Below, in pieces: positions 1 to 64,000 of a stretch of DNA of 64,000 bases. The stretch covers positions 1 through 64,000 of the forward strand of contig CAIKMJ010000012.1 of NCBI GenBank assembly GCA_903828455.1, written 5' to 3'. Position numbers and translations under genes: made by a program. The notes under the pieces were generated by a model. That model saw only the letters and a program-made list of their open reading frames with translations. It ran no database searches and was not told where the DNA came from. The DNA is from an uncultured Acidobacteriia bacterium (GTDB taxonomy: Bacteria; Acidobacteriota; Terriglobia; Bryobacterales; Bryobacteraceae). How positions within the stretch are numbered: the stretch's first letter is position 1; every line of letters begins with the position of its first letter.

Positions 1-219
1 GATGCCGATTCCCCGGAACGTCAAATCGCACCCGAAAATACCAAAGAACCCCAGAACCAGTTGAAAACGCAGGACCGTGCCGCCCAGCCCGCACCCTCCG
101 CAGCGCAAAACGCGGCCCACTACCACCACCCGGCCACCCCGAACCCGGCCCCGTCGCCCGATCCGCGCCCCGCCACCCCGCAATCGTCATCGTCCGGAGG
201 TCAAAAGCAAGCCGCCTGA
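1..219 (+). CDS. C-terminal end of an unidentified protein (partial)
   Basis: Frame 1 is open from the first base of the window to a TGA at 217-219, giving the last 72 residues of a protein whose start lies outside. The tail is rich in Pro, Ala, Gln and Ser and contains a short His-rich patch, so it looks like a disordered tail. No domain can be recognised. It converges with the glycosyltransferase on the other strand, with 91 bases between the two stops. It could be a chance open frame in GC-rich DNA. Confidence 0.4.
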   Translation, partial: DADSPERQIAPENTKEPQNQLKTQDRAAQPAPSAAQNAAHYHHPATPNPAPSPDPRPATPQSSSSGGQKQAA

Positions 220-310
220 CCCGATTTCAGCTCCGAATTCATCTCGCACGAAAAACAGGACAGCAGACCTGCGCCCGCTCGCAGCCCATTCGCCATCTGC
301 CGCGGGCGAT

Positions 311-2230
311 CTACGGCAGCGGCCGGTCGGTCCACAGTGCCTTATCGGCAATGGTCCTCACCGGAATCAGCCGGCCAGCCAGAATCTGTTCCGCCTTGGT
401 CTGGTTGGTGTCCTGCGCGAAGAGCCACTTGCGCTCGCCCGTGCCCCACACCTGCGCCAGCTTCTCGTCGCTCAGGAAGATGTCCGGCGCATCCGGGTAA
501 CACGAGCCCCAAAGGATCGTCGACCCCTCGCCATGCTGCCCGCATCGCGGATACACCAGCAGTGCCGGTTTGTGAAAGAAGCTGTTCGTGTAAAAGATGA
601 CCGACGACGCGTCCGACTGCTCGCCCAGGATGATGAACGAATCCGCCGGCGTGCCCTTTTCCCGGATCGTATCGGCCAGCCGCTTCGAACTGAGCATCGG
701 CTCGAAGCGCGCGAACGCAATGTGCGCGGCCACCAGAAACACCGCCGCCGTGATCGCCACGCTGACGCTTGCCGCCAGGTGCTTCCCCCTGAGCCGCAGC
801 AGCCAGCCGAGCGCCGGCCCGGTCAGCAGCGTGATTGCCGCCATCGCCGCCGGCAGACGCAGCGCCGCGAAGGAAGGCCCCGTGAGGTCGAAGAAGTGCG
901 ACATCGAAAGCGTGTACCCGGCCACCGCGCGGTGTGCCAGCAGCGTGCCGATATCGTCCACGAAGGGAAGGTTGCGCGAATCCCACAGGCCCCAGCCCAG
1001 CGCCAGCGCCACCAGTACGCCAATGACGGCGAACACCGCCTGCGCGCCCGTCAGCCACCGGGTCGGAATCAGCGCCTCGCGATTTTCTTCCGTATCGGCC
1101 AGCAGACTGGCGATCAGGATGAACAACGGCGGCCAGACCGGGAACGTGTAGTACTCCTGGTTGGTCGAAATCGAAAAGAAAAGGAGTGTGAATGCCGTGA
1201 ACAGACTCAGCAGCAGCGTCGACCTTCCCTTGAATCGCTCCGTCGCAGCCACGTCCGCGCGCACGTGCCGCAACCAGCGGCCGCGCGTCTTCCACGCCGC
1301 CGCCAGCAGCGCCGGCAGGAACAGGCTCCACGGGAAGAGCCAGACGAAGTGCAACAGCCAGTACGCCGCGAACGGGAGCTTGTTGTAATCGTGCGGATAG
1401 CGCTGCCCGAAGAACCGAAGGACGTGTTCGTTTACGAAATAGAACCACCAGAAGCCGTGTACGTTGCCCACGGTCGGGTGATTGCCCACCGGATGCCCCT
1501 GGTCGGGATTCGCCATCCCCACCAGGATGTGCCACGGAGCCGCGATCGCCAGGAACAGCAGAAATCCCGCGACGGGCTTCAGCATGCGCCAGCGCCGCCA
1601 TTCACCGGTGTAATAGAGGTATGGAATCGCCGCCCCGGCAAAGAACACCGGAGCAATCATGCCCTTGATCAGAATCGCCAGCGCAACGCACGCCCAGGAC
1701 CAGTAGAACCGCCCCGGCTTCTCGTCTTCGAAGCCCGTCAGCAGGCCGTACAGCGCCGTGAGCAGCAGCAGGCTCATAATCGATTCCGGAATGATGAAGC
1801 GGGTAAAAAGGAACGGCCCGATGGAAGTCAGTACGCCGAGTCCCGCGTACAGTCCGGCGCGCCCGCCCCAGGCCCGGCGCGCCCACAGCCACGAAAGCCA
1901 CGCCAGCCCGAGCATCGCCAGCGCATTCGGCAGATGCGTCGCAAACGCATTCTCGCCCGCCACCTTGTAAACCACGGCGACAAGCCACCACGGCAGCGGC
2001 GGCTTTTCGATGTACCGCATGCCGTTGATCTTGCCCGTCACCCAGTCGCCGCTTTCCACGTAGTGCTGCGCCACCTGCGCATGGGCCGCGTCCACGTCGT
2101 CGAGCAGCGGCGGAGTGAAGAGCGAGGCGAACTGAACCGCTGCAAATATGGCGAAAAACAGCAGCCAGACAGTGCTGGCGGCAGGCGCGGGAGCCGCGCT
2201 CCTGTTGATGTTCTCTTGATTTGTCGGCAC
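311..2230 (-). CDS. GT39-family membrane glycosyltransferase (ArnT/PMT-like)
   Basis: This is a 639-residue polytopic membrane protein, within the usual length range of GT-C fold enzymes that move a sugar from a polyprenyl-phosphate donor to lipid A, protein or another periplasmic acceptor. After a first membrane segment (about residues 20-40) comes the acidic first periplasmic loop (LLDDVDAAHAQVAQHY), which holds the catalytic acid in this family, and then the YIEKPPLPWW motif typical of GT39. Some ten further hydrophobic segments follow, and the last 150 residues are a more soluble periplasmic part. The start is a GTG at 2230. It is divergent from a GT2-GtrA gene that could make the lipid-linked sugar donor. 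The acceptor cannot be read from the sequence. Confidence 0.85.
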   Translation of the reverse strand: MPTNQENINRSAAPAPAASTVWLLFFAIFAAVQFASLFTPPLLDDVDAAHAQVAQHYVESGDWVTGKINGMRYIEKPPLPWWLVAVVYKVAGENAFATHLPNALAMLGLAWLSWLWARRAWGGRAGLYAGLGVLTSIGPFLFTRFIIPESIMSLLLLTALYGLLTGFEDEKPGRFYWSWACVALAILIKGMIAPVFFAGAAIPYLYYTGEWRRWRMLKPVAGFLLFLAIAAPWHILVGMANPDQGHPVGNHPTVGNVHGFWWFYFVNEHVLRFFGQRYPHDYNKLPFAAYWLLHFVWLFPWSLFLPALLAAAWKTRGRWLRHVRADVAATERFKGRSTLLLSLFTAFTLLFFSISTNQEYYTFPVWPPLFILIASLLADTEENREALIPTRWLTGAQAVFAVIGVLVALALGWGLWDSRNLPFVDDIGTLLAHRAVAGYTLSMSHFFDLTGPSFAALRLPAAMAAITLLTGPALGWLLRLRGKHLAASVSVAITAAVFLVAAHIAFARFEPMLSSKRLADTIREKGTPADSFIILGEQSDASSVIFYTNSFFHKPALLVYPRCGQHGEGSTILWGSCYPDAPDIFLSDEKLAQVWGTGERKWLFAQDTNQTKAEQILAGRLIPVRTIADKALWTDRPLP

Positions 2231-2313
2231 GGAAAATGTTAAGAACTAATGATACCCAGGGTTTCCATCCGCGGTCGCTGTTCGCACGCCCGCCTTATCG
2301 TGATCCGCTGAAA

Positions 2314-3579
2314 ATGTCCGAAGAGTTCCAGAGCGTTGAGCCCGCCGTGCGTGGTCCGGACCGGCATCCCGGCGCAGTTCGTTCAGAACCCGCTCGCCTT
2401 GACGCAGCCCGTCTTGATCTGGCGGTGGTGCTGCCCACGTTCAACGAGCGGGAAAACGTCGCCGAGATCATCGCCCGTCTCTCGGACGCGCTCGCCGGTC
2501 TCCGGTGGGAACTGATCTTCGTCGATGACGATTCGCCCGATGGCACGGCGGCGCGCGTCCGTTCCATTGCGGCCGCGGATCGCCGGATCCGCCTCATCCA
2601 GCGCATCGGCCGGCGCGGCCTTTCCTCCGCCTGCATCGAAGGCATTCTGGCCACTTCCGCCGAATACATCGCCGTGATGGATGCCGACCTGCAGCACGAT
2701 GAACGCATCCTGCCTCAGATGCTCAGTAAACTGCGCGCCGAGGCGCTCGATATCGTCGTCGCCACCCGCAATGCCGAAGGCGGCAGCATGGCCGAATTCG
2801 CTGCGAAACGTGTTTTCCTCAGTCGTCTGGGGCAGCGCATCAGCCGTCTGGTTACCCGCTGCGATCTTACCGATCCCATGAGCGGCTTCTTTCTTCTCCG
2901 GCGCGCTTTCTTTCTGGAAGTCGTGCGCGACCTGAACGGCGGCGGCTTCAAGATTCTCGTGGACATGCTCGCCAGCAGCCGTCGCGCCGTGCGTCTCGGC
3001 GAAGTGGGCTACAGCTTTCGCAATCGTGTTCACGGCGAAAGCAAGCTGGACGTCAATGTCGGCGTCGAGTATCTTTTTCTTGTCCTGAGTAAGCTCACCG
3101 GCGGCGCGCTGCCCACGCGTTTCGTGGTCTTCGCTCTGGTCGGCGCGCTGGGTCTGCTGGTCAACTTCGTCTTCCTGTCGCTGCTGTTCGTCCGCCTGCA
3201 TCTCGGCTTCAGCGCGGCGCAGGCGTGGGCCACGCTCGCCGCCATGACCAGCAATTTCTTTCTCAATAACCTGATCACCTACCGGGACCGCCGTCTGCGC
3301 GGCTGGTACATGCCGCTCGGTCTCATCAGCTTTTGTCTGGCGTGTTCCTTCGGCGCGTGGGCCAACGTCAGCATTGCGGGCAACCTTCTGCGCGCGGGCG
3401 TGCAATGGTATGCCGCGGGTCTCATCGGCACCGTGGTCAGCGCCGTCTGGAATTACTCGGTCAGCAATCTTTTCACCTGGCAGATGCCGCAGTCGCGCCG
3501 GCCCGCTGTCAGCGAATCGCCTGTGGCCATCCCGGCCGACGCGCCCGCCGCGCAGACCATCGGTACGGACCTGCGGTGA
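2314..3579 (+). CDS. GT2 glycosyltransferase (dolichol-phosphate mannosyltransferase-like) fused to GtrA domain
   Basis: The N-terminal half is a GT2 glycosyltransferase of the DPM1/polyprenol-phosphate sugar synthase type: VVLPTFNERENV, then IFVDDDSPDGT, and the metal- and donor-binding VMDADLQHD. The C-terminal about 125 residues form a four-helix GtrA membrane domain, thought to help flip the lipid-linked sugar. The predicted role is to load a sugar from a nucleotide donor onto a polyprenyl phosphate at the inner membrane. I chose ATG 2314 (421 residues). The frame is open further upstream, to 2221 and a possible ATG at 2236, but those starts overlap or crowd the divergent GT39 gene and add a non-conserved stretch. 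The region between the two genes must hold both promoters. Confidence 0.82.
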   Translation: MSEEFQSVEPAVRGPDRHPGAVRSEPARLDAARLDLAVVLPTFNERENVAEIIARLSDALAGLRWELIFVDDDSPDGTAARVRSIAAADRRIRLIQRIGRRGLSSACIEGILATSAEYIAVMDADLQHDERILPQMLSKLRAEALDIVVATRNAEGGSMAEFAAKRVFLSRLGQRISRLVTRCDLTDPMSGFFLLRRAFFLEVVRDLNGGGFKILVDMLASSRRAVRLGEVGYSFRNRVHGESKLDVNVGVEYLFLVLSKLTGGALPTRFVVFALVGALGLLVNFVFLSLLFVRLHLGFSAAQAWATLAAMTSNFFLNNLITYRDRRLRGWYMPLGLISFCLACSFGAWANVSIAGNLLRAGVQWYAAGLIGTVVSAVWNYSVSNLFTWQMPQSRRPAVSESPVAIPADAPAAQTIGTDLR

Positions 3580-3638
3580 CCTGTGAATCGAACCGGATGC
3601 GCTAATCTGTCTGGATACGGAGGAAGACCATAAATTCC

Positions 3639-5177
3639 ATGTGGCAACTCGAACCCTGTGCGTTTTCGGAACCGCACGAGGCCAAAAGTCGCGGGCACAT
3701 GCTCGCCCCGGCTGCGCTGCTCCTGCTTTCCGTCTTCGCTCCCGTCCCGGTTCTTGCCCAGTGCGCCGGCAACGTCTCGACGCCGCGTGCCGTGGCCGAC
3801 TGCGCTGCCTCGTCCATCCCGCAGGCCACCGTCGCCTCGCTCGATCCCAACCATCCCTACACGCTCGCTGAACTGATCGACATCGCCGAGCACAACAACC
3901 CGCGCACCCGCATCGTCTGGGAGCGCGCCCGCCAGCGGGCCGCCGGCCTGGGCCTCGCGCGCAGCGCCTACTATCCGATTCTTGCCGGCATCGCAGCCTT
4001 TGCCGATCAGCGCATCGTCAATCCGTTCCCCAAACCACTTGCGCCCGATGGCTACACCATGGTTCAGGTGCCGGTCATCCAGCCGGAGCTGAAGCTGCAG
4101 TATCTGATCTTCGATGGCGGCGCGCGCGATGCTCATGTGGACGCGGCAACCGAAGAGAAGCTGGCCGCCGGCGCCAATTTCATTCAGGCGAATCAGGAAA
4201 TTGCTTTCCGCGTGTCGGCTGCGTATTACAAGCTGATCACCGCGCAGGAGCGCCTCCAGGCCACCGAAGAATCGCTGAAGACCGCAAAGACGACGCTCGA
4301 TGCCGCCGAAGCCAGGCTCGCCAACGGCCGCGGCACTCTGCCGGATGTTCTCCATGCGCGTTCGGAAGCAGCTCAGGCCACCTTCGATCGCGAATCCGCC
4401 GATGGCGACGAGCAGCTTGCCCGCATCGCTCTCACTGAGGCGATGGGCGCGGAACCGACCCCCAACATCCGCATTGCCTCGCAGGCCGCGCCGCCGCCGC
4501 AGGAACTCGCGCTGCCCATCGACGGGTTGATCGACCGCGCCCTTGCCGGCCGGCCCGACCTCATGGCCGCGGCCTCGGAGATTCGCGCCGCCGATGACGC
4601 CATCCGCTCCGTCAAAGCCGAGTTCAAGCCTAAGGTCGTCTCTCAGGTATCCGTTGCGCAGACTTCCATGTGGCCCACCTCCAGCTATGGCGAACTCGGC
4701 TCCGCGAGTCGTCCGACGTGGACGGCGGGCGTGCTCGTCGAATGGGAAATCTTCGACGGAGGCGTCCGGAAAAACAAACTCGAAGCCGCCGAATCGCGCC
4801 GCCGTCAGGCGCAGGATGAACTGACCGAGATCCACGACCGCGCCACCCGCGAAGTCTGGAACGCCTACATCGGCTTCCGCTCGGCGCTGCGCAAGCATGA
4901 GGCGGCCACGGCGCTGGTCGAATCTGCCTCGGCGTCGTACGCGGCGTCGCTCGATGCTTACAACTCGGGCGTGCGAAATCTGATCGACGTCGTGACAGCG
5001 GAGAAGCAACTGGCGCAGTCCCGCCTCGCCGGCGTTTCGGCGCGTTCGCAGCTTTTCCTCGAAGCGGTCAACCTCGAATTCGTTACCGGCAACCTGCTGC
5101 GCAGTCAGTCTTCTGCCACCAGCGCGCAGCCCGCGACCGCAACACCCACTTCACAGACACCGCAAGGCGGCAAGTAG
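3639..5177 (+). CDS. TolC-family outer-membrane efflux protein
   Basis: This 512-residue protein has a signal peptide (hydrophobic core APAALLLLSVF, cleavage near VLAQ) and two outer-membrane efflux protein repeats, each with long alternating helices. Family hallmarks are VLVEWEIFDGGVRKNKLEAA at about residue 365 and LDAYNSGVRNLIDVVTAEKQ near the C-terminus. It would form the trimeric outer-membrane duct of a tripartite pump. It is the first gene of a four-gene unit; its TAG stop directly abuts the ATG of the next gene. A GGAGGA at 3617-3622 precedes ATG 3639 at long spacing. An internal ATG at 3699, immediately before the signal peptide core, is an alternative start. Confidence 0.9.
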   Translation: MWQLEPCAFSEPHEAKSRGHMLAPAALLLLSVFAPVPVLAQCAGNVSTPRAVADCAASSIPQATVASLDPNHPYTLAELIDIAEHNNPRTRIVWERARQRAAGLGLARSAYYPILAGIAAFADQRIVNPFPKPLAPDGYTMVQVPVIQPELKLQYLIFDGGARDAHVDAATEEKLAAGANFIQANQEIAFRVSAAYYKLITAQERLQATEESLKTAKTTLDAAEARLANGRGTLPDVLHARSEAAQATFDRESADGDEQLARIALTEAMGAEPTPNIRIASQAAPPPQELALPIDGLIDRALAGRPDLMAAASEIRAADDAIRSVKAEFKPKVVSQVSVAQTSMWPTSSYGELGSASRPTWTAGVLVEWEIFDGGVRKNKLEAAESRRRQAQDELTEIHDRATREVWNAYIGFRSALRKHEAATALVESASASYAASLDAYNSGVRNLIDVVTAEKQLAQSRLAGVSARSQLFLEAVNLEFVTGNLLRSQSSATSAQPATATPTSQTPQGGK

Positions 5178-5444
5178 ATGATGCAGACGAAAAAGAGACT
5201 AATTGCAGTTGCGCCGGTTGCGGCGATACTCACCGGATGCTCGCGGGCGCCTTCCGTCGACATCATCGGATCGTTCTTTCCCGCCTGGCTCGTGTGCCTC
5301 ACGATCGCGGTCGTGCTGACGTTCGTGGTGCGCTGGCTGCTCACCCGGCTTCATCTGGAATCGGAGGTCGGGCCGCTGGCGCTCTTTTACCCGTGTCTCC
5401 TGACTCTCATCACCAGCCTGCTTTGGCTGACTTATTTTCGATAG
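5178..5444 (+). CDS. YtcA-like small lipoprotein/membrane protein
   Basis: This 88-residue protein begins with a lipoprotein signal ending in the lipobox LTGC at residues 19-22, followed by two hydrophobic segments (about 34-55 and 67-85). Length, lipobox and position between a TolC-like gene and an HlyD-type adaptor match the YtcA family, which is encoded next to mdtNOP in enterobacteria. Its biochemical role is unknown; it probably supports the pump. The ATG follows the upstream stop with no gap, so translational coupling is likely. A second ATG follows immediately in frame. Confidence 0.75.
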   Translation: MMQTKKRLIAVAPVAAILTGCSRAPSVDIIGSFFPAWLVCLTIAVVLTFVVRWLLTRLHLESEVGPLALFYPCLLTLITSLLWLTYFR

Positions 5445-5453
5445 GACATCCGC

Positions 5454-6653
5454 ATGGAACAGACGACTGGAAATTCAGCGCGAAAGTGGGTCGGGCGGGC
5501 GATCGGACTGGCCGTGTTTGTCGCCACTATCTGGGCAGTTCTGCTCGTGAACCAGGAAACCGAGCGATACCCGCGGACCGATGACGCCAATGTGCGCGCC
5601 AATCTCATCGAGATCGCTCCGGAAGTAAACGGCCGGCTCGTTGAGTTGGCCGCGAAGGACAACACGCTCGCGCATAAGGGCGACCTTCTCTTTGTCATCG
5701 ATTCGCGGCCTTACGAATTCGCCCTGCAGCAGGCGCTTTCCGACCAGCAGGCGCTCGAACAGCAGATTGTGGATGCCAAACGCCGCATCGCCGCCGAAGG
5801 CAGCGCGGTGGAAGCCGCCCGTGCCGCGGTCGACCGCTCCGGCACCGGCGTAAAGACCGCCGCTTCCGGCCTCGACGTCGCCAAAGCAGCCGTTGCGCGT
5901 GCTCGTTCCGCCGCCGCCAACGCCGAGGCTCAACTGGCGCTGGCCACCAACAACCTGCATCGCATCGAGCCGCTTCTGCAAAAGCAGTACGTGACCGTGG
6001 AACAGGTCGATCAGGCGCGTACCGCCGTCCGCGTGGCGCAGGGGACTCACGAAGAAGCGCTTTCCGCCGTCGCTGCCGCTGAAGCGCAGCAGACACAGGC
6101 GATCCTGCGCCAGCAGGAAGCCGATACGGTCGTTGCCGAATCGCAGGCGAGGCTCGGCCAGGCCGTGCATGGCGTCGACACGCTCGATACGCTGATGTCG
6201 CAGCGTCCGGCCCGCGCCGCCAAAGTCGCCAGCGCGCGGCTCGATCTGGAGCGCTGCCGCGTGGTGGCGCCGTTCGATGCCTGGGTGACCAACCTCAATA
6301 TCTCGGAGGGCGCCTACGCCCGCGCCGGAGTCGCGATGTTCACGCTGATCGACACGCGCAACTGGTACGTCGTTGCCAACTATCGCGAGTCGATGCTCAA
6401 CGTAATCCACAGCGGCTCGCACGTGGACGTATACCTGATGGGCCATCCGGATCGTAAGTTCAACGGAGTGGTGGAAAGCACCGGTTACGGTGTGTTCCCC
6501 GAAGACGGCAAAGTTTCCGCCGGCCTTCCCGATGTGCAGCGCACGCTGAACTGGGTGCACCTTTCGGCGCGGTTCCCGGTGCGCGTTCGCGTGCAGGATC
6601 CGGATCCTGCGCTGTTCCGCATCGGCGCCACTGCCGTAACCGTGGTGAGGTAA
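5454..6653 (+). CDS. HlyD/EmrA-type periplasmic adaptor (membrane fusion protein)
   Basis: This 399-residue protein has one N-terminal membrane anchor (about residues 13-32) and then the biotinyl-lipoyl-like half motif TDDANVRANLIEIAPEVNG, typical of EmrA/MdtN adaptors. Residues from about 85 to 265 are Ala/Gln-rich with heptad spacing and form a long coiled-coil hairpin. The second lipoyl half (RCRVVAPFDAWVTNL) and beta-barrel domain follow. It should link the inner-membrane FUSC pump to the TolC-like duct. It starts 9 bases after the YtcA-like gene and ends 4 bases before the pump gene. Confidence 0.9.
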   Translation: MEQTTGNSARKWVGRAIGLAVFVATIWAVLLVNQETERYPRTDDANVRANLIEIAPEVNGRLVELAAKDNTLAHKGDLLFVIDSRPYEFALQQALSDQQALEQQIVDAKRRIAAEGSAVEAARAAVDRSGTGVKTAASGLDVAKAAVARARSAAANAEAQLALATNNLHRIEPLLQKQYVTVEQVDQARTAVRVAQGTHEEALSAVAAAEAQQTQAILRQQEADTVVAESQARLGQAVHGVDTLDTLMSQRPARAAKVASARLDLERCRVVAPFDAWVTNLNISEGAYARAGVAMFTLIDTRNWYVVANYRESMLNVIHSGSHVDVYLMGHPDRKFNGVVESTGYGVFPEDGKVSAGLPDVQRTLNWVHLSARFPVRVRVQDPDPALFRIGATAVTVVR

Positions 6654-6657
6654 CGGC

Positions 6658-8739
6658 GTGACCGCCGCGCCTTCCTCCGCGTCGTACTTCCATTCGCTGT
6701 CCTGGTCGCAGCGCTTCTGGCGCGATCTGCAGCCCGGTCCCGGTCGTCTCAACGCCACGCTGCGCATTGTTCTCACCACGGCAATTTCGCTCGTGCTGAT
6801 GATGGTGCTGCAGTTGCCGTTCGCCTCGCTCGGCCTCTACTATATTTTTCTCGTCGCGCGCGAAAATCCGGCGACCTCTGTCCGCTCCAGCGTCATGGCG
6901 CTGCTGTCGCTGGTGCTGGCCGTCGCCTCGGTGCTCGCCGTAGTGATCCTGTTCGACAACGATCCGATGGCGCGATTGCTCAGCGTGGCCGTCGCTGCTT
7001 TCGTTACCGGGATGCTGATGGTGGCCAGCACGCTTCCGCCCCTTGCGGCCATCTGGGGATTCGTTTATTGCACGCTGATCGCTTTGTGGGAACGGCCCGC
7101 GCCGCCCGATGCTCTGGTGAAGGCCTGCCTCTATCTGCTCGCTACAGTCGGGCTCGCTGCGCTGGTTTCGTCAGCGGTGGAATTTGTGTTTGCCAATCAT
7201 CATCCGGCAGACCTTCTGGCCCGCCAGCTCGCGCAGCGCTACCAGACGGCTGCCCGCGCCTTCACCTTGTTGGCCGAAGGGGCGTCGCCGGTTGCGCTCG
7301 CGGAATCGGCGACCGCTCTCAGCCGTCTCGCCGCCACCGGGCAGCGCCCGATGCAGGATCTCTACAATCTCGCGGCGGGGCGTGGCGGTGACACGCGAAA
7401 ACTTGGCGCCGGCGTGCGTGAACAGATTACGCTGCTGGCCGAATTTATGGACGTTGCCGCTGCCTTCGCTTCGCGATACTCCGGCGGAGTCGACCCTGAG
7501 CTGCGCGGCCGCTGCGCTGAAATTGCGCGCCTCTGCCGTGAACGCAGCATCGGCGAAGCCGTTCCGGAAGGCACCGCGTCCGACTCTCCCATCGACCGCG
7601 TGGAAGCCGTCCTCCGGTCCCTTCTTTCGATACCCGCCGGATCGGCCGCCGAGGCCGATAAGCCGTCTGCCGCGGTGCGCGCTCCCGCGAAGAAGACGCC
7701 GTTCCTTGTTCCCGGCGTGATCACGAACAAGGACGCGGTTGCCTTCGCGCTGAAACTGACCCTCTGCGTCATGGTTTGCTACGTGTTTTATTTCGCCGTA
7801 GCATGGCCCGGCATTTCCACCTCGGTCACCACTGTGTTTCTGACCGCCCTTGGCAACACCGGTGCGATCAATCAGAAGCTGGCGAATCGCGTGCTCGGCT
7901 CCGCCATCGGCGGCGCGCTGGCCATCGGGGCCTCGGTCTTTCTGTTTCCGCACATGGATTCGATTGCGTCGCTGGTCCTCCTGATTTCCGCGATCGCATT
8001 CGTGTCGGCGTGGGTGGCCTGCGGACGGCACTTCGGCTACACCGGCCTGCAAATCGCCTTTTCGTTTTACCTCGTGGCCTTCGAAGGGTTCAGCGCGCCC
8101 ACTGACCTGACGCCGCCGCGCGACCGGCTCATCGGCATCGTTGTGGCCCTGATTGTGATGTGGATTGTCTTCGACGAGCTCTGGCCCGTGCGAACCGTGA
8201 CGGCCATGCGCCGCGCGCTCGCCTCGGTCCTGTCCGGTGAGGCAAAGTTTCTGCGCCTGTTCGAAAGCAGCATCGGCGATCAGGCCCGGAACCAGCAGAT
8301 CGACGCGCTTCGCGACCAGCTCTCCCGTACCATTGCCGGCATGCGCACCATGAACGACAACATGGAGTATGAGCTCGGCGCACATCGCACGAAGGACAGA
8401 CGCGAAAGTGAGGCGATGCTCGATGTGGCGCTCGCTACGGTGCCGCTGTTCTGGAACCAGCTCGCGGTGCTGCACCACGATCAGCGCGGGCGTCGCCTGC
8501 TGAACGAGCCTCGCCTGATCGAACTGCGCAACAAAATGGCTGCACAAATGGACGCCATGGCCGGCGCCATCATTCAGAAGAAGCCGTTCGCGCCGCTGCA
8601 GTCCGCGGAGCTGGTGGAACCCTCCATGCTGGAAGATCCGGAGACCAGCGATTACGTGGCGGGCACCACGGCGCGGCTCGAAGACGTGCAGAACCGGGTG
8701 TCCGGTCTCATTGCAGGCACAACCGGCAGCGGGGCCTGA
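6658..8739 (+). CDS. FUSC-family inner-membrane transporter (MdtO/aromatic acid exporter-like)
   Basis: This 693-residue protein has two blocks of hydrophobic helices, about residues 35-180 and 360-510, separated and followed by soluble helical regions. That is the duplicated architecture of the FUSC/aromatic acid exporter family (YccS, AaeB, MdtO). With the adaptor and TolC-like protein it should form a tripartite exporter for small aromatic or amphiphilic compounds. The start is GTG 6658, four bases after the adaptor stop; no ATG lies nearby in frame. It is the last gene of the operon and converges on the next gene with a 24-base gap. Confidence 0.85.
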   Translation: MTAAPSSASYFHSLSWSQRFWRDLQPGPGRLNATLRIVLTTAISLVLMMVLQLPFASLGLYYIFLVARENPATSVRSSVMALLSLVLAVASVLAVVILFDNDPMARLLSVAVAAFVTGMLMVASTLPPLAAIWGFVYCTLIALWERPAPPDALVKACLYLLATVGLAALVSSAVEFVFANHHPADLLARQLAQRYQTAARAFTLLAEGASPVALAESATALSRLAATGQRPMQDLYNLAAGRGGDTRKLGAGVREQITLLAEFMDVAAAFASRYSGGVDPELRGRCAEIARLCRERSIGEAVPEGTASDSPIDRVEAVLRSLLSIPAGSAAEADKPSAAVRAPAKKTPFLVPGVITNKDAVAFALKLTLCVMVCYVFYFAVAWPGISTSVTTVFLTALGNTGAINQKLANRVLGSAIGGALAIGASVFLFPHMDSIASLVLLISAIAFVSAWVACGRHFGYTGLQIAFSFYLVAFEGFSAPTDLTPPRDRLIGIVVALIVMWIVFDELWPVRTVTAMRRALASVLSGEAKFLRLFESSIGDQARNQQIDALRDQLSRTIAGMRTMNDNMEYELGAHRTKDRRESEAMLDVALATVPLFWNQLAVLHHDQRGRRLLNEPRLIELRNKMAAQMDAMAGAIIQKKPFAPLQSAELVEPSMLEDPETSDYVAGTTARLEDVQNRVSGLIAGTTGSGA

Positions 8740-8763
8740 AACCGCAGCGGAACGACAGAGCAG

Positions 8764-9567
8764 CTACTTGCTCTTGTAGTGCCCCACGTCCTTTTCGTTG
8801 TCCGAGCAGAAGTATTCGAACAGGTCCGTATCGGGCATCAGGTACTGCTTCAGCGTATAAGTGAACGGCTTGGTATAGGCCTTCGGGTCGTTGATTGTGA
8901 CCTGCAGATCCATGTGGCCGAAGTCGATGCGGTGAAAGCGTTCGGTTACGCGCAGCGCGTCGCTGTGCGTGTGGCCTCTGGCGTCGAGCCAGCTGCGGTT
9001 GTTGAGCCCCGAGGTTTCGACCACCAGCGTGTCGCCGTCCCACTTGCCCACCGAGTAGCCGAGCCACGTCGGCTGCGGATCGTCGGGGATCTTGCGTCCG
9101 TCGGTAAAGATCTGGCGGAACGTCATGTCTCTTTCGTAGAGCACCAGGATGAGTCCCGGCGTCTCGACAACTTTGTACGGATTCGTCATCATGTCGGCCA
9201 GCGGCACACCTGCCGGCTGACAATGCGAGATGGGCGCATCGAGAAACTCGTTCGCCGAATACTTCTGCATCGCGGCGGCGGTGGGCGGCTGCATCAGCCC
9301 GGTTTCGGCTTTGAGATCGGAGAGGATGTCGGAGAAGTATTTCGACGGCGGCCCTTCCGGGTTGTACTCGCCTTTGCCTGACTCGGTCAGCCAGATTCCG
9401 GCAAGGTTCGGTTTGCCATCCGCCGAGCGAGGTGCCGGCGCCGTCAGATTGGCTTTGCCGTTGGCAAGGCGCGGGGTGCCGGGCGTGGGTTGTTCCGCCC
9501 ATTGTCCCGGCAGCAGGGCCGGCACGGCCAGCAGCACGATCGATATTCCGATGTTTCGATTTCGCAT
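8764..9567 (-). CDS. Secreted protein of unknown function (paralog of 14585-15415)
   Basis: This is a 267-residue protein with a signal peptide (ISIVLLAVPALLPGQW). The mature N-terminus has the linker-like PAPRSADGKPNLAGIW. A conserved core follows: DGRKIPDDPQPTWLGYSVG, then GDTLVVETSGLNNRSWLD, GHTHSDALRVTERFHRIDFG and a C-terminal acidic PDTDLFEYFCSDNEKD. The same core occurs in the product of 14585-15415, so the two are clear paralogs. Such proteins are frequent in acidobacteria, but I know no assigned function; a lipocalin-like beta barrel is only a guess. I chose the ATG at 9567, which has AGAGGA upstream and begins the signal peptide, rather than a longer frame starting at 9603. Confidence 0.75.
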   Translation of the reverse strand: MRNRNIGISIVLLAVPALLPGQWAEQPTPGTPRLANGKANLTAPAPRSADGKPNLAGIWLTESGKGEYNPEGPPSKYFSDILSDLKAETGLMQPPTAAAMQKYSANEFLDAPISHCQPAGVPLADMMTNPYKVVETPGLILVLYERDMTFRQIFTDGRKIPDDPQPTWLGYSVGKWDGDTLVVETSGLNNRSWLDARGHTHSDALRVTERFHRIDFGHMDLQVTINDPKAYTKPFTYTLKQYLMPDTDLFEYFCSDNEKDVGHYKSK

Positions 9568-9627
9568 GGTTCCTCTCCCGGCTCGCACCGGTCTTCGGGT
9601 CAATTTATATCATGCCGCCCCGGTGTG

Positions 9628-10569
9628 TCACTTCCGGACGAACTTTTGCAGCACGCCGGCGGCCGAGTCGGCCACCCAGATATCTCCGCGCGGGCTCACG
9701 GAAACAGCGTGCGCTTCGCCGAATTCGCCCAGTCCCTTGCCCGATTTGCCCACGGTGGCGAGCACTTTTCCGGCGAGGTCCAGTCGCAGAATCTGGCCGG
9801 CGAAGCCGTTCGCCATGTAGATCAAGTCCGGGCCGATGCTCACGTTGCAGGGCAGCCCGGCGTACTTCAGTTCCTTCACGAACACGCCGTCCTGGGTGAA
9901 GAGCTGGAGACGCTGGTTTTCGCGATCCGCCACCCAAAGCTGGCCTTTGGCGTCGAGGGCGATGCCGTGAGCAACTTCGAACTTTCCAGGCTCGGCGCCG
10001 TGGCCGCCCCAGGACTTGATGAAGTTGCCGTTCCGGTCGAACTTCAGGATGCGGGGATCGCCCGTGGCTCCGGCGGTGTGCCCCTCGGCCACGAAGATAT
10101 CGCCATTGACGCCGATGACCACGCTGTTCGGCTCGTTCAGTTTGCGGGAATGGGTGGCCTCGTTCCATTCGCCGGCCTGGCCTTTGGTGCCAATGGTCAG
10201 CAGCACCTGCCCCTGGCGGTTGAGCTTCTGCACGATGTGGGCAGAGACGTCGGTCGCCCACAGGTTGTCTTCTTTGTCGATGTAGAGTCCGTGCGACCGG
10301 GTGAACAGGCCCGCGCCGAACGAGCGGATGAATTTGCCGTCGGCGTCGAACTCGAAAAATGCAACGGGGCCGCGGGTCAGGACAAACATGTGGCCGGCGG
10401 AATCGAAAGCGGTGGCGGCGGGAGCGCCGGCGTCCGCGGGCAGCGCCAGCGGGCTGGGCACTGCTTTGTAATCCATTTCCGGCGCAACCTGCGGCACCAT
10501 CAGTGCGGGGTCCGAGGGGCGCTGCGCGTACAACGGGATGAGGATCAGTAACGCGAAGCTGAGTTTCAT
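9628..10569 (-). CDS. Secreted NHL-repeat beta-propeller protein
   Basis: This 313-residue protein has a short signal peptide (MKLSFALLILIPLYAQ) followed by about six NHL-type blades, for example SHGLYIDKEDNLWATD, NSVVIGVNGDIFVAEG, HGIALDAKGQLWVADRENQR and HAVSVSPRGDIWVAD. The blades resemble those of peptidylglycine alpha-amidating lyase, but catalysis cannot be claimed. The start at 10569 is supported by an AGGAG about eight bases upstream and by the signal peptide. The same frame stays open far upstream, antisense to the receptor gene; that extension is not real. It is divergent from the receptor at 10786. Confidence 0.8.
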   Translation of the reverse strand: MKLSFALLILIPLYAQRPSDPALMVPQVAPEMDYKAVPSPLALPADAGAPAATAFDSAGHMFVLTRGPVAFFEFDADGKFIRSFGAGLFTRSHGLYIDKEDNLWATDVSAHIVQKLNRQGQVLLTIGTKGQAGEWNEATHSRKLNEPNSVVIGVNGDIFVAEGHTAGATGDPRILKFDRNGNFIKSWGGHGAEPGKFEVAHGIALDAKGQLWVADRENQRLQLFTQDGVFVKELKYAGLPCNVSIGPDLIYMANGFAGQILRLDLAGKVLATVGKSGKGLGEFGEAHAVSVSPRGDIWVADSAAGVLQKFVRK

Positions 10570-10711
10570 GAGCGACTCCTGATTGTTGCCTGGGCTGAAC
10601 GGCGAGGCAGGATGATTTTTCACGCTACTCCGCGCCCGGGAAAAATGCAAGCGAGACCGCATGCCGGTATTGTGACGGGCGGGTTTCGGGAAGGAGAGCG
10701 TTACGGGGGGT

Positions 10712-10738
10712 GCATCCGGATGCGGACTCATATATAAT
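10712..10738 (+). promoter_or_regulatory. Putative promoter and palindromic operator of the 10786 receptor gene
   Basis: A perfect 12-base palindrome, GCATCCGGATGC (10712-10723), lies ten bases upstream of a consensus -10 box TATAAT (10733-10738). No good -35 box is visible at the right distance, so the palindrome may bind an activator. The receptor ATG lies 48 bases downstream of the -10 box. Confidence 0.4.
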
Positions 10739-10785
10739 TCACGAGGCGAATCGCCAGGGTTACAGTTCCAAGACAAGAGGGTGGA

Positions 10786-13700
10786 ATGAAGATAGTTTTG
10801 TCCAGGTCGAACAGAATACAGAGCGTTTGGGCGCTGATCATTGCCGGGTTGCTGGCATGCGCCCCGGGGAACGCTCAGGTAAATCAGGGGAAGATCGGAG
10901 GCACCATCACCGATCAGACCGGAGGCGCCATCAGCGGTGCGACTGTGAAAATTACGGACGTCGATCGCGGTATCGATCGCTCGATCACGACGGATGCGGT
11001 CGGCGCCTATTCCGCGCCGAACCTGATTCCGGGCAATTATTCGGTGCATGCTGAATTCGCCGGATTCCGGGCAGTGAACCGGCAGGACATTGTGGTGGGC
11101 GTCGGACAGGAAGTGCGCGTCGATCTTTCGCTGCAGCCTGGCGATCAGACGCAGACCGTCACGGTGACCGGTGAAGTGCCGCTCATCAATACGACGAATG
11201 CGCAGCTTGGCGGAACGATTTCGGCGGAGACGGCTACCGATCTTCCGATCGCCGGCCGCACGTTCGTTTTCCTGCTGAACTATCGGCCCGGCATGCTGAC
11301 CCGGCCGGGCGGCGGCGGTGGCAATATCGCCTCCACCAACGGCATGCGGCCCGAGCACAACGTGTTTGTCTTCGACGGCCTTGCGGATACGAATTCCTAC
11401 GGTACGGCGGGCCCCCTCAATATCGGATTCATTTCGGGTGGACCGGACGAATCGGTAATTCTGCCGGTGGACGCGGTGCAGGATTTCAACCTGGTGCAGA
11501 ATCCCAAGGCAGAGTACGGATGGCGGCCTGGCGGACAGGTCAGCATCGGACTGCGGTCCGGTACCAACAGCCTGCACGGCACGGCGTTTGCGCTGGGACG
11601 CGGGACCGGTCTGATGACGCGCAACCCCTTCTTCAGCGCGGTGCCTCCCACGGAGTTTGAGAACTACGGCGGCACGGTTGGCGGACCGATTAAGAAGGAC
11701 AAGATCTTCTACTATGCCGGCTTCGAAGGCCAGCTTTACAACGTGGGCAATCCGAAGACGCTGATCGTTCCGACGACGGCATCGCTCGGCGGCGGCGTTT
11801 CCGGCAAGGCCAACAGTCTGGCGGATGCAGCGACCGATATGCTGAACAACCACGGCTACACGCCGGCGCAGATGGCGCTGGGACTTGGACTCGCGGGCTG
11901 CACGGCAACGGGCGCAACGGGCGCTTATTCGGTCAATTGCACGCCCGGCAAGGGGCTGTTCAGCAATAACCTGCTGACCACCAGCCAGCCGACAGTATTT
12001 CCGGACATTGGCAACACGCAGAACGGCGTGCTGAAGCTGGACTATCATCCGAACGACAAGAACAATTTCAACTTCGACTTCTTCCGCGGTCTGGGTACGG
12101 TGAATGCTCCGGTTTCGAACGTCACGCAGCCCTACTGGTTCACTCCGCTGCTGGGTTCGGTTACGGTGGGCCGCATCGTGTGGGCCATGGTGCCGAATTC
12201 GAAGCTGGTGAATGAAGTCCGGGTGGGCTGGGATTACTCGCTCCAGAAGGCCGATCCGTCGGCGGATTGCGCGGCGGGTTCGGGAGCACCGAACTACTCC
12301 AGCCTCGGCTTTGTCTCGGGCGCACCGGTCTGCGGATTCCCGACGGTATCGATCAGCGGCTTCGGCGCGAATACGCTGGGTGAGCCGGTTGGCATTTCCG
12401 CCAAGGCGTTGAACTTCCGGTTCTCTGACAACGCTTCTTACGTGTGGGGAAATCACTCCTTCAAGTTCGGCGCCGAATATGCGCGGCAGATCGGCGTGAT
12501 CCAGACGGGTATCAATGCCAACAAGGGCACCATCAATTTCGGCACCGCCGGACCTTCGGCCTTCGCCGGCGCGACACCGCTGGAAGACTTCCTCGCGATG
12601 GTCCCGTCTTCGGAACAGCTGCAGATCGGCACGCTGCGCCGGGTGCTGGACTACAACCAGTATGCGTTTTACTTCCAGGACGACTGGCGCATTGTGCCGC
12701 GGCTCACGATCAATCTGGGACTGCGGTATGAGCTGACGACGGCGATCCACGAACCGAATAACCTGCTGGGTAACTTCGATCCGACAAGTAAGTCGGGCCT
12801 GGTGCAGGATAACGGGTCGGGCCTCTACCGGGCTTATCCCTATAACTTCGGACCGCGCATTGGTGCGGCGTGGGACGTGTTCGGCAACGGCCGGACGGTG
12901 GTCCACGCGGGCGCCAATGTGATGTATCTGCAGTATCCCTCGCAGGCGATGGTGCCGAACGGCGCCGGGCAGGCGGGGCTGCAGAATATTCCGACAGGCT
13001 GGAACATGATCGGGCCGAACGGCACGGTTACGACGCCGAACGGAACCATCAATCTGGGTACGGTGACGGTGAGTACGCCGGCGCCGATTCAGGCGAACGC
13101 TTCGATCTTCGGCGCGCTGTCGGCGCCGGGAGTGACCGGAAGCTGCACAGTGGCTGCGCCGTGTAAGATTGCGGGCGTGTATCCGCGAATTGTGACGCCG
13201 CAGTTCTTCCTCTGGAACCTTGGTGTTCAGCATGCGGTGACGAACAGCATGACGCTCGAAGCTTCCTATGTCGGAAATCATGGACAGCATCAGCTGGATT
13301 ACACGGACCTCAACCAGCCGACGCCCGGCGTTGCCGGAGCGGCAGCGGAAAATGCCCGCCGTCCTTATGCGGGGCAGTTCCCGTGGCTGAGCTCCATCAA
13401 TCAGGTGCAGGGCTTCCAGTTCTCCAACTACAACGGGCTGCAGGTTGCGCTGACGCAGCGGGTCAGCCACGGGCTGAACTTTACCGCCGGCTATACCTGG
13501 GCGCACGCGTTGGAGGAAACCACGGGCGACGTGAATCCGACGCCGCCGCAGAACAGCCTCAAATCCTCGGCCGAGTACGGCAACGGCGTGCAGGATGTGC
13601 GGCATCGCTTTACGCTGCAGGGCCGCTATGCGCTGCCTGGCCGGAAGGCACCGCTGCAGATGCTGGAAGGCTGGTCGGTTACGTCGGCCACTCAGCTCTG

Positions 13701-14331
13701 GAGCTCGCTGCCTTACAACCCGGTGGACGGGACCAACGACATCTCCGGTGTCGGCCTTCTGCAGGATCGCTGGGACTTGTTCGGTAAGGCCAGCGACTTT
13801 AACGGTTACGGCAAGACCGTGGCCATCCCGTGCTACGGAGCACCGGGGAGCACGTTCGCCAACGCGGCGGGCTGCATCACGGGGCTGCCGCCGGCCTGCG
13901 TATCCGCCGCCAGCACGCTGCCGGTGAATCCGAGTGTTGCGGCGAACGCTGCCGGAGCGACGGGGCTCTCGCAACTGAACCGCCTTGGATGCTACATGTC
14001 GGGCAGTTCCGTCATCGTGCCGCCGGCGCAGGGGACCTTCGGGACCATGAGCCGCTACGCGCTGCGGGGACAGGGCTTCAGCGAGTGGGACATTTCCATC
14101 ATGAAGAACTGGACGATTAAAGAGCACTACTCGGCGCAGTTCCGTCTGGAAATCTACAACGTGCTGAATCAGACGCAGTATGCTCCGCTGAGCGCCGCCA
14201 ACGGCGCCAGCCTTGCACAGCCTGGTAAGTTCGGCGCAACGACTGGTACGCCGAACATCATCAACTCGAGCCCGATCATCGGTAACGGTGATACGCGCCG
14301 CATGCAGCTGGGTCTTCGGATCCAGTTCTGA
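10786..14331 (+). CDS. Oar-like outer-membrane protein (carboxypeptidase-regulatory-like domain, TonB receptor-like barrel)
   Basis: This 1181-residue protein has a signal peptide (cleavage near GNAQ, residue 31), then a carboxypeptidase-regulatory-like Ig-fold domain (about 35-115: GGTITDQTGGAISGATVKI, SAPNLIPGNYSVHAEFAGF). The linker TQTVTVTGEVPLI leads into a plug-like domain (IAGRTFVFLLNYRPGML) and a long outer-membrane beta barrel ending in the insertion signal MQLGLRIQF with terminal Phe. The family (Oar-like) is greatly expanded in acidobacteria and is thought to move large substrates or secreted proteins across the outer membrane. The substrate is unknown. This copy is the most divergent of the seven in the window: it has an IAGRTF motif where four of the others have LPLNGRNF. 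Confidence 0.88.
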   Translation: MKIVLSRSNRIQSVWALIIAGLLACAPGNAQVNQGKIGGTITDQTGGAISGATVKITDVDRGIDRSITTDAVGAYSAPNLIPGNYSVHAEFAGFRAVNRQDIVVGVGQEVRVDLSLQPGDQTQTVTVTGEVPLINTTNAQLGGTISAETATDLPIAGRTFVFLLNYRPGMLTRPGGGGGNIASTNGMRPEHNVFVFDGLADTNSYGTAGPLNIGFISGGPDESVILPVDAVQDFNLVQNPKAEYGWRPGGQVSIGLRSGTNSLHGTAFALGRGTGLMTRNPFFSAVPPTEFENYGGTVGGPIKKDKIFYYAGFEGQLYNVGNPKTLIVPTTASLGGGVSGKANSLADAATDMLNNHGYTPAQMALGLGLAGCTATGATGAYSVNCTPGKGLFSNNLLTTSQPTVFPDIGNTQNGVLKLDYHPNDKNNFNFDFFRGLGTVNAPVSNVTQPYWFTPLLGSVTVGRIVWAMVPNSKLVNEVRVGWDYSLQKADPSADCAAGSGAPNYSSLGFVSGAPVCGFPTVSISGFGANTLGEPVGISAKALNFRFSDNASYVWGNHSFKFGAEYARQIGVIQTGINANKGTINFGTAGPSAFAGATPLEDFLAMVPSSEQLQIGTLRRVLDYNQYAFYFQDDWRIVPRLTINLGLRYELTTAIHEPNNLLGNFDPTSKSGLVQDNGSGLYRAYPYNFGPRIGAAWDVFGNGRTVVHAGANVMYLQYPSQAMVPNGAGQAGLQNIPTGWNMIGPNGTVTTPNGTINLGTVTVSTPAPIQANASIFGALSAPGVTGSCTVAAPCKIAGVYPRIVTPQFFLWNLGVQHAVTNSMTLEASYVGNHGQHQLDYTDLNQPTPGVAGAAAENARRPYAGQFPWLSSINQVQGFQFSNYNGLQVALTQRVSHGLNFTAGYTWAHALEETTGDVNPTPPQNSLKSSAEYGNGVQDVRHRFTLQGRYALPGRKAPLQMLEGWSVTSATQLWSSLPYNPVDGTNDISGVGLLQDRWDLFGKASDFNGYGKTVAIPCYGAPGSTFANAAGCITGLPPACVSAASTLPVNPSVAANAAGATGLSQLNRLGCYMSGSSVIVPPAQGTFGTMSRYALRGQGFSEWDISIMKNWTIKEHYSAQFRLEIYNVLNQTQYAPLSAANGASLAQPGKFGATTGTPNIINSSPIIGNGDTRRMQLGLRIQF

Positions 14332-14344
14332 GTCAGAGTAAGTT

Positions 14345-14377
14345 GGTCAGACCGGGCGTACGATGCCTGGTCTGACC
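14345..14377. terminator. Hairpin after the 10786 receptor gene
   Basis: A 13-base inverted repeat (GGTCAGACCGGGC with GCCTGGTCTGACC, one G-U type pair) surrounds a 7-base loop, starting 14 bases after the receptor stop. A T-run is absent, so it may act as a stabilising or bidirectional terminator. Confidence 0.6.
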
Positions 14378-14397
14378 GAATTTGGAGCGGGTATTTC

Positions 14398-14432
14398 GGG
14401 GCGGCGCTTCTCGTCAGGGGAAGCGTCGCCCC
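14398..14432. terminator. Second intergenic hairpin
   Basis: GGGGCGGCGCTT pairs with AAGCGTCGCCCC (one G-U type pair) around an 11-base loop. It is the second of three stable hairpins between the convergent genes at 10786-14331 and 14585-15415. Confidence 0.45.
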
Positions 14433-14494
14433 GTTCGCATTTGACCGGGTGTGCCGGCCGCGCGCGGGGGCTCGGTAAAAGCGGTTCAGAAAGC

Positions 14495-14532
14495 AAACGG
14501 CGGGGTTGGGTGCTGACCCTTCCCCGCCGTTT
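14495..14532. terminator. Third intergenic hairpin
   Basis: AAACGGCGGGG pairs perfectly with CCCCGCCGTTT. The hairpin lies 53 bases beyond the stop of the minus-strand gene at 14585 and could terminate either strand. Confidence 0.5.
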
Positions 14533-14584
14533 ACTTATTGCCTGATTGTCTCCAGGGCCCGGAGCGGCAGCTCCTGAGATGTAC

Positions 14585-15415
14585 TTAGTTCACCAGATGC
14601 GCGCGGTCACGTTCGTTCTCATTGCAGTAAGCTTCGAGGATGTCGGTATCGGGCAACAGGACCATCGGAAGCTTGAGCGTGAAGGGCTTTGAGTACATCT
14701 TTGGATCGTTCAGCGTAACCTCGATATTCATGTGGCCGAAATCGCGCCGCGTGAAGCGTTCGGTGACGTGCAGATCTTCGCTGTGCGAGTGGCCGAGCAT
14801 GTCGAGCCAGGATTTATCGTTAAAGCCCGCTGTTTCGACGACCAGTGTGTCGCCTTCCCAATGGCCGGTGGAGTAGCCCATCCAGGCGGGCGACGGGTCC
14901 ACCGGAAGCTTGCGGCCGTCGAGGTAAACCTGGCGATAGGTTCCATCGACCTCGAACAGGATCATCATGATGGTGGGACCCTGCACGAACTTTACGACCT
15001 CATGGAACATCATGTTCATGGGGATGCCCATGGGCAGGCAGAATACGGTGGGGTCGAGCCGCTTGCCGTCCGCGGTGCGTGCCTGACGAATCTTTGCGGC
15101 GGCGGGAAGTTCGAGATTCTCGCCCGGTTTCAGGTCGCGAAAGATATTGGCGGAATAGGAAGGGCCGCCAATCCCGGGGGCACCTGTATTCACGAGCTCG
15201 GGTGTGGAGCGCGCGGTTGCCAGCGTAGTGCCCAGATCGCGGTTCCATGTGCCGCTGAGGTCCGGCTTGCCGTTGGCGCCGCGGGGCACCGGCGCGGAAA
15301 GATTCGGTGTGCCGTCTTTCAGCAGCGGCGTTCCCGGAGGAATGTAATTCAGCCATTGTGCGCTGGCTGGAATCGCCGAGCTGGCGAGAAGGGCGCAAGT
15401 CAGTACATATCGCAT
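14585..15415 (-). CDS. Secreted protein of unknown function (paralog of 8764-9567)
   Basis: This 276-residue protein has a signal peptide (residues 1-19, VLTCALLASSAIPASAQW). It shares with the 8764-9567 product the motifs PRGANGKPDLSGTW, DGRKLPVDPSPAWMGYSTG, GDTLVVETAGFNDKSWLD, GHSHSEDLHVTERFTRRDFG and the C-terminal PDTDILEAYCNENERD. The two genes flank the 10786 receptor and the NHL protein. The conserved His, Asp and Glu residues could form a binding site, but no function is established. Confidence 0.75.
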   Translation of the reverse strand: MRYVLTCALLASSAIPASAQWLNYIPPGTPLLKDGTPNLSAPVPRGANGKPDLSGTWNRDLGTTLATARSTPELVNTGAPGIGGPSYSANIFRDLKPGENLELPAAAKIRQARTADGKRLDPTVFCLPMGIPMNMMFHEVVKFVQGPTIMMILFEVDGTYRQVYLDGRKLPVDPSPAWMGYSTGHWEGDTLVVETAGFNDKSWLDMLGHSHSEDLHVTERFTRRDFGHMNIEVTLNDPKMYSKPFTLKLPMVLLPDTDILEAYCNENERDRAHLVN

Positions 15416-15505
15416 AAGGTTATTTTACGGTGATTTGGTGCCGTTGTGCCGACGGGCAGTCGCACAGATATGTGGCGCAACTGCCCGGTATCGCAAGTCC
15501 GATAT

Positions 15506-16474
15506 TTAGTGCGCCGACGGGCCGACGAACTGGCCGAATGAATACGGTGTGGTTCCGGCCGGGATCGTCGCGATGACTTTTTCGGACGCTATGTCGATGA
15601 CCGACATATTGCCGGAGCCGTGATTTGTCACGTAGGCTTTGGTTCCTTCGGCATTCAGGGCAATCCCGTAAGGTGAACCGCCCACGTCGATCGTATTGGT
15701 GATCTTGCCGGTTGCGGTATCCATTACATATACGAAATTGACCAGTTCGACGACGATAAAGATCTTCTTTCCGTCGGCACTTACGGTGAGACCGATGGGG
15801 CCCAGTTCCGGCGTCACGACCTGCCTGGCCGTATTGGTGGTTGCGTCGAGGACGGTGATGGTGCCGTAGCCCTCGTTGGTGATGTAAACCTTCGCTCCGC
15901 CCGGCGCAACCACGACGCCGAACGGCTGGCAACCGGTCTGCAACTGAACCGTCGCGGTGACCTTGTCGGTGGCCGTATCGATCACCGAAACGGTATTGGA
16001 CTGTTTATTGGTCACGTAGGCCCTGGTGCCGTCCGGATTTACAGCCACGCCGTGGGGATAAGTGCCGACGGGAATGGTTGCCGTCACCTTGTTGGTTGAG
16101 GCATCGATGACGGAGACTGTGTCGCTGTTGCGGTTGACGACGTAAACTTTCTTCCCTGCAGGGTCCACGGCGATGCCGAGCGGTCCGCTGCCGACCGGTA
16201 CGGTGGCCACGACCTTATTGGCCGCGGCGTCGACCACCGAAACGTCATTGGAGTTGTTATTCGCCACATAGACGCGGGTGCCGGCGCGATTGGCGGCAAC
16301 GCCGATGGGGAAAGATCCGACCTTTACCTTCGCGGTGATCTTACTGGTGGAAGTGTCGAGAACGGAAAGCGTGTTGACATCGCGGTTGGCGATGTAAGCA
16401 TAAGGGCCGGCGGCGAAGGCAGGGCAGGAGGCTGCCAGCGCGATCGCGGAAAATGCCACATTTCTGGTAAACAT
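15506..16474 (-). CDS. Secreted YVTN-repeat beta-propeller protein
   Basis: This 322-residue protein has a signal peptide (SAIALAASCPAFAAGPYAYI) followed by seven or so roughly 42-residue blades with the YVTN signature: VYVANNNSNDVSVVD, VYVVNRNSDTVSVID, AYVTNKQSNTVSVID, VYITNEGYGTITVLD, AYVTNHGSGNMSVID. YVTN propellers are surface or periplasmic scaffolds with no fixed activity. The start at 16474 overlaps the stop of the upstream YHYH gene as TAATG, indicating translational coupling. The frame is open further upstream inside the YHYH gene, but that extension lacks a signal peptide and is rejected. Confidence 0.85.
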   Translation of the reverse strand: MFTRNVAFSAIALAASCPAFAAGPYAYIANRDVNTLSVLDTSTSKITAKVKVGSFPIGVAANRAGTRVYVANNNSNDVSVVDAAANKVVATVPVGSGPLGIAVDPAGKKVYVVNRNSDTVSVIDASTNKVTATIPVGTYPHGVAVNPDGTRAYVTNKQSNTVSVIDTATDKVTATVQLQTGCQPFGVVVAPGGAKVYITNEGYGTITVLDATTNTARQVVTPELGPIGLTVSADGKKIFIVVELVNFVYVMDTATGKITNTIDVGGSPYGIALNAEGTKAYVTNHGSGNMSVIDIASEKVIATIPAGTTPYSFGQFVGPSAH

Positions 16475-17742
16475 TATTTGGTCACCGTCACGAAGATTTC
16501 GTCCGACGCGCCTTCGGTGGCGGTGGAGGCTGTGAATACGTACTTGTAGGTGTAGCCGGCGCTGCACGCGGCGGCGGTCATCTTAATTGCGCCGGACTTT
16601 CCGGAGATTGCTTTATACGGACCGCTGGCGGTGCCGCAGGGGTCGGAGGCGACCGGGTCGGTGGGCCCGGAATTGTTCGTGCTCTTATAAATCTGCAGCA
16701 TGGTGGCGCCGTTCTTTGCGCTCGTGCTGCCCCATGTGTAAAGAACTGACTTGCCGACGGGCACCACAAGATTTCCCGTGTAGTCCGCGGTAATAAAGCT
16801 CGAGACGCGGGTCGGTTTCTTCTGGTAAACCTCAGTGCGCGTTTTGCCGGTGGGGTCCACGAAGTTGAAGGTATAAGTGTTGTCCGGATTCAGCGAGTAA
16901 TTGACGAAGGAGTGGGCATTGCCGACAACGTACTCCAGCGAATAGTGATTCGGGGAGGGCCAGTAGAAGCCGATGATCCGCGCGCCCTGAATCGGGGTGA
17001 GCCACTGACGGACGGCGCGGGCGAACGGTTGCGGCGTCACAGCGTCGAGAACGACTTTCGCGTTGCCGTGCAGGCCGCCGTTGAGATACGGGTAGGCCTT
17101 GGTGGAGTGGTAATGGTAGTTGCCGGCGGCATCCTTATGGCCGTTGAGCTTATCGAGGCCGGTGGCTGGCGATCCGTCCGGCTCCTCGTAGCCGTAAATC
17201 GGGTATCCGTCGAGGCCGTAGGCGATGGGATTTGCTTTGCCGACCGTGTCCTGGAGGAAAAGCGGGGCGACGTGATAGTGGTAGTCGTCGGTGCGGCCGC
17301 AGTGTCCGCCGAAGTCATCGAGTTCGCCGGCGATGAACGTGTCGGTTTTACCGTCGTTCTTAATGGGATTGAAGATCGGAATGCCGTTGATCGCCACCGA
17401 CATGGCGCCGCTGAACATGGCGGAGCGGGCGTCGACAGGGTGGTCCGATTCGATGGGATGCCGCGGAATCATGAACGCGTTGTCGCCGGTGTAATCCTGC
17501 GGAAGCGGAACCTGCTGCTGCCAGGCGCGGATGCCGACCATCATTTTGTGAGTGGGAAGCCCGTTGGATTCCAGATAGTAATAGTTTTCGTCCGCGTGCC
17601 ACTTAAACGACGCGCCGAAGGCGGAGCCTTTCTGCTGCGACGAAATAACCAGGACGGCGGCGAACGCAAGACCGGCGGCCGCGCGTAACAGTGTGGGAGA
17701 AGACGTAAAACGACTTCTCAAGAGGAAGTTCGGGGCTGACAT
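16474..17742 (-). CDS. YHYH-domain secreted protein
   Basis: This 422-residue protein has an N-terminal hydrophobic signal (LRAAAGLAFAAVLVISS). Its core carries two copies of the motif that names the YHYH domain family: GRTDDYHYHVAP and AGNYHYHSTKAYPY, with LDGYPIYGYEEPDG between them. The paired His residues suggest metal binding, which is an inference. The last about 100 residues resemble an Ig-like or cupredoxin-like beta domain (VLYTWGSTSAKNG, KYVFTASTATEG). The start at 17742 has GAAGGA upstream. It is the first gene of a two-gene operon with the YVTN propeller. Confidence 0.8.
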   Translation of the reverse strand: MSAPNFLLRSRFTSSPTLLRAAAGLAFAAVLVISSQQKGSAFGASFKWHADENYYYLESNGLPTHKMMVGIRAWQQQVPLPQDYTGDNAFMIPRHPIESDHPVDARSAMFSGAMSVAINGIPIFNPIKNDGKTDTFIAGELDDFGGHCGRTDDYHYHVAPLFLQDTVGKANPIAYGLDGYPIYGYEEPDGSPATGLDKLNGHKDAAGNYHYHSTKAYPYLNGGLHGNAKVVLDAVTPQPFARAVRQWLTPIQGARIIGFYWPSPNHYSLEYVVGNAHSFVNYSLNPDNTYTFNFVDPTGKTRTEVYQKKPTRVSSFITADYTGNLVVPVGKSVLYTWGSTSAKNGATMLQIYKSTNNSGPTDPVASDPCGTASGPYKAISGKSGAIKMTAAACSAGYTYKYVFTASTATEGASDEIFVTVTK

Positions 17743-17759
17743 TGGATTCCTTCGCAAAG

Positions 17760-17765
17760 AGTATA
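17760..17765 (-). promoter_or_regulatory. Putative -10 box for the YHYH-YVTN operon
   Basis: TATACT on the minus strand lies 18 bases upstream of the YHYH start codon, just ahead of its GAAGGA ribosome-binding site. The -35 region is weak. Confidence 0.4.
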
Positions 17766-17887
17766 TACTATGCTCCCCATGATTCAGGCGGCGCAGGGAG
17801 GGTGCTTGTGGCGGGAAAGGGAAGAGGACGGTTCCGTCGCCGTCTCCTGTCTTTTCGACAGAAGACGGCAACGGCGAGCGGAAGGGA

Positions 17888-18799
17888 TCAGGCTCGCGTG
17901 TATTTGTTGAACCAGTCGATGGTGCGCTGCCAGGCGAGGTCGGCGGCGGCCTTGTTGTAGCGCTCCGGGGTGGCGTCGCAGTTGAAACCGTGGACGCATC
18001 CGGCGTAGATGTAGCCTTCGTGAGGAACACCGGCTGCCTTCAGCGCGGTATCGTAGGGCGGCCAGGAAGCGGCAAAGCGGGTGTCGAGTTCGCCGTGATG
18101 GACGAGGATCGCCGCCTTGATCTTCGGGATGTCGTCGTTGCCGGGCACCGCGCCATAGAAGGGTGCGGCAGCGGCGATATCGGCGCCCAGACGGACGGCG
18201 AGCGTGTTGGCGATGCCGCCGCCGTAGCAGAAGCCGGTGGCTGCGATCTTGCCGGAGCAGTCGGGCCGGGCCTTGAGCCAGCGTGCGGCGGCGACCATGT
18301 CTTCGGTCATCTTGTTTTTATCGACCTTGGCGAACAACTGGCCGCCGGTGTAGTCGTCGCCGGGGAAACCGCCGACGGAGGTGAGGCCGTCGGGAGCGAA
18401 CGCCATGAAGTTGGCGAGGGCGAAGCGGCGGGCGATGTCTTCGATGTGCGGATTGAGGCCGCGGTTTTCGTGGACCACGATGACGCCGGGGAGCTTGGTC
18501 TGCACCTTTTCGCGCGAATCGGCGCTGACGGGCCGCACGAGATATCCCTTAATGGTTCCGTTGCCCTGGGGCGAGGGGACGGTTTCGTAAGTTGCCTTGA
18601 TGCGGTCGTCGTTCTTTGCGACCTGCTGGCCCTGCGCGTAGTTCGGCATCAGCGCATCGACCAGAGCCGCGGTGGCGACGCTGCCGACGGCGAACTTCTG
18701 GATGCCATCCATGAAGGCCCGGCGACTGATTTCGCCGTGAATGAAGAGGTTGTAAAGCTGGATCGCCTCGGCGGGCACGTTGGGTTTGGTGGATTCCAT
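17888..18799 (-). CDS. Dienelactone hydrolase family protein with Tat-like signal
   Basis: This 303-residue alpha/beta hydrolase carries the Cys-Asp-His triad of the dienelactone hydrolase family: Cys191 in GFCYGGG, Asp239 in HHGELDTR and His270 in GCVHGF. The N-terminal region has a twin-arginine-like ISRRAFMDG followed by a hydrophobic stretch, so the enzyme is probably exported folded. It would hydrolyse a lactone or ester; the substrate is unknown. The start at 18799 has GAGGAG upstream. A 145-base gap separates it from the YHYH gene downstream, which has its own promoter-like sequence. Confidence 0.85.
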   Translation of the reverse strand: MESTKPNVPAEAIQLYNLFIHGEISRRAFMDGIQKFAVGSVATAALVDALMPNYAQGQQVAKNDDRIKATYETVPSPQGNGTIKGYLVRPVSADSREKVQTKLPGVIVVHENRGLNPHIEDIARRFALANFMAFAPDGLTSVGGFPGDDYTGGQLFAKVDKNKMTEDMVAAARWLKARPDCSGKIAATGFCYGGGIANTLAVRLGADIAAAAPFYGAVPGNDDIPKIKAAILVHHGELDTRFAASWPPYDTALKAAGVPHEGYIYAGCVHGFNCDATPERYNKAAADLAWQRTIDWFNKYTRA

Positions 18800-18950
18800 T
18801 CGGTTTCTCCTCTGCGGAGGATATCACGTCCGGCGGCGGAACGGCGTCGCGAAAAAGGAGCGGAGCAGTGTCCCGGTCGGCGCGTCGCAGAATCGGGAGA
18901 CGATGTGGAGTTGGGGCGCGGCGGCAGGTGGATGTCGCCCCGGAAAACGG

Positions 18951-18985
18951 CGATCGCGGCGCATGGTTGGGGTGCGCCGCGATCG
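18951..18985. terminator. Hairpin downstream of the 19019-22228 receptor gene
   Basis: CGATCGCGGCGCA pairs perfectly with TGCGCCGCGATCG over 13 bases around a 9-base loop, starting 33 bases beyond the receptor stop. Nothing else is visible in the 219-base gap 18800-19018. Confidence 0.6.
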
Positions 18986-19018
18986 GTGTTGAGCCGAATT
19001 GTTGCTGCCGTTGCGAGT

Positions 19019-22000
19019 TTAGAAATGGAACTTCAGTGCAAGCTGAAGTTGCCGCGATGAGTTCACAGTGGAAGTAATGCGACCGGACGTCGCATCGTAA
19101 GTTCCGGTACCGTTGGCGCCCGCGACAAAGACACCCTGACTCGGGAGGCCGAAGTTCGCGTGGTTAAACAGATTGAAGGCTTCGGCGCGGAACTGCATGT
19201 CGGTGTGCTCAGAGATCCGCTGCAGCCTGATGGTTCGCGTCATGGAAACGTCGATGGTTGCGAGGCTCGGCCCGACCAGGGTGTTTCTTCCCAGATTGCC
19301 GACGGTTCCCACGGCGGGAAGCGAGAAGGCTTTCGGATTGAACCACTGGGCAGGAGTGCCGAGGATGGGGTCGGGGCTGTTGCCGGCGATCAGGTTCGGA
19401 CGCTGGACGTTGCCGGTTTGCAGACCGGCCTGATCGAAGCCGACGAAGGCGGTGAACGGTTCGCCGGAGGCAAAATTCATCACGCTGCTGGCTTGCCAGC
19501 CGCCGAGAAGCGTATTGGTTATGTGATTGGCAAATGCGGGCATTTCATAAATGCCGCTCACGCGCAGTGCGTGGGTGCGATCGAAGTTCGACCGTCCATA
19601 TTCGTCGCGAATGTCATAGGGATTTTGCGTGAGTGCGGTGCCGCCGCTGTTTTCCGGGTTGCTGCTGGCGGAAGCATAGTCCATGGACTTCGAGTAAGTG
19701 TAGGCTGCCTGAGCCTGCCAGCTTCTGCTGAATCTGCGCACCAGGCTGGTCTGCAGCGAGTTGTAGTTCGAACTGCCCCAGTCCTGCCGGGCAACGAGGA
19801 AGCTGTATGCAGGGTTGACGCGGGCATTGGTCACGATCTTGCCGCCGATCAGTGAGGCGAACACAGGCTGGCCATTGGCGCCGACGGTGGGAATCGGCGG
19901 GTTGGTGTCGCGGCTGCTCAGGAGGTTGACTCCGCGCGAGCCGACATAGCCGGTGGTGAGAACGAAGCCGCCGCCGAGATCGCGCTGGATGTTGAGGTTG
20001 TACTGCATCATGTAAGGCGTCTTGCTGATGGTGTAATCCCAGTTGCTGTTGGCGGACGGAATCACGGGAGTGGTGCCGCCGAGGAAGGGAGTCGGATACG
20101 TGGGGAAGGTCTGGATCGAATTGTTATACGGGTAGCTGCGAAGATAGGCCGCGAAGGTGCGTGCCACCCAGACATCGTGGTAGATGCCGAAGCCGCCGCG
20201 AACTGCCGTCTTGTGGTCTCCGGTGACGTCATAGGCGAAGCCGAAGCGGGGTTCGAAGTTCTTCGTGGTGGGATTGGTCTGGAAAACGTTGGGAACCGTC
20301 ACGTAACTGCCGAACGGGCGGTTGATCAGATTGTGCAGTTTGTTGTTGCGCTCGGTGGGATTGGCTTCCCACTCGTAACGGAGCCCGATGTTCAGAGTCA
20401 GTCGCCGCGTGACCTTCCATTCGTCGTGGACATACGGTTTGACGTAGGTCTCGCGGATGTCGCGGGTGGTATCCTGCTGCCCGATGATCGGCGCCTGGAA
20501 TTGCGATGATGTTCCCAGCAGGAAGTTCTGAAGACTGGTAAAGGTCCATGCTCCGCCCGCGCCACCGGAAGCGGCCTGGTTCTCCTGCGCGCGGTCGATG
20601 GTGATGCCGAAGCGAACGCTGTGGGCTCCGCGTGTCCAGATGACGTCGTCGCCTTCGGTGAAGTGGTTCACGATGTAGTAGTAGGGGTCGTCCTGAACCG
20701 GACCGAGGGTGCTGAGGCTGGTGACGGAGACACGGCCGTCGGGACGTCCCGTGCCAGGGAAGTACTGCAGCGCCGGTATCGTGTTCGGCGGCTGGGCGCC
20801 TTCGGTGGGACGCAGGAAACTGAAGCGGGCCAGGTTGACGAGCGTGGGTGAAATGATATGCCGCTCTTCCACCGTCACGTAATTGTTGTTTGAAAAGTCC
20901 AGTTCCGGATAGAGCGGAATCGGCGTTGAAGCGAAGGGCAGATTGATATTCGCTTTGTCCCTGACCCAGCGCACGAAAATCGAGTCCTTCGCCGAGAAGT
21001 TATGGTCGAGGCGCGTCAGCACATAATCTTCATTGGTGATCGCGGCACGGACCTGCGTGGCGGTGCCAACGCCGTTGCCGAGTGGAGTGGTGGCCGCGGG
21101 GAAGAGCGGCAGCAGCGGAGCGATGATCGGATTGATGCCGACATTGGCCAGCCCGGTTGACGAGTCGCACTTAAACGTTGTCGCAACGTTGCAGGGCAGA
21201 AAACCCTTCTGGGCGTTGGCGTCGGGGACGTTCGCCGTGGACGTCTGCCCCAGGCTCTGCCGCAGGCCTTCGTAATTGACGAAGAAGAACGTCTTGTCCT
21301 TTCGGATCGGACCGCCCAGGCTGCCGCCGAACTGGTTGCGGCGGAATGAAGGGACGGCTGCAGTGGTGGCGCCCGGCTTAATGAAATTGTCGAAGAAGTT
21401 GCGCGCGTCGAACACGCTGTTGCGCAGGAATTCGTAGGCCGAGCCGCGCAGCGCGTTGGTGCCGGACCGCGTGACCGCATTGATGATTGCGCCGTTGCCG
21501 CCAAACTGCGCGCTGTAAGTGTTGGTCAGGGTCTGGAACTCACCGATGGCCTCGATACCCAGCGACGTACCCGCCGCGGCCGAACCGGTGCCGTGATCCG
21601 AATAACCGGCAAAGTTGGCGTTATCGATCAGCATCGTTTGTCCGGTAGGCCGGGATCCGGAAACCGAATAGTTCGGCTGATTGCCGTACTGCGTTCCACC
21701 CGTGGCGGGAAGCACCTGCACGCCTGGCGCAAGCGCCATGAGGTCCTGGAAGTTTCTGCCGTTCAGCGGCAGTTCGCGGATCTGCTTCTCATCCACCAGA
21801 CTGCCGAGCGCGACGGAACTGGTATCCACCTGCGAAGGTTGCGCATCGACGGTGACCGTTTGTTGCGACTGGCCTACCGGCAGTGTGACGTCGACGACGG
21901 CCTCGATGCCGACAGTCAGCGTGATGCCCTTGCGAACAACGGTCTGGAAGCCCTGGCGGGAGGCGTGAACTTCGTAGTCGCCAACCTTCAGTTCGGGCAC

Positions 22001-22228
22001 GCGGAAGCGTCCCTGGGAATCGGTCTCGGAAAGCTGCGAGGTTCCGGTGCCCACGTTCTTCACGTCGACAGAAGCGCCGGCGACGACAGCGCCGGAAGCG
22101 TCAGTGACGGTGCCCAGAATGGTGGCCGTGGAACTCTGTGCCCACAGGGAAGTCGCTCCGAAGAGGCAGATAGATATTGCAGCGGCGAGCGCAAAGATGC
22201 CCCGCCTGTTTTTCGATTCCAAACGCAT
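19019..22228 (-). CDS. Oar-like outer-membrane protein
   Basis: This 1069-residue protein has a signal peptide ending near SLWAQ (residue 31), a carboxypeptidase-regulatory-like domain (about 33-112: ILGTVTDASGAVVAGASV, RVPELKVGDYEVHASRQGF), the linker VTVDAQPSQVDT, then the plug motif RELPLNGRNFQDLMALAPGV. The barrel has repeated strands such as LTLNIGLRYEWEANP and ends in LQLALKFHF. It closely resembles the products at 40664 and 44034, with the same domain order and similar lengths. A good ribosome-binding site (GAGAGG) precedes ATG 22228. No SusD-like partner lies next to it. Confidence 0.88.
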   Translation of the reverse strand: MRLESKNRRGIFALAAAISICLFGATSLWAQSSTATILGTVTDASGAVVAGASVDVKNVGTGTSQLSETDSQGRFRVPELKVGDYEVHASRQGFQTVVRKGITLTVGIEAVVDVTLPVGQSQQTVTVDAQPSQVDTSSVALGSLVDEKQIRELPLNGRNFQDLMALAPGVQVLPATGGTQYGNQPNYSVSGSRPTGQTMLIDNANFAGYSDHGTGSAAAGTSLGIEAIGEFQTLTNTYSAQFGGNGAIINAVTRSGTNALRGSAYEFLRNSVFDARNFFDNFIKPGATTAAVPSFRRNQFGGSLGGPIRKDKTFFFVNYEGLRQSLGQTSTANVPDANAQKGFLPCNVATTFKCDSSTGLANVGINPIIAPLLPLFPAATTPLGNGVGTATQVRAAITNEDYVLTRLDHNFSAKDSIFVRWVRDKANINLPFASTPIPLYPELDFSNNNYVTVEERHIISPTLVNLARFSFLRPTEGAQPPNTIPALQYFPGTGRPDGRVSVTSLSTLGPVQDDPYYYIVNHFTEGDDVIWTRGAHSVRFGITIDRAQENQAASGGAGGAWTFTSLQNFLLGTSSQFQAPIIGQQDTTRDIRETYVKPYVHDEWKVTRRLTLNIGLRYEWEANPTERNNKLHNLINRPFGSYVTVPNVFQTNPTTKNFEPRFGFAYDVTGDHKTAVRGGFGIYHDVWVARTFAAYLRSYPYNNSIQTFPTYPTPFLGGTTPVIPSANSNWDYTISKTPYMMQYNLNIQRDLGGGFVLTTGYVGSRGVNLLSSRDTNPPIPTVGANGQPVFASLIGGKIVTNARVNPAYSFLVARQDWGSSNYNSLQTSLVRRFSRSWQAQAAYTYSKSMDYASASSNPENSGGTALTQNPYDIRDEYGRSNFDRTHALRVSGIYEMPAFANHITNTLLGGWQASSVMNFASGEPFTAFVGFDQAGLQTGNVQRPNLIAGNSPDPILGTPAQWFNPKAFSLPAVGTVGNLGRNTLVGPSLATIDVSMTRTIRLQRISEHTDMQFRAEAFNLFNHANFGLPSQGVFVAGANGTGTYDATSGRITSTVNSSRQLQLALKFHF

Positions 22229-22404
22229 TCAGGTTTCCTCTCAACTCAGAAAGCAGTGCTCCGGGGTGGTACGTTGATCCCTGGTTGGAGCGAAGTCTAT
22301 CACAAGAAGGGGACTTCAATTGCGAGGGAATCGTAAAGAAGCGTGAGTGATTTCGGGCGAATGAAACGGAAGCGGTGAGCCGGGGAACGAAGTTGCGGAA
22401 GCAG

Positions 22405-22443
22405 GGAGGCGCGAATCGTGAGAGTTGGCCGATTCGCGCCTCC
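22405..22443. terminator. Hairpin downstream of the 22450-25287 phosphatase-like gene
   Basis: GGAGGCGCGAATCG pairs perfectly with CGATTCGCGCCTCC (14 bases) around an 11-base loop, immediately after the stop of the minus-strand gene at 22450. Confidence 0.65.
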
Positions 22444-22449
22444 GCGGAG

Positions 22450-25287
22450 TTACTGGAGTGAAATGACAACGCCGGCGGGAGTTTGCGTTCCGCCAGCCGA
22501 TGCGGAGAGCGACAGATCACCGGCGCCGAGACCCTGAGGAATCGTGAAGTTGATCTGATACAGTCCGCCGCTGGTCATTCCGGAGTAAGTTGGAGTAACT
22601 TTGACGTTGTTGATGAGCAGGGTGACCGGATTCGCCGTGGGTGCGGAACCGGAGAACGCCGATCCGGCGGGGACCGCTGGATTTGTGGGGCCGAGTCCTA
22701 CGGCGAACAGTTCCACGGTGTCGCCTGCCTTCGCCGCAACGGTGCCGTAGCCGAGCGAACTGCCGGTGGGGCCGATGATGTCGTAGGTACCGCCGCCGTA
22801 AGCTCCCGAGCCATTGGAGCGGAGAATGATTCCCGCGACGTGTTTGCCGTCGAGAAGGCTGAATGACGGCGCCGCCGGTGCCAGGGTGACGGTGGATGTT
22901 GCCGTGCCGTAAGGCGTGGTGACAATTACCTGGACGGGTCCGGCGGTAGTGTCATCCGGGGCCTGCAGATTGATCTGCGTGGGGCTGACGTACCAGAGAT
23001 ACGCGGGCTTGCCGTTGATGGTCACGCTGGTGCCGTTCAGCGACGTGGGGAAGTTACCCTTCCATGTGGCTGTGGAGGCGGCGAGATTTGTGCCATAGAT
23101 CGAGACCCAGGAACCGGGCTGAATGGCGGGAACCGAACTGTACACAGGCACGATGCCGGAGGAGGCGATGGTGGGTGCGAGGGCGGATGTTGCCAGCGTG
23201 CCGATCGTGTAACTGTCCTGCACGGTGCCGCTGGTCACTCCGAGTCTGGTTGCATCCGCCGGGAGCCATTCGCGAATGTACTGGACGTTGACGCCGGTTG
23301 GCTGCACGGTGACTTTGAGGAAGCCGGCGTTCGGGTACAGCGTCTGGGTCGGCTGCGTGTAGGCGTCCGCGTTGAATGCGTAATAGGTGTTGTCAGCCGG
23401 ATTCGGCACCGACTGGTAAGTGACGGTGTGATAGGTCTGATGAACGTAGAGGTGATCGTGGGCCTGGAAGAAGACGGTGACCCCGGTGTCTTCGAGGAGT
23501 TGCTCGATGGTCTCCGGCCAGCTGTACGAAGCAGACGCGGGAGCATCGCATACCGTACATGGCTGGCGGTTCGCGGCAAAGCCGGACGTGCCGGTGCCGT
23601 TGAGCCCGCCCCATTCGTAATACGGAACAACTTCCACGCCGCCGCGACTGGTGCCGAGAACATGGTGGACGAAGACGAACTTCCATTTGGCTGTGCTGTT
23701 TTTGAGCGTTTGGGCCATCCACTGGTATTGCGCGTTGCCCTGGGTGATCAGCCAGCTGTTGGAGGTCTTGGCCGCCTGATCGTTCAGGCCGGAATCGACT
23801 TGTGCGGGCGAGCCCCAGTATGGATCGATGACCATGAAGAGCGCATCGCCCCACGTCCAGGCGTAGTAATCGCGCAGGTTGCCGTTGATCCTGGCTAACT
23901 GAGTCTGATTGCCGGTGTAGAAGGTGCCGGTAATCGGGTCGTTCGGGCCAGGGGAAGGGAAGTAGAGATTGCGGGCATTCTGGGCCCAGATGGGTACCTG
24001 GTTATCGTTGTTGACGTTGTCCGGCAGCAGGTAGTTATAAAGCGACGTTTGTTCGTGGTTGCCGGTGCCGAGGAAAAGTGCTCCGGTGGTGATCTGATCG
24101 AAATAGGGCAACTGGATCGGGTAGCGCGCAACCACGGCCGCCTGTGTGTAAGGGTTTTGCACGCTCTGGACGCTGAAGTCGTCGCCGTTGGTGATGTGGA
24201 AATCGGGATGGGCCGCCGCCACGCCGTTCATGGTCAGGTTGTAAAGATCCGAGTGGAACATGGTGCCCACGCGTTCGGGATGGGAATCGCCCTGCACGGT
24301 AAATACAAAGCTGCTTCCCGGCTTCCGCTGGGTATGGAAGGAACGTTCGGTGCCTGCTGTGTAGGGGCCGCCGGAGCCCGCGGCGCGGTACTGAATCCGG
24401 TAGTAATACTGCGTATCGATCTGCAGGCCGCTGAACACCGTTTGCGAGACCCAGGAGTTGGGAGTGTAGGGATCGGCGGTTGTGGTGATGACCGGCGTCG
24501 TGCCCGTGTAGTTTCCGGATGTGGTGCCGTACTGGTAATACATGTCGATGGAAGCGCTGGCCTGCACGTTGACGGTGGCGTTGCGGTCGGTCGGCTGACC
24601 GAGAATCTGGGTGAAGGTGATGGCGCCGGGCGCGATGTAGGTGAACAGACTGTTGGGCGCGCTGGTGCCAACTGCGTTGGTGACCGCGACGCTGGCAGTG
24701 CCGGCAGTTCCTTTGCCGGTGGTGACGGAGATCGAGCTGTCGCCTTTGATCGTGAGGCCGGTGGCGGGGACGCCGCCAATCGTGACGCCGGTTGCTCCGG
24801 AGAAGCCGGAGCCCGAGATGGTGACTTTCGTTCCGCCGGCGGTGGAACCTGTGCTCGGCGTGATGCCGGAGATGCCCGGCGGCGAGGGCAAATAGGTGAA
24901 AAGCTTATTCGCGGCGCTGGTGCCGCCCGACGTCGTCACCTGAACACTCGCCGGTCCTGCTGCTCCGGGAGGGGCTTGCGTGGTTAGCGTCGTGTCGTTG
25001 ATGACGACCCAGTCGCCGGTTCCGAGATTCGTTCCGCCGATCGTTATGGAGGAAGTTCCGGTGAGGCCGGTTCCTGTCACGGTGATCGGCGTGAATACAT
25101 TTGCCGGAGCGGAACCGGGCGAGACTGAGGTAACGACCGGAGCCGTGCCACCGCCGCCACCTGCGCCACCACCGCCGCCTTTCTGGGCGAGCAGCCCAAC
25201 GGCGGAAAAGGCACACAGCATGACTGCGATGCGTGCGGAGGGAAAGTAGACGCGCGGGAAAGACGTGCTGCTCATGCGGAGGGACAT
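22450..25287 (-). CDS. Secreted TIG/purple-acid-phosphatase-like metallophosphoesterase with Solibacter-type C-terminal domain
   Basis: This 945-residue protein has a signal peptide to about residue 35 and a Gly-rich linker. Two IPT/TIG Ig-like domains follow (about 48-133 and 135-217), then a fibronectin-like domain of the purple acid phosphatase type (about 222-322). The metallophosphoesterase domain carries all expected metal ligands: GDSH (333-336), NGDD (367-370), GNHE (409-412), HH (541-542) and AHDH (609-612). The last about 230 residues match the TIGR03437-type domain described from Solibacter (PGSWVSIYGTNLA, YVSPTQINLQAPD, GLYQINFTIPQG). It should be an exported phosphoesterase; the substrate is unknown. 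It is a tandem paralog of 25492-28317. Confidence 0.87.
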   Translation of the reverse strand: MSLRMSSTSFPRVYFPSARIAVMLCAFSAVGLLAQKGGGGGAGGGGGTAPVVTSVSPGSAPANVFTPITVTGTGLTGTSSITIGGTNLGTGDWVVINDTTLTTQAPPGAAGPASVQVTTSGGTSAANKLFTYLPSPPGISGITPSTGSTAGGTKVTISGSGFSGATGVTIGGVPATGLTIKGDSSISVTTGKGTAGTASVAVTNAVGTSAPNSLFTYIAPGAITFTQILGQPTDRNATVNVQASASIDMYYQYGTTSGNYTGTTPVITTTADPYTPNSWVSQTVFSGLQIDTQYYYRIQYRAAGSGGPYTAGTERSFHTQRKPGSSFVFTVQGDSHPERVGTMFHSDLYNLTMNGVAAAHPDFHITNGDDFSVQSVQNPYTQAAVVARYPIQLPYFDQITTGALFLGTGNHEQTSLYNYLLPDNVNNDNQVPIWAQNARNLYFPSPGPNDPITGTFYTGNQTQLARINGNLRDYYAWTWGDALFMVIDPYWGSPAQVDSGLNDQAAKTSNSWLITQGNAQYQWMAQTLKNSTAKWKFVFVHHVLGTSRGGVEVVPYYEWGGLNGTGTSGFAANRQPCTVCDAPASASYSWPETIEQLLEDTGVTVFFQAHDHLYVHQTYHTVTYQSVPNPADNTYYAFNADAYTQPTQTLYPNAGFLKVTVQPTGVNVQYIREWLPADATRLGVTSGTVQDSYTIGTLATSALAPTIASSGIVPVYSSVPAIQPGSWVSIYGTNLAASTATWKGNFPTSLNGTSVTINGKPAYLWYVSPTQINLQAPDDTTAGPVQVIVTTPYGTATSTVTLAPAAPSFSLLDGKHVAGIILRSNGSGAYGGGTYDIIGPTGSSLGYGTVAAKAGDTVELFAVGLGPTNPAVPAGSAFSGSAPTANPVTLLINNVKVTPTYSGMTSGGLYQINFTIPQGLGAGDLSLSASAGGTQTPAGVVISLQ

Positions 25288-25435
25288 ATGTTTTGATTAG
25301 CGGACAGAGTCGGATGCCGGCTTGCTGCCGCTGGCATTCCGAGCCGGGTTCTATTGTTCCACGATTCTAATACGTTATGCTGCCGGATTACTCGTGCACC
25401 CGGTACTGCTCACTCTGTAACGCGGAAAAACAAAT

Positions 25436-25460
25436 GCGCCACCAGCTGAGCTGATGGCGC
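25436..25460 (-). terminator. Intrinsic terminator of the 25492-28317 gene
   Basis: On the minus strand GCGCCATCAGCT and AGCTGGTGGCGC (one mismatch) form a compact hairpin followed by a T-rich stretch (ATTTGTTTTT). It lies 31 bases beyond the gene's stop. Confidence 0.7.
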
Positions 25461-25491
25461 GTCTGTCTCATTCGTACTATGCGTTGTGCGA

Positions 25492-28317
25492 CTACTGCAG
25501 CGAAATCGTCGCCACCGGCGTTTGCGTTCCGGCCACCGATGCGGATATCGAAACATCGCCGGTGCCGAGTCCCTGCGGAACTGTCAGATTGATCTGGTAG
25601 AGTCCGGCGCTGGTCATGCCCGCGTAGGTTGGCGTCACCTTCACATTGTTGATGAGAAGCGTGACGGGACTGCTGGTCGGCGCGGAACCCGAAAACGCTG
25701 CGCCCGCGGGAACCGCCGGCGTCGTCGGTCCCAGTCCGACCGCGAACAATTCGATGCTGTCACCCGCCCTGGCGGCAACGGTAGCGTAGCCGAGCGAACT
25801 GCCGGTCGGCCCCACGATGTCATAGGTGCCGCCGCCAAATGCGCCCTTGCCGTTGGAGCGGAGAATGATGCCGGCCACGTGCTTGCTGTCGAGCAGGCTG
25901 AAGGAAGGAGCGGCCGGGGCCAGCGTCACCGTCGACGATGCTGTTCCGTTGAGAGTGGTCACGACGACCGGGACCGGACCGGTGGTGGTGTCATTCGGGG
26001 CCTGCAGATTAATCTGCGTGGGGCTGACGTACCAGAGATACGCGGGCTTGCCGTTGATGGTCACGCTGGTGCCGGCGAGAGACGTCGGGAAGTTGCCGGT
26101 CCAGGTCGCGGTGCCGCTGGCAAGGTTGGTGCCGTAAATGGAGACCCACGATCCGGGCTGAATGGTCGGGACCGTGCTGTAGACCGGCACGATGCCGGAC
26201 GAGGCGACGGTCGGCAGCGGGCCTGTTGCGGTCGGGTTGCCGATGTTGTACGAGTCCTGGATCATGGTGCTGGAGACGCCGCGGGTCACGGCGTCGGCCG
26301 GGAGCCACTCGCGAACGTACTGTACGTTCACGCCGGTTGGCTGCACGGTTACTTTGAGGAAGCCCGCGTTGCCGTACAGAGTTTGTCCCGGCTGCGTGTA
26401 AGCATCGGCGTTGAATGCGGTGTAGGTATTGTCGGCGGGATTGGGGACCGATTGGTAGGTCACGCCGTCTTTCACCTGGTGAACATAAATATGATCGTGA
26501 GCCTGGAAGAAGGCCGTCACGTTGGTATCCACGAACAGTTGATGGATCGGTTCGGTCCAGAAATACGGGGTCGTGCCGGGCGGATCGCATACGGTGCAGG
26601 GCTGGCGGTTGGCCGCAAAGCCCGCTGATCCCGTAGCGTTTTCGCCGCCCCATTCATAGAATGCAGCGGTTTCGACGCCGCCGCGTCCGGTGCCCATGAC
26701 GTGGTGGGCGAAGATAAACTTCCATTTCGCCGTGCTGTTCTTCAGCGTCTGCGACATCCACTGGTACTGCTCGTTGCCGTGGCTCTTGAGCCACTCGTTG
26801 GAAGTCTTGCTGACACCGGAGTTGTTGGCGCCGAGCGGAGTGTCAACCATGGCTTGCGATCCCCAGTAAGGGTCGATGACCATAAACAGCGCATCGCCCC
26901 AGGTCCACGCATAGTAATCGCGCAGATTGCCGTTGATATTGGGTAGCTGGGTCTGGTTGCCGCTATAGAACGTCCCGGTGACGGGGTCGTTCGGACCAGG
27001 CGACGGATAGTAGAGGTTGCGCGCGTTTTGCGCCCAGACGGCAACCTGGCTGCTGTTGCTCGAATCGACCGGGAGATTGTAGTTGTAAAGCGATGTCTCT
27101 TCGTGATTGCCGGTGCCGAGGAACAGGGCGCCGCTGCTGAGCAGATTGAAGTACGGCAACTGCAGCGTGTAGCGGCCCACCACGCCCGCCTGATTGTAAG
27201 GCGGCGCCAGTGTGTCGACGCTGAAATCGTCGCCGTTGGTGATGTGAAAATCCGGATTCGCCGCGGCCACGCCGGACAGCGTCTGGTTGTACAGATCCGA
27301 ATGAAACATCTTGAGTACGCGTTCCGGATGGGAATCGCCCTGCACCGTGAATACGAACGAACTGCCTGGCTTGCGCTGGGTGTGGAAGGACCGCTCCGCT
27401 CCCGCGGTATAGGGCGCCGTTGTGCCGGCCGGCCGGTATTGAATTCGATAGTAATACTGGGTATCGATCTGCAGATTGTTGAAAACGGTTTGCGCAACGA
27501 AAGCTCCGCTGGTATACGGATCCGCCTTTGTGGTGCCGACCGGCGTGGTTGCCGTGTAGTTGCCGGACGAGGTTCCGTACTGGTAGTACATGTCGATCGC
27601 CGCGCTGGATTGCACGTTCACCGTGGCGTTGTGATCGGTTGGTTGCCCAAGGATCTGGGTGTACTGGACGGAGCCGGGAGTGATGTAAGTGAAGAGTTGA
27701 TTGGCGGGATTGCTGCCGTTGGCCGTTGTGACGACCACGCTTGCCGCTCCGGCTGTTCCGGCACCGGTGGTGGCCGTCATCTGCCCGTCCTTGGCGACCT
27801 TAACGTTCGTTGCCGGCACTCCGCCGACTGTGACCGCGGTCGCGCCGGTAAAGCCGACGCCGACGATCGTAATGTTTGTTCCGCCTGTTGTTGGCCCGGT
27901 ATTGGGACTGACACCTCCGACCGATGGCGGTGCGGCGAGATACGTGAACAAAGTGTTATCGGCATTTTTACCGCTTGCCGTGGTGACCACCACACTCGCG
28001 GTGCCAACGCTGCCGGGAGGCGTTGCCGTGGTAATGGTGTTCGCGTCCACCACGATCCACCCGCCCGTTCCCACGGAGGTGCCGCCGATCGAGACGTCTG
28101 TCGCTCCCGTGAAATTGGCGCCGACAATGGTGACCGGAGTGTTGCCCGTAGACGGGCCCGAACTGGGCGTGATCGAAGTAACGACCGGAATCGTGCCGCC
28201 GGGCGCCTGCCCCGCCAGGGCGGCAGCGGCGAGGGCGCAGAGGGCAAACATCATGCGTGCGCCGGAAATGAGCGTCCGGGTAGCCGGAATTGTATTCAAA
28301 CGAGAGGACAGTTTCAT
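25492..28317 (-). CDS. Secreted TIG/purple-acid-phosphatase-like metallophosphoesterase, tandem paralog
   Basis: This 941-residue protein has the same domain order as its downstream neighbour: signal peptide (MMFALCALAAAALAGQ), two IPT/TIG domains, a fibronectin-like domain, a metallophosphoesterase domain (QGDSHPERV, NGDDFS, GTGNHEETS, AHHVMGTGRGG, FQAHDHIYVH) and the Solibacter-type C-terminal domain. All metal ligands are kept. It lacks the Gly-rich linker after the signal peptide. About 204 bases separate the two genes, with a terminator between, so they are probably separate transcripts. Stretches of the two genes are almost identical at DNA level, which points to a fairly recent duplication or gene conversion. 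Confidence 0.87.
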   Translation of the reverse strand: MKLSSRLNTIPATRTLISGARMMFALCALAAAALAGQAPGGTIPVVTSITPSSGPSTGNTPVTIVGANFTGATDVSIGGTSVGTGGWIVVDANTITTATPPGSVGTASVVVTTASGKNADNTLFTYLAAPPSVGGVSPNTGPTTGGTNITIVGVGFTGATAVTVGGVPATNVKVAKDGQMTATTGAGTAGAASVVVTTANGSNPANQLFTYITPGSVQYTQILGQPTDHNATVNVQSSAAIDMYYQYGTSSGNYTATTPVGTTKADPYTSGAFVAQTVFNNLQIDTQYYYRIQYRPAGTTAPYTAGAERSFHTQRKPGSSFVFTVQGDSHPERVLKMFHSDLYNQTLSGVAAANPDFHITNGDDFSVDTLAPPYNQAGVVGRYTLQLPYFNLLSSGALFLGTGNHEETSLYNYNLPVDSSNSSQVAVWAQNARNLYYPSPGPNDPVTGTFYSGNQTQLPNINGNLRDYYAWTWGDALFMVIDPYWGSQAMVDTPLGANNSGVSKTSNEWLKSHGNEQYQWMSQTLKNSTAKWKFIFAHHVMGTGRGGVETAAFYEWGGENATGSAGFAANRQPCTVCDPPGTTPYFWTEPIHQLFVDTNVTAFFQAHDHIYVHQVKDGVTYQSVPNPADNTYTAFNADAYTQPGQTLYGNAGFLKVTVQPTGVNVQYVREWLPADAVTRGVSSTMIQDSYNIGNPTATGPLPTVASSGIVPVYSTVPTIQPGSWVSIYGTNLASGTATWTGNFPTSLAGTSVTINGKPAYLWYVSPTQINLQAPNDTTTGPVPVVVTTLNGTASSTVTLAPAAPSFSLLDSKHVAGIILRSNGKGAFGGGTYDIVGPTGSSLGYATVAARAGDSIELFAVGLGPTTPAVPAGAAFSGSAPTSSPVTLLINNVKVTPTYAGMTSAGLYQINLTVPQGLGTGDVSISASVAGTQTPVATISLQ

Positions 28318-28520
28318 GGGAATAGAGTGTGTGTGGCGTCAGCGGTCGCCGGGAATGCCTCGCCGCGATTTCGCGTATTCAACAGTTTAATACCGGGTCC
28401 AGATTCGGGACGCAGCGGGAAGCCGGCGCGTTTCGTGATTTTGCCATGGATTTGTGCCTTTGTGGCGCATAGCCACGTACGGCGCCCGGATGCTAACCTT
28501 TGCTGCATGGTGTGCCGTTA

Positions 28521-29882
28521 ATGGAGCGTCGGGCGCCACGAATCCGGCGGTCGGGTTCCGGGCCGGCCGGGGTCCGGTTCATCCGGACGGCGCTGCTTGC
28601 CGCCGTGACGGTTGCGCGCCTGGCGGGGCAAAACGTCTCGCCGGGCGAGTTTCGCTCGGTGCCTTTCGAGCAATGGCTTGCCGAACCGGAACAAAAGGGA
28701 CTCCGGTGGGACATTCGGATCGCCGAGCCGCAGCTTTCCAGCCACCAGCGGCTCGTCTCGCGCATCGACATTACGATCGACGGCAGCGAACTGGCGAAGC
28801 GACGCAGCGAAGGCGAATTCATGCTGCTGGTGCAGATCACCGACCAGCAGAAAATGAGCTATCGTGACGCCGAGACGGTAGATCTTTCCCGCCTCCCGGA
28901 AGCGGCGCGATTCAAGGACTTCGTTTTCGAACGGCGTTTCTTCGTGGTGCCGGGCGACTACCAGATTGCCGTTGCCGCTTACGACACCAGTTCGAAAAAG
29001 CATTTTTTTGTCCGCCGGAGGCTTCACGTTGCGGCGCTTCGCAATGACCCGCTGCCCGGTGCGTGGCAAAGCGTTCCCGCGGTGGAATTCCTGCCGGTGG
29101 CGCACGGCACCGAAGGCTGGTACCTTCCCTCCGTCGAGAGCCGCGTCCGGATCGCGGCGCAGTCGGCGCGCGCCGGCCGCATCGAAGTGTTGCTGAATCT
29201 CAGCCCCGGCGATGAATCCGAACGCACGACCGGGTTGCGAATCAGGAATCTCGCGTCGCTCGTTCCGTCTTTTAAAGTGCTGGCGCAGATGGCTCATGAT
29301 GGCTCGGTACTGAATGCCGCCGTGTTCGACCTCGAGCACCAGCGGGTGGTGTTCGGGCAGGAGAACGTCGTGCGCCTGAATGCGGACAGACTTCTGGATG
29401 CGATCGACGGCGACCAGCCCGGGATCATCGATGTCAAGGCTCTCGAAAACCGTCATTCCAGCGCCCGTTTTTTTGCTTCCGAAGTGCTGCGCCGCCTCGA
29501 CCCGCCGGCGTCGCCGGGCTCCGTTTCGGGGCCATGTGCCGTCATCGTTCTGACCAGCGCGGTGAACTTCGAGAAGGGTGCGGATCTGCGGCCGGTTGAA
29601 GCCGCGCTGCCTGCGGGCTCACGGGTCTTCTACCTTCGTTACCAGCCGGTCGGCATGATCCGGACGGTACAGGCTGTGCCGTCTGTGTCCGGACGGCTCA
29701 CTGGTTTGCGGCGCGCCACCGACGAAATTTACACGACCATGCGGGCCACAGGGTACAGTGTTGTTCCGGATCAACTGGCCGCCGTGCTGAAGCCGCTCGA
29801 TCCGCAGGTCTTCGACATTTCGACGCCGGAGGAGTTTCGGCGCGCGCTCGCCACCGTGCTGGCCGAGATTGCGAAGATGTAG
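28521..29882 (+). CDS. Secreted protein of unknown function (VWFA-domain-associated acidobacterial type)
   Basis: This 453-residue protein has a basic N-terminus and a hydrophobic export segment (FIRTALLAAVTVARLAGQ). I recognise no catalytic domain. The middle has beta-rich segments (FERRFFVVPGDYQIAVAAYD) and the C-terminal third has a Rossmann-like alternation (GPCAVIVLTSAVNFEKGADL, VFYLRYQP) that resembles a von Willebrand A-like fold without a clear MIDAS motif. I use ATG 28521; a TTG at 28500 would add seven residues. It lies 44 bases before the DUF5060-type gene on the same strand and may be cotranscribed with it. Confidence 0.65.
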   Translation: MERRAPRIRRSGSGPAGVRFIRTALLAAVTVARLAGQNVSPGEFRSVPFEQWLAEPEQKGLRWDIRIAEPQLSSHQRLVSRIDITIDGSELAKRRSEGEFMLLVQITDQQKMSYRDAETVDLSRLPEAARFKDFVFERRFFVVPGDYQIAVAAYDTSSKKHFFVRRRLHVAALRNDPLPGAWQSVPAVEFLPVAHGTEGWYLPSVESRVRIAAQSARAGRIEVLLNLSPGDESERTTGLRIRNLASLVPSFKVLAQMAHDGSVLNAAVFDLEHQRVVFGQENVVRLNADRLLDAIDGDQPGIIDVKALENRHSSARFFASEVLRRLDPPASPGSVSGPCAVIVLTSAVNFEKGADLRPVEAALPAGSRVFYLRYQPVGMIRTVQAVPSVSGRLTGLRRATDEIYTTMRATGYSVVPDQLAAVLKPLDPQVFDISTPEEFRRALATVLAEIAKM

Positions 29883-29926
29883 CGGCGCCGAGGGAGCAGG
29901 CAGCGGAGCATTAAACTGGGGACAGC

Positions 29927-31678
29927 ATGTTTTGCCGTCTCCTGGCCGCTCTGGCAATATCGGCGGCATTTTCCGCAGCCCAAACGGTCTGTGCGCCGAT
30001 ACCGCAGTTCACACCCTGCGATCTGGTGTTCGAACTTCCGGAAGCCGCCGGCAATGTGGATATCCGGGCCGAGTTTCGCTCTCCGCGCGCGCAGACGGCG
30101 CTGGTGCATGCGTTCGAAGACGGGCCGCGCCGCTGGATCGTCCGCTTCACGCCGATAGAGATCGGGACCTATGCGTGGCGCGTCACCAGTCGCGTGGCGC
30201 AGTTCAACGGCAAGCAAGGAGAGCTCACCGTTACGCCCGCGGCGGCGAAGAAGACGGGCTGGTTGCGCGCCGCGAATCTCCATCATTTTGCGGATGTGGA
30301 AGGGAACGCCATTTCGCCGCATCTCTGGATGGGCGCGCTGGTTCCGGGCTTTGCCGCCATGGATGCCGGCCAGTGGCAGCAACTTGTGGCAACCCGCGCC
30401 CGGCAGCATTTCAACCATCTGGGCGTGACGCTGGTGGATGAATCCGCCGGGGGTGAATCGTCGGCCGCAAGATTTCAAGCGCCCGAATTCTTTCGTGCGG
30501 CGGAAGAGAAAATCCGTGCCGCGAATGCTGCCGGCATCGTTGTGGACATTGCGTTCTTCAGCGGCAATCAGCTGATGCGCCGCCTGCTGCCCGCGCGTGC
30601 CGATCGCGAAAAATGGCTCCTGCTGGCTGTTTCACGGCTGGCTGCATTCGATGTGACGTGGCAGGGGGTAGAGCGATGGGAGTCAGGCGATGACGGTCGC
30701 CAGTTGATGAAGGAAATTGGCGAACTGGTGACCAGTCTCGATCCGTATAAACATCCGCGTTCAACACGAACGGCGCTAACGACCGGCCCGCTTGCCGACG
30801 ACGGCTGGCTTCGCTACCGCTCCTATGAAACCGGCGACGACGCAGTAACGGCCATCGAGCAGCAGGTCTTTCAGTATCCGTCCGTGAACAACTTCGCCAC
30901 CGCCACGATGGACGCCGATAGTTTCCGCCATCGTCTCTGGAATGCGACGGTGAACGGCAACTACCCGGCGCCGGTGATTCCAAACGAACAGGCCGCTGCC
31001 GCCATGAAGCTGTGGTACGAGTTCATGCAGTCCACGCGCCACTGGGAGCTGGAGCCTTTCTTCGATACGTCCGTTGGCCGCGGACTGGCGCTCGAAGGTA
31101 TCGAGTACATCATTTACCTGGACAAGCCCGGGCCGGTTACGGTGAATTACGAAAAGCACAGTTACGACGGCGAATGGTGGAACCCGGCCACCGGGCAGAC
31201 GGTGAAGATCAAAGATGTAAAGGGCGAATCGTTTACCGGCACGCCGCCCGACCTGACGCACGACTGGGTTCTCCACATTTCGCGCGAGGGCGCGAAGGCC
31301 GGCATGCTGAAGAGCGTTAAATTCGATTCGCGGGAGCAACCTGCTGAACTCCAGCAGATTGAAAGCGATCCGGCAAAGGTGCCGTTCGACGTTGTTGAGC
31401 CGTCGGCAGCTGAACTTTCGCTCAGCCGCCCGGCCCGCTTCGAAGTCAAGCTGAAGCGCCAGTCCAAAGCCCTGGAGCGCATGCTCTATGAGTGGACCGC
31501 CGAGGTTACGGCCGATGGCCGCAGTTACCGCGTTGCCGGCACGGGCGCAAGCGGCACGCTGAATATCCCGGCGGATATTACCGGCACTTATCCCGCCGCG
31601 CTTCATCTGCGCGTCTTTGGCATGAACGCACTCGGTAAAGTCTACTCAGTGGACCGCAATTACACCATTACGAAATGA
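29927..31678 (+). CDS. DUF5060-type secreted glycoside-hydrolase-like protein
   Basis: This 583-residue protein has a signal peptide (LLAALAISAAFSAAQ). The N-terminal Ig-like domain (about 25-105: DLVFELPEAAGNVDIRAEF, WIVRFTPIEIGTYAWRV) is of the DUF5060 type found before DUF4038/apiosidase-like TIM barrels. The central region (about 115-390) carries a barrel-like core including RQHFNHLGVTLVDE and LWYEFMQST. It is followed by a collagen-binding-like beta domain (HSYDGEWWNPATGQTVKI) and a C-terminal beta domain. A role in carbohydrate degradation is inferred from family only, since catalytic residues cannot be assigned. GGGGA precedes the ATG. Confidence 0.7.
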   Translation: MFCRLLAALAISAAFSAAQTVCAPIPQFTPCDLVFELPEAAGNVDIRAEFRSPRAQTALVHAFEDGPRRWIVRFTPIEIGTYAWRVTSRVAQFNGKQGELTVTPAAAKKTGWLRAANLHHFADVEGNAISPHLWMGALVPGFAAMDAGQWQQLVATRARQHFNHLGVTLVDESAGGESSAARFQAPEFFRAAEEKIRAANAAGIVVDIAFFSGNQLMRRLLPARADREKWLLLAVSRLAAFDVTWQGVERWESGDDGRQLMKEIGELVTSLDPYKHPRSTRTALTTGPLADDGWLRYRSYETGDDAVTAIEQQVFQYPSVNNFATATMDADSFRHRLWNATVNGNYPAPVIPNEQAAAAMKLWYEFMQSTRHWELEPFFDTSVGRGLALEGIEYIIYLDKPGPVTVNYEKHSYDGEWWNPATGQTVKIKDVKGESFTGTPPDLTHDWVLHISREGAKAGMLKSVKFDSREQPAELQQIESDPAKVPFDVVEPSAAELSLSRPARFEVKLKRQSKALERMLYEWTAEVTADGRSYRVAGTGASGTLNIPADITGTYPAALHLRVFGMNALGKVYSVDRNYTITK

Positions 31679-31712
31679 ATCTTCAAATGAACTCCCGCGA
31701 GGCCGGCAATAC

Positions 31713-32399
31713 GTGCCTCTGATCCTCGCTGTCGATACGGCTGCCGCTGACGGCAGCATCGCGCTGGCGGACGATTCCGGTCTCCGCGAGGAAGTCGCGC
31801 TGCATGCTCCGCGCGGATTTAGTCACGTGCTTTTTGGCGCCGTTGAATCACTGCTCGCGCGCCACGGCTGCAAGCTTGCGGATGTGGAACTTTTCGCCGG
31901 CGCATCGGGGCCCGGTTCGTTTACCGGCGTTCGCGTCGGACTGGCGGCCGTCAAAGGACTGGCCGAAGTTACCGGACGCCCGGTGGTTGCGGTGTCGAAT
32001 CTCGATGCGCTTGCCGAACTGGGCAGCGCTTCTCTTCGCTGTCCGGTGCTCGATGCGCAGCGCGGCGAAGTTTACGCGGCGCTGGTGCGGGCCGGCGGCG
32101 GTACGGTAATTGAAGCGACGGTGATCCCGTTTGAACGGTTCCTCTCGCTGTTGCCCCAGTCACTCATGTCCGATGAGGCGTTCGAATGGATCTCGCCGGA
32201 CTTCGAACTGATCGCTCCGGCGCTCGCCGGAACGCGTTTTGCTGAATACCCCGTGGTGCGTGCGCCCCGCGCCATGGCCGGCACAATCGCCCGCATCGCG
32301 CTGCGCCGCGCAGCCGCCGGACTCGCGCTCGACCCCGCCGTCATCGAAGCAAACTACGTACGCCGCTCCGACGCCGAAATCTTCTGGAAGCACGACTGA
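31713..32399 (+). CDS. tsaB: tRNA threonylcarbamoyladenosine biosynthesis protein TsaB
   Basis: This 228-residue protein matches TsaB: the N-terminal LILAVDTAAADGSIAL strand-loop of the ASKHA fold, the RGFSHVLFGAVESLL helix and the family signature GPGSFTGVRVGLAAVKGLA. TsaB acts with TsaD and TsaE to add threonylcarbamoyl to A37 of ANN-decoding tRNAs. The start is GTG 31713, which gives the usual length. It stands apart from other translation genes; upstream is the DUF5060-type gene with a 34-base gap, so it may be read through from it. Confidence 0.93.
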   Translation: MPLILAVDTAAADGSIALADDSGLREEVALHAPRGFSHVLFGAVESLLARHGCKLADVELFAGASGPGSFTGVRVGLAAVKGLAEVTGRPVVAVSNLDALAELGSASLRCPVLDAQRGEVYAALVRAGGGTVIEATVIPFERFLSLLPQSLMSDEAFEWISPDFELIAPALAGTRFAEYPVVRAPRAMAGTIARIALRRAAAGLALDPAVIEANYVRRSDAEIFWKHD

Positions 32400-32590
32400 T
32401 ATTCGCCGCGGGGCATCTCCTGATGAACGGCGTTCGCCGCTGTCTGTCGTTAGCTGGCACCTGGTAAATAGCAAGCCTTCTAACCAATCGCCACGGTACT
32501 TTCGAAGCGACGCTCGCCGCTGGTACCAGCAAGAAAATCATCAACCACCGTTGACTGGTTATGCCTGCGTTTGAAGGCTAAGGTTAGAGC

Positions 32591-33565
32591 ATGGTGCCGA
32601 AGAACACGAACAATACGCACAATCGCAGGAGCAAAAGCGCGCTGAAAACACTCGCACTGGCGGCCTGTTTCACACTTACTGTCGCGGGTTTCGAAACCCG
32701 TGCGCTCGCAGCCAACATCATTCAGAACGGGACATTTACTTCAACCACCGGAACGTTTGGCACGGCTGGCGGCGGACTCAATACGCTGAAGAGTGACGCC
32801 GTCACCAACGATTACACAGGCGGCGGCTCGCTCGCCAACTGGACGGTCGTGGATGTGGGCAGTTCTCAGGGGCTTGCCTTCCTCTATATGAACGGCAATC
32901 AGGGGAGTACCACGACCAATGGTGACGGCGTGACCGTTAACGGACGGTTCGGTACTTACGGTCTTTACGATCCGGGTAACATTGCCGGCGCTACTCCGCA
33001 TGGCGGTGCGATCCCGAATACAAGTCCCGGCGGCGGGAACTTCATCGTTGCCGACGGTGCCGCAAGTTATAGTGTCGCGATCTATCAGACGCTTACCGGC
33101 CTGACACCCGGCGCCTCATACACGGTGTCTTTCTACTATGCCGCCGGTCAGCAGGATACCTTCAGCGGCAACACTACTGAAGGCTGGCAGGTGTCCTTCG
33201 AAAACAGCGCGCAAAAGACTCAGGTTACTGCCAATGGCACTACCATCCAGGACACCCCGACCCAGGCGAATATCTCCGGCACAAGCACCCCCGGTCTTGT
33301 GAGCGGCGGTTTTCAGGCTTGGGCGCTGGATACGATGACCTTCACGGCGTCCGCCTCCACCCAGGTGCTGACCTTTTTGTCGATGGGCACGCCCGATGGG
33401 GAGCCGCCGGCCGACCTCCTCTCCGACGTCGTGGTGAACGCAACGGCAACGCCGGAGCCAGCCTCCGCAGTGACGTCGGCGACGGGAATGGCGGCGCTGG
33501 TTGGCCTTATCTGGTTCCGCAGAAAACTCAAAGCACGCTCAGGCGCGGCAGAGCTGAATAATTAA
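32591..33565 (+). CDS. PEP-CTERM sorted exported protein
   Basis: This 324-residue protein has a signal peptide (ALAACFTLTVAGFETRALAA) and a beta-rich, Gly/Thr-rich domain (NIIQNGTFTS start, then AIYQTLTGLTPGASYTVSFY) of the kind seen in DUF642-like or carbohydrate-binding extracellular proteins. It ends in a PEP-CTERM sorting signal: TPEPAS, a hydrophobic helix and the basic tail RRKLKAR. Exosortase/EpsH would process it at the inner membrane; no exosortase gene is in the window. The 191-base gap upstream contains a perfect 12-base palindrome GCTGGTACCAGC (32519-32530), and a terminator follows the gene. Confidence 0.85.
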   Translation: MVPKNTNNTHNRRSKSALKTLALAACFTLTVAGFETRALAANIIQNGTFTSTTGTFGTAGGGLNTLKSDAVTNDYTGGGSLANWTVVDVGSSQGLAFLYMNGNQGSTTTNGDGVTVNGRFGTYGLYDPGNIAGATPHGGAIPNTSPGGGNFIVADGAASYSVAIYQTLTGLTPGASYTVSFYYAAGQQDTFSGNTTEGWQVSFENSAQKTQVTANGTTIQDTPTQANISGTSTPGLVSGGFQAWALDTMTFTASASTQVLTFLSMGTPDGEPPADLLSDVVVNATATPEPASAVTSATGMAALVGLIWFRRKLKARSGAAELNN

Positions 33566-33588
33566 CTCCCTGCTCACTTTGGCACCCG

Positions 33589-33617
33589 ACAGGCCCTCCT
33601 TCGCAAGGAGGGCCTGT
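33589..33617 (+). terminator. Terminator of the PEP-CTERM gene
   Basis: ACAGGCCCTCCTT pairs perfectly with AAGGAGGGCCTGT around a CGC loop, 24 bases after the stop. The following GCTATTTCTG is only weakly T-rich. Confidence 0.75.
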
Positions 33618-33634
33618 GCTATTTCTGAAGCAGC

Positions 33635-34444
33635 ATGTTTCACCGGTTCGCTGTCGACTTTTTCCGGCTGTGCCTTTGGCTGCTCATCATCATGATGATT
33701 TTCGTTCCGCTGGAACGAATCAGCGCACTGCACGTGCAGAAAGTTTTTCGCCGCGGCTTCGTCATCGATCTTGGCTATTACTTCCTGAATAACTTTCTTC
33801 CCAAACTTATTTTGATTCTGCCGATGGCGCTGGTCGGTTATGCAGTGCATCGCGTGATTCCCGCCGCGTTTTATTCAGGTGTTGCCGGTTTGCCGCTGCG
33901 GATTCGCTTTGCCGCCGCGCTGGTGATCGGCGAAGTCGGCTTCTACTGGGGCCACCGCTGGTCGCACGAAATTCCGTTTCTGTGGCGCTTCCACGCTGTT
34001 CATCACAGCGCTGAAGAAATGGACTGGCTGGTGAACACCCGCGCTCATCCGGTGGACATGGTGTTCACGCGGCTGTGTGGCTTCATTCCGATCTACATTC
34101 TCGGGCTGTCACAGCCCGCGCGCGGCACGCTCGACTATGTGTCGCTGCTCGTCATCTTCACCAGCACGCTGTGGGGCTTTTTCATTCATGCCAATCTGAA
34201 CTGGCGGCTCGGTCCGCTGGAATGGCTGCTGACTTCTCCGGCATTCCATCACTGGCACCATACTTACGAAGAGCCGCTGAATAAAAACTATTCCGCCATG
34301 CTCCCGTTTGTGGACCGGCTCTTTGGTACGCATTATTCGCCGAAGTCAGAGTGGCCGTCGCGATACGGGACCGTGGCGCCGGTTGCTTCAGGGATGGCCG
34401 ATCAGTTGCTTCAGCCGTTTACGCCCCCGGCACAAAACGGCTGA
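33635..34444 (+). CDS. Sterol desaturase/fatty acid hydroxylase family membrane protein
   Basis: This 269-residue polytopic protein carries the histidine clusters of the fatty acid hydroxylase superfamily: HRWSHE (HX3H), FHAVHHS (HX2HH) and FHHWHHTYEEP (HX2HH). These bind a di-iron centre at the cytoplasmic face of the membrane. About five hydrophobic segments surround them. The family oxidises lipids, sterols or carotenoid-like substrates; the substrate here is unknown. No strong ribosome-binding site precedes the ATG. It converges with the DoxX gene, with 26 bases between the stops. Confidence 0.87.
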   Translation: MFHRFAVDFFRLCLWLLIIMMIFVPLERISALHVQKVFRRGFVIDLGYYFLNNFLPKLILILPMALVGYAVHRVIPAAFYSGVAGLPLRIRFAAALVIGEVGFYWGHRWSHEIPFLWRFHAVHHSAEEMDWLVNTRAHPVDMVFTRLCGFIPIYILGLSQPARGTLDYVSLLVIFTSTLWGFFIHANLNWRLGPLEWLLTSPAFHHWHHTYEEPLNKNYSAMLPFVDRLFGTHYSPKSEWPSRYGTVAPVASGMADQLLQPFTPPAQNG

Positions 34445-34470
34445 AGCGGCCGGATTAAGCTCTGGTCAGA

Positions 34471-34959
34471 TTAAGCGCTGGCCGGGCTGCTGCCCGATTG
34501 TTTCTTCCACCATGAGCCGATGAGGGTATCGAGCGCCAGTCGTCCGGATCCGCAGGTCAGGACAATCAGCGAGGCGAACAGAAAAGTGAACGGCGCAGCC
34601 GCGGCGAACTTATCCGGGTCAGACAGGAACGAGAAGAAAGCTTCGCGGTCGGCGGTAATGTACGCCATCAGCATATTCACCGTCAGGATGAGACCGATCA
34701 GCCGCGACCCGAGACCGAGCGCGAGCAGAAGGCCGCCGCCGAGCTCCACGCACGCGATTGCAGGCGCCATCACGGCCGGCATCGGCAGGCCCAGCGATGT
34801 GAAGAAGTCAATGACCTTGGGGAGATTGTGCAGTTTCCCCCAGCCGGTCTGCATGAACTGCCAGCCCCAGTAAAGGCGAACCAGCAGCAGAAACGGCGAC
34901 CGCATCGCGTCCGCAAGCTTGTTGAGAATTCCGTATCCAGTTTCGAGTAACGCTTTCAT
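34471..34959 (-). CDS. DoxX-family membrane protein of the bufferin locus (BufD-like)
   Basis: This 162-residue protein has four transmembrane helices and the DoxX signature region (LVRLYWGWQFMQTGWGKLHN, then CVELGGGLLLALGLGSRLIG). DoxX proteins often close bufferin operons (BufD), where they may supply redox or quinone functions at the inner membrane; the exact role is not settled. It lies 114 bases after bufC on the same strand, and that gap carries a short tandem repeat. An AAGGAG lies about ten bases before the ATG. Confidence 0.85.
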   Translation of the reverse strand: MKALLETGYGILNKLADAMRSPFLLLVRLYWGWQFMQTGWGKLHNLPKVIDFFTSLGLPMPAVMAPAIACVELGGGLLLALGLGSRLIGLILTVNMLMAYITADREAFFSFLSDPDKFAAAAPFTFLFASLIVLTCGSGRLALDTLIGSWWKKQSGSSPASA

Positions 34960-35023
34960 CTGCTTTCGCTCCTTTATTAGTCGTGTACAGCAAGTTGTGT
35001 TTACGATGCCTGGCGGCCGCAGA

Positions 35024-35071
35024 GCTTATGGCCTGCAGCGCTTATCTCTTGCAGCGCTTGTCTCTTGTAAC
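35024..35071. repeat. Three 16-bp imperfect tandem repeats between bufC and the DoxX gene
   Basis: Three adjoining 16-base units begin GCTTATGG, GCTTATCT and GCTTGTCT; units two and three share CTCTTG and units one and two end in GCAGC. They start two bases beyond the bufC stop and fill nearly half of the gap before the DoxX gene. Confidence 0.75.
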
Positions 35072-35073
35072 GT

Positions 35074-35961
35074 TTACCGCCGGCAAAGCCAGCCGAGTTG
35101 CGCCCAGCGGGCAAACCACGTTTGCAGCAGCGCGGGGACTTCGGTTGCCGGGACGGCGCTGCCATCGAAGGCGGCTTCAATCGCCCGGCCCACTGGCTGG
35201 CCTTTTCGCAAGGCCTGAAGCAGCCGAAATTCTTCCTGCTCCAGCCGCCGGTAAAACACGTTAAGGTCCACGCGGTGCACGGCGACGAAGATTGGTTTCG
35301 GCTTCGACCGTTTCAGCCTGCCCGCCATCTGCCCCGTCCGCAGCCGGTGCTTCTTTTCCAGCGCGACGTTACTTGCGGTGGCCGCGCCTTCGGGCGAAGC
35401 GTTGACGCTGATACGCAGTTCGTCGACAGGATAGTGAAGCTCCAGCAGGCTCATGCAGGGATGCAGCGCGAACTTCGTCCCCGCATTTAACCCGGCCAGA
35501 TCCTGCGCTTCGAGCGTCGCCGACTTCGCGCCGTCGAACGCCACAATATGGGCCCATTCCAGTTGCACCATGTCGAGCGTCAGGAGCTGATTCGTCCCCG
35601 CAAATTTCGGGTGCCGGCGCAGCCACTCTTCAAGCCTTGAGCCCAGATCGCGCAGCGTGAACGACGCCGACGGACATTCCTTCAGATAAGCCAGCGCCAG
35701 AGTGGCGAAATCTTTCCATCCAAGTATTGCGATGGTGCCGGGAAAATCCTCACCGAGCGATTCCAGCAGCCGGAACCAGTAGCTGCGGCTGTAGATTTCG
35801 AGGCGCTCCAGCGAACCAAGTCCGCCGCTGCCGTTGACGAGCCCTTTCGCTTCACGCACAGCGGCGGCATTGCGGCGAATTCGCCCCTCGGGATTCAGCG
35901 GCGACATCACGGCCGCTGCAAACCGGTGCTGAATCTCCCGGAGCCCTGGCTTGCCGCTCAT
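35074..35961 (-). CDS. bufC: DUF2063-family protein, BufC-type partner of the MNIO enzyme
   Basis: This 295-residue protein has the DUF2063 N-terminal domain: QHRFAAAVMSPLNPEG, LERLEIYSRSYWFRLLESLG, EDFPGTIAILGWKDFATLAL. The domain was once called DNA-binding, but in bufferin systems BufC is the partner that presents the precursor peptide to BufB. The C-terminal half is less conserved. Its start overlaps the bufB stop by four bases (ATGA), typical of obligate partners. The family is usually 240-290 residues, so the length fits. Confidence 0.88.
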   Translation of the reverse strand: MSGKPGLREIQHRFAAAVMSPLNPEGRIRRNAAAVREAKGLVNGSGGLGSLERLEIYSRSYWFRLLESLGEDFPGTIAILGWKDFATLALAYLKECPSASFTLRDLGSRLEEWLRRHPKFAGTNQLLTLDMVQLEWAHIVAFDGAKSATLEAQDLAGLNAGTKFALHPCMSLLELHYPVDELRISVNASPEGAATASNVALEKKHRLRTGQMAGRLKRSKPKPIFVAVHRVDLNVFYRRLEQEEFRLLQALRKGQPVGRAIEAAFDGSAVPATEVPALLQTWFARWAQLGWLCRR

Positions 35962-36806
35962 GCGGCGCCCGCCAGTTGGTTGCCCTGGAACTTCCGCGCT
36001 TTCAGTGCTTCGGCATGAACTTCGTCGAATGAGGGAATCCGGTCATCCCACTCGAGCAGCGTTGCCGTGGGCCCGAATCTTCCGGTCGCGTGTTCGTACA
36101 GCTTCCACACCGCCGCCACTACGGGGTGGTCGTGGGTGTCGAGAATATATTTTTCAAACTTCGAGTGCCCGGCCAGATGAATCTGCGCCACGCGTTCCGC
36201 CGGCACGGCATTCAGGTAAACATGGGGATCGAAGCCGTGATTGCGTGACGAAACGTAGATATTATTCACGTCCAGCAGGATGCCGCAATCGGCGCGCTCC
36301 ACCACTTCGTTGAGGAACTCCCATTCGGTCATTTCCGAAATGTGGAATTCGGCGTAGCTGCTCACGTTTTCAACGGCAACCGGAACTTCCAGAAAATCCT
36401 GCGCCTGGCGGATCTTCCGCGCCGCCACCTTAGCGGCTTCCATCGTGTAAGGCATGGGCAGCAGGTCGTGCGTGTAACGCCCGTCCACGCTTCCCCAGCA
36501 GAGATGATCGGTCAGCCAGGGAGTCTTCGTCCGCCTGACCAGCGACTTCAGCCGCTTGAGATGTTCGCGGTTCAGCGGGTCAGTCGAGCCGAAATACATG
36601 GAGACGCCGTGCTGCACCACTTTGTAATGTTCGAGAATCTGGTCCAGCATCGCCAGCGGGCGGCCGCCGTCGACCATATAGTTTTCCGAAATGATCTCGA
36701 ACCAGTCGACCCCGGGCTTCGTCCCGAGGATGTGACCGTAGTGCGGGGCGCGCAGGCCCACACCGATTCCGTATTCGGTAAATCCATTAAAGCGGCTGGC
36801 TGGCAT
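35958..36806 (-). CDS. bufB: DUF692-family multinuclear non-heme iron oxidase (MNIO), BufB-type
   Basis: This 282-residue TIM-barrel protein is of the DUF692/MNIO family, which uses two or three iron ions to oxidise cysteines of a peptide substrate. Conserved metal- and substrate-site motifs are visible: FEIISENYM (36-44), HGVSM (66-70), DHLCW (100-104), VENVSSY (145-151), DVNNIYVSSRNHG (179-191), HLAGH (210-214) and DTHDHPV (223-229). I chose ATG 36806; the frame continues upstream through the bufA gene, but that part is its out-of-frame shadow. A 68-base gap separates it from bufA. No good ribosome-binding site is visible, so coupling or leader folding may set its level. Confidence 0.92.
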   Translation of the reverse strand: MPASRFNGFTEYGIGVGLRAPHYGHILGTKPGVDWFEIISENYMVDGGRPLAMLDQILEHYKVVQHGVSMYFGSTDPLNREHLKRLKSLVRRTKTPWLTDHLCWGSVDGRYTHDLLPMPYTMEAAKVAARKIRQAQDFLEVPVAVENVSSYAEFHISEMTEWEFLNEVVERADCGILLDVNNIYVSSRNHGFDPHVYLNAVPAERVAQIHLAGHSKFEKYILDTHDHPVVAAVWKLYEHATGRFGPTATLLEWDDRIPSFDEVHAEALKARKFQGNQLAGAA

Positions 36807-36874
36807 GGGAAAAAGGGAAGGGAATCGAAAAAAAGGGGGGCTTGCGAAACAGCGGCGCAGCCCCCCGGGGGAAA

Positions 36875-37162
36875 CTACTTCTTCTTGTTGGAGCCGTCCG
36901 TGGCGCAAGCGCCCTGGCCCTTGCAAGCGTTCTTGCCAAACTGCTTTTCGTCGCCGCCGCCGTTGCCCTTGCACGAGTTCAGGCCCTTGCAGGCGTGCTT
37001 TTCGATGGCGGTCTTGGTCTGGAAATCGCTGGCCATCCAGCCGGCCACGGCCGACGAGTGAGCATCCACCGACGACGGCACCTGCGCCGCGCGAGCTGCC
37101 GTACCGCCTGCCAGACCCGCGAACGCGGCCGCCAGTGCCAGAGAATTCTTTGAAAGTTTCAT
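36875..37162 (-). CDS. bufA: Small exported Cys-rich peptide, bufferin precursor (BufA2-like)
   Basis: This 95-residue protein has a signal peptide (cleavage near AARAA, residue 26) and a mature part with exactly four cysteines in two C-X5-C pairs: HACKGLNSCKG (Cys58, Cys64) and NACKGQGACAT (Cys80, Cys86), followed by a Lys-rich end. Bufferins are peptides whose cysteines are converted by the MNIO enzyme into a metal-binding form that is exported to buffer copper. The repeated CKG motifs and the position directly before bufB and bufC support this call; the subfamily name BufA2 is less certain. An AAGGAG lies about eight bases before the ATG. Confidence 0.85.
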   Translation of the reverse strand: MKLSKNSLALAAAFAGLAGGTAARAAQVPSSVDAHSSAVAGWMASDFQTKTAIEKHACKGLNSCKGNGGGDEKQFGKNACKGQGACATDGSNKKK

Positions 37163-37237
37163 TTGCGTTTATCTCCTTGGTGATTGGGTTGTGCCGCGCC
37201 GGACTCGCATGTGGTCCGTACATGGTTCACAACTGAT

Positions 37238-37264
37238 ACTTCGCAGTATCCGATGAAAAGTTAC
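37238..37264 (-). promoter_or_regulatory. Putative ECF-sigma promoter of the bufABC-DoxX operon
   Basis: On the minus strand GTAACT (-35, 37264-37259) is followed after 15 bases by CGAAGT (-10, 37243-37238). The same GCGTAACTTT and CGAAGT blocks occur upstream of the sigma gene at 38740-38767. The form resembles the GTAAC/CGAA promoters reported for Caulobacter SigF. The bufA ATG lies 75 bases downstream. Confidence 0.7.
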
Positions 37265-37277
37265 GCCCGTTGGCATT

Positions 37278-37306
37278 TTTCGCGCAAAAATATTTTTTGC
37301 GCGAAA
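37278..37306. terminator. Palindromic hairpin between the anti-sigma gene and the bufA promoter
   Basis: TTTCGCGCAAAAA pairs perfectly with TTTTTGCGCGAAA around a 3-base centre, 13 bases beyond the anti-sigma stop and just upstream of the bufA promoter. It may terminate the sigma/anti-sigma transcript or serve as an operator. Confidence 0.65.
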
Positions 37307-37319
37307 TCGTGCGGGGCCG

Positions 37320-38132
37320 TCAGGGCCGCATTGCGCCGGCGCGCGTGCTGTATGGGCCGATTGCCGCTCCCGCCAGCGCGGCGACCAGCAGGATTCCGCC
37401 GTGCCACAGCGCCAGATGCAGCGTCTGCTGCAGCGGGCAGGTAAACTGCAACACCGTCACACCCAGCAATCCGGCCAGCGTTCCCATCGTGCTGCCCAGC
37501 ATTCCCGGCTCGGGCGGGGCACCTCTGCGCAGCAGCAAAACGAACAGCGCCATCGCAGGAAGCGCCATTGCGCTCCCCTCCAAAAGGCAGCGCGCCCCGC
37601 TTCGGACGAACTCGCCCTGCAACTGCCACGGGAACAGGACCACGGCACCGGCTACAAAGGCCACGGCGAGGACGGTCCTCAGACTCTTGCCGGAGATCCG
37701 CTGTAAACGTCCCGGGGCCATCTGCCATGACACAGACAAGCAAAGCAAAATCGCGCAGACGGCGAACAGTGCGGACATGGGCAGCATTTGCCACCAGCGC
37801 ATCACGCGGAAGCCGCCGATACGGGACATCGCGATCAGCGGAATCGCCAGCGACACGAAGACCAGGCCCAGTAGCGCGGTGGTGGCCGCGGCGGAACGAA
37901 TCGGCCGGACCGGGCTGAGTTCCGTCAAAAGAGTCCTGCGCGTGGCTTCGACAGCCGCCATCGACACCGCGGGCGTGGCCGGCGGCGCGTCGGCATGCCC
38001 GTACAGCAACCGGCAGCGCGCACAGGTTGCCATGTGTTGCCGCGCTGCGGCGGACAGCGGCGCGCCCGGATCCGCCAGACAGTCGAATTCCGCATCCACC
38101 GACCGGCAGACGGCTCTTTCTTCCGCAGCCAT
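37320..38132 (-). CDS. Membrane anti-sigma factor with ZAS motif and NrsF-like six-helix domain
   Basis: This 270-residue protein starts with a cytoplasmic segment that has an anti-sigma zinc motif H33-X3-C37-X2-C40 (HMATCARC), plus Cys9 and Cys18. Six hydrophobic helices follow from about residue 83 to 262, resembling the DUF1109/NrsF family that holds SigF in Caulobacter. A further Cys in LQFTCPLQQ could sense metals or thiol state; this is inference. Its start overlaps the stop of the sigma gene as TAATG, so the two are translationally coupled, as expected for a sigma/anti-sigma pair. Confidence 0.82.
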   Translation of the reverse strand: MAAEERAVCRSVDAEFDCLADPGAPLSAAARQHMATCARCRLLYGHADAPPATPAVSMAAVEATRRTLLTELSPVRPIRSAAATTALLGLVFVSLAIPLIAMSRIGGFRVMRWWQMLPMSALFAVCAILLCLSVSWQMAPGRLQRISGKSLRTVLAVAFVAGAVVLFPWQLQGEFVRSGARCLLEGSAMALPAMALFVLLLRRGAPPEPGMLGSTMGTLAGLLGVTVLQFTCPLQQTLHLALWHGGILLVAALAGAAIGPYSTRAGAMRP

Positions 38133-38725
38133 TACGCGTGTCCCTCCTTCTCTAAGACGCTGCGCAACGTGGAGTACGCGCGGTGCGCCTTCTGCTTCAC
38201 GGCTCCGACGGTGGAGGACGTGGCGCGCGCCACATCCTCCAGACTCATGCCGGTAACCTTGAGCATCACGATCACTTCCCTCTGTCCCTCCGGCAGCTTC
38301 TCCAGCAACCGGTCAAAATTCTCTCCCCCGGACTGTTCCGGGCCTGCGCTCGCCACCTCCGGCAGCACATCCACCGCCAGTTCGCGCGATTCTCTCCGGC
38401 GCCGGCGGCGATATGCATCCAGCCGCGTATGGCGCGCAATTGCAAAAATCCACGGCAGCAACGGCTCTCCTGCCCGATACGTATGCCGCGACCGGTGGAC
38501 CCGAATCCAGCAGTCCTGGAACAGGTCTTCGCGCTCGCCGGGCGGCTCGGTCGCGGCAAAAAAACGCATCAGCCGCGGAGACAGGCGCTGAACCAGTTCT
38601 TCCACCGCTGCGGCATCGCCCAGTTGATAGCGAACCATCAGTTCCGCAAGTTCGCGCTCTCCGGGGTGACCGGAAGGCTCGCCGGCGGCGGTCAGCGGTG
38701 CAGCAGTTTGCCGGAATAAATCCAC
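38132..38725 (-). CDS. ECF RNA polymerase sigma factor (SigF-like, bufferin locus)
   Basis: This 197-residue protein has sigma region 2 (about 28-110: EDLFQDCWIRVHRSRHTY, LLPWIFAIARHTRLDAYRRR) and region 4 (about 137-190: LLEKLPEGQREVIVMLKV, MSLEDVARATSSTVGAVKQK). These bind -10 and -35 elements and core polymerase. The start is GTG 38725 with AGGAG five bases upstream; the N-terminal 25 residues are not conserved. The pairing with an NrsF-like anti-sigma factor and a bufferin operon matches the SigF-NrsF arrangement of Caulobacter. Its own upstream region holds a copy of the putative target promoter. Confidence 0.9.
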   Translation of the reverse strand: MDLFRQTAAPLTAAGEPSGHPGERELAELMVRYQLGDAAAVEELVQRLSPRLMRFFAATEPPGEREDLFQDCWIRVHRSRHTYRAGEPLLPWIFAIARHTRLDAYRRRRRRESRELAVDVLPEVASAGPEQSGGENFDRLLEKLPEGQREVIVMLKVTGMSLEDVARATSSTVGAVKQKAHRAYSTLRSVLEKEGHA

Positions 38726-38739
38726 TGCTCCTGATTATC

Positions 38740-38767
38740 ACTTCGAACGAGGCGCCGATAAAGTTAC
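38740..38767 (-). promoter_or_regulatory. Putative autoregulated ECF promoter of the sigma gene
   Basis: On the minus strand GTAACT (38767-38762) and CGAAGT (38745-38740) are 16 bases apart. The context GCGTAACTTT and an ATCGG after it also match the bufA promoter. A start site about seven bases after the -10 would give a very short leader that just includes the AGGAG ribosome-binding site. Confidence 0.68.
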
Positions 38768-38887
38768 GCTGGTCCGATTTTCGCTTTCGCCGCCCGAATT
38801 CCGGTCGCATGGGCCGTCGCGCCGCACGTTCGCCGGGGCATGTATACTCATTTGGCGTCGGAACAATTGCCTTCGGAGAGAATACCT

Positions 38888-40399
38888 GTGCGCCTGATCT
38901 TCCTGCTTTCCCTTGCTGCCTCGCTGGCTGTGGCGGCCTCCCCCGATCCGGTGAAGCTGGACACCGGCCTGATCGCCGGCGCCGCTGGCGCGACTCCGGA
39001 GATGCACATATACCGAGGCATTCCGTACGCCGCGCCCCCGGTTGGCAATCTGCGATGGCGCGCGCCGCAACCGCCCGCCCGCTGGGAGGGCGTACGGAAG
39101 GCCGAGCAGTTCGGCCCGGTCTGCACGCAGACGAACCCGCAGTCCCGCGAGGATTGCCTCTACCTCAATGTCTGGACCGCTGCGAAGCCCGGCGAAAAGC
39201 TTCCTGTGATGCTCTGGATTTACGGCGGCGGCTACAGTCAAGGTTCCGGCTCGCAGCCCGACTACGACGGCGAAGCGCTGGCGAGGAAGGGTGCCGTGGT
39301 GGTGACCTTTAACTATCGGCTCGGCGCGCTGGGCTTTTTTGCGCATCCCGAACTGACGCAGGAATCGGGCGGCAAGGGCGCGGCGAATTTCGGTCTGCTG
39401 GACGCGATTGCCGCTCTGCAATGGATACAGCGAAACATTGCGGCATTCGGCGGCGATACCGGGCGTGTCACCATCTTCGGCGAGTCGGCCGGATCGGGAA
39501 TGGTCTCGAACCTGATGGCCTCGCCGCTGGCGAAGGGCCTGTTCCATCGCGCCATCGGCGAAAGCGGCGGCTGGAATACCTCCAGCATCGGCAAACTCCG
39601 CACGCTGGCGATGGCCGAACAGGCGGGCGTGAAATTTGCCGAAGGGCTCGGTGTGAAATCGCTGGCCGCGCTCCGCGCCGAACCCGCGGCCGCGATGGTG
39701 ACCGGCGGACGAGGCGGCGGACCGGTTGTGGATGGCTGGTCGATTCCGCAGGATCCCGGCGTGACGTTTGCCGAAGGCAAGCAGAACGATGTCCCGGTGC
39801 TGGTCGGTTCCAATCGCGATGAATCCTTCGGCGGCCATCCGGCCACGGTGGAGGAATTCGTCGAGCGGGCCCGCAATCAATACGGCCCGCTGGCCGATAC
39901 GTTTCTGCAGTTGTATCCGGCGGCTTCCGTCGAGCAGGCGCAGGACTCGGCATTTATTGCCGGTCGCGATGAAATGGCCTGGCTGATGCGGAACTGGGCC
40001 CGCAGCGCGCAGAGCACCGGCAAATCCAGGTCGTGGGTTTACTTCTTTACGAAGCAGCCGCCGGTGCTGCCGAATGCAACGGGACCTCTGACTCCCAATA
40101 AGTTCGGAACCGCGACGCACACGTCGGAGGTTGTCTACGTCTTTCAGAACCTTCGCGCGCCACGCGCCTGGACCGATTCCGATCGCCGCGTGTCCGACGC
40201 TATGTCCACTTACTGGGTGAACTTTGCGGCCGGCGGCGATCCCAACGGGAAAGGACTGCCGGAGTGGCCGCCTTTCGACGCAGTGAAGAATCCGGGTGCG
40301 CTGGTGCTCGGCGATAAGATCGAAAACGGTTCGGTATTGAATCCGCGGCAGATCGCGTTTTTTCAGGCGTACTACGACAGCCTGTTTGCGAAAAAATAA
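38888..40399 (+). CDS. Secreted type-B carboxylesterase (esterase/lipase)
   Basis: This 503-residue protein is a type-B carboxylesterase with a signal peptide (LIFLLSLAASLAVAASPD). It has the entry motif EDCLYLNVW (88-96), the oxyanion-hole loop IYGGGYSQGS, the nucleophile Ser200 in FGESAGSGM, the acid in the GSNRDESFGG region and a likely catalytic His in the ATHTSEVVYVF region. It would hydrolyse esters outside the cytoplasm. I chose GTG 38888 because GGAGAG lies eight bases upstream and the signal peptide begins there. An ATG at 38840 in the same frame would place a polar stretch before it. Confidence 0.88.
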   Translation: MRLIFLLSLAASLAVAASPDPVKLDTGLIAGAAGATPEMHIYRGIPYAAPPVGNLRWRAPQPPARWEGVRKAEQFGPVCTQTNPQSREDCLYLNVWTAAKPGEKLPVMLWIYGGGYSQGSGSQPDYDGEALARKGAVVVTFNYRLGALGFFAHPELTQESGGKGAANFGLLDAIAALQWIQRNIAAFGGDTGRVTIFGESAGSGMVSNLMASPLAKGLFHRAIGESGGWNTSSIGKLRTLAMAEQAGVKFAEGLGVKSLAALRAEPAAAMVTGGRGGGPVVDGWSIPQDPGVTFAEGKQNDVPVLVGSNRDESFGGHPATVEEFVERARNQYGPLADTFLQLYPAASVEQAQDSAFIAGRDEMAWLMRNWARSAQSTGKSRSWVYFFTKQPPVLPNATGPLTPNKFGTATHTSEVVYVFQNLRAPRAWTDSDRRVSDAMSTYWVNFAAGGDPNGKGLPEWPPFDAVKNPGALVLGDKIENGSVLNPRQIAFFQAYYDSLFAKK

Positions 40400-40413
40400 T
40401 TCGGACCGGAGTC

Positions 40414-40428
40414 GCGAACTTAGTTCGC
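40414..40428. terminator. Small hairpin after the carboxylesterase gene
   Basis: GCGAACT and AGTTCGC form a perfect palindrome with a single central base, 14 bases after the stop. It is weak as a terminator. Confidence 0.3.
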
Positions 40429-40529
40429 ATACGTCAGACCCAGCCGGGACTTTGTAACCGTGAATGGCGCGTTCGTGCCGGCCCGCGTAAGATATTGCTG
40501 CAAGCTTACGTCCGCGTAAAGATTACCCC

Positions 40530-40562
40530 CTCTTCGTGCTCTCTTCGTGCCCTCTTCGGGGC
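40530..40562. repeat. Three 11-bp tandem repeats upstream of the 40664 receptor
   Basis: CTCTTCGTGCT, CTCTTCGTGCC and CTCTTCGGGGC follow each other directly. They lie about 100 bases before the receptor start in an otherwise featureless 264-base gap. Confidence 0.7.
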
Positions 40563-40663
40563 TTGCTCCCGGCGTTCGGTTGTGATAAACATTCGTGACC
40601 AGTTAGTCGCACGCGCCTTTGTCGAATCAATATTAGATAAACAGAAGGGGATGGGGATTAGAC

Positions 40664-43600
40664 ATGCTTTCAAATTCGAGGGTTAGCTTACGCGCTTTCG
40701 GGATCGCCGCGATCCTGATCGCTGCCGCGGGATTTCATGCGCTTATGGCGCAGAGTTCGACCGCCACGGTATCGGGTACGGTAACCGATGCGTCCGGTTC
40801 CGTCGTGGCCGGCGCTTCCGTTGAAGTGAAGAGCGTCGAAACCGGCATCACCCAGACGACGACATCGAATCAGCAGGGCCGTTACCGCGTCACCCAGCTC
40901 AGCGTCGGCGATTACGAAGTCCAGACCTCGCACCCGGGCTTCCAGACCATGGTCCGCAAGGGCATCACGCTGACCGTTGGCAATGAGGCCGTGGTTGATG
41001 TGGCGCTTCAGGTCGGGCAATCCCAGCAGACCGTCACCGTCGATGCGCAGGCGTCCACAGTCGATGTTTCTTCGTCGGCAGTCGCCAGCCTCGTGGAAGG
41101 TACGCAGATGCGGGAACTTCCGCTCAACGGGCGCAACTTTGAACAACTGCTGACGCTTGCTCCCGGCGTGCAGGCGTTGAACCCCTCCGGCAAGATTCTG
41201 TTTGGCGTGCAGCCGAACTATTCCGTCTCCGGTTCGCGTCCGCAGGGCCAGGCCTTCCTGATCGACAACACGAACATGCTGAATTACTTCGGTCACGGCA
41301 CTGGGGCCGGCTCGACGGGATCGTCGCTCGGGATTGAAGCGATATCGGAATTCCAGACTCTCACCAATACTTACAGCGCGCAGTTTGGCGGTAACGGCGC
41401 GGCCATCAATGCGGTCACCAAAGGAGGAAGCAACGCCCTCCATGGTTCTGCGTACGAATTTCTGCGCAACAGCGCTCTGGACGCGCGCAACTTCTTCGAT
41501 AATTACCGGCGGCCGGGTGAAACCTACGCCCGCGTGCCGACTTTCCGGCGCAACCAGTTTGGCGCCAGCGCGGGCGGCCCAATTAAGAAAGACAAGACGT
41601 TCTTCTTTGTGAACTGGGAAAGCTTCCGCCAGGGTCTGGGCCAGACTTCGGTCGCCAATGTTCCGGATTCGAATGCCCGGAACGGCTATCTGCCCTGCGC
41701 CTCGGCTACTGCTTATGCCTGCAATAACGCAACGGGTCTTGCGTATGTCGGTGTAAATCCCGCGATGGCATCCACTCTGGCCCTCTACCCGGTCGCAACC
41801 GCTACCGTTGGAGGCGGCATCGGAACTCTGAACTCTGTTTCCACGTCCGTAGCCAACGAAACTTACTTCGTTGCGCGCATCGATCACACCATATCCGCAA
41901 AGGATTCCATCTTTGCGCGCTACATCCGGGACGCGGCCGATATCAATTTGCCGGTTGCCACGTCGCCCATTCCGCTTTATCCCGAAATTGTTCACACGCT
42001 GAACAACTACGTCACGGTGGAGTGGAAGCACCTGGTTTCCTCCAACATCGTCAATCTCGCGCGAACCAGCTTCCTCCGGCCGACGGAGCAGTCGTTACAG
42101 GACGCGAGTCTGGCGCCGCTCAGCTTTTTCCCGGGCCGGCCGGACGGTCGCGTGGGTGTGACCGGCCTCAGCCAGTTGGGACCGATTCAGGACGACCCGT
42201 ACCGCCTGATCGTGAATCACTTCGTATTCGGCGATGACGTGCTGTGGACGCACGGCGCGCATAACATCCGGTTCGGCATCACCGTCGACCGAACCCAGAA
42301 CAACACCAATCTATCGGCCGGGAACGGCGGAGCGTGGACCTTCAGCAGCCTGCTCGGTTTCCTGACCAATGCAGCCACGCAGTTCCAGGGCCCGCTGCCC
42401 GGCAAGGACGACACCACTCGCGATATGCGTGAACTGTTCGTGCTGCCCTACGTTCAGGACGAATGGAAAGTACTTCCCCGCCTGACCCTGAATATCGGCG
42501 TTCGTTACGACTGGGGCGCCAATCCGTATGAGCGGCTTAATAAGCTCCACTCCATCGTGAATGCGCCCTACGTCGGCATCGTGAGCGTGCCCAACGTTTA
42601 CGCCAACAACATTACGAAGAAGAACTTTGCTCCGCGGATTGGCTTTGCGTACGACGTGTTCGGCGATCACAAGACATCCCTCCGCGGCGGCTTCGGAATG
42701 TTCTACGACACAATCACCGCCAAAGACTACACGCCGGGTTTTGTCCGGACAGCGCCCTATGGACTTTCCAACCAGGCCAATCCCGTGTACCCGACGGCGT
42801 TTTCCACGTCGGCAGCCGCGGCCGTTCTTCAGGTCAACTCGCTGGTGGACTATCAGACGAAGAACACGCCTTACCAGATGCAGTACAACCTCAACATTCA
42901 GCGCGATCTGGGCGACGGCATGGTCCTGACCGTCGGCTACGTGGGCTCGCGCGGCGTTCATCTCATCAACCAGCGCGACTCGAATCCTCCCGTCCCGACC
43001 ACCAATGCCGCCGGCCAAACGGTGCTGGGAAGCCTGGTCAACGGAAAGATTACGCCGAATCCCAGAATCAATCCCGCGCTCGCCTTTGTACTGCAGCGGC
43101 AGGGCTGGGGCAGTTCCAACTACAACGCCCTGCAGACCAGCGTGAACCGGCGTTTCGCGAAACGGTGGCAGATGCAGGCGTCTTACTCTTTCTCCAAGTC
43201 CATGGACTACGGCTCGGCCAACGACAACCAGTCCGGCCAGGGCCAGGGCGGTTCGAATAACGCGCAGAATCCCTACGACAATAAGAATGAGTATTCGCGT
43301 TCCACCTTTGACCGTACACATTCCTTCCGGCTCAGCAGCGTTTATGTGCTGCCCGCGTGGAAGAGTTCGGCTCTGCTCGACGCGATTGCCGGCAGCTGGC
43401 AGATGAGCGGCATTTTCAGCGCGGTATCGGGCTCGCCGTTCACGGTATTTTTGGGTTTCGATCAGGCCGGCACTCAGCAGACAGCGGGGCAGCGTCCCAA
43501 TCTGCTGCCCGGGCACAGTTCGAACCCGATTCTCGGAACCCCCACCCAGTGGTACGATCCGTCTTCCTTCGGCGTTCCGGCGGTGGGCACGTTCGGCAAT

Positions 43601-43876
43601 CTCGGCAAAGCCACGCTGATCGCGCCGAAACTGGTGGATCTGGATTACTCGCTTTCCAAGACCGCCAGAATCCCGAAGATTTCGGAACTATTCGCCGCGC
43701 AGTTCCGCGCCGAAATTTTCAACATCTTCAATCACCCGAACTTCGGCCTGCCGGATAACACGGTACTCCTTCAGGCGCCCAACGGCGGCGCAACGGTCAG
43801 TCCGACGGCGGGACGCATTACGAGCACAAACACTTCGTCGCGGCAGATTCAGCTGGCGCTGAAGTTCACGTTCTGA
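40664..43876 (+). CDS. Oar-like outer-membrane protein (first of a tandem pair)
   Basis: This 1070-residue protein has a signal peptide (IAAILIAAAGFHALMAQ) and a carboxypeptidase-regulatory-like domain (about 33-110: VSGTVTDASGSVVAGASVEV, RVTQLSVGDYEVQTSHPGF). The linker VTVDAQASTVDVSSS leads to the plug motif RELPLNGRNFEQLLTLAPGV, then a barrel with LTLNIGVRYDWGANP, ending in IQLALKFTF. The second receptor gene of the pair starts 157 bases further on and is closely similar, so this is a tandem duplication. A GGGGAT lies before the ATG. No substrate can be assigned. Confidence 0.88.
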   Translation: MLSNSRVSLRAFGIAAILIAAAGFHALMAQSSTATVSGTVTDASGSVVAGASVEVKSVETGITQTTTSNQQGRYRVTQLSVGDYEVQTSHPGFQTMVRKGITLTVGNEAVVDVALQVGQSQQTVTVDAQASTVDVSSSAVASLVEGTQMRELPLNGRNFEQLLTLAPGVQALNPSGKILFGVQPNYSVSGSRPQGQAFLIDNTNMLNYFGHGTGAGSTGSSLGIEAISEFQTLTNTYSAQFGGNGAAINAVTKGGSNALHGSAYEFLRNSALDARNFFDNYRRPGETYARVPTFRRNQFGASAGGPIKKDKTFFFVNWESFRQGLGQTSVANVPDSNARNGYLPCASATAYACNNATGLAYVGVNPAMASTLALYPVATATVGGGIGTLNSVSTSVANETYFVARIDHTISAKDSIFARYIRDAADINLPVATSPIPLYPEIVHTLNNYVTVEWKHLVSSNIVNLARTSFLRPTEQSLQDASLAPLSFFPGRPDGRVGVTGLSQLGPIQDDPYRLIVNHFVFGDDVLWTHGAHNIRFGITVDRTQNNTNLSAGNGGAWTFSSLLGFLTNAATQFQGPLPGKDDTTRDMRELFVLPYVQDEWKVLPRLTLNIGVRYDWGANPYERLNKLHSIVNAPYVGIVSVPNVYANNITKKNFAPRIGFAYDVFGDHKTSLRGGFGMFYDTITAKDYTPGFVRTAPYGLSNQANPVYPTAFSTSAAAAVLQVNSLVDYQTKNTPYQMQYNLNIQRDLGDGMVLTVGYVGSRGVHLINQRDSNPPVPTTNAAGQTVLGSLVNGKITPNPRINPALAFVLQRQGWGSSNYNALQTSVNRRFAKRWQMQASYSFSKSMDYGSANDNQSGQGQGGSNNAQNPYDNKNEYSRSTFDRTHSFRLSSVYVLPAWKSSALLDAIAGSWQMSGIFSAVSGSPFTVFLGFDQAGTQQTAGQRPNLLPGHSSNPILGTPTQWYDPSSFGVPAVGTFGNLGKATLIAPKLVDLDYSLSKTARIPKISELFAAQFRAEIFNIFNHPNFGLPDNTVLLQAPNGGATVSPTAGRITSTNTSSRQIQLALKFTF

Positions 43877-43961
43877 CCCGGTTCGCGCTGTCCGGCATTC
43901 CGGATTCCCGGCACGTATGGTCCGGTGCGGTGGTGTCCCGCCGCCCGGGCCATTTTTGCTA

Positions 43962-43967
43962 TATAAT
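43962..43967 (+). promoter_or_regulatory. Putative -10 box of the 44034 receptor gene
   Basis: A consensus TATAAT lies 66 bases upstream of the receptor ATG within a 157-base gap. No clear -35 box is visible. Confidence 0.4.
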
Positions 43968-44033
43968 GGCAGCCGGTTCGTTTGGATGCAGGGGCGGTTT
44001 CGTATCCATATCTGCAGGAAATAAGAGGCCATA

Positions 44034-47000
44034 ATGCGTACATCCGGAAGTGTGTTCTTACTCGCGCCGCGTCTTGCGGTTGCCGTAGTTTTGATCGGTC
44101 TCTGTGGCGCTTCACTTCGCGCGCAGAGTTCCACGGCGACCATTGTCGGCGCAATCACCGATTCCTCCGGCGCAACGGTCGCCGGTGCCAGCGTGACGGT
44201 GAAGAGTGTCGAGACGGATGTAACCCAATCCACCTCTGCCGATGCACAGGGCCGCTTCCGCGTGCCCGAACTGCGCGTGGGCAATTACGAAGTGCAGGCC
44301 AGCCAGTCCGGCTTTCAGACTGTGGTCCGCAAAGGCATCACGCTGACCGTCGGAAGCGAAGCGGTCATCGATATTGTTCTTCCCGTCGGCCAGTCGCAGC
44401 AAACCGTCACGGTGGAAGCGCAGGCCTCGCAGGTGGACACCACATCGGTGGCCGTCGCCAGCCTCGTCGAATCCACACAGATGCGCGAACTGCCGCTGAA
44501 CGGGCGGAACTTCGAGGCATTGATGACGCTGGCCCCCGGCGTGCAGTCGCTGCCGCAATCGGGCGGAACGCTGTTCGGCAATCAGTCCAATTACTCGATT
44601 GCGGGGATGCGGGCGCTGGGTATTGCTTATCTGATCGACAATACGAATTTCGCCGGGTTCTTTAACCACGGCACGGGTTCCGCGGCCGCGGGTTCCTCGC
44701 TCGGTCTGGAAGCTATCGCCGAGTTTCAGACGCTGACGAACACCTATAGCGCCCAGTTCGGCGGCGCCGGCGGCGCAGTCAACGCCGTCACAAAATCCGG
44801 TTCCAACGGGCTGCATGGCTCGGTGTATGAGTTCCTTCGCAACAGCGCGCTCGATGCCCGCAATTTCTTCGATGTCCTGCGCCAGCCGGGCGCGACCTCC
44901 GCGCGCGTTCCCCCGTTTAAGCGGAATCAGTTCGGCGGCAGCGTCGGCGGTCCGATCAGGAAGGACAAGACGTTCTTTTATGTGAATCTGGAATCGCTGC
45001 GCCAGGGGCTGGAGAACACGCTGGTTGCCACCGTGCCGGATGCCAACGCCCGGCGCGGCTATCTTCCCTGCGCGACTGCTGCCACTCTGCCGTGCGACAG
45101 GACGACAGGCCTCGCCTACGTCGGGATCGCTCAGAACATCGCTTCCACGCTGGCCGCATTTCAGCCCGGCGGCACGCCGATCGGCGGCGGCCTCGCCCAG
45201 TTCTCCTCGGCGCCCAACATCGTAACCAGCGAAAACTATTTCCTGGCCCGCATTGACCACACGATCTCAGCGAAAGACTCTATCTTCGCGCGCTACATCC
45301 GGGATTATGCCAAGGTAAGCACGCCCGTAGCTCCGGTGAGCACCGCCAATTACGTCGAAACGGATTCCACCGCGAACAATTTCGTCACCGTGGAATGGAA
45401 GCGCATAATTTCGCCGACTCTCGTGAATCTGGCTCGCGTCAGCTACATTCGTCCCGGTGAAACCGGCGTCACGCCGCAGAGTATTTCGGCGCTGCAGTGG
45501 TTCCCGGGACAAGGCCGCCCCGATGGCCGCCTCACCATTCCCGGCATCACCGCTCTCGGCCCCGCCGCCAACAACCCGTTTGGCGTGATCACGAATCGTT
45601 ATGACGAAGGCGACGACCTCATCTGGACTCACGGCGCGCATGACATTCGGTTCGGCATCAACCTGGACCGTATTCAGGACAACGTGCTGATCGCGGTCTC
45701 AAGCGGCGGCACTTACAGCTTCACCAGCCTCCAGAACTTTCTGACTGGCACTTCGAACCTCCTGACGGCCCCGCTCCCCGGTCAGGCCGACACGTACCGC
45801 GACATTCGCGAGTTCCGCATTCAGCCGTATTTCCAGGATCAATGGAAGGCGTCGCGCCGGCTGACGCTCAACCTCGGCGTGCGCTACGAATGGGCGGAAA
45901 ATCCCACCGAACGGCTCAACAAACTGCACATCCTCACCAATCCGCCGTACGGTGCCTATCAGTCTGTTCCGCACGCCTTCTCCAGCAACCCGACGAAGTA
46001 CAACTTTGAGCCGCGCGTCGGAATCGTGTTCGATCCGTCGAGCGATCACAAGACTTCGATCCGCGCGGGTTTCGCCATGTTCCACGACATGCTGATGGCC
46101 TATCTGTTTGCTCCCGGCTATCTCCGCACGCCGCCGTTCCTGCAGGCCACCCAGCAGAATCCCATCTACCCGCTGCCGTTCCAGAATGGCAGCACGCCCG
46201 TGCTTCCCTCGTCCACCAGCGCCGCGGGCGGCGTCAGCGCCGACTACAATATCGGCACCACGCCGTACATGATGCAGTACAACCTGAATATCCAGCGTGA
46301 TCTCGGCAAGGGCTTCGTGCTCACCACCGGCTACATTGGATCGCACGGCGTGCATCTGCTGAGCGCCAGCGACCTGAATCCGCCGACGCGGACGTTTGAC
46401 GCCAACGGCCGGCCGGTCTTCGCAACGCTGGTAAACGGAAAGATCGTCACCAACCCCCGCCTCAATCCAAACTTCGGTCCGTACCAGAGCACGGGAACCT
46501 GGGGCAATTCTCACTACAACTCGCTGCAGGCAAATCTGAACCGCCGATTCAGCAACCGCTGGCAGACTCAGGCGTCTTATACCTTCTCGAAGTCGATTGA
46601 CTCGGAATCCGGCCCGTTCATCGCCACCACCAACGGTGGCAATCCCACGGCGCAGGATCCCTACAATTTCGGCATCGATCACGCCCGTTCCAGCTTCGAC
46701 CGTACCCACACCTTCCGGCTCAGCGGAATTTACTCCGTCAGGTCGTTCCAGAACAAGATGCTGGACGCCGTCGCCGGAAGCTGGCAGATCACCGGGTTGC
46801 TGAGCGCCGTTTCCGGCGGCAACTTCACCGTTGTCGTGGGCTTCGACCAGGCGGGCCTCGCCAATCAGACCCCGCGTGCGAGCCTCATGCCCGGACGCAA
46901 TGCCGGGAACATTATCCTCGGCGATCCGAATCACTGGTATGACGTAACGGCATTTGCCCTTCCGCCGGTTGGCGAATATGGCAACCTGGGACGCGGCGCT

Positions 47001-47273
47001 CTGCCCGGCCCGGGGCTCATCTCCGCCGACCTTTCGCTCTCCAAGTCCGTCCGGCTGCAAAAGGTTTCGGAGACGGCGTCGATGCAGTTCCGCGCCGAAA
47101 TGTTTAACATCGCCAACCATCCGAACTTTGCGCTGCCCAACGGAAACCAGGGCGGTGTATCGTTCGTGGCCGGCGCCAACGGCACGGGCACGTACGATCA
47201 GACCGCCGGCCAGATTACCAGCACCGTCACCACTTCACGGCAGCTCCAGTTTGCCCTGAAGTTCATGTTCTGA
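44034..47273 (+). CDS. Oar-like outer-membrane protein (second of a tandem pair)
   Basis: This 1079-residue protein has a signal peptide ending near SLRAQ and a carboxypeptidase-regulatory-like domain (about 30-108: IVGAITDSSGATVAGASVTV, RVPELRVGNYEVQASQSGF). The plug motif RELPLNGRNFEALMTLAPGV and a barrel with LTLNLGVRYEWAENP follow, and the end is LQFALKFMF. AGAGG precedes the ATG. A TATAAT box in the gap upstream suggests its own promoter, and a strong hairpin follows the stop. It may differ from its neighbour mainly in the extracellular loops, which could set substrate choice. Confidence 0.88.
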   Translation: MRTSGSVFLLAPRLAVAVVLIGLCGASLRAQSSTATIVGAITDSSGATVAGASVTVKSVETDVTQSTSADAQGRFRVPELRVGNYEVQASQSGFQTVVRKGITLTVGSEAVIDIVLPVGQSQQTVTVEAQASQVDTTSVAVASLVESTQMRELPLNGRNFEALMTLAPGVQSLPQSGGTLFGNQSNYSIAGMRALGIAYLIDNTNFAGFFNHGTGSAAAGSSLGLEAIAEFQTLTNTYSAQFGGAGGAVNAVTKSGSNGLHGSVYEFLRNSALDARNFFDVLRQPGATSARVPPFKRNQFGGSVGGPIRKDKTFFYVNLESLRQGLENTLVATVPDANARRGYLPCATAATLPCDRTTGLAYVGIAQNIASTLAAFQPGGTPIGGGLAQFSSAPNIVTSENYFLARIDHTISAKDSIFARYIRDYAKVSTPVAPVSTANYVETDSTANNFVTVEWKRIISPTLVNLARVSYIRPGETGVTPQSISALQWFPGQGRPDGRLTIPGITALGPAANNPFGVITNRYDEGDDLIWTHGAHDIRFGINLDRIQDNVLIAVSSGGTYSFTSLQNFLTGTSNLLTAPLPGQADTYRDIREFRIQPYFQDQWKASRRLTLNLGVRYEWAENPTERLNKLHILTNPPYGAYQSVPHAFSSNPTKYNFEPRVGIVFDPSSDHKTSIRAGFAMFHDMLMAYLFAPGYLRTPPFLQATQQNPIYPLPFQNGSTPVLPSSTSAAGGVSADYNIGTTPYMMQYNLNIQRDLGKGFVLTTGYIGSHGVHLLSASDLNPPTRTFDANGRPVFATLVNGKIVTNPRLNPNFGPYQSTGTWGNSHYNSLQANLNRRFSNRWQTQASYTFSKSIDSESGPFIATTNGGNPTAQDPYNFGIDHARSSFDRTHTFRLSGIYSVRSFQNKMLDAVAGSWQITGLLSAVSGGNFTVVVGFDQAGLANQTPRASLMPGRNAGNIILGDPNHWYDVTAFALPPVGEYGNLGRGALPGPGLISADLSLSKSVRLQKVSETASMQFRAEMFNIANHPNFALPNGNQGGVSFVAGANGTGTYDQTAGQITSTVTTSRQLQFALKFMF

Positions 47274-47588
47274 TTCGTCGGCGAGTTCGGGCACTCCGCG
47301 AAACCGGCGAGGGACGGGTAACACACCGTCCCTCATTCGGCAGGAGCAATCGGGCTGGCGATGACATGCCGTCATCGCGGGTTCTCACTTTGATGTGTGC
47401 CGTCACCGGCTGGATGTGTCCAGTCCCCGCTGCCTGCCGGATTTCCACGTCAAAGACGAGAGAGCGCCAGGTTCGTGCGGCGGGCCGCCGAGGCCGGCAA
47501 GCCGCTCGATCGCATCGCGCGCGGCTGAAGCGGGACGTTATTCAATGCTGGCGACGAGATCGCTATCGCGATTCTCGCGGCGTTGCGG
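47274..47588. other. Gene-free stretch between convergent genes with two hairpins
   Basis: This 315-base stretch lies between the stops of the 44034 receptor and the symporter. It holds two perfect hairpins (47309-47334 and GCGATGAC/GTCATCGC at 47358-47378). The rest has only short open frames with Arg-rich, low-quality translations, and I see no gene there. Confidence 0.6.
47309..47334. terminator. Hairpin after the 44034 receptor gene
   Basis: GAGGGACGG pairs perfectly with CCGTCCCTC around an 8-base loop, 36 bases after the receptor stop. Confidence 0.6.
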
Positions 47589-48941
47589 CTAATACGGAAT
47601 TTCTGCCTGTGCCCCGGCCGCGTCTGCCAGCGGAACTTCTGCATCGCCGAGTTCTCTGCCGAGCACAGCGCGATCCAGTTCGTTCTCCCAGCGCGCCACC
47701 ACGATTGTGGCCACGGCGTTTCCCGCCAGGTTCGTCATGGTGCGGATCTGCGACATAAAGCGGTCCACGCCCAGCAGCAGCGCGATGCCTGCCACCGGCA
47801 CCGTGCCCAGTGCCGACAGCGTCGCGGCCAGGGTAATGAATCCGCCTCCCGTCACCGCGGCGGCGCCCTTCGATGTCATCATCAGCACGAGCAGAAGAAT
47901 CGCCTCCTGCTGGATCGTCAGATGCGTGTTCGTCGCCTGCGCCACAAACATCGCCGCCATCGTCAGGTAGATCGACGTTCCGTCCAGATTGAATGAGTAG
48001 CCCGAAGGCACCACCAGCCCAACCACGGATTTATCGCAGCCCAGTTGCTCCAGCTTCTTCATCAGACCGGGCAGTGCCGGCTCGGACGACGACGTACCGA
48101 AGGCAATCAGGAACTCCTCCTTCAGATACCGCAGCAACCGCCACAGCCGGAATCCGTGCGCGCGGGCGATGAGCGTGAGCACCACAAAAACGAAGGTGCC
48201 GCTCGCCCCCATAACGCAGAGGATCAGCTTGCCCAGAGGGATCAGCGTCCGGACTCCGAACTTGCCGATCGTAAAAGCCATCGCGCCGAACGCCCCCAGC
48301 GGCGCAGCTTTCATGATGATCTCCATGACGCCGAACAGCGCGCGCGCCATCGTGTCGCAGCCGGAAACAATCGCCCGGCCGTTTTCGATCTTGCCCAGCG
48401 CAATCCCGAACAGCACTGCCACCAGCAGCACCTGCAGAATTTCGCCTTTGGCAAACGCGCCCACCAGCGTATCGGGGATGACGTTGAGCAGAAAATCCAC
48501 CGTGTGGAGGACCTTCTGCGGCGCCGCATATTCCGCCACGGCTTTGGTGTCGAGCGTCGCCGGATCCGCATTGATGCCCGCGCCCGGGGCGAACACGGTT
48601 ACCGCGACCAGCCCGATCAGCAGCGCCATCGTCGTCACGACTTCGAAGTAGAGCAGCGCCTTGACTCCGATGCGCCCCAGTTTCTTCATGTCGCCCATAT
48701 TGCCGATCCCCACCACCACGGTGCAGAAAATGATCGGCGCAATGATCATCCGGATGATCTTGATGAATCCGTCGCCGAGCGGCTTCATGCTCTCCGCCGC
48801 GGCCGGGTTGACGATTCCGAAGACAATGCCGAGCGCAATCGCGGCAATAACCTGGAAATGCAGCGACCGGTAGAACGGCAGCGGAGTCTTCATTGCAGCC
48901 GCTTCCTCGCGGCCTGCGCTCTCCCCCAGCTTCATTGCCAT
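47589..48941 (-). CDS. Dicarboxylate/amino acid:cation symporter (DAACS family, DctA/GltP-like)
   Basis: This 450-residue membrane protein has the DAACS signature set: the serine-rich hairpin motif [20 protein letters not shown], the substrate and cation site [18 protein letters not shown], the second hairpin [18 protein letters not shown], and the C-terminal [20 protein letters not shown]. Eight helices plus two re-entrant loops fit the family, and the length is normal. It imports C4-dicarboxylates or acidic amino acids with H+ or Na+. The start at 48941 has AAAGG upstream, but the Met at residue 17 ([15 protein letters not shown]) is the more usual N-terminus of the family. Confidence 0.92.
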
Positions 48942-49019
48942 TGCCTTTCTTTCGCCAGCACTCCGCCCTAGTGTATCGCTGCGACCCGCCCGGATCCGGG
49001 GCCCTCCGCCCTAAGCACG

Positions 49020-49058
49020 GCGGCGCGGCGACGCCTCGGTCTGGCGTCACCGCGCCGC
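49020..49058. terminator. Strong hairpin downstream of the 49127-52516 receptor gene
   Basis: GCGGCGCGGCGACGCC pairs with GGCGTCACCGCGCCGC (16 bases, one G-U type pair) around a 7-base loop. It lies about 70 bases after the minus-strand receptor stop; a TTTT follows on the plus strand. Confidence 0.65.
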
Positions 49059-49075
49059 TTTTGATCGGACTTCCG

Positions 49076-49156
49076 GAAGCGCAGCTTCAACGCAAATTGC
49101 CGGAAGCTTCGCTTCAGGATGAACTGCTAGAAGCGCAGCTTCAGAGCGAACTGAAT
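49076..49156. repeat. Three 27-bp tandem repeats of the receptor's terminal codons
   Basis: Units at 49076-49102, 49103-49129 and 49130-49156 are each 27 bases (nine codons). Read on the minus strand in the receptor's frame, they encode IQFALKLRF (the actual C-terminus), then stop-QFILKRSF, then RQFALKLRF. The receptor's TAG stop is the first codon of the middle unit. Units one and three agree at about 20 of 27 bases and at eight of nine residues. Confidence 0.85.
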
Positions 49157-52100
49157 AATTCGCGGGTTCCCCTCGGTTGCCGTAATGACTCCGAATGAAC
49201 TCGAAGTGATCGAACTGTTCGGGTTGGAAAAGTTGACCATGTTGAAGACGTTGAAAAACTCCGTGCGGAATTCGGCCCCGAAGCGTTCGTTGATCTGGAA
49301 AAGTTTACTTACGGAAAGGTCGATGTTCCTCTGGAACGGGCCGCGCATGGTGTTGCGCCCCACGTTGCCGAAGTTGTTCGTCTCCTTGGCAAACGCCGCG
49401 GTATTGAAGTACGCGTTCAGGCGGCTCTCGGTCGATCCCGACAGTTGCGACGTGGCGAAAGTCGCGCCCGGAGCGTAACTCGCCCGGCTTCCGGCTACGC
49501 CGTACAACAGCGCCGCGGCGCCGTCGGTAATCGAAAACGGAGATCCCGACTGAAACACCGCCACGCCGGAAAGCTCCCATCCGGAGAACAGCTGCTTGCC
49601 GACCGCGGTGTTATTCAGGCCAAAGCCGAACTTCGGGATCTCGTATCCGAAGTTCCCCACCAGCCGGTGCGTACGGTCGAAATCGGAGCGTCCCTTGCTG
49701 GAGCCCATGTTCGACTCATCGCCCGTAATTTCGCTGAAGATGCTCGTGCTGCCCCCTGAGGTATCGTCCATGGACTTCGACCACGTATACGAAACCTGGT
49801 ATCTCAGGCCGGCCGCGTAGCGACGCGTCAGGCTCGCCTGCAGCGCGTTGTAGCGCGAATCGGCTGCTGTCTCTTCGGCCAGCAGCCCCGCCGGCGAAAA
49901 TCCAACGTACGGCACCCGCAGCGCTGTATTGGCTGCCGTGTTGGTCGTGATCCCGTTGATCGGATTCGTCGGGCTGGCCAGCAGTGCCTGATTGATGGCG
50001 CGGCGATCCGGCAACGCCACGCCCTTCGAACCCGAATAGCCAACCTCGAGACGGGTGTTTCGCAGCACTTCGTACTGGAAACTCGCGCCCCACTGATGCA
50101 GATACGGTGTGCGCAGATTGGGGTCCACCGAATTCAGGCCGATCGCGGACTGCGTCGGCTTATAGTTCGGCGAATACAACACCGGCAGAATAGGGAACTG
50201 CGTCTGCTGCGGCAGCACCGGGAAGGGGTTCTGCAGCGACGCAGCAATGTTCCCCGCACCCGTCAGCGTGCTCCTCACGTAGTCCGGCGCCGACTGCGAG
50301 GTCAGCAGCCCGAGCTGGTTCGAAAGCTGGTCATAGAAGATGCCGTAGCCGGCGCGGACCACCAGCTTATCGGTAATCCGGTACGCGAGGCCCACACGCG
50401 GTGCAAAATTCTTATCCGGCGAGTTGTTAATGAGTGTCGGCGAAACCAGCGGCAGTCCGGGCAGCGGCTTCGGCGAATTGGAAGTCTGCACGAAGCCCGC
50501 TGAAGTGGAGCCGCCATCGGCAGGCGGCTGGTAGCGCGTGTAGTCGAAATTGCCGCGCCGGCCGTATTTGTCCACTGGCCAGCCAAGATAATCCCAGCGC
50601 ACCCCCAGATTCACAGTCAGGCGGGAGGTCAGCTTCCAGTCGTCCTGCACGAAGAGTCCGGCGTCGGTGATGCGGTCCGCGCCGTTAGGAATGCCGCTGG
50701 CGACGTCGGCCTGATTGATGTTGCTGAACCCGCTCCCGTTGCCACCCTGTGAGACCGGTGTCCCGGGTAACCCGATCAGAAAATCGTTGAACGTGGAAAC
50801 CACCAGCGATCCGCGATAGCGATTGCGGCTGTAGTAATTGTCGTCGTAACGGCGGCCTTCGTAGCCCACCCGCACATTGTGCTTGCCTCTGATCCAGGAC
50901 ACCGTGTCGCCGTAGTGCCAGGTGGTGGGAAACACGCCCTGATCTCCGTTCGTGTCGTATCCGATGGCGAACGCTCCCGTCACGGTGAGGAGCGGGATAT
51001 CGGGGTAGATCGCCGAATTGAAGCGGTTCATGCCGATGCTCGATAAATTGAAGATGCTCTGCGGCACGACCTGGCCGAGCACGCGCGATACGCCGAAACG
51101 CGCCTGATTGACCAGCGAACTGGAAAATATATAGGTATCGGTCAGGTTCGCATTACGGCCCTTGAAATCCTGCGTCGAACCGAAGCCCGGCACATTGGCG
51201 CCGGCGCTCGTGAAGGCCTTATAAGTCGGCTGGTCGCCGATCATGGCCTTAAAGGCCAGGTGATTGTTATCGGTGAACTGGTGGTCAATGTTCACAATCC
51301 CCTGATCGTCGTTGTAAGTGGACGGCACCGACGCCGTATAGTTGACGCCCGCTCCGGCAATCTGCGGCGACGGGATCATATAGGTCCCGTTCGGCAGCTT
51401 CAGGTTGAGCATCGCCACCGCCACCGGATTGATGTCCGATCCGTCTCCCGCTACCGTCAGCCCGCCGTTTGCTGCCTTGCCGCCCGCGAATGCCGCGCCC
51501 AGCGTCGCCGCCGTCCGCACCTGCGGAATGTTCGGCAGCTTCAGCGAAGTCGAGCTGGAGAGCCCGTCAATCTGCCGCGTTCCCTGATACGAAAGAAAGA
51601 AGAACGTCTTATTCTTCCGGATCGGCCCGCCTGCCGTGCCGCCGTACTGGTTCTGCGTCAGTACCGCGCGTGGCGTCCCCGTCGAATTAAAAAAGAACGA
51701 GTTGGCATTCAGATCCTTGTTGCGAAGAAACTCGAACAGCGAACCGTGAATGTCGTTGGTCCCCGAGCGCGTCACCAGCGCAATATTGGCCCCTCCGCTT
51801 CGCCCCGACTGCGCGTCGTACAGGCTGGTCTGAATCTTGAACTCCTGCACCGCCTCCGGCGAAGGAATCAGAATTCCGTTCGATCCCACGCCGTTGTCGC
51901 CGGCGCTGTTGGTGTGGATATTCATCGCATCCACACCGTCGATTTCAATCGCGTTCGACGTCGTCCGCGCGCCCGAAGCCGAAATGATCTGCGTCCCGCG
52001 GCCCAGCGCGCCCGCATTATTCAGCGCCGACGCGGTCCCTGCGGACAGCGACAGCAACTGCGTGAAGTTGCGCGTCGCCAGCGGGAGTGCGCGAAGTGCG

Positions 52101-52516
52101 TCTCCTTCCACCACCCGGCCCTGCGCCGCCGATTCCGTCTGCAGCACCTCGCCGCTCGCCGTGACCTCCACCGTATTCGTCACCTGAGAAGGATGCAGCA
52201 CCGCGTCCAGTCCGATGCGGTCCGTGACGTTGAGCGTCACCTTCGCAACGCCCGTCGCAAAGCCCTGCGCCTGAAACGTAAGTTCGTAGTTGCCCGGCGC
52301 GAGGAATGGCAGCGAATATTGCCCCGCGCTGTTCGTCGTCACCTCGCGCGCCTCTTCCGGCCCCTTGAGTGTCGCCGTGACTTTCACGCCCGGCATCACC
52401 GCTTTGGTGGTATCGGTTACTGTTCCCGTGATGGTGCCGGTCGTCTGCGCGGCTGCGGAGCCGCAGAAAATCAGGATCGCCGCGCACAGAGCGGCCGGAA
52501 AACGGAGTTTATTCAT
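49127..52516 (-). CDS. Oar-like outer-membrane protein coupled to an upstream hydrolase
   Basis: This 1129-residue protein has a signal peptide (LCAAILIFCGSAAAQ), a carboxypeptidase-regulatory-like domain (about 26-105: ITGTVTDTTKAVMPGVKVTA, SLPFLAPGNYELTFQAQGF), the plug motif RALPLATRNFTQLLSLSAG and a long barrel (LTVNLGVRWDYLGWP), ending in IQFALKLRF. The sequence is clearly more distant from the 40664/44034 group. Its ATG overlaps the stop of the upstream hydrolase gene by four bases (ATGA), so the two proteins are made together. The 3' end lies in a 27-bp tandem repeat that duplicates the terminal insertion signal beyond the stop codon. Confidence 0.88.
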   Translation of the reverse strand: MNKLRFPAALCAAILIFCGSAAAQTTGTITGTVTDTTKAVMPGVKVTATLKGPEEAREVTTNSAGQYSLPFLAPGNYELTFQAQGFATGVAKVTLNVTDRIGLDAVLHPSQVTNTVEVTASGEVLQTESAAQGRVVEGDALRALPLATRNFTQLLSLSAGTASALNNAGALGRGTQIISASGARTTSNAIEIDGVDAMNIHTNSAGDNGVGSNGILIPSPEAVQEFKIQTSLYDAQSGRSGGANIALVTRSGTNDIHGSLFEFLRNKDLNANSFFFNSTGTPRAVLTQNQYGGTAGGPIRKNKTFFFLSYQGTRQIDGLSSSTSLKLPNIPQVRTAATLGAAFAGGKAANGGLTVAGDGSDINPVAVAMLNLKLPNGTYMIPSPQIAGAGVNYTASVPSTYNDDQGIVNIDHQFTDNNHLAFKAMIGDQPTYKAFTSAGANVPGFGSTQDFKGRNANLTDTYIFSSSLVNQARFGVSRVLGQVVPQSIFNLSSIGMNRFNSAIYPDIPLLTVTGAFAIGYDTNGDQGVFPTTWHYGDTVSWIRGKHNVRVGYEGRRYDDNYYSRNRYRGSLVVSTFNDFLIGLPGTPVSQGGNGSGFSNINQADVASGIPNGADRITDAGLFVQDDWKLTSRLTVNLGVRWDYLGWPVDKYGRRGNFDYTRYQPPADGGSTSAGFVQTSNSPKPLPGLPLVSPTLINNSPDKNFAPRVGLAYRITDKLVVRAGYGIFYDQLSNQLGLLTSQSAPDYVRSTLTGAGNIAASLQNPFPVLPQQTQFPILPVLYSPNYKPTQSAIGLNSVDPNLRTPYLHQWGASFQYEVLRNTRLEVGYSGSKGVALPDRRAINQALLASPTNPINGITTNTAANTALRVPYVGFSPAGLLAEETAADSRYNALQASLTRRYAAGLRYQVSYTWSKSMDDTSGGSTSIFSEITGDESNMGSSKGRSDFDRTHRLVGNFGYEIPKFGFGLNNTAVGKQLFSGWELSGVAVFQSGSPFSITDGAAALLYGVAGSRASYAPGATFATSQLSGSTESRLNAYFNTAAFAKETNNFGNVGRNTMRGPFQRNIDLSVSKLFQINERFGAEFRTEFFNVFNMVNFSNPNSSITSSSFGVITATEGNPRIIQFALKLRF

Positions 52517-53511
52517 GGCTTCAGATACTTCCTTAAAAACTGGTAGATTTCCTCGCGCGACTGGCGCGCCAGTGCAGTGTCAATGCGGTTGAAATGGTGC
52601 CCGCCCGGAGCAGCCTCGTAGATCTTGTACTGAAATTCCCGCCCTGCCGCCTGCAGCGCCGACACAAGGTTCCGGACCTCGCTTACATGCACGGTCTCGT
52701 CCGTCGTGTTGCCGTGAATCAGCAACGGCCTGGTCAGCTTCGCGGCATAGGTCACCGGCGAGCGCTTCCGGTACTCCTCGTCATCCTTTGCCGCCTCTGC
52801 TCCGGCGCTCTCCGCAATGGTGTTGGGCAGCGACTTCAGATACTTCCGCCGCTCCATCAGATCGCTCACCGGCTCGCCCGCAAAAGCGCACGCATACGCT
52901 TCCGGATGAAGAAAAATGTTAAACAGCGCGATCATCCCGCCGTGACTCCACGCCATCAGCCCCACCCGCGCCGGGTCGATAAACGGGTAGCGCTCCACCA
53001 TCCAGTTACGCGCGCCCAGAATATCGTCGTTCTCTTTCCCGCCGTAATCGATCGCCTTCTCGTACGCCGCGCCGTAACCCGTGCTGCCCCGGTAATCGGG
53101 CGCAACCACCACGTATCCCTGCTCCAGCAATTCGCGCGTGATGTTCGCCGCATTGGCCGGTCCGCCGGTGATGTGGCTGGCGTGGACCCCGCCGTGGATC
53201 ATCACCACCATCGGCGCCTTCTTTGTCCGATCCAGATTCTTCGGGATGAAACTATAGGCGTAGAGGATCAGCGGATTCCCGTTCGGGGAACCTTTCGGCA
53301 GCCCTGTGTACCGGAACGTCCGAACCTCGGCGATGTCGCTGAGTTCCAGTCGCCAAATCACGTCGTCGGAAAGCTTGGCCACGTGATCGGCGTCGTTTTC
53401 CGAGCCTTCCACGGCGCTGCTGGCCGGTGATGCCGGTTGCTGGGCCGTCGCCGTCCCGAACATACCGATGCCGACCGCACAGAGGAAAGGAATAGCGAAC
53501 CGCAATCTCAT
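52513..53511 (-). CDS. Secreted prolyl-oligopeptidase-family alpha/beta hydrolase
   Basis: This 332-residue protein has a signal peptide (AIPFLCAVGIGMFGTATAQ) and a peptidase S9-type hydrolase domain. It has HGGVHASHITGG (oxyanion region), the DYRGSTGYG motif at 139-147, nucleophile Ser189 in AWSHGG, Asp271 in GNTTDETV and His305 or His306 in GGHHFNR. It should cleave a peptide or ester outside the cytoplasm. It is cotranscribed and translationally coupled with the receptor downstream, so it may process the receptor's substrate. A 16-bp repeat array lies in its leader region and a membrane regulator is divergent from it. Confidence 0.87.
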   Translation of the reverse strand: MRLRFAIPFLCAVGIGMFGTATAQQPASPASSAVEGSENDADHVAKLSDDVIWRLELSDIAEVRTFRYTGLPKGSPNGNPLILYAYSFIPKNLDRTKKAPMVVMIHGGVHASHITGGPANAANITRELLEQGYVVVAPDYRGSTGYGAAYEKAIDYGGKENDDILGARNWMVERYPFIDPARVGLMAWSHGGMIALFNIFLHPEAYACAFAGEPVSDLMERRKYLKSLPNTIAESAGAEAAKDDEEYRKRSPVTYAAKLTRPLLIHGNTTDETVHVSEVRNLVSALQAAGREFQYKIYEAAPGGHHFNRIDTALARQSREEIYQFLRKYLKP

Positions 53512-53538
53512 GCCGATGATTTCCTTAAGAAGATAACG

Positions 53539-53602
53539 CCCGCCCCGAAAGCTGCCCGCCCCGAAAGCTTCCCGCCCCGAAAGCTTCCCGCCCCGAAAGC
53601 TT
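53539..53602. repeat. Four 16-bp tandem repeats in a divergent promoter region
   Basis: CCCGCCCCGAAAGCTT occurs four times head to tail (the first copy ends in G instead of T), followed by CCCG. The array starts 28 bases upstream of the hydrolase start codon, between it and the divergent regulator gene at 53763. Confidence 0.9.
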
Positions 53603-53762
53603 CCCGATGGTATCCCCGAAACACACCGTCCGCAATAGAGCCCGCGCCGTGCGGAGGCTAGCAGTCGTGTAGCACTCCTAAAGTTATGAAAAGAAATGGC
53701 GGTATGCAGTCGAGGAGCAACTTCTGTTGCGTCGGAAACAGGGGTGATATGATTCTGTTCGA

Positions 53763-55046
53763 ATGATCAGGGGCAGTGAGGCAATCCGGGACGGCGTGGA
53801 TCGCATCCTGCAAAGCGCGACTTTCGCCAACGCGCCCTCCTCCCGCCGGCTGTTGAAATATCTTGCCGACCACTCCGCGGACGGCAGCGCCGAGCAACTG
53901 AAAGAGTACACAATCGGCGTCGAGGCCTTCGGCAAGGCGGAAAGCTACGACCCCCGTCAGGACTCCACCGTCCGGATTCAGATCGGCCGCCTGCGCCAGA
54001 AGCTGGCGGAATACTATCGCGACCACGGCGCCGCCGACGAACTGATCGTCGACCTGCCCAAGGGTCAGTTTGCGCTCACCTGCGAACCTCGTCCGCCGGC
54101 CGGATCTCCGCCCGCGCCCGAGCCAGGACTCCCGCCCGCCCGCTCGCCGGAGCGCCGCTGGCGCCTCGCCGCCCTCGCTCTCGCCGGCCTCTGCTTTTTG
54201 CTCTTGTGCGCCTCGATCTACGGTCTGGTTGCCCTCCGTTCCGGCCCCCTCGCCTCCGCGTCTGCATCCGACGCGTGGACGCCCGAACTGGCCGAATTCT
54301 GGGCGCCGTTTATCCGCCCTGGTCATCCTCTTCTTATTGCGGTCGGCAATCCGCTCTTCCTGCAGTTTGAGAACAAGGCGATCTATCGCGACCTCTCGCT
54401 GGAAAATGCCGACGACCTGCTGAAGTCGCCCCACGGGGAGGCCGTGAAAAAGGCACTGGGCAGCCAGGCCAGCCGCGCAATCCACTACTATGCCGCCGTT
54501 GGTGACGTGAGCGCCGCGTTTCAGCTGGGCCAGCGCCTCGGGCCGCGGCAGCCGGCGATGTCGATTGTTCGCAGCAGCCAGTTGCAGTGGCAGCAACTCG
54601 CGGATGCCAATGTCCTGTTTCTCGGTCCGCCGCGATTCTTCGGCGATAAGCTGAACGGCCTGCCCGTCTCACTCGAAATCGTGGAAGGCTCAACCGGATT
54701 TCAGGTGCTTCATCCCGCCAAAGGCGAGCAGCCCTTTTACGAATTTCGCGATCCCCCCGGATTTCTCAGTGAAGACGGTGAGGCCTGCATTCTCATCACC
54801 CGCGCCGCCGGCCCGGGCGGCAATTCAGACGTGATGACGTTCGCCGGCAACAGTACCTTCGGCCGCGCCGGCGCGGTCAGTGCGCTGACCGAACCCGGCT
54901 TCGCCGCGATGCTGGCATCCCGTATGCGCGGCCCCTCCGGCCATATCCCGCGCTACTTCCAGCTCCTGCTCCGCGTCCGCTACAAGGGCGGCGTTCCGAC
55001 CGAGACGTCCTACCTGCTGCATCGCGAAATCCTCCGGCGAAATTAG
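53763..55046 (+). CDS. Membrane-anchored winged-helix-like regulator with periplasmic sensor domain
   Basis: This 427-residue protein has an N-terminal DNA-binding-like region of about 105 residues (SSRRLLKYLADHSADGSA, QLKEYTIGVEAFGKAESYD, STVRIQIGRLRQKLAEYY). This pattern recurs in acidobacterial CadC-like regulators. A Pro-rich linker, one transmembrane helix (about 138-160, AALALAGLCFLLLCASIYGL) and a periplasmic domain of about 265 residues without recognised homology follow. It is divergent from the hydrolase-receptor operon with a 251-base gap between the starts, so local regulation of that operon is a reasonable guess. The DNA-binding role is inferred from the family. Confidence 0.7.
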   Translation: MIRGSEAIRDGVDRILQSATFANAPSSRRLLKYLADHSADGSAEQLKEYTIGVEAFGKAESYDPRQDSTVRIQIGRLRQKLAEYYRDHGAADELIVDLPKGQFALTCEPRPPAGSPPAPEPGLPPARSPERRWRLAALALAGLCFLLLCASIYGLVALRSGPLASASASDAWTPELAEFWAPFIRPGHPLLIAVGNPLFLQFENKAIYRDLSLENADDLLKSPHGEAVKKALGSQASRAIHYYAAVGDVSAAFQLGQRLGPRQPAMSIVRSSQLQWQQLADANVLFLGPPRFFGDKLNGLPVSLEIVEGSTGFQVLHPAKGEQPFYEFRDPPGFLSEDGEACILITRAAGPGGNSDVMTFAGNSTFGRAGAVSALTEPGFAAMLASRMRGPSGHIPRYFQLLLRVRYKGGVPTETSYLLHREILRRN

Positions 55047-55132
55047 CGTTGCGGCTCTTTCCGGCGCGGAATGCCCTCGAATTTACCAAAGGGAGTCTGG
55101 CCGATTTGTTCCGCGCTTCTTAAACTTTTGCT

Positions 55133-55276
55133 ATGGACCTTGTAAAACGTTTTCTCCGGGACGAACAGGGACAGGACCTTTACGAATTCACGCTTCTGAT
55201 GGCCTTTCTCACGCTCGCATCGGTCTCGTTCCTCGGCGCTTCCGTTCGTCTGGGAAGCTTTTCCTCGCTGCCTTAA
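55133..55276 (+). CDS. Orphan Flp-type pilin (short)
   Basis: This 47-residue reading frame encodes the hallmark of Flp/Fap pilins: a short basic leader (MDLVKRFLRDEQG), the prepilin peptidase cleavage region GQDLYEF with Gly before the cleavage site and Glu/Phe after it, and one hydrophobic helix (TLLMAFLTLASVSFLGASV). Flp pilins are usually 50-65 residues, so this is slightly short. No tad secretion or assembly gene lies in the window. No good ribosome-binding site is visible, so it could be a decayed or solitary copy. Confidence 0.62.
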   Translation: MDLVKRFLRDEQGQDLYEFTLLMAFLTLASVSFLGASVRLGSFSSLP

Positions 55277-55333
55277 GCTGCGCGGCCGTGCCCTTCAGAT
55301 GTATCTGTAAGGACGCGCCCATGCGCGCGAAAC

Positions 55334-55386
55334 AGCCGCGTTGAACGCGAAGCCGCATTGAATGATGCAGCCGCATTGAACAGCGA
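55334..55386. repeat. Three imperfect 17-18-bp tandem repeats
   Basis: AGCCGCGTTGAA, AGCCGCATTGAA and AGCCGCATTGAA occur at 17- and 18-base steps between the pilin and the stop of the receptor gene at 55421. Confidence 0.6.
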
Positions 55387-55420
55387 TGCTGCGTCCCGCG
55401 CCGTCCCCTGCCGAACCTTT

Positions 55421-58400
55421 CTAGAACGTGGCCTTCAGCGCCAGTTGTCCCACTCGTGATCCCGTAATTGTGGACGTGATCTGTCCCACCGAAGGATTCG
55501 CCACCGGCTTGCCGCCCGGGCTGGTCGGGCCGCTGTTATACAGATTCTGATCCGGCAGACCATAGTTCGGGTGGTTGAACAGGTTCGTGATCTCCGCCCG
55601 GAACTCAAGATTGAAGTGTTCGGAAATCTTATGGATCGTCGTGCGCTTCAGCAACGCCACGTTGACGTTGATGAGCCGCGGACCCACCGCCGTGTTTCGT
55701 CCCAGATTGCCAAATGTTCCGACCGGGTTTAACGTAAACTGCGACGGATCGAACCACTGGCTCACGCTCCCGATTATCGGGTTGGCATTCCCGCCGGGAT
55801 TCAGGTTTGGCCGTCCCGCGCCGGCCTTGCCGGTCTGCCCGGAACCCGTCTCGTCAAACCCGTCGAAGATGGTGAACGGCTCGCCGCTCTGCGCCGTGAT
55901 GACCCCGCTTAGTCTCCAGCCCTTTACCGCCTCATTGCGGGTGAAAGGCATTTCGTAAATGCCGTTGATCTTCAGCACATGCGTGAAATCGAAGTTGGAA
56001 CGGGCGTGCTCCCGGCTCGCCGCAAACGGATCCATGATGATGTTGTTACCGCCGTTGCTGCTGTCCGGGCCCTGGTCTCCTGAAACAATGTCCATCGACT
56101 TCTGGAACGTGTACGCCACCTGTGTCTGAAAATGATTGGCGAAGCGGCGATTCAGACTCAGCTGCAGGGAATTGTAGTTCGAGTTCGCCGCCGTGCTGCG
56201 CAGATATAACTTGCCGAAGTTGGGATTCGGCCTTATGTTCGGCGTGACGGTGCCGTTGGGTCCCGCCGTGCCATACGTCCCGTTGACCGGCACCGGGAAA
56301 TTCTGGTCGATCGCCTGCAGCAGATGCGTGCCTTTCGAACCCACGTAGGCAGCGCTGAAAATCGTGCCCTGCGCAATTTCATGCTGGATGCTCAGGTTGT
56401 ACTGCTGCATGTAGGGCGTGTGCATTTTCGACATGTAATTGAGTCCGAACTGCGCCGTGTTCGGCACCACCGGGGTTGCGCCGCCCGAAAAAGGCACCGG
56501 CCATGCGGGATTCGGCACCGAACCGTTCAGATACGGTGCGCTCGTCCAGTAGGCGTTCAGCCAGACGTGCGCGGTCAGTTCGTTATAGAAGATTCCGTAG
56601 CCGCCGCGAATCGAAGTCTTATGATCCGCGAACGGATCGAACGCGAAACCCACGCGCGGCGCAAAATTCTTATTGCTCGGATTATTCGGCATTGCCGTGG
56701 GCACCGGCACCCAGTTCGTGTTCGTCGCCACGCTGGTGATGTTGGAAAACAAATTGTGCCGGCTGCCGGGATTGCTCAGCCATTCGTAGCGGACCCCCAG
56801 ATTCAGCGTCAGCCGCCGCGAAAACTTCCATTCGTCATTGACGTACGGCATCACCTGTTTCGAAATCGCGTCGCGATAATCGTCCAGATGTCCGGGCAAT
56901 CCGCCGGCGAGAGAAGTCGGTTGCGCCGTCAGGAAGCCCAGAATGTTTCCGAACGCCCAGTTGGCGCCCGTCGTGCCCTGGTTCGAAAAATCGGCCACCA
57001 CCGCATACAGCCCTCCGAACTTGACGTTGTGCGCCCCGTGCGTCCAGATGACATCGTCCATCACCTGATACGTCTGTTCGGCCATGCGATAGGGAACCAG
57101 ATTGTTGCTCCCGATAGTCAGCTTGTTCCCCAGCGTCAGCAGGCCCTGCGTCGCGCCCGGAATATTAATCGCCTGCAGCGCCGGAATCGGAGCCGTCACA
57201 TTTTGCGCATTCTCATACGGTCGCAGAAAACTGATCCGCGCCAGGTTAATCAGCGTCGGCGAGATCACATGATCTTCCTCGATCGTCACGAAGTGATTTG
57301 CCGTCCGGTCAGCTTCCTGCACCAGCGGAATCTGCTGTAAGGTCAGCGCCAGCGCCGTATTCCTGACGTAACGGACAAACAACGAATCCCTTGCCGAAAA
57401 CGTGTAATCGAACCGCGTCAGCAGATAATTGTCCTGGCTGGAGGTCGGCACCACACTCACTGCGTTTCCCACTCCCGAAGACGTCGTCGCACCCACCGGA
57501 AACAGCGCCAGCAGCGGCGCGATCGTTGCCGGTACCCCAACATACGCGAGGCCTGTCGACGCATTGCAGCCGTATTTCGGACCCGCGGTCGCGCAGGGCA
57601 GGTACCCCGCATGCGCATTGATGTCGGGCACTCCGGTCATGATACTTTCGTTCTCCGAGCCCTGCCGGATTCCCTCATAGTTTGCAAAATAGAATGCCTT
57701 GTTCCGCTGGATCGGTCCTCCCAGACTGCCCCCGAAAAGACCCTTGTGAGAAGGCGGCGCCTTGGCAATGGTATCGCCGGGCCGGATGAACGTGGCAAAC
57801 GGACTCCGCGCCGTCAGTACATCCGAATTCGTGAGATAAAAATAAGCCGACCCGTGAAGGTTGTTCGTGCCGGATTTACTTGCCGCGTTCACCAGTCCGC
57901 CGTTGCCGCCGAACTGCGCGCTGTAAGTATTGGTCAGCGTCTGATAATCGCCGATGGCCTCCAGACCGAGCGTGGCGCCCGTCGCTCCCGAGCCGGTCGA
58001 ATGCCCGTTATACGTTTCCAGATTCGTGTTGTCGATCAGAAACAGGATGCCGTTGGGCCGCGCTCCGGAAATCGAATAGTTATCCTGCTTGCCGTAATTG
58101 GCTCCGCCCACCGGAATGACGTAGCCCACTCCCGGCGCCAGTCCGAGAAGATCCGTCTGGTTGCGCGACCCCATCGGAAGTTCTTCGATCTGCGTTCTCG
58201 TAACCGTATTGCTGATGGCGGACGTCGTCGTATCGACCTGCGAAACCTGCGCGTCCACCGTGACAACCTGCTGCGACTGCCCGACCGCCAGTGCGATATC
58301 GACAATCGCTTCGCCGCCCACGGTCGTCGTGATCCCCTTGCGAACAACGGTCTGGAAGCCCGCGTGCGAAGCCTGCACCTCGTAGTCGCCGATAATCATT

Positions 58401-58630
58401 TCCGAGGCGCGGAATCGCCCCTGCGCGTCGCTGGTCAGGCCGGTGACAATGCCCGTTCCGACATTCTTCACGTTCACCTGCGCGCCCGAAACGACCGCGC
58501 CGGAACTATCCGTGACCGTGCCCGAAATGATCGAAGTGCTGGTTTGCCCCACTAAAAACTGAACGCTCACAATCAGTATCGAAACGGCCAGCCCGGCAAT
58601 CCGCCGGATTCGCGAAATTCTGCTCATCAT
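55421..58630 (-). CDS. Oar-like outer-membrane protein
   Basis: This 1069-residue protein has a signal peptide (LAVSILIVSVQFLVGQ) and a carboxypeptidase-regulatory-like domain (about 32-112: ISGTVTDSSGAVVSGAQVNV, RASEMIIGDYEVQASHAGF). The linker VTVDAQVSQVDTTTS, the plug motif EELPMGSRNQTDLLGLAPGV and a barrel (LTLNLGVRYEWLSNP) follow, ending in GQLALKATF. It shares the PMGSRN/PMGTARN variant of the plug motif with the divergent receptor at 58990 rather than the PLNGRN of the other group, so these two form a subfamily. GGGAGG precedes ATG 58630. Confidence 0.88.
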   Translation of the reverse strand: MMSRISRIRRIAGLAVSILIVSVQFLVGQTSTSIISGTVTDSSGAVVSGAQVNVKNVGTGIVTGLTSDAQGRFRASEMIIGDYEVQASHAGFQTVVRKGITTTVGGEAIVDIALAVGQSQQVVTVDAQVSQVDTTTSAISNTVTRTQIEELPMGSRNQTDLLGLAPGVGYVIPVGGANYGKQDNYSISGARPNGILFLIDNTNLETYNGHSTGSGATGATLGLEAIGDYQTLTNTYSAQFGGNGGLVNAASKSGTNNLHGSAYFYLTNSDVLTARSPFATFIRPGDTIAKAPPSHKGLFGGSLGGPIQRNKAFYFANYEGIRQGSENESIMTGVPDINAHAGYLPCATAGPKYGCNASTGLAYVGVPATIAPLLALFPVGATTSSGVGNAVSVVPTSSQDNYLLTRFDYTFSARDSLFVRYVRNTALALTLQQIPLVQEADRTANHFVTIEEDHVISPTLINLARISFLRPYENAQNVTAPIPALQAINIPGATQGLLTLGNKLTIGSNNLVPYRMAEQTYQVMDDVIWTHGAHNVKFGGLYAVVADFSNQGTTGANWAFGNILGFLTAQPTSLAGGLPGHLDDYRDAISKQVMPYVNDEWKFSRRLTLNLGVRYEWLSNPGSRHNLFSNITSVATNTNWVPVPTAMPNNPSNKNFAPRVGFAFDPFADHKTSIRGGYGIFYNELTAHVWLNAYWTSAPYLNGSVPNPAWPVPFSGGATPVVPNTAQFGLNYMSKMHTPYMQQYNLSIQHEIAQGTIFSAAYVGSKGTHLLQAIDQNFPVPVNGTYGTAGPNGTVTPNIRPNPNFGKLYLRSTAANSNYNSLQLSLNRRFANHFQTQVAYTFQKSMDIVSGDQGPDSSNGGNNIIMDPFAASREHARSNFDFTHVLKINGIYEMPFTRNEAVKGWRLSGVITAQSGEPFTIFDGFDETGSGQTGKAGAGRPNLNPGGNANPIIGSVSQWFDPSQFTLNPVGTFGNLGRNTAVGPRLINVNVALLKRTTIHKISEHFNLEFRAEITNLFNHPNYGLPDQNLYNSGPTSPGGKPVANPSVGQITSTITGSRVGQLALKATF

Positions 58631-58989
58631 GGGTAGCCTCCCTGTCCTCGGTTTCCTGCTCGTCCGAGCAGGCTGGCGGAAATGCTATAACTCCGCTGCC
58701 CCGGTGTCAAAGGGGACACATGGACAAGGGAGCGTGGAAACACGGGGCCACGACGCCGGTTCGGGATCTGAATTCGCGCCGCCGTGGTGCACTGCCGTCG
58801 TCTTGCTTCCATGCCCTGTTCGTAGTAAATTGACAGAACGGCAACGCAGGCCAATTCGCACGTTGATGCCAGCGTCGAGCCGTGTTATTCCGGTTCGATT
58901 ACATGTTGGGTTAGCCCGGCAGGCTGCGGTTACGCCTGACTTAATGTCCGCGATTCATTTCCAGTAAATAAAGACAGGGAGTTTTCACG
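58631..58989. other. Divergent promoter region between two receptor genes
   Basis: This 359-base stretch holds no gene. Close to the minus-strand start lies a perfect palindrome, CCTGCTCG-TC-CGAGCAGG (58655-58672), probably in the leader of the 55421 receptor. GTGTC/GACAC flank an A/G-rich centre at 58704-58719. A TTGACA at 58830-58835 could be a -35 box for the plus-strand receptor, but no good -10 follows at 17 bases. Confidence 0.5.
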
Positions 58990-61900
58990 ATGCAACGCAC
59001 GACACGGACACGCCACTATCTCGCTTTTGCGGCTTTCGTGCTGGCAATAAGCGCCCCGTCGCTGTTTGGCCAGACCAGCTCCTCCACCATTTCCGGCACC
59101 GTGACAGATGCATCGGGTGCAACGGTTGTGGGCGCAAGTGTCGCCGTGAAGAATCTCGATACAGGTGTCACCGAAAATCTCACCAGTAACTCCGCCGGTC
59201 TGTATCGTGCGCCGGAAGTAGTTATCGGTAACTATGAAGTTCGCGTAACTCATCCCGGATTCGAAACCGTGGTTCGCGCCGGTATCCAGACCTCCGTCGG
59301 CGAAGAATCGATTGTCGACATCGTACTCCCCGTCGGTCAGGCCAGTCAGGTGGTCACCGTCGATTCCGTCGTCTCCCAGGTCGACACCTCCACCACCGCC
59401 CTGAGCGTCACGTTTGACCAGCAGCAAATCGCCGATCTGCCGATGGGAACGGCCCGCAACTTCGTCGACCTGATTAACCTCGCCCCCGGCGTTGCTTCTA
59501 TTCAGGGCGGCGGCAACGTCTATGGACAGCAGGCCAATTACACCGTGTCCGGCTCCCGCCCCACCGGTCTCGGCTTCCTCATCGACAGCACGAATCTGAC
59601 TACCTTCAACGGTAAATCGGCGGGTTCCGGCGCCACCGGCTTCTCGCCCGGCATCGAAGCTCTTTCGCAGTTCCAGGTTCTCACCAATACGTATACCGCG
59701 CAGTTCGGCGGCAATGGCATCGTGGTGAACGCCGCGAGTAAATCCGGAACCAACACCTTCCATGGCTCCGCGTACACTTTTCTCAGCAACAGCGCCCTGA
59801 ACGCACGTGGCGAATTCGATTCGGTTGTTCTCCCCGGGCAGACCGTCGCCAAAGTTCCTCCGTCGCGGACCATCGTCGCGGGCGGCACCATCGGCGGCCC
59901 CATCAAAAAGAACAAGCTTTTCTTCTTCTTAAACTACGAAGCAACGCGTCAGGCCGTAAGCTCCACCTCGATCAATCAGAACGTTCCCGATGCCAACGCC
60001 AAGCTGGGCTACCTGCCCTGCAAGATCGCCGGTACTTCTTTCGGTTGTAATGCAGCCACCGGACTCGCTTACGTCGGCTTCGCGCAGGGCATTCAGCCCA
60101 TCATGAATCTGCTGCCGACTGCCCAGGTGCTTAGCCTTTCCAACGGACTGCCTACCGGGTTAGGTGTTGAGACGCAGTTGAACCCGCAGGTCAACCACGA
60201 TAACTACACGCTGGGGCGCCTCGACTACACGCTGTCCGATCGCGACACCATCTTCCTCCGCGTGATCGGTGAGCAGGCGTACCGGCTCCAGACCGACGCC
60301 GTCGGTGTCTTCACCGAAAAGGACGCAACGTCCAACTGGTACGCCACGCTCGAAGAGCGCCACACCATCTCGCCCAGCATGATCAACCTTGCCCGCGTCA
60401 GCTTTCTGCGCCCCCAGGAAACCGGCACGCAGAATACCCCGAGCTTTCCTCCACTGCAACTCATTCCGGGTTCGACGCTGGATGCCCAGTTTTCCATCGT
60501 CAACACCACGCTCGGCCCCGCCAAGACGGTTCCGTTCAACCTGACGCAGGATGGCTACCAGGGAATGGATGACGTGATCTGGACCCGCGGCGCCCACTCA
60601 GTCAAGTTCGGCGCCGCCATGACCTACACGCAGGATTTCGCCGAGGAAGTCAATGCGCCAGGCGGAGCGATTACGTTTTCCACCATGCTGACGTTCCTCC
60701 AGGGGCTGCCCGGCAAACTGAACGCCCCCGTGCCCGGTCAGAACTACGCAAACCGCGATATGACGGAGCGACTGGTGACGCCTTACATTCATGACGAATG
60801 GAAAGTTTCGCGGCGTCTCACGCTCAACATCGGTATGCGATACGAATGGGCCGCCAATCCCTCGGAGCGGAGAAACAATTTCTGGAACTTCCCGAGCCCC
60901 ACGACCAACAAAACCTGGGTGCAGATTCCGACCGCTTTCGCCAATAACCCGACCAATAAGAACTTCGCCCCCCGCTTCGGCTTTGCTTTCGATCCGTTCT
61001 CGGATCACAAAACCTCCATCCGCGGCGGCTTCGGCATCTTCTATGACGTCATGACGGGTCATATTATTCTGCCCTCCTACTTCGGCAGCTTCCCCTTTAC
61101 CTCCGTCAACGTGAATACTGCGCCGTGGCCGAATCCGTACCAGATCTTCCTGAACCCCGTGACCCCGCCCACGCCCACGCTGACGGCCGGCCTGCTCTAC
61201 GGCAACGGAAAAACCAGCACTCCCTACGCCATGCAGTTCAATATGAATGTCCAGCGGGATATCTACAAAGGAACCATCATGACGGTCGCCTATGTCGGTT
61301 CGCGCGGCGTCCATCTGCTGCAGACCGTCGATATGAACCCGGCGCTTCTCATCAACGGCGTCTTCGGTACGCTCGCTTCCAACGGAAACACCACGCCGAA
61401 TCCCCGCGTAAACGCCAGCCTGAGCGGTCTCGGGATGCGGCAAACCACCGGCAACTCCGATTACAACGCCCTGCAGGTGAGCGTCACCCGCCGCTTTGCC
61501 AATCACTTCTCCAGCCAGATTTCCTACGCCTATTCGCGGTCTTTGGACTACGGCTCGTCGTTCTCCCAGGACACCGCCATCGGCAACAACGTCCAGATCG
61601 AGGATCCCTATAACACGAAGCTGGACCGCGGCCGCTCCACCTTCGACCGCACTCAGGTCTTCCGCACAAACACCGTGTATGAGCTGCCGTTCACCAAAAA
61701 CCAGTTCGTCAAAGGCTGGAAGCTGACCGGTGTCTGGACCATGAATACCGGCGCTCCCACCACCGTCTATACCGGCTTCGACCGCTCGGGTCTGTCCGGA
61801 AACTCCGGTGGCGTGAATCGTCCCAACTTCGTCGCCGGCTGCAGCGTCTACCCCGCGCAGCCCAACATCGCCGAATGGTTCAACCCGGGCTGTTACTCGC

Positions 61901-62226
61901 TGCAGGCCGTCGGAACACTCGGCAATCTGGGGCGGACTACGGTCGTTGGCCCCGCCTACCGGAACATGGCACTGGGCCTGTTGAAGGATACGAGGATTTC
62001 AAAGGTTTCCGAATTGTTCGACGTTCAGTTCCGCGCCGAGATTGCCAACCTGTTCAATCACCCCAATCTGAACCTCAACGGGAACGGCGCCAGCAACGCC
62101 ACGCAGATCTTCCTCAATGGCGGCACGGCGACCACGCCCGCTGCGCTCAATCCCATCGCCGGCCAGATATCTAATCAAGTCGGCTCCGGCCGTAGCATCA
62201 CCCTGGCTCTCAAGGTGATCTTCTAG
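58990..62226 (+). CDS. Oar-like outer-membrane protein
   Basis: This 1078-residue protein has a signal peptide (LAFAAFVLAISAPSLFGQ) and a carboxypeptidase-regulatory-like domain (about 34-115: ISGTVTDASGATVVGASVAV, RAPEVVIGNYEVRVTHPGF). The linker VTVDSVVSQVDTSTT, the plug motif IADLPMGTARNFVDLINLAP and a barrel (LTLNIGMRYEWAANP) follow, ending in ITLALKVIF. AGGGAG lies about eight bases before the ATG. It is divergent from its closest relative in the window, the 55421 receptor, so the pair may share regulation. Confidence 0.88.
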   Translation: MQRTTRTRHYLAFAAFVLAISAPSLFGQTSSSTISGTVTDASGATVVGASVAVKNLDTGVTENLTSNSAGLYRAPEVVIGNYEVRVTHPGFETVVRAGIQTSVGEESIVDIVLPVGQASQVVTVDSVVSQVDTSTTALSVTFDQQQIADLPMGTARNFVDLINLAPGVASIQGGGNVYGQQANYTVSGSRPTGLGFLIDSTNLTTFNGKSAGSGATGFSPGIEALSQFQVLTNTYTAQFGGNGIVVNAASKSGTNTFHGSAYTFLSNSALNARGEFDSVVLPGQTVAKVPPSRTIVAGGTIGGPIKKNKLFFFLNYEATRQAVSSTSINQNVPDANAKLGYLPCKIAGTSFGCNAATGLAYVGFAQGIQPIMNLLPTAQVLSLSNGLPTGLGVETQLNPQVNHDNYTLGRLDYTLSDRDTIFLRVIGEQAYRLQTDAVGVFTEKDATSNWYATLEERHTISPSMINLARVSFLRPQETGTQNTPSFPPLQLIPGSTLDAQFSIVNTTLGPAKTVPFNLTQDGYQGMDDVIWTRGAHSVKFGAAMTYTQDFAEEVNAPGGAITFSTMLTFLQGLPGKLNAPVPGQNYANRDMTERLVTPYIHDEWKVSRRLTLNIGMRYEWAANPSERRNNFWNFPSPTTNKTWVQIPTAFANNPTNKNFAPRFGFAFDPFSDHKTSIRGGFGIFYDVMTGHIILPSYFGSFPFTSVNVNTAPWPNPYQIFLNPVTPPTPTLTAGLLYGNGKTSTPYAMQFNMNVQRDIYKGTIMTVAYVGSRGVHLLQTVDMNPALLINGVFGTLASNGNTTPNPRVNASLSGLGMRQTTGNSDYNALQVSVTRRFANHFSSQISYAYSRSLDYGSSFSQDTAIGNNVQIEDPYNTKLDRGRSTFDRTQVFRTNTVYELPFTKNQFVKGWKLTGVWTMNTGAPTTVYTGFDRSGLSGNSGGVNRPNFVAGCSVYPAQPNIAEWFNPGCYSLQAVGTLGNLGRTTVVGPAYRNMALGLLKDTRISKVSELFDVQFRAEIANLFNHPNLNLNGNGASNATQIFLNGGTATTPAALNPIAGQISNQVGSGRSITLALKVIF

Positions 62227-62339
62227 AACGACCAGTCGTCACGCGCTTGCGGCGGCTGCACAAGCCGCCCGCATCGCGTGCGGTCCTGTACGCAGTAAAA
62301 AGCGGAATAACTTCGGGCAATTGTAACTTCAGAACACAG

Positions 62340-62367
62340 CGGCCGCTTTCGGGCGGCCGTTTCCTTT
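62340..62367 (+). terminator. Terminator between the 58990 receptor and the PEP-CTERM gene
   Basis: CGGCCGC pairs perfectly with GCGGCCG around a 6-base loop, followed by TTTCCTTT. It lies about 114 bases after the receptor stop and faces the convergent PEP-CTERM gene. Confidence 0.65.
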
Positions 62368-62380
62368 GCCCCGTGATTGC

Positions 62381-63037
62381 TCAGGCGGAGTATTGCCGCG
62401 CGAACTTACGCAGCCCGGCAAGAAGAGCAAATCCTCCGGCGGCAAATACGAACGTCGCCGGCTCCGGTACTGTGGAATTTCCGGTGATTAAGTTAGCCGT
62501 GTACACGTGGCTGGTGGAGCAGCCCGGGCAGGGGTCGTACACAAAGATGCCGTTGACCGGTTCCACTTCAAAATCGGCAGTGGCCATCAGTGTGGAGTAC
62601 GCGGGATAGCAACTCTGGTCGCTGCTCCCCAGGGTATTGCATCCCACGTTGTCGAGAATGATCTGCGTCGCGCCGTACGCGGATATCTGACCGTTGTGGT
62701 CTGTGAATTCGATAATCTGCGTCCAGTCCGCCTCGTTGGAATCGGAACTGCCGTAAAAATTATTGATATCGGTGACTATATTTGCCGGCTGATTGCTCAG
62801 CACAACGTAGCCCGACGTGATCGGATCGCTCGCGGAATTCCAGGTTGCGGGAAACGGAACCACTACATTGTTCCCGTTAAAGTTTCCATTTACATCCGAG
62901 GGATAAAGATTACAGGTAAATCCGCCGGCCCCGTTAGACGGGGTGATCAGGCTGCAACTGGACAGAGGAATGTTGCCGGCCCTCAAAAACAGAGTGCTGA
63001 ACAGGAACACTGCACTTGTTTGGAGTAATCTTCGCAT
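62381..63037 (-). CDS. PEP-CTERM sorted exported protein
   Basis: This 218-residue protein has a signal peptide (LLQTSAVFLFSTLFLRAG) and a beta-rich extracellular domain with paired cysteines (CSLITPSNGAGGFTC, DNVGCNTLGSSDQSC, DPCPGCS). It ends in a PEP-CTERM signal: VPEPATF, a hydrophobic helix and the basic RKFARQ. Exosortase would process it. A GAGGATGG stretch precedes the ATG. Its sequence is unrelated to the other PEP-CTERM protein at 32591 apart from the sorting signal. The ligand or role is unknown. Confidence 0.85.
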   Translation of the reverse strand: MRRLLQTSAVFLFSTLFLRAGNIPLSSCSLITPSNGAGGFTCNLYPSDVNGNFNGNNVVVPFPATWNSASDPITSGYVVLSNQPANIVTDINNFYGSSDSNEADWTQIIEFTDHNGQISAYGATQIILDNVGCNTLGSSDQSCYPAYSTLMATADFEVEPVNGIFVYDPCPGCSTSHVYTANLITGNSTVPEPATFVFAAGGFALLAGLRKFARQYSA

Positions 63038-63534
63038 TCATCCATCCTCGTAGTCATTCAATAAACTGGTTGCTCACCAGTAATTCGTTGCTTCTGAGTT
63101 GCCGAGTGACAAACTCGTTAACATATCGATAGCTAACGAAACTCAAGGGTACGGGTGATCGTAATACCACGCAACGGATCCGGTACTGGACCCCTGATGT
63201 AACTAAGAAGCACTTCCGATGCTTTGTCCCGATCCCCGATTGGTCGCGCCGGGTACGTTCCGCCATCGCCTAAGTGATGAAAGTGCGGCGCGCCGGGCAG
63301 GCGGCGTTGCGCATTGGCGCGCCTAAAATACTGAGGCCACGCTGGATAATCATGGCGGTCCCATCTTCCGCATGTTCCGCTTCTGATCGATGATGCGTTT
63401 GCCGCTCTAATTCGATCGTTCGTCCCGCCGAGGAATACTCTGATAACGAATTCCGATGTCGCCTGATAACTTGCCTTGCTCTATAGGCATCCGCCGGGTA
63501 ATGTAACTCACCTGATTTAGCGTCGTGCGCGTCA
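63038..63534. other. Gene-free, probably decayed stretch
   Basis: About 500 bases of lower GC content than the surrounding genes hold only short frames without recognisable motifs. An imperfect palindrome around CGTTAACATATCGATAGCTAACG (AT-rich centre) lies near 63116-63140. The stretch precedes a truncated methyltransferase, so it may be the remains of lost genes. Confidence 0.45.
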
Positions 63535-63844
63535 CGGTGTCGAAGCCATGGACGCCGGCGAGTCGACCCTGAACGCCCTCCGCCTTTTGACAAGCTGCCG
63601 GGAAACCATGCTCGGCGATGGGCGGGTGATTTGCGTCGATGCGCTGCTTCCGCCCATGGGAAATACGGGAGGCGCACCAGCCAAGATGCTGGACCTGGAA
63701 ATGCTTGTGGCGATTACAGGGAAGGAACGAACCGAGGACCAGTGGCGGAGAATGTACGAGGCAGCCGGGCTCAGGATTTCAAAGATCACGCCGCTTCAGG
63801 ATAACTTCGGGGCGAGCATCGTCGAGGGTGTGAAGCGCGAGTAA
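63535..63844 (+). pseudogene. C-terminal fragment of an O-methyltransferase
   Basis: The frame from ATG 63548 to the TAA at 63842 encodes 98 residues that match the last quarter of SAM-dependent O-methyltransferases of the family-2 type. It has STLNALRLLTSCRETMLGDG (helix before the last strands), RVICVDALLPP, KMLDLEMLVAITGKERTEDQ, then the C-terminal RMYEAAGLRISKITP. A full enzyme has about 330-350 residues. The dimerisation and SAM-binding parts are missing, and the catalytic His-Asp-Trp region is scrambled just upstream. It is therefore most likely a pseudogene remnant. Confidence 0.7.
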
Positions 63845-63919
63845 TCGATCTCTGTTGTGCCGGGGCTACATTGCCACGTGCGCGCACGCGCCGCGCACCT
63901 GGCCCTTGGCATTCCGGAC

Positions 63920-64000
63920 CTACTTTTTCAGATCCGCCTGCCAGTTGAGGACCACAGTGATCGGCACTTGTCCTCCTTGCGGGCCCGGCAGCACGGCCAT
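63920..64000 (-). CDS. C-terminal end of a minus-strand protein (partial)
   Basis: The minus-strand frame entering from the window's right edge ends at a TAG (63920-63922). The last residues are VPITVVLNWQADLKK. Endings of this kind (ITVVLNW followed by a short basic tail) are typical of acidobacterial proteins with Tol/PD40-type beta-propeller repeats, often fused to serine/threonine kinases. Only 26 residues are visible, so the identity is a guess. Confidence 0.5.
   Translation of the reverse strand: MAVLPGPQGGQVPITVVLNWQADLKK

Follow-up and report, generated by a model that had tools for sequence, protein, structure and literature searches.

Introduction

For M. tuberculosis, a preprint on gene conversion between paralogues reports short tracts, with an IQR of 33 to 244 bp taken as the event size, donors and acceptors that lie 1 kb to 2.14 Mb apart, and fewer conversion events at higher divergence (PMC13061034). 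The report on Candidatus Solibacter usitatus describes many paralogues that are mostly not recent, and its main text does not contain the term gene conversion (PMC3174227). A literature search combining gene conversion with Acidobacteria and Solibacter gave one match that, judged by its title, concerns HuH endonucleases, and a search on the C-terminal domain family TIGR03437 gave no match.

Here we describe two neighboring genes, A and B, in a 64,000-nucleotide stretch of DNA (the window) from an uncultured Acidobacteriia bacterium. Both have tails that are plain members of TIGR03437 (Soli_cterm, an NCBIfam paralog_domain), and the tails share a near-identical patch. In size, this patch fits the short-tract gene conversion of M. 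tuberculosis paralogues as presented in the preprint, whereas A and B are only 72% identical and come from a single genome, and the M. tuberculosis rate falls with divergence, so that conversion would not be expected to occur readily in such a pair (PMC13061034). We consider it probable that A and B are old paralogues, that a conversion tract of ~85 bp arose in the lineage of this genome, and that the whole C-terminal domain is separately exchangeable. The mechanisms are ordinary, the example is neat, and the family is little studied: the analysis provides a single well-bounded candidate tract of conversion, and a clean chimera from a domain swap, in an "uncharacterized" family of secreted proteins that has ~60 matches in each of the three genomes for which they were counted.

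Architecture of the tandem genes

The two genes and their parts are as follows (window coordinates).

22450..25287, minus strand: gene A, 945 aa, secreted phosphatase-like protein
24634..25140, minus strand: three TIG stretches of A, extent approximate, best stretch aa 50-132
23188..24612, minus strand: phosphatase part of A, aa 226-700
22456..23133, minus strand: Soli_cterm (TIGR03437) of A, residues 719-944 of 945, profile match
25492..28317, minus strand: gene B, 941 aa, tandem paralogue of A
27682..28188, minus strand: three TIG stretches of B, extent approximate, best stretch aa 44-126
26239..27660, minus strand: phosphatase part of B, aa 220-693
25495..26175, minus strand: Soli_cterm (TIGR03437) of B, residues 715-941 of 941, profile match

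A sequence-only reading of this DNA had ascribed the full five-part architecture to both genes, and this was borne out in A and B. The common order is a signal-like N terminus, three TIG stretches, a purple-acid-phosphatase-like N domain, a metallophosphatase-like domain, and Soli_cterm; the N terminus of each protein is hydrophobic and, judged by eye, signal peptide-like. Over 936 aligned codons, the whole genes were 71.7% identical in nucleotides and 71.5% in amino acids. Identity along the pair was uneven, as had been claimed from the greater differences in other parts of the genes: in 50-residue windows, amino acid identity was ∼0.45 to 0.68 in the TIG stretches, 0.62 to 0.92 in the catalytic part, and 0.80 to 0.92 in the tail.

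Long open frames opposite gene B (25486-26628 and 27028-28521, plus strand) are probably a by-product of codon bias. Adjoining gene A, an outer-membrane beta-barrel protein with a carboxypeptidase-regulatory-like domain is encoded at 19019-22228 on the minus strand. Farther along, the protein at 32591-33565 (plus strand) ends in what we take, from a motif found by eye, to be a PEP-CTERM-like tail.

The phosphatase-like part

The Pfam hits in this part (Pur_ac_phosph_N, PhoD, and Metallophos; 18.3 to 22 bits) all fell below the gathering scores of 21.5 to 30, so that by sequence it is not filed under PF00149, PF16656, or PF09423. Residues D334, H336, D369, N410, H411, H541, H610, and H612 of A were invariant in 27/27 aligned rows, and this D-x-H, D, N-H, H, H-x-H series is presumably of the metal-ligand type of metallophosphatases. 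The predicted model of A (mean pLDDT, 77.4) matched lupin PPD1 (3zk4), PhoD (2yeq), and kidney bean purple acid phosphatase in fold (for 3zk4_B, E value of 1.2e-18 and 14% identity). A profile of the relatives matched the purple acid phosphatase chains 6gja and 6git with E values of 1e-4 to 2e-4 (one figure being 1.2e-4). Judged from sequence and model, A and B encode secreted metallophosphatase-like proteins with putative phosphatase activity. Their likeness to the purple acid phosphatase/PhoD-like metallophosphatases lies in the fold, the ligand-type residues, and the profile match; they differ in that structural alignments reach only 11 to 15% identity and in having TIG stretches and a Soli_cterm domain in addition.

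Relatives of the phosphatase part (loci L248-L327) occurred in many phyla, often as adjacent genes, and most were without a detectable Soli_cterm-like tail. At least two homologous frames were present at 38 of the 73 loci having a qualifying open frame.

The C-terminal domain

Against a cutoff of 29.05 bits, the TIGR03437 profile scored about 173.4 to 178 bits for the tail of A and about 167.3 to 172.1 bits for that of B. The near-identical part had been assigned to a Solibacter-type C-terminal domain, and it does lie within the TIGR03437 match in both genes. The genome that carries A and B (G000) has 61 matches, two of them under the cutoff, and genomes G015 and G013 have 62 and 63, respectively.

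Modeled alone, the tail was all beta (pLDDT, 75) and matched multidomain Ig/IPT structures, fragments of plexin and MET among them, at TM-scores of 0.2 to 0.4, which indicate the fold class only; a search of the tail profile against solved structures gave no match at E values up to 1. The model thus predicts a tandem Ig/IPT-like tail, a prediction absent from the one-line NCBI description of TIGR03437. We infer that this module may attach the enzyme to a surface or matrix, or display it.

Extent and statistics of the near-identical patch

The patch occupies the following positions.

22951..23035, minus strand: patch in A, 2/85 positions differing from B, exact run at 22973-23035
25990..26074, minus strand: patch in B, exact run at 26012-26074

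The sequence-only reading had given ∼85 bases with only two differences, and both the coordinates and the count proved exact. The mismatches are at 22956 and 22972; just outside the patch, differences are again dense on either side, giving it sharp edges. The exact run measures 63 nucleotides, and the second longest in the gene pair measures 22. When the codon columns of A and B were shuffled, neither the 63-nucleotide run nor the best 84-nucleotide window was reproduced (0/5,000 for each); a stricter shuffle that kept the amino acid match pattern gave the run in 3/5,000 cases and the window in 0/5,000. An RNA element or structure in the patch was considered and rejected, with fold z-scores of -0.07, -0.39, and -0.37 and no Rfam match at gathering score across 22000-28800.

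At sites where A and B encode the same amino acid, the codons were identical at 25/26 sites in the patch, compared with 80/172 in the rest of the tail and linker (0.41 expected from codon usage), 45/94 in the TIG stretches (0.40 expected), and 198/346 in the catalytic part, somewhat above the 0.46 expected. A column-specific null was built by taking the codon frequencies of each column from other copies of the TIGR03437 domain. Under it, the patch had 24/25 matching codons at a mean expectation of 0.53 (P = 1e-6), and the tail flanks were near their expectation of 0.40 (9/26, P = 0.79; 63/133, P = 0.035). Under the strictest null, the larger of the column-specific and gene-specific codon frequencies, A-B ranked first among 6,926 pairs when the windows were 25 codons long (3.7e-6) and third when they were 20 codons long; the best P value multiplied by 6,926 pairs is ∼0.03 before windows are counted. 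The pair ranked second under the simplest null and 13th under the column-specific null. Among all 11,175 pairs of 150 domain copies from G000, G013, and G015, the A-B run of 63 was the longest, followed by 38 (A with C2c, a frame described below, at the same place) and 36 (between genomes).

Such a patch could also arise with no conversion at all, through purifying selection and common preferred codons in a well-conserved stretch. Codon matching between genomes was slightly raised in this segment (observed/expected 1.11, against 1.03 for the rest), A matched the copies of other genomes at a mean of 0.55 against 0.42 expected, and 18/22 patch codons matched between A and an unrelated G015 gene, L153 (P = 0.002). 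Therefore, part of the likeness of A and B appears to be codon preference. A-B nevertheless retained its P value of 1e-6 under the column-specific null, and orthologue pairs matched at fewer codons: 13/23 between A and G015, 15/22 between A and G013, and 7/20 between G015 and G013. The last figure means that these codons are not kept constant across species. We regard codon preference and selection as an unlikely explanation of the whole patch.

Orthologues and gene trees

In the patch, A was 98% identical to B, 77% to its orthologue in G015, and 79% to that in G013; according to its description, the genome set includes a single genome for each species. The tree of the upstream phosphatase part was (B,(G13,(A,G15))), with support of 100/100 for G13+A+G15 and 97/99 for all four, and a clade of A and B was rejected (p-AU of 2.7e-6). 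The tract therefore sides with the genome against the gene tree. Taken together, the upstream tree and the patch identities make B the older paralogue, and the common patch looks younger than the split. The claim of gene conversion thus gains support from the sharp edges, from synonymous identity above the codon-matched null, and from the dissimilarity to the orthologues of A, and the word "recent" is fair relative to flanks that are nearly saturated at synonymous sites.

The adjacency of A and B, their common strand, and their common architecture would suit a recent tandem duplication of the whole gene with later divergence outside the patch. This was rejected by the upstream tree, which puts B outside A and its two orthologues, unless the upstream part of B itself came from elsewhere, and the near saturation of the patch flanks also speaks against it; we find it scarcely credible.

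In the proposed sequence of events, the branching of B would predate the separation of A from its orthologues in the two sister genomes. A tract of ~85 bp would then have been copied between A and B in the lineage of this genome, within the first half of their C-terminal domain, as a short nonreciprocal copy between neighboring paralogues atop an older exchange of the whole tail. We infer homologous recombination as the source of the patch, although homologous pairing is expected to be rare for genes that are 72% identical and have no further exact run above 22 nucleotides.

The tree of the tails grouped A, B, and C2c, with support of 77/86 (15 rows), 99/95 (25 rows), and 97/96 (patch removed), and AU tests did not reject a grouping of A with its orthologues (p of 0.06 to 0.21). 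From these aligned tails, the clade may reflect an earlier exchange of the complete tail among the three genes.

Probable exchange of whole C-terminal domains

C2c is an open frame (G000:C2:53644-55989) on another contig than A and B. Up to residue 547, its identity was 67% with C2b and 34% with A; beyond that residue, the figures were 33% with C2b, 81% with A, and 84% with B. C2c is a chimera: its upstream part belongs to the C2b subfamily, its tail is of the A/B type, and the junction falls in the linker at the domain edge. It is most simply the derived form, because the other five members of the upstream clade bear the other tail subtype. Within the A-type upstream clade, G10, G12, G16, and Um_a bear the other tail subtype. 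A protein of VK_bin-3395 (L249:5512-10998, plus strand; 1,829 aa) has TIG and a phosphatase part 67% like A, and its long C-terminal part gave no TIGR03437 match.

The near-identical part had been suggested to move between genes as a cassette. A search of the own genome with up to 131 bases around the patch found B at 91%, followed by C2c at 84% and then by copies at 81%, 79%, and lower, and the 85-base patch was therefore rejected as a genome-wide cassette. The suggestion appears to hold for the C-terminal domain as a whole, as in the C2c chimera.

A third source, such as C2c or an imported relative, could also have given the patch to A and B. In the patch, C2c shares 90% identity with each of them, with codon matches of 20/25 and 19/25, but this excess is modest (P of 0.003 and 0.008) and may reflect shared descent of the three tails together with codon preference. 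A third source appears quite improbable to us.

Strong upstream partners, defined as at least 200 bits over 200 residues, were available for 82 of the 150 copies in the three genomes. The best partner of the tail was also that of the upstream part for 42/82 genes. Strong tail discordance, in which the tail score to the upstream partner was less than half of the best, was found for 6/82 genes in four upstream families. If tails swap between enzymes, an annotation or phylogeny that leans on the common tail would mislead, and the swap pattern would itself speak for a tail module that is self-sufficient and independent of its partner.

Patches across the domain family

For the scan, 50 TIGR03437 matches were used from each of G000, G015, and G013, out of 61, 62, and 63, respectively, leaving aside lower-scoring or partial matches, some full-length copies among them (e.g., G000:C2:89404 and G013:C37:2747). 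Pairs with <120 aligned codons or <60 same-amino-acid codons were dropped, so that 6,926 of 11,175 pairs were kept; the list of exact runs used all 11,175.

At a threshold of 1e-4, the simplest null gave no within-genome enrichment of patches (4/2,291 pairs within genomes versus 5/4,635 between), and the column-specific null gave 18/2,291 versus 11/4,635. For several top pairs under the latter, such as L186/L209, codon matching was far above expectation over the whole domain at 31 to 41% amino acid identity. This has the appearance of codon bias throughout the gene; in the genes corresponding to L186 and L209, most of the listed codons end in C. Under the strictest null, the counts at 1e-4 were 2/2,291 within versus 1/4,635 between (20 codons) and 2/2,291 versus 0/4,635 (25 codons), and at 1e-3 they were 6/2,291 versus 3/4,635 or 6/2,291 versus 4/4,635. 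Patch events are thus few under this null, leaning toward within-genome pairs. Among 25 related copies, clustering of tails by genome was weak: G000 required 6 changes, with 39/500 shuffles as low, and the corresponding shuffle counts were 211/500 for G015, 500/500 for G013, and 30/200 for all groups.

A broader reading, possible but doubtful in our judgment, is that the Soli_cterm copies (∼60 per genome) form a pool for recombination and serve as interchangeable tail modules, so that secreted enzymes are repeatedly re-paired with tail subtypes by short conversions and by replacement of whole domains. If so, tails would evolve partly in concert within a genome and the enzymes would not.

The scanned copies also included G000:C28:19700-20368 and G000:C73:48957-49625, the tails of very long frames (2,222 and 2,357 aa), which share 87% of amino acids and 69% same codons and are apparently a duplicate pair younger than A/B.
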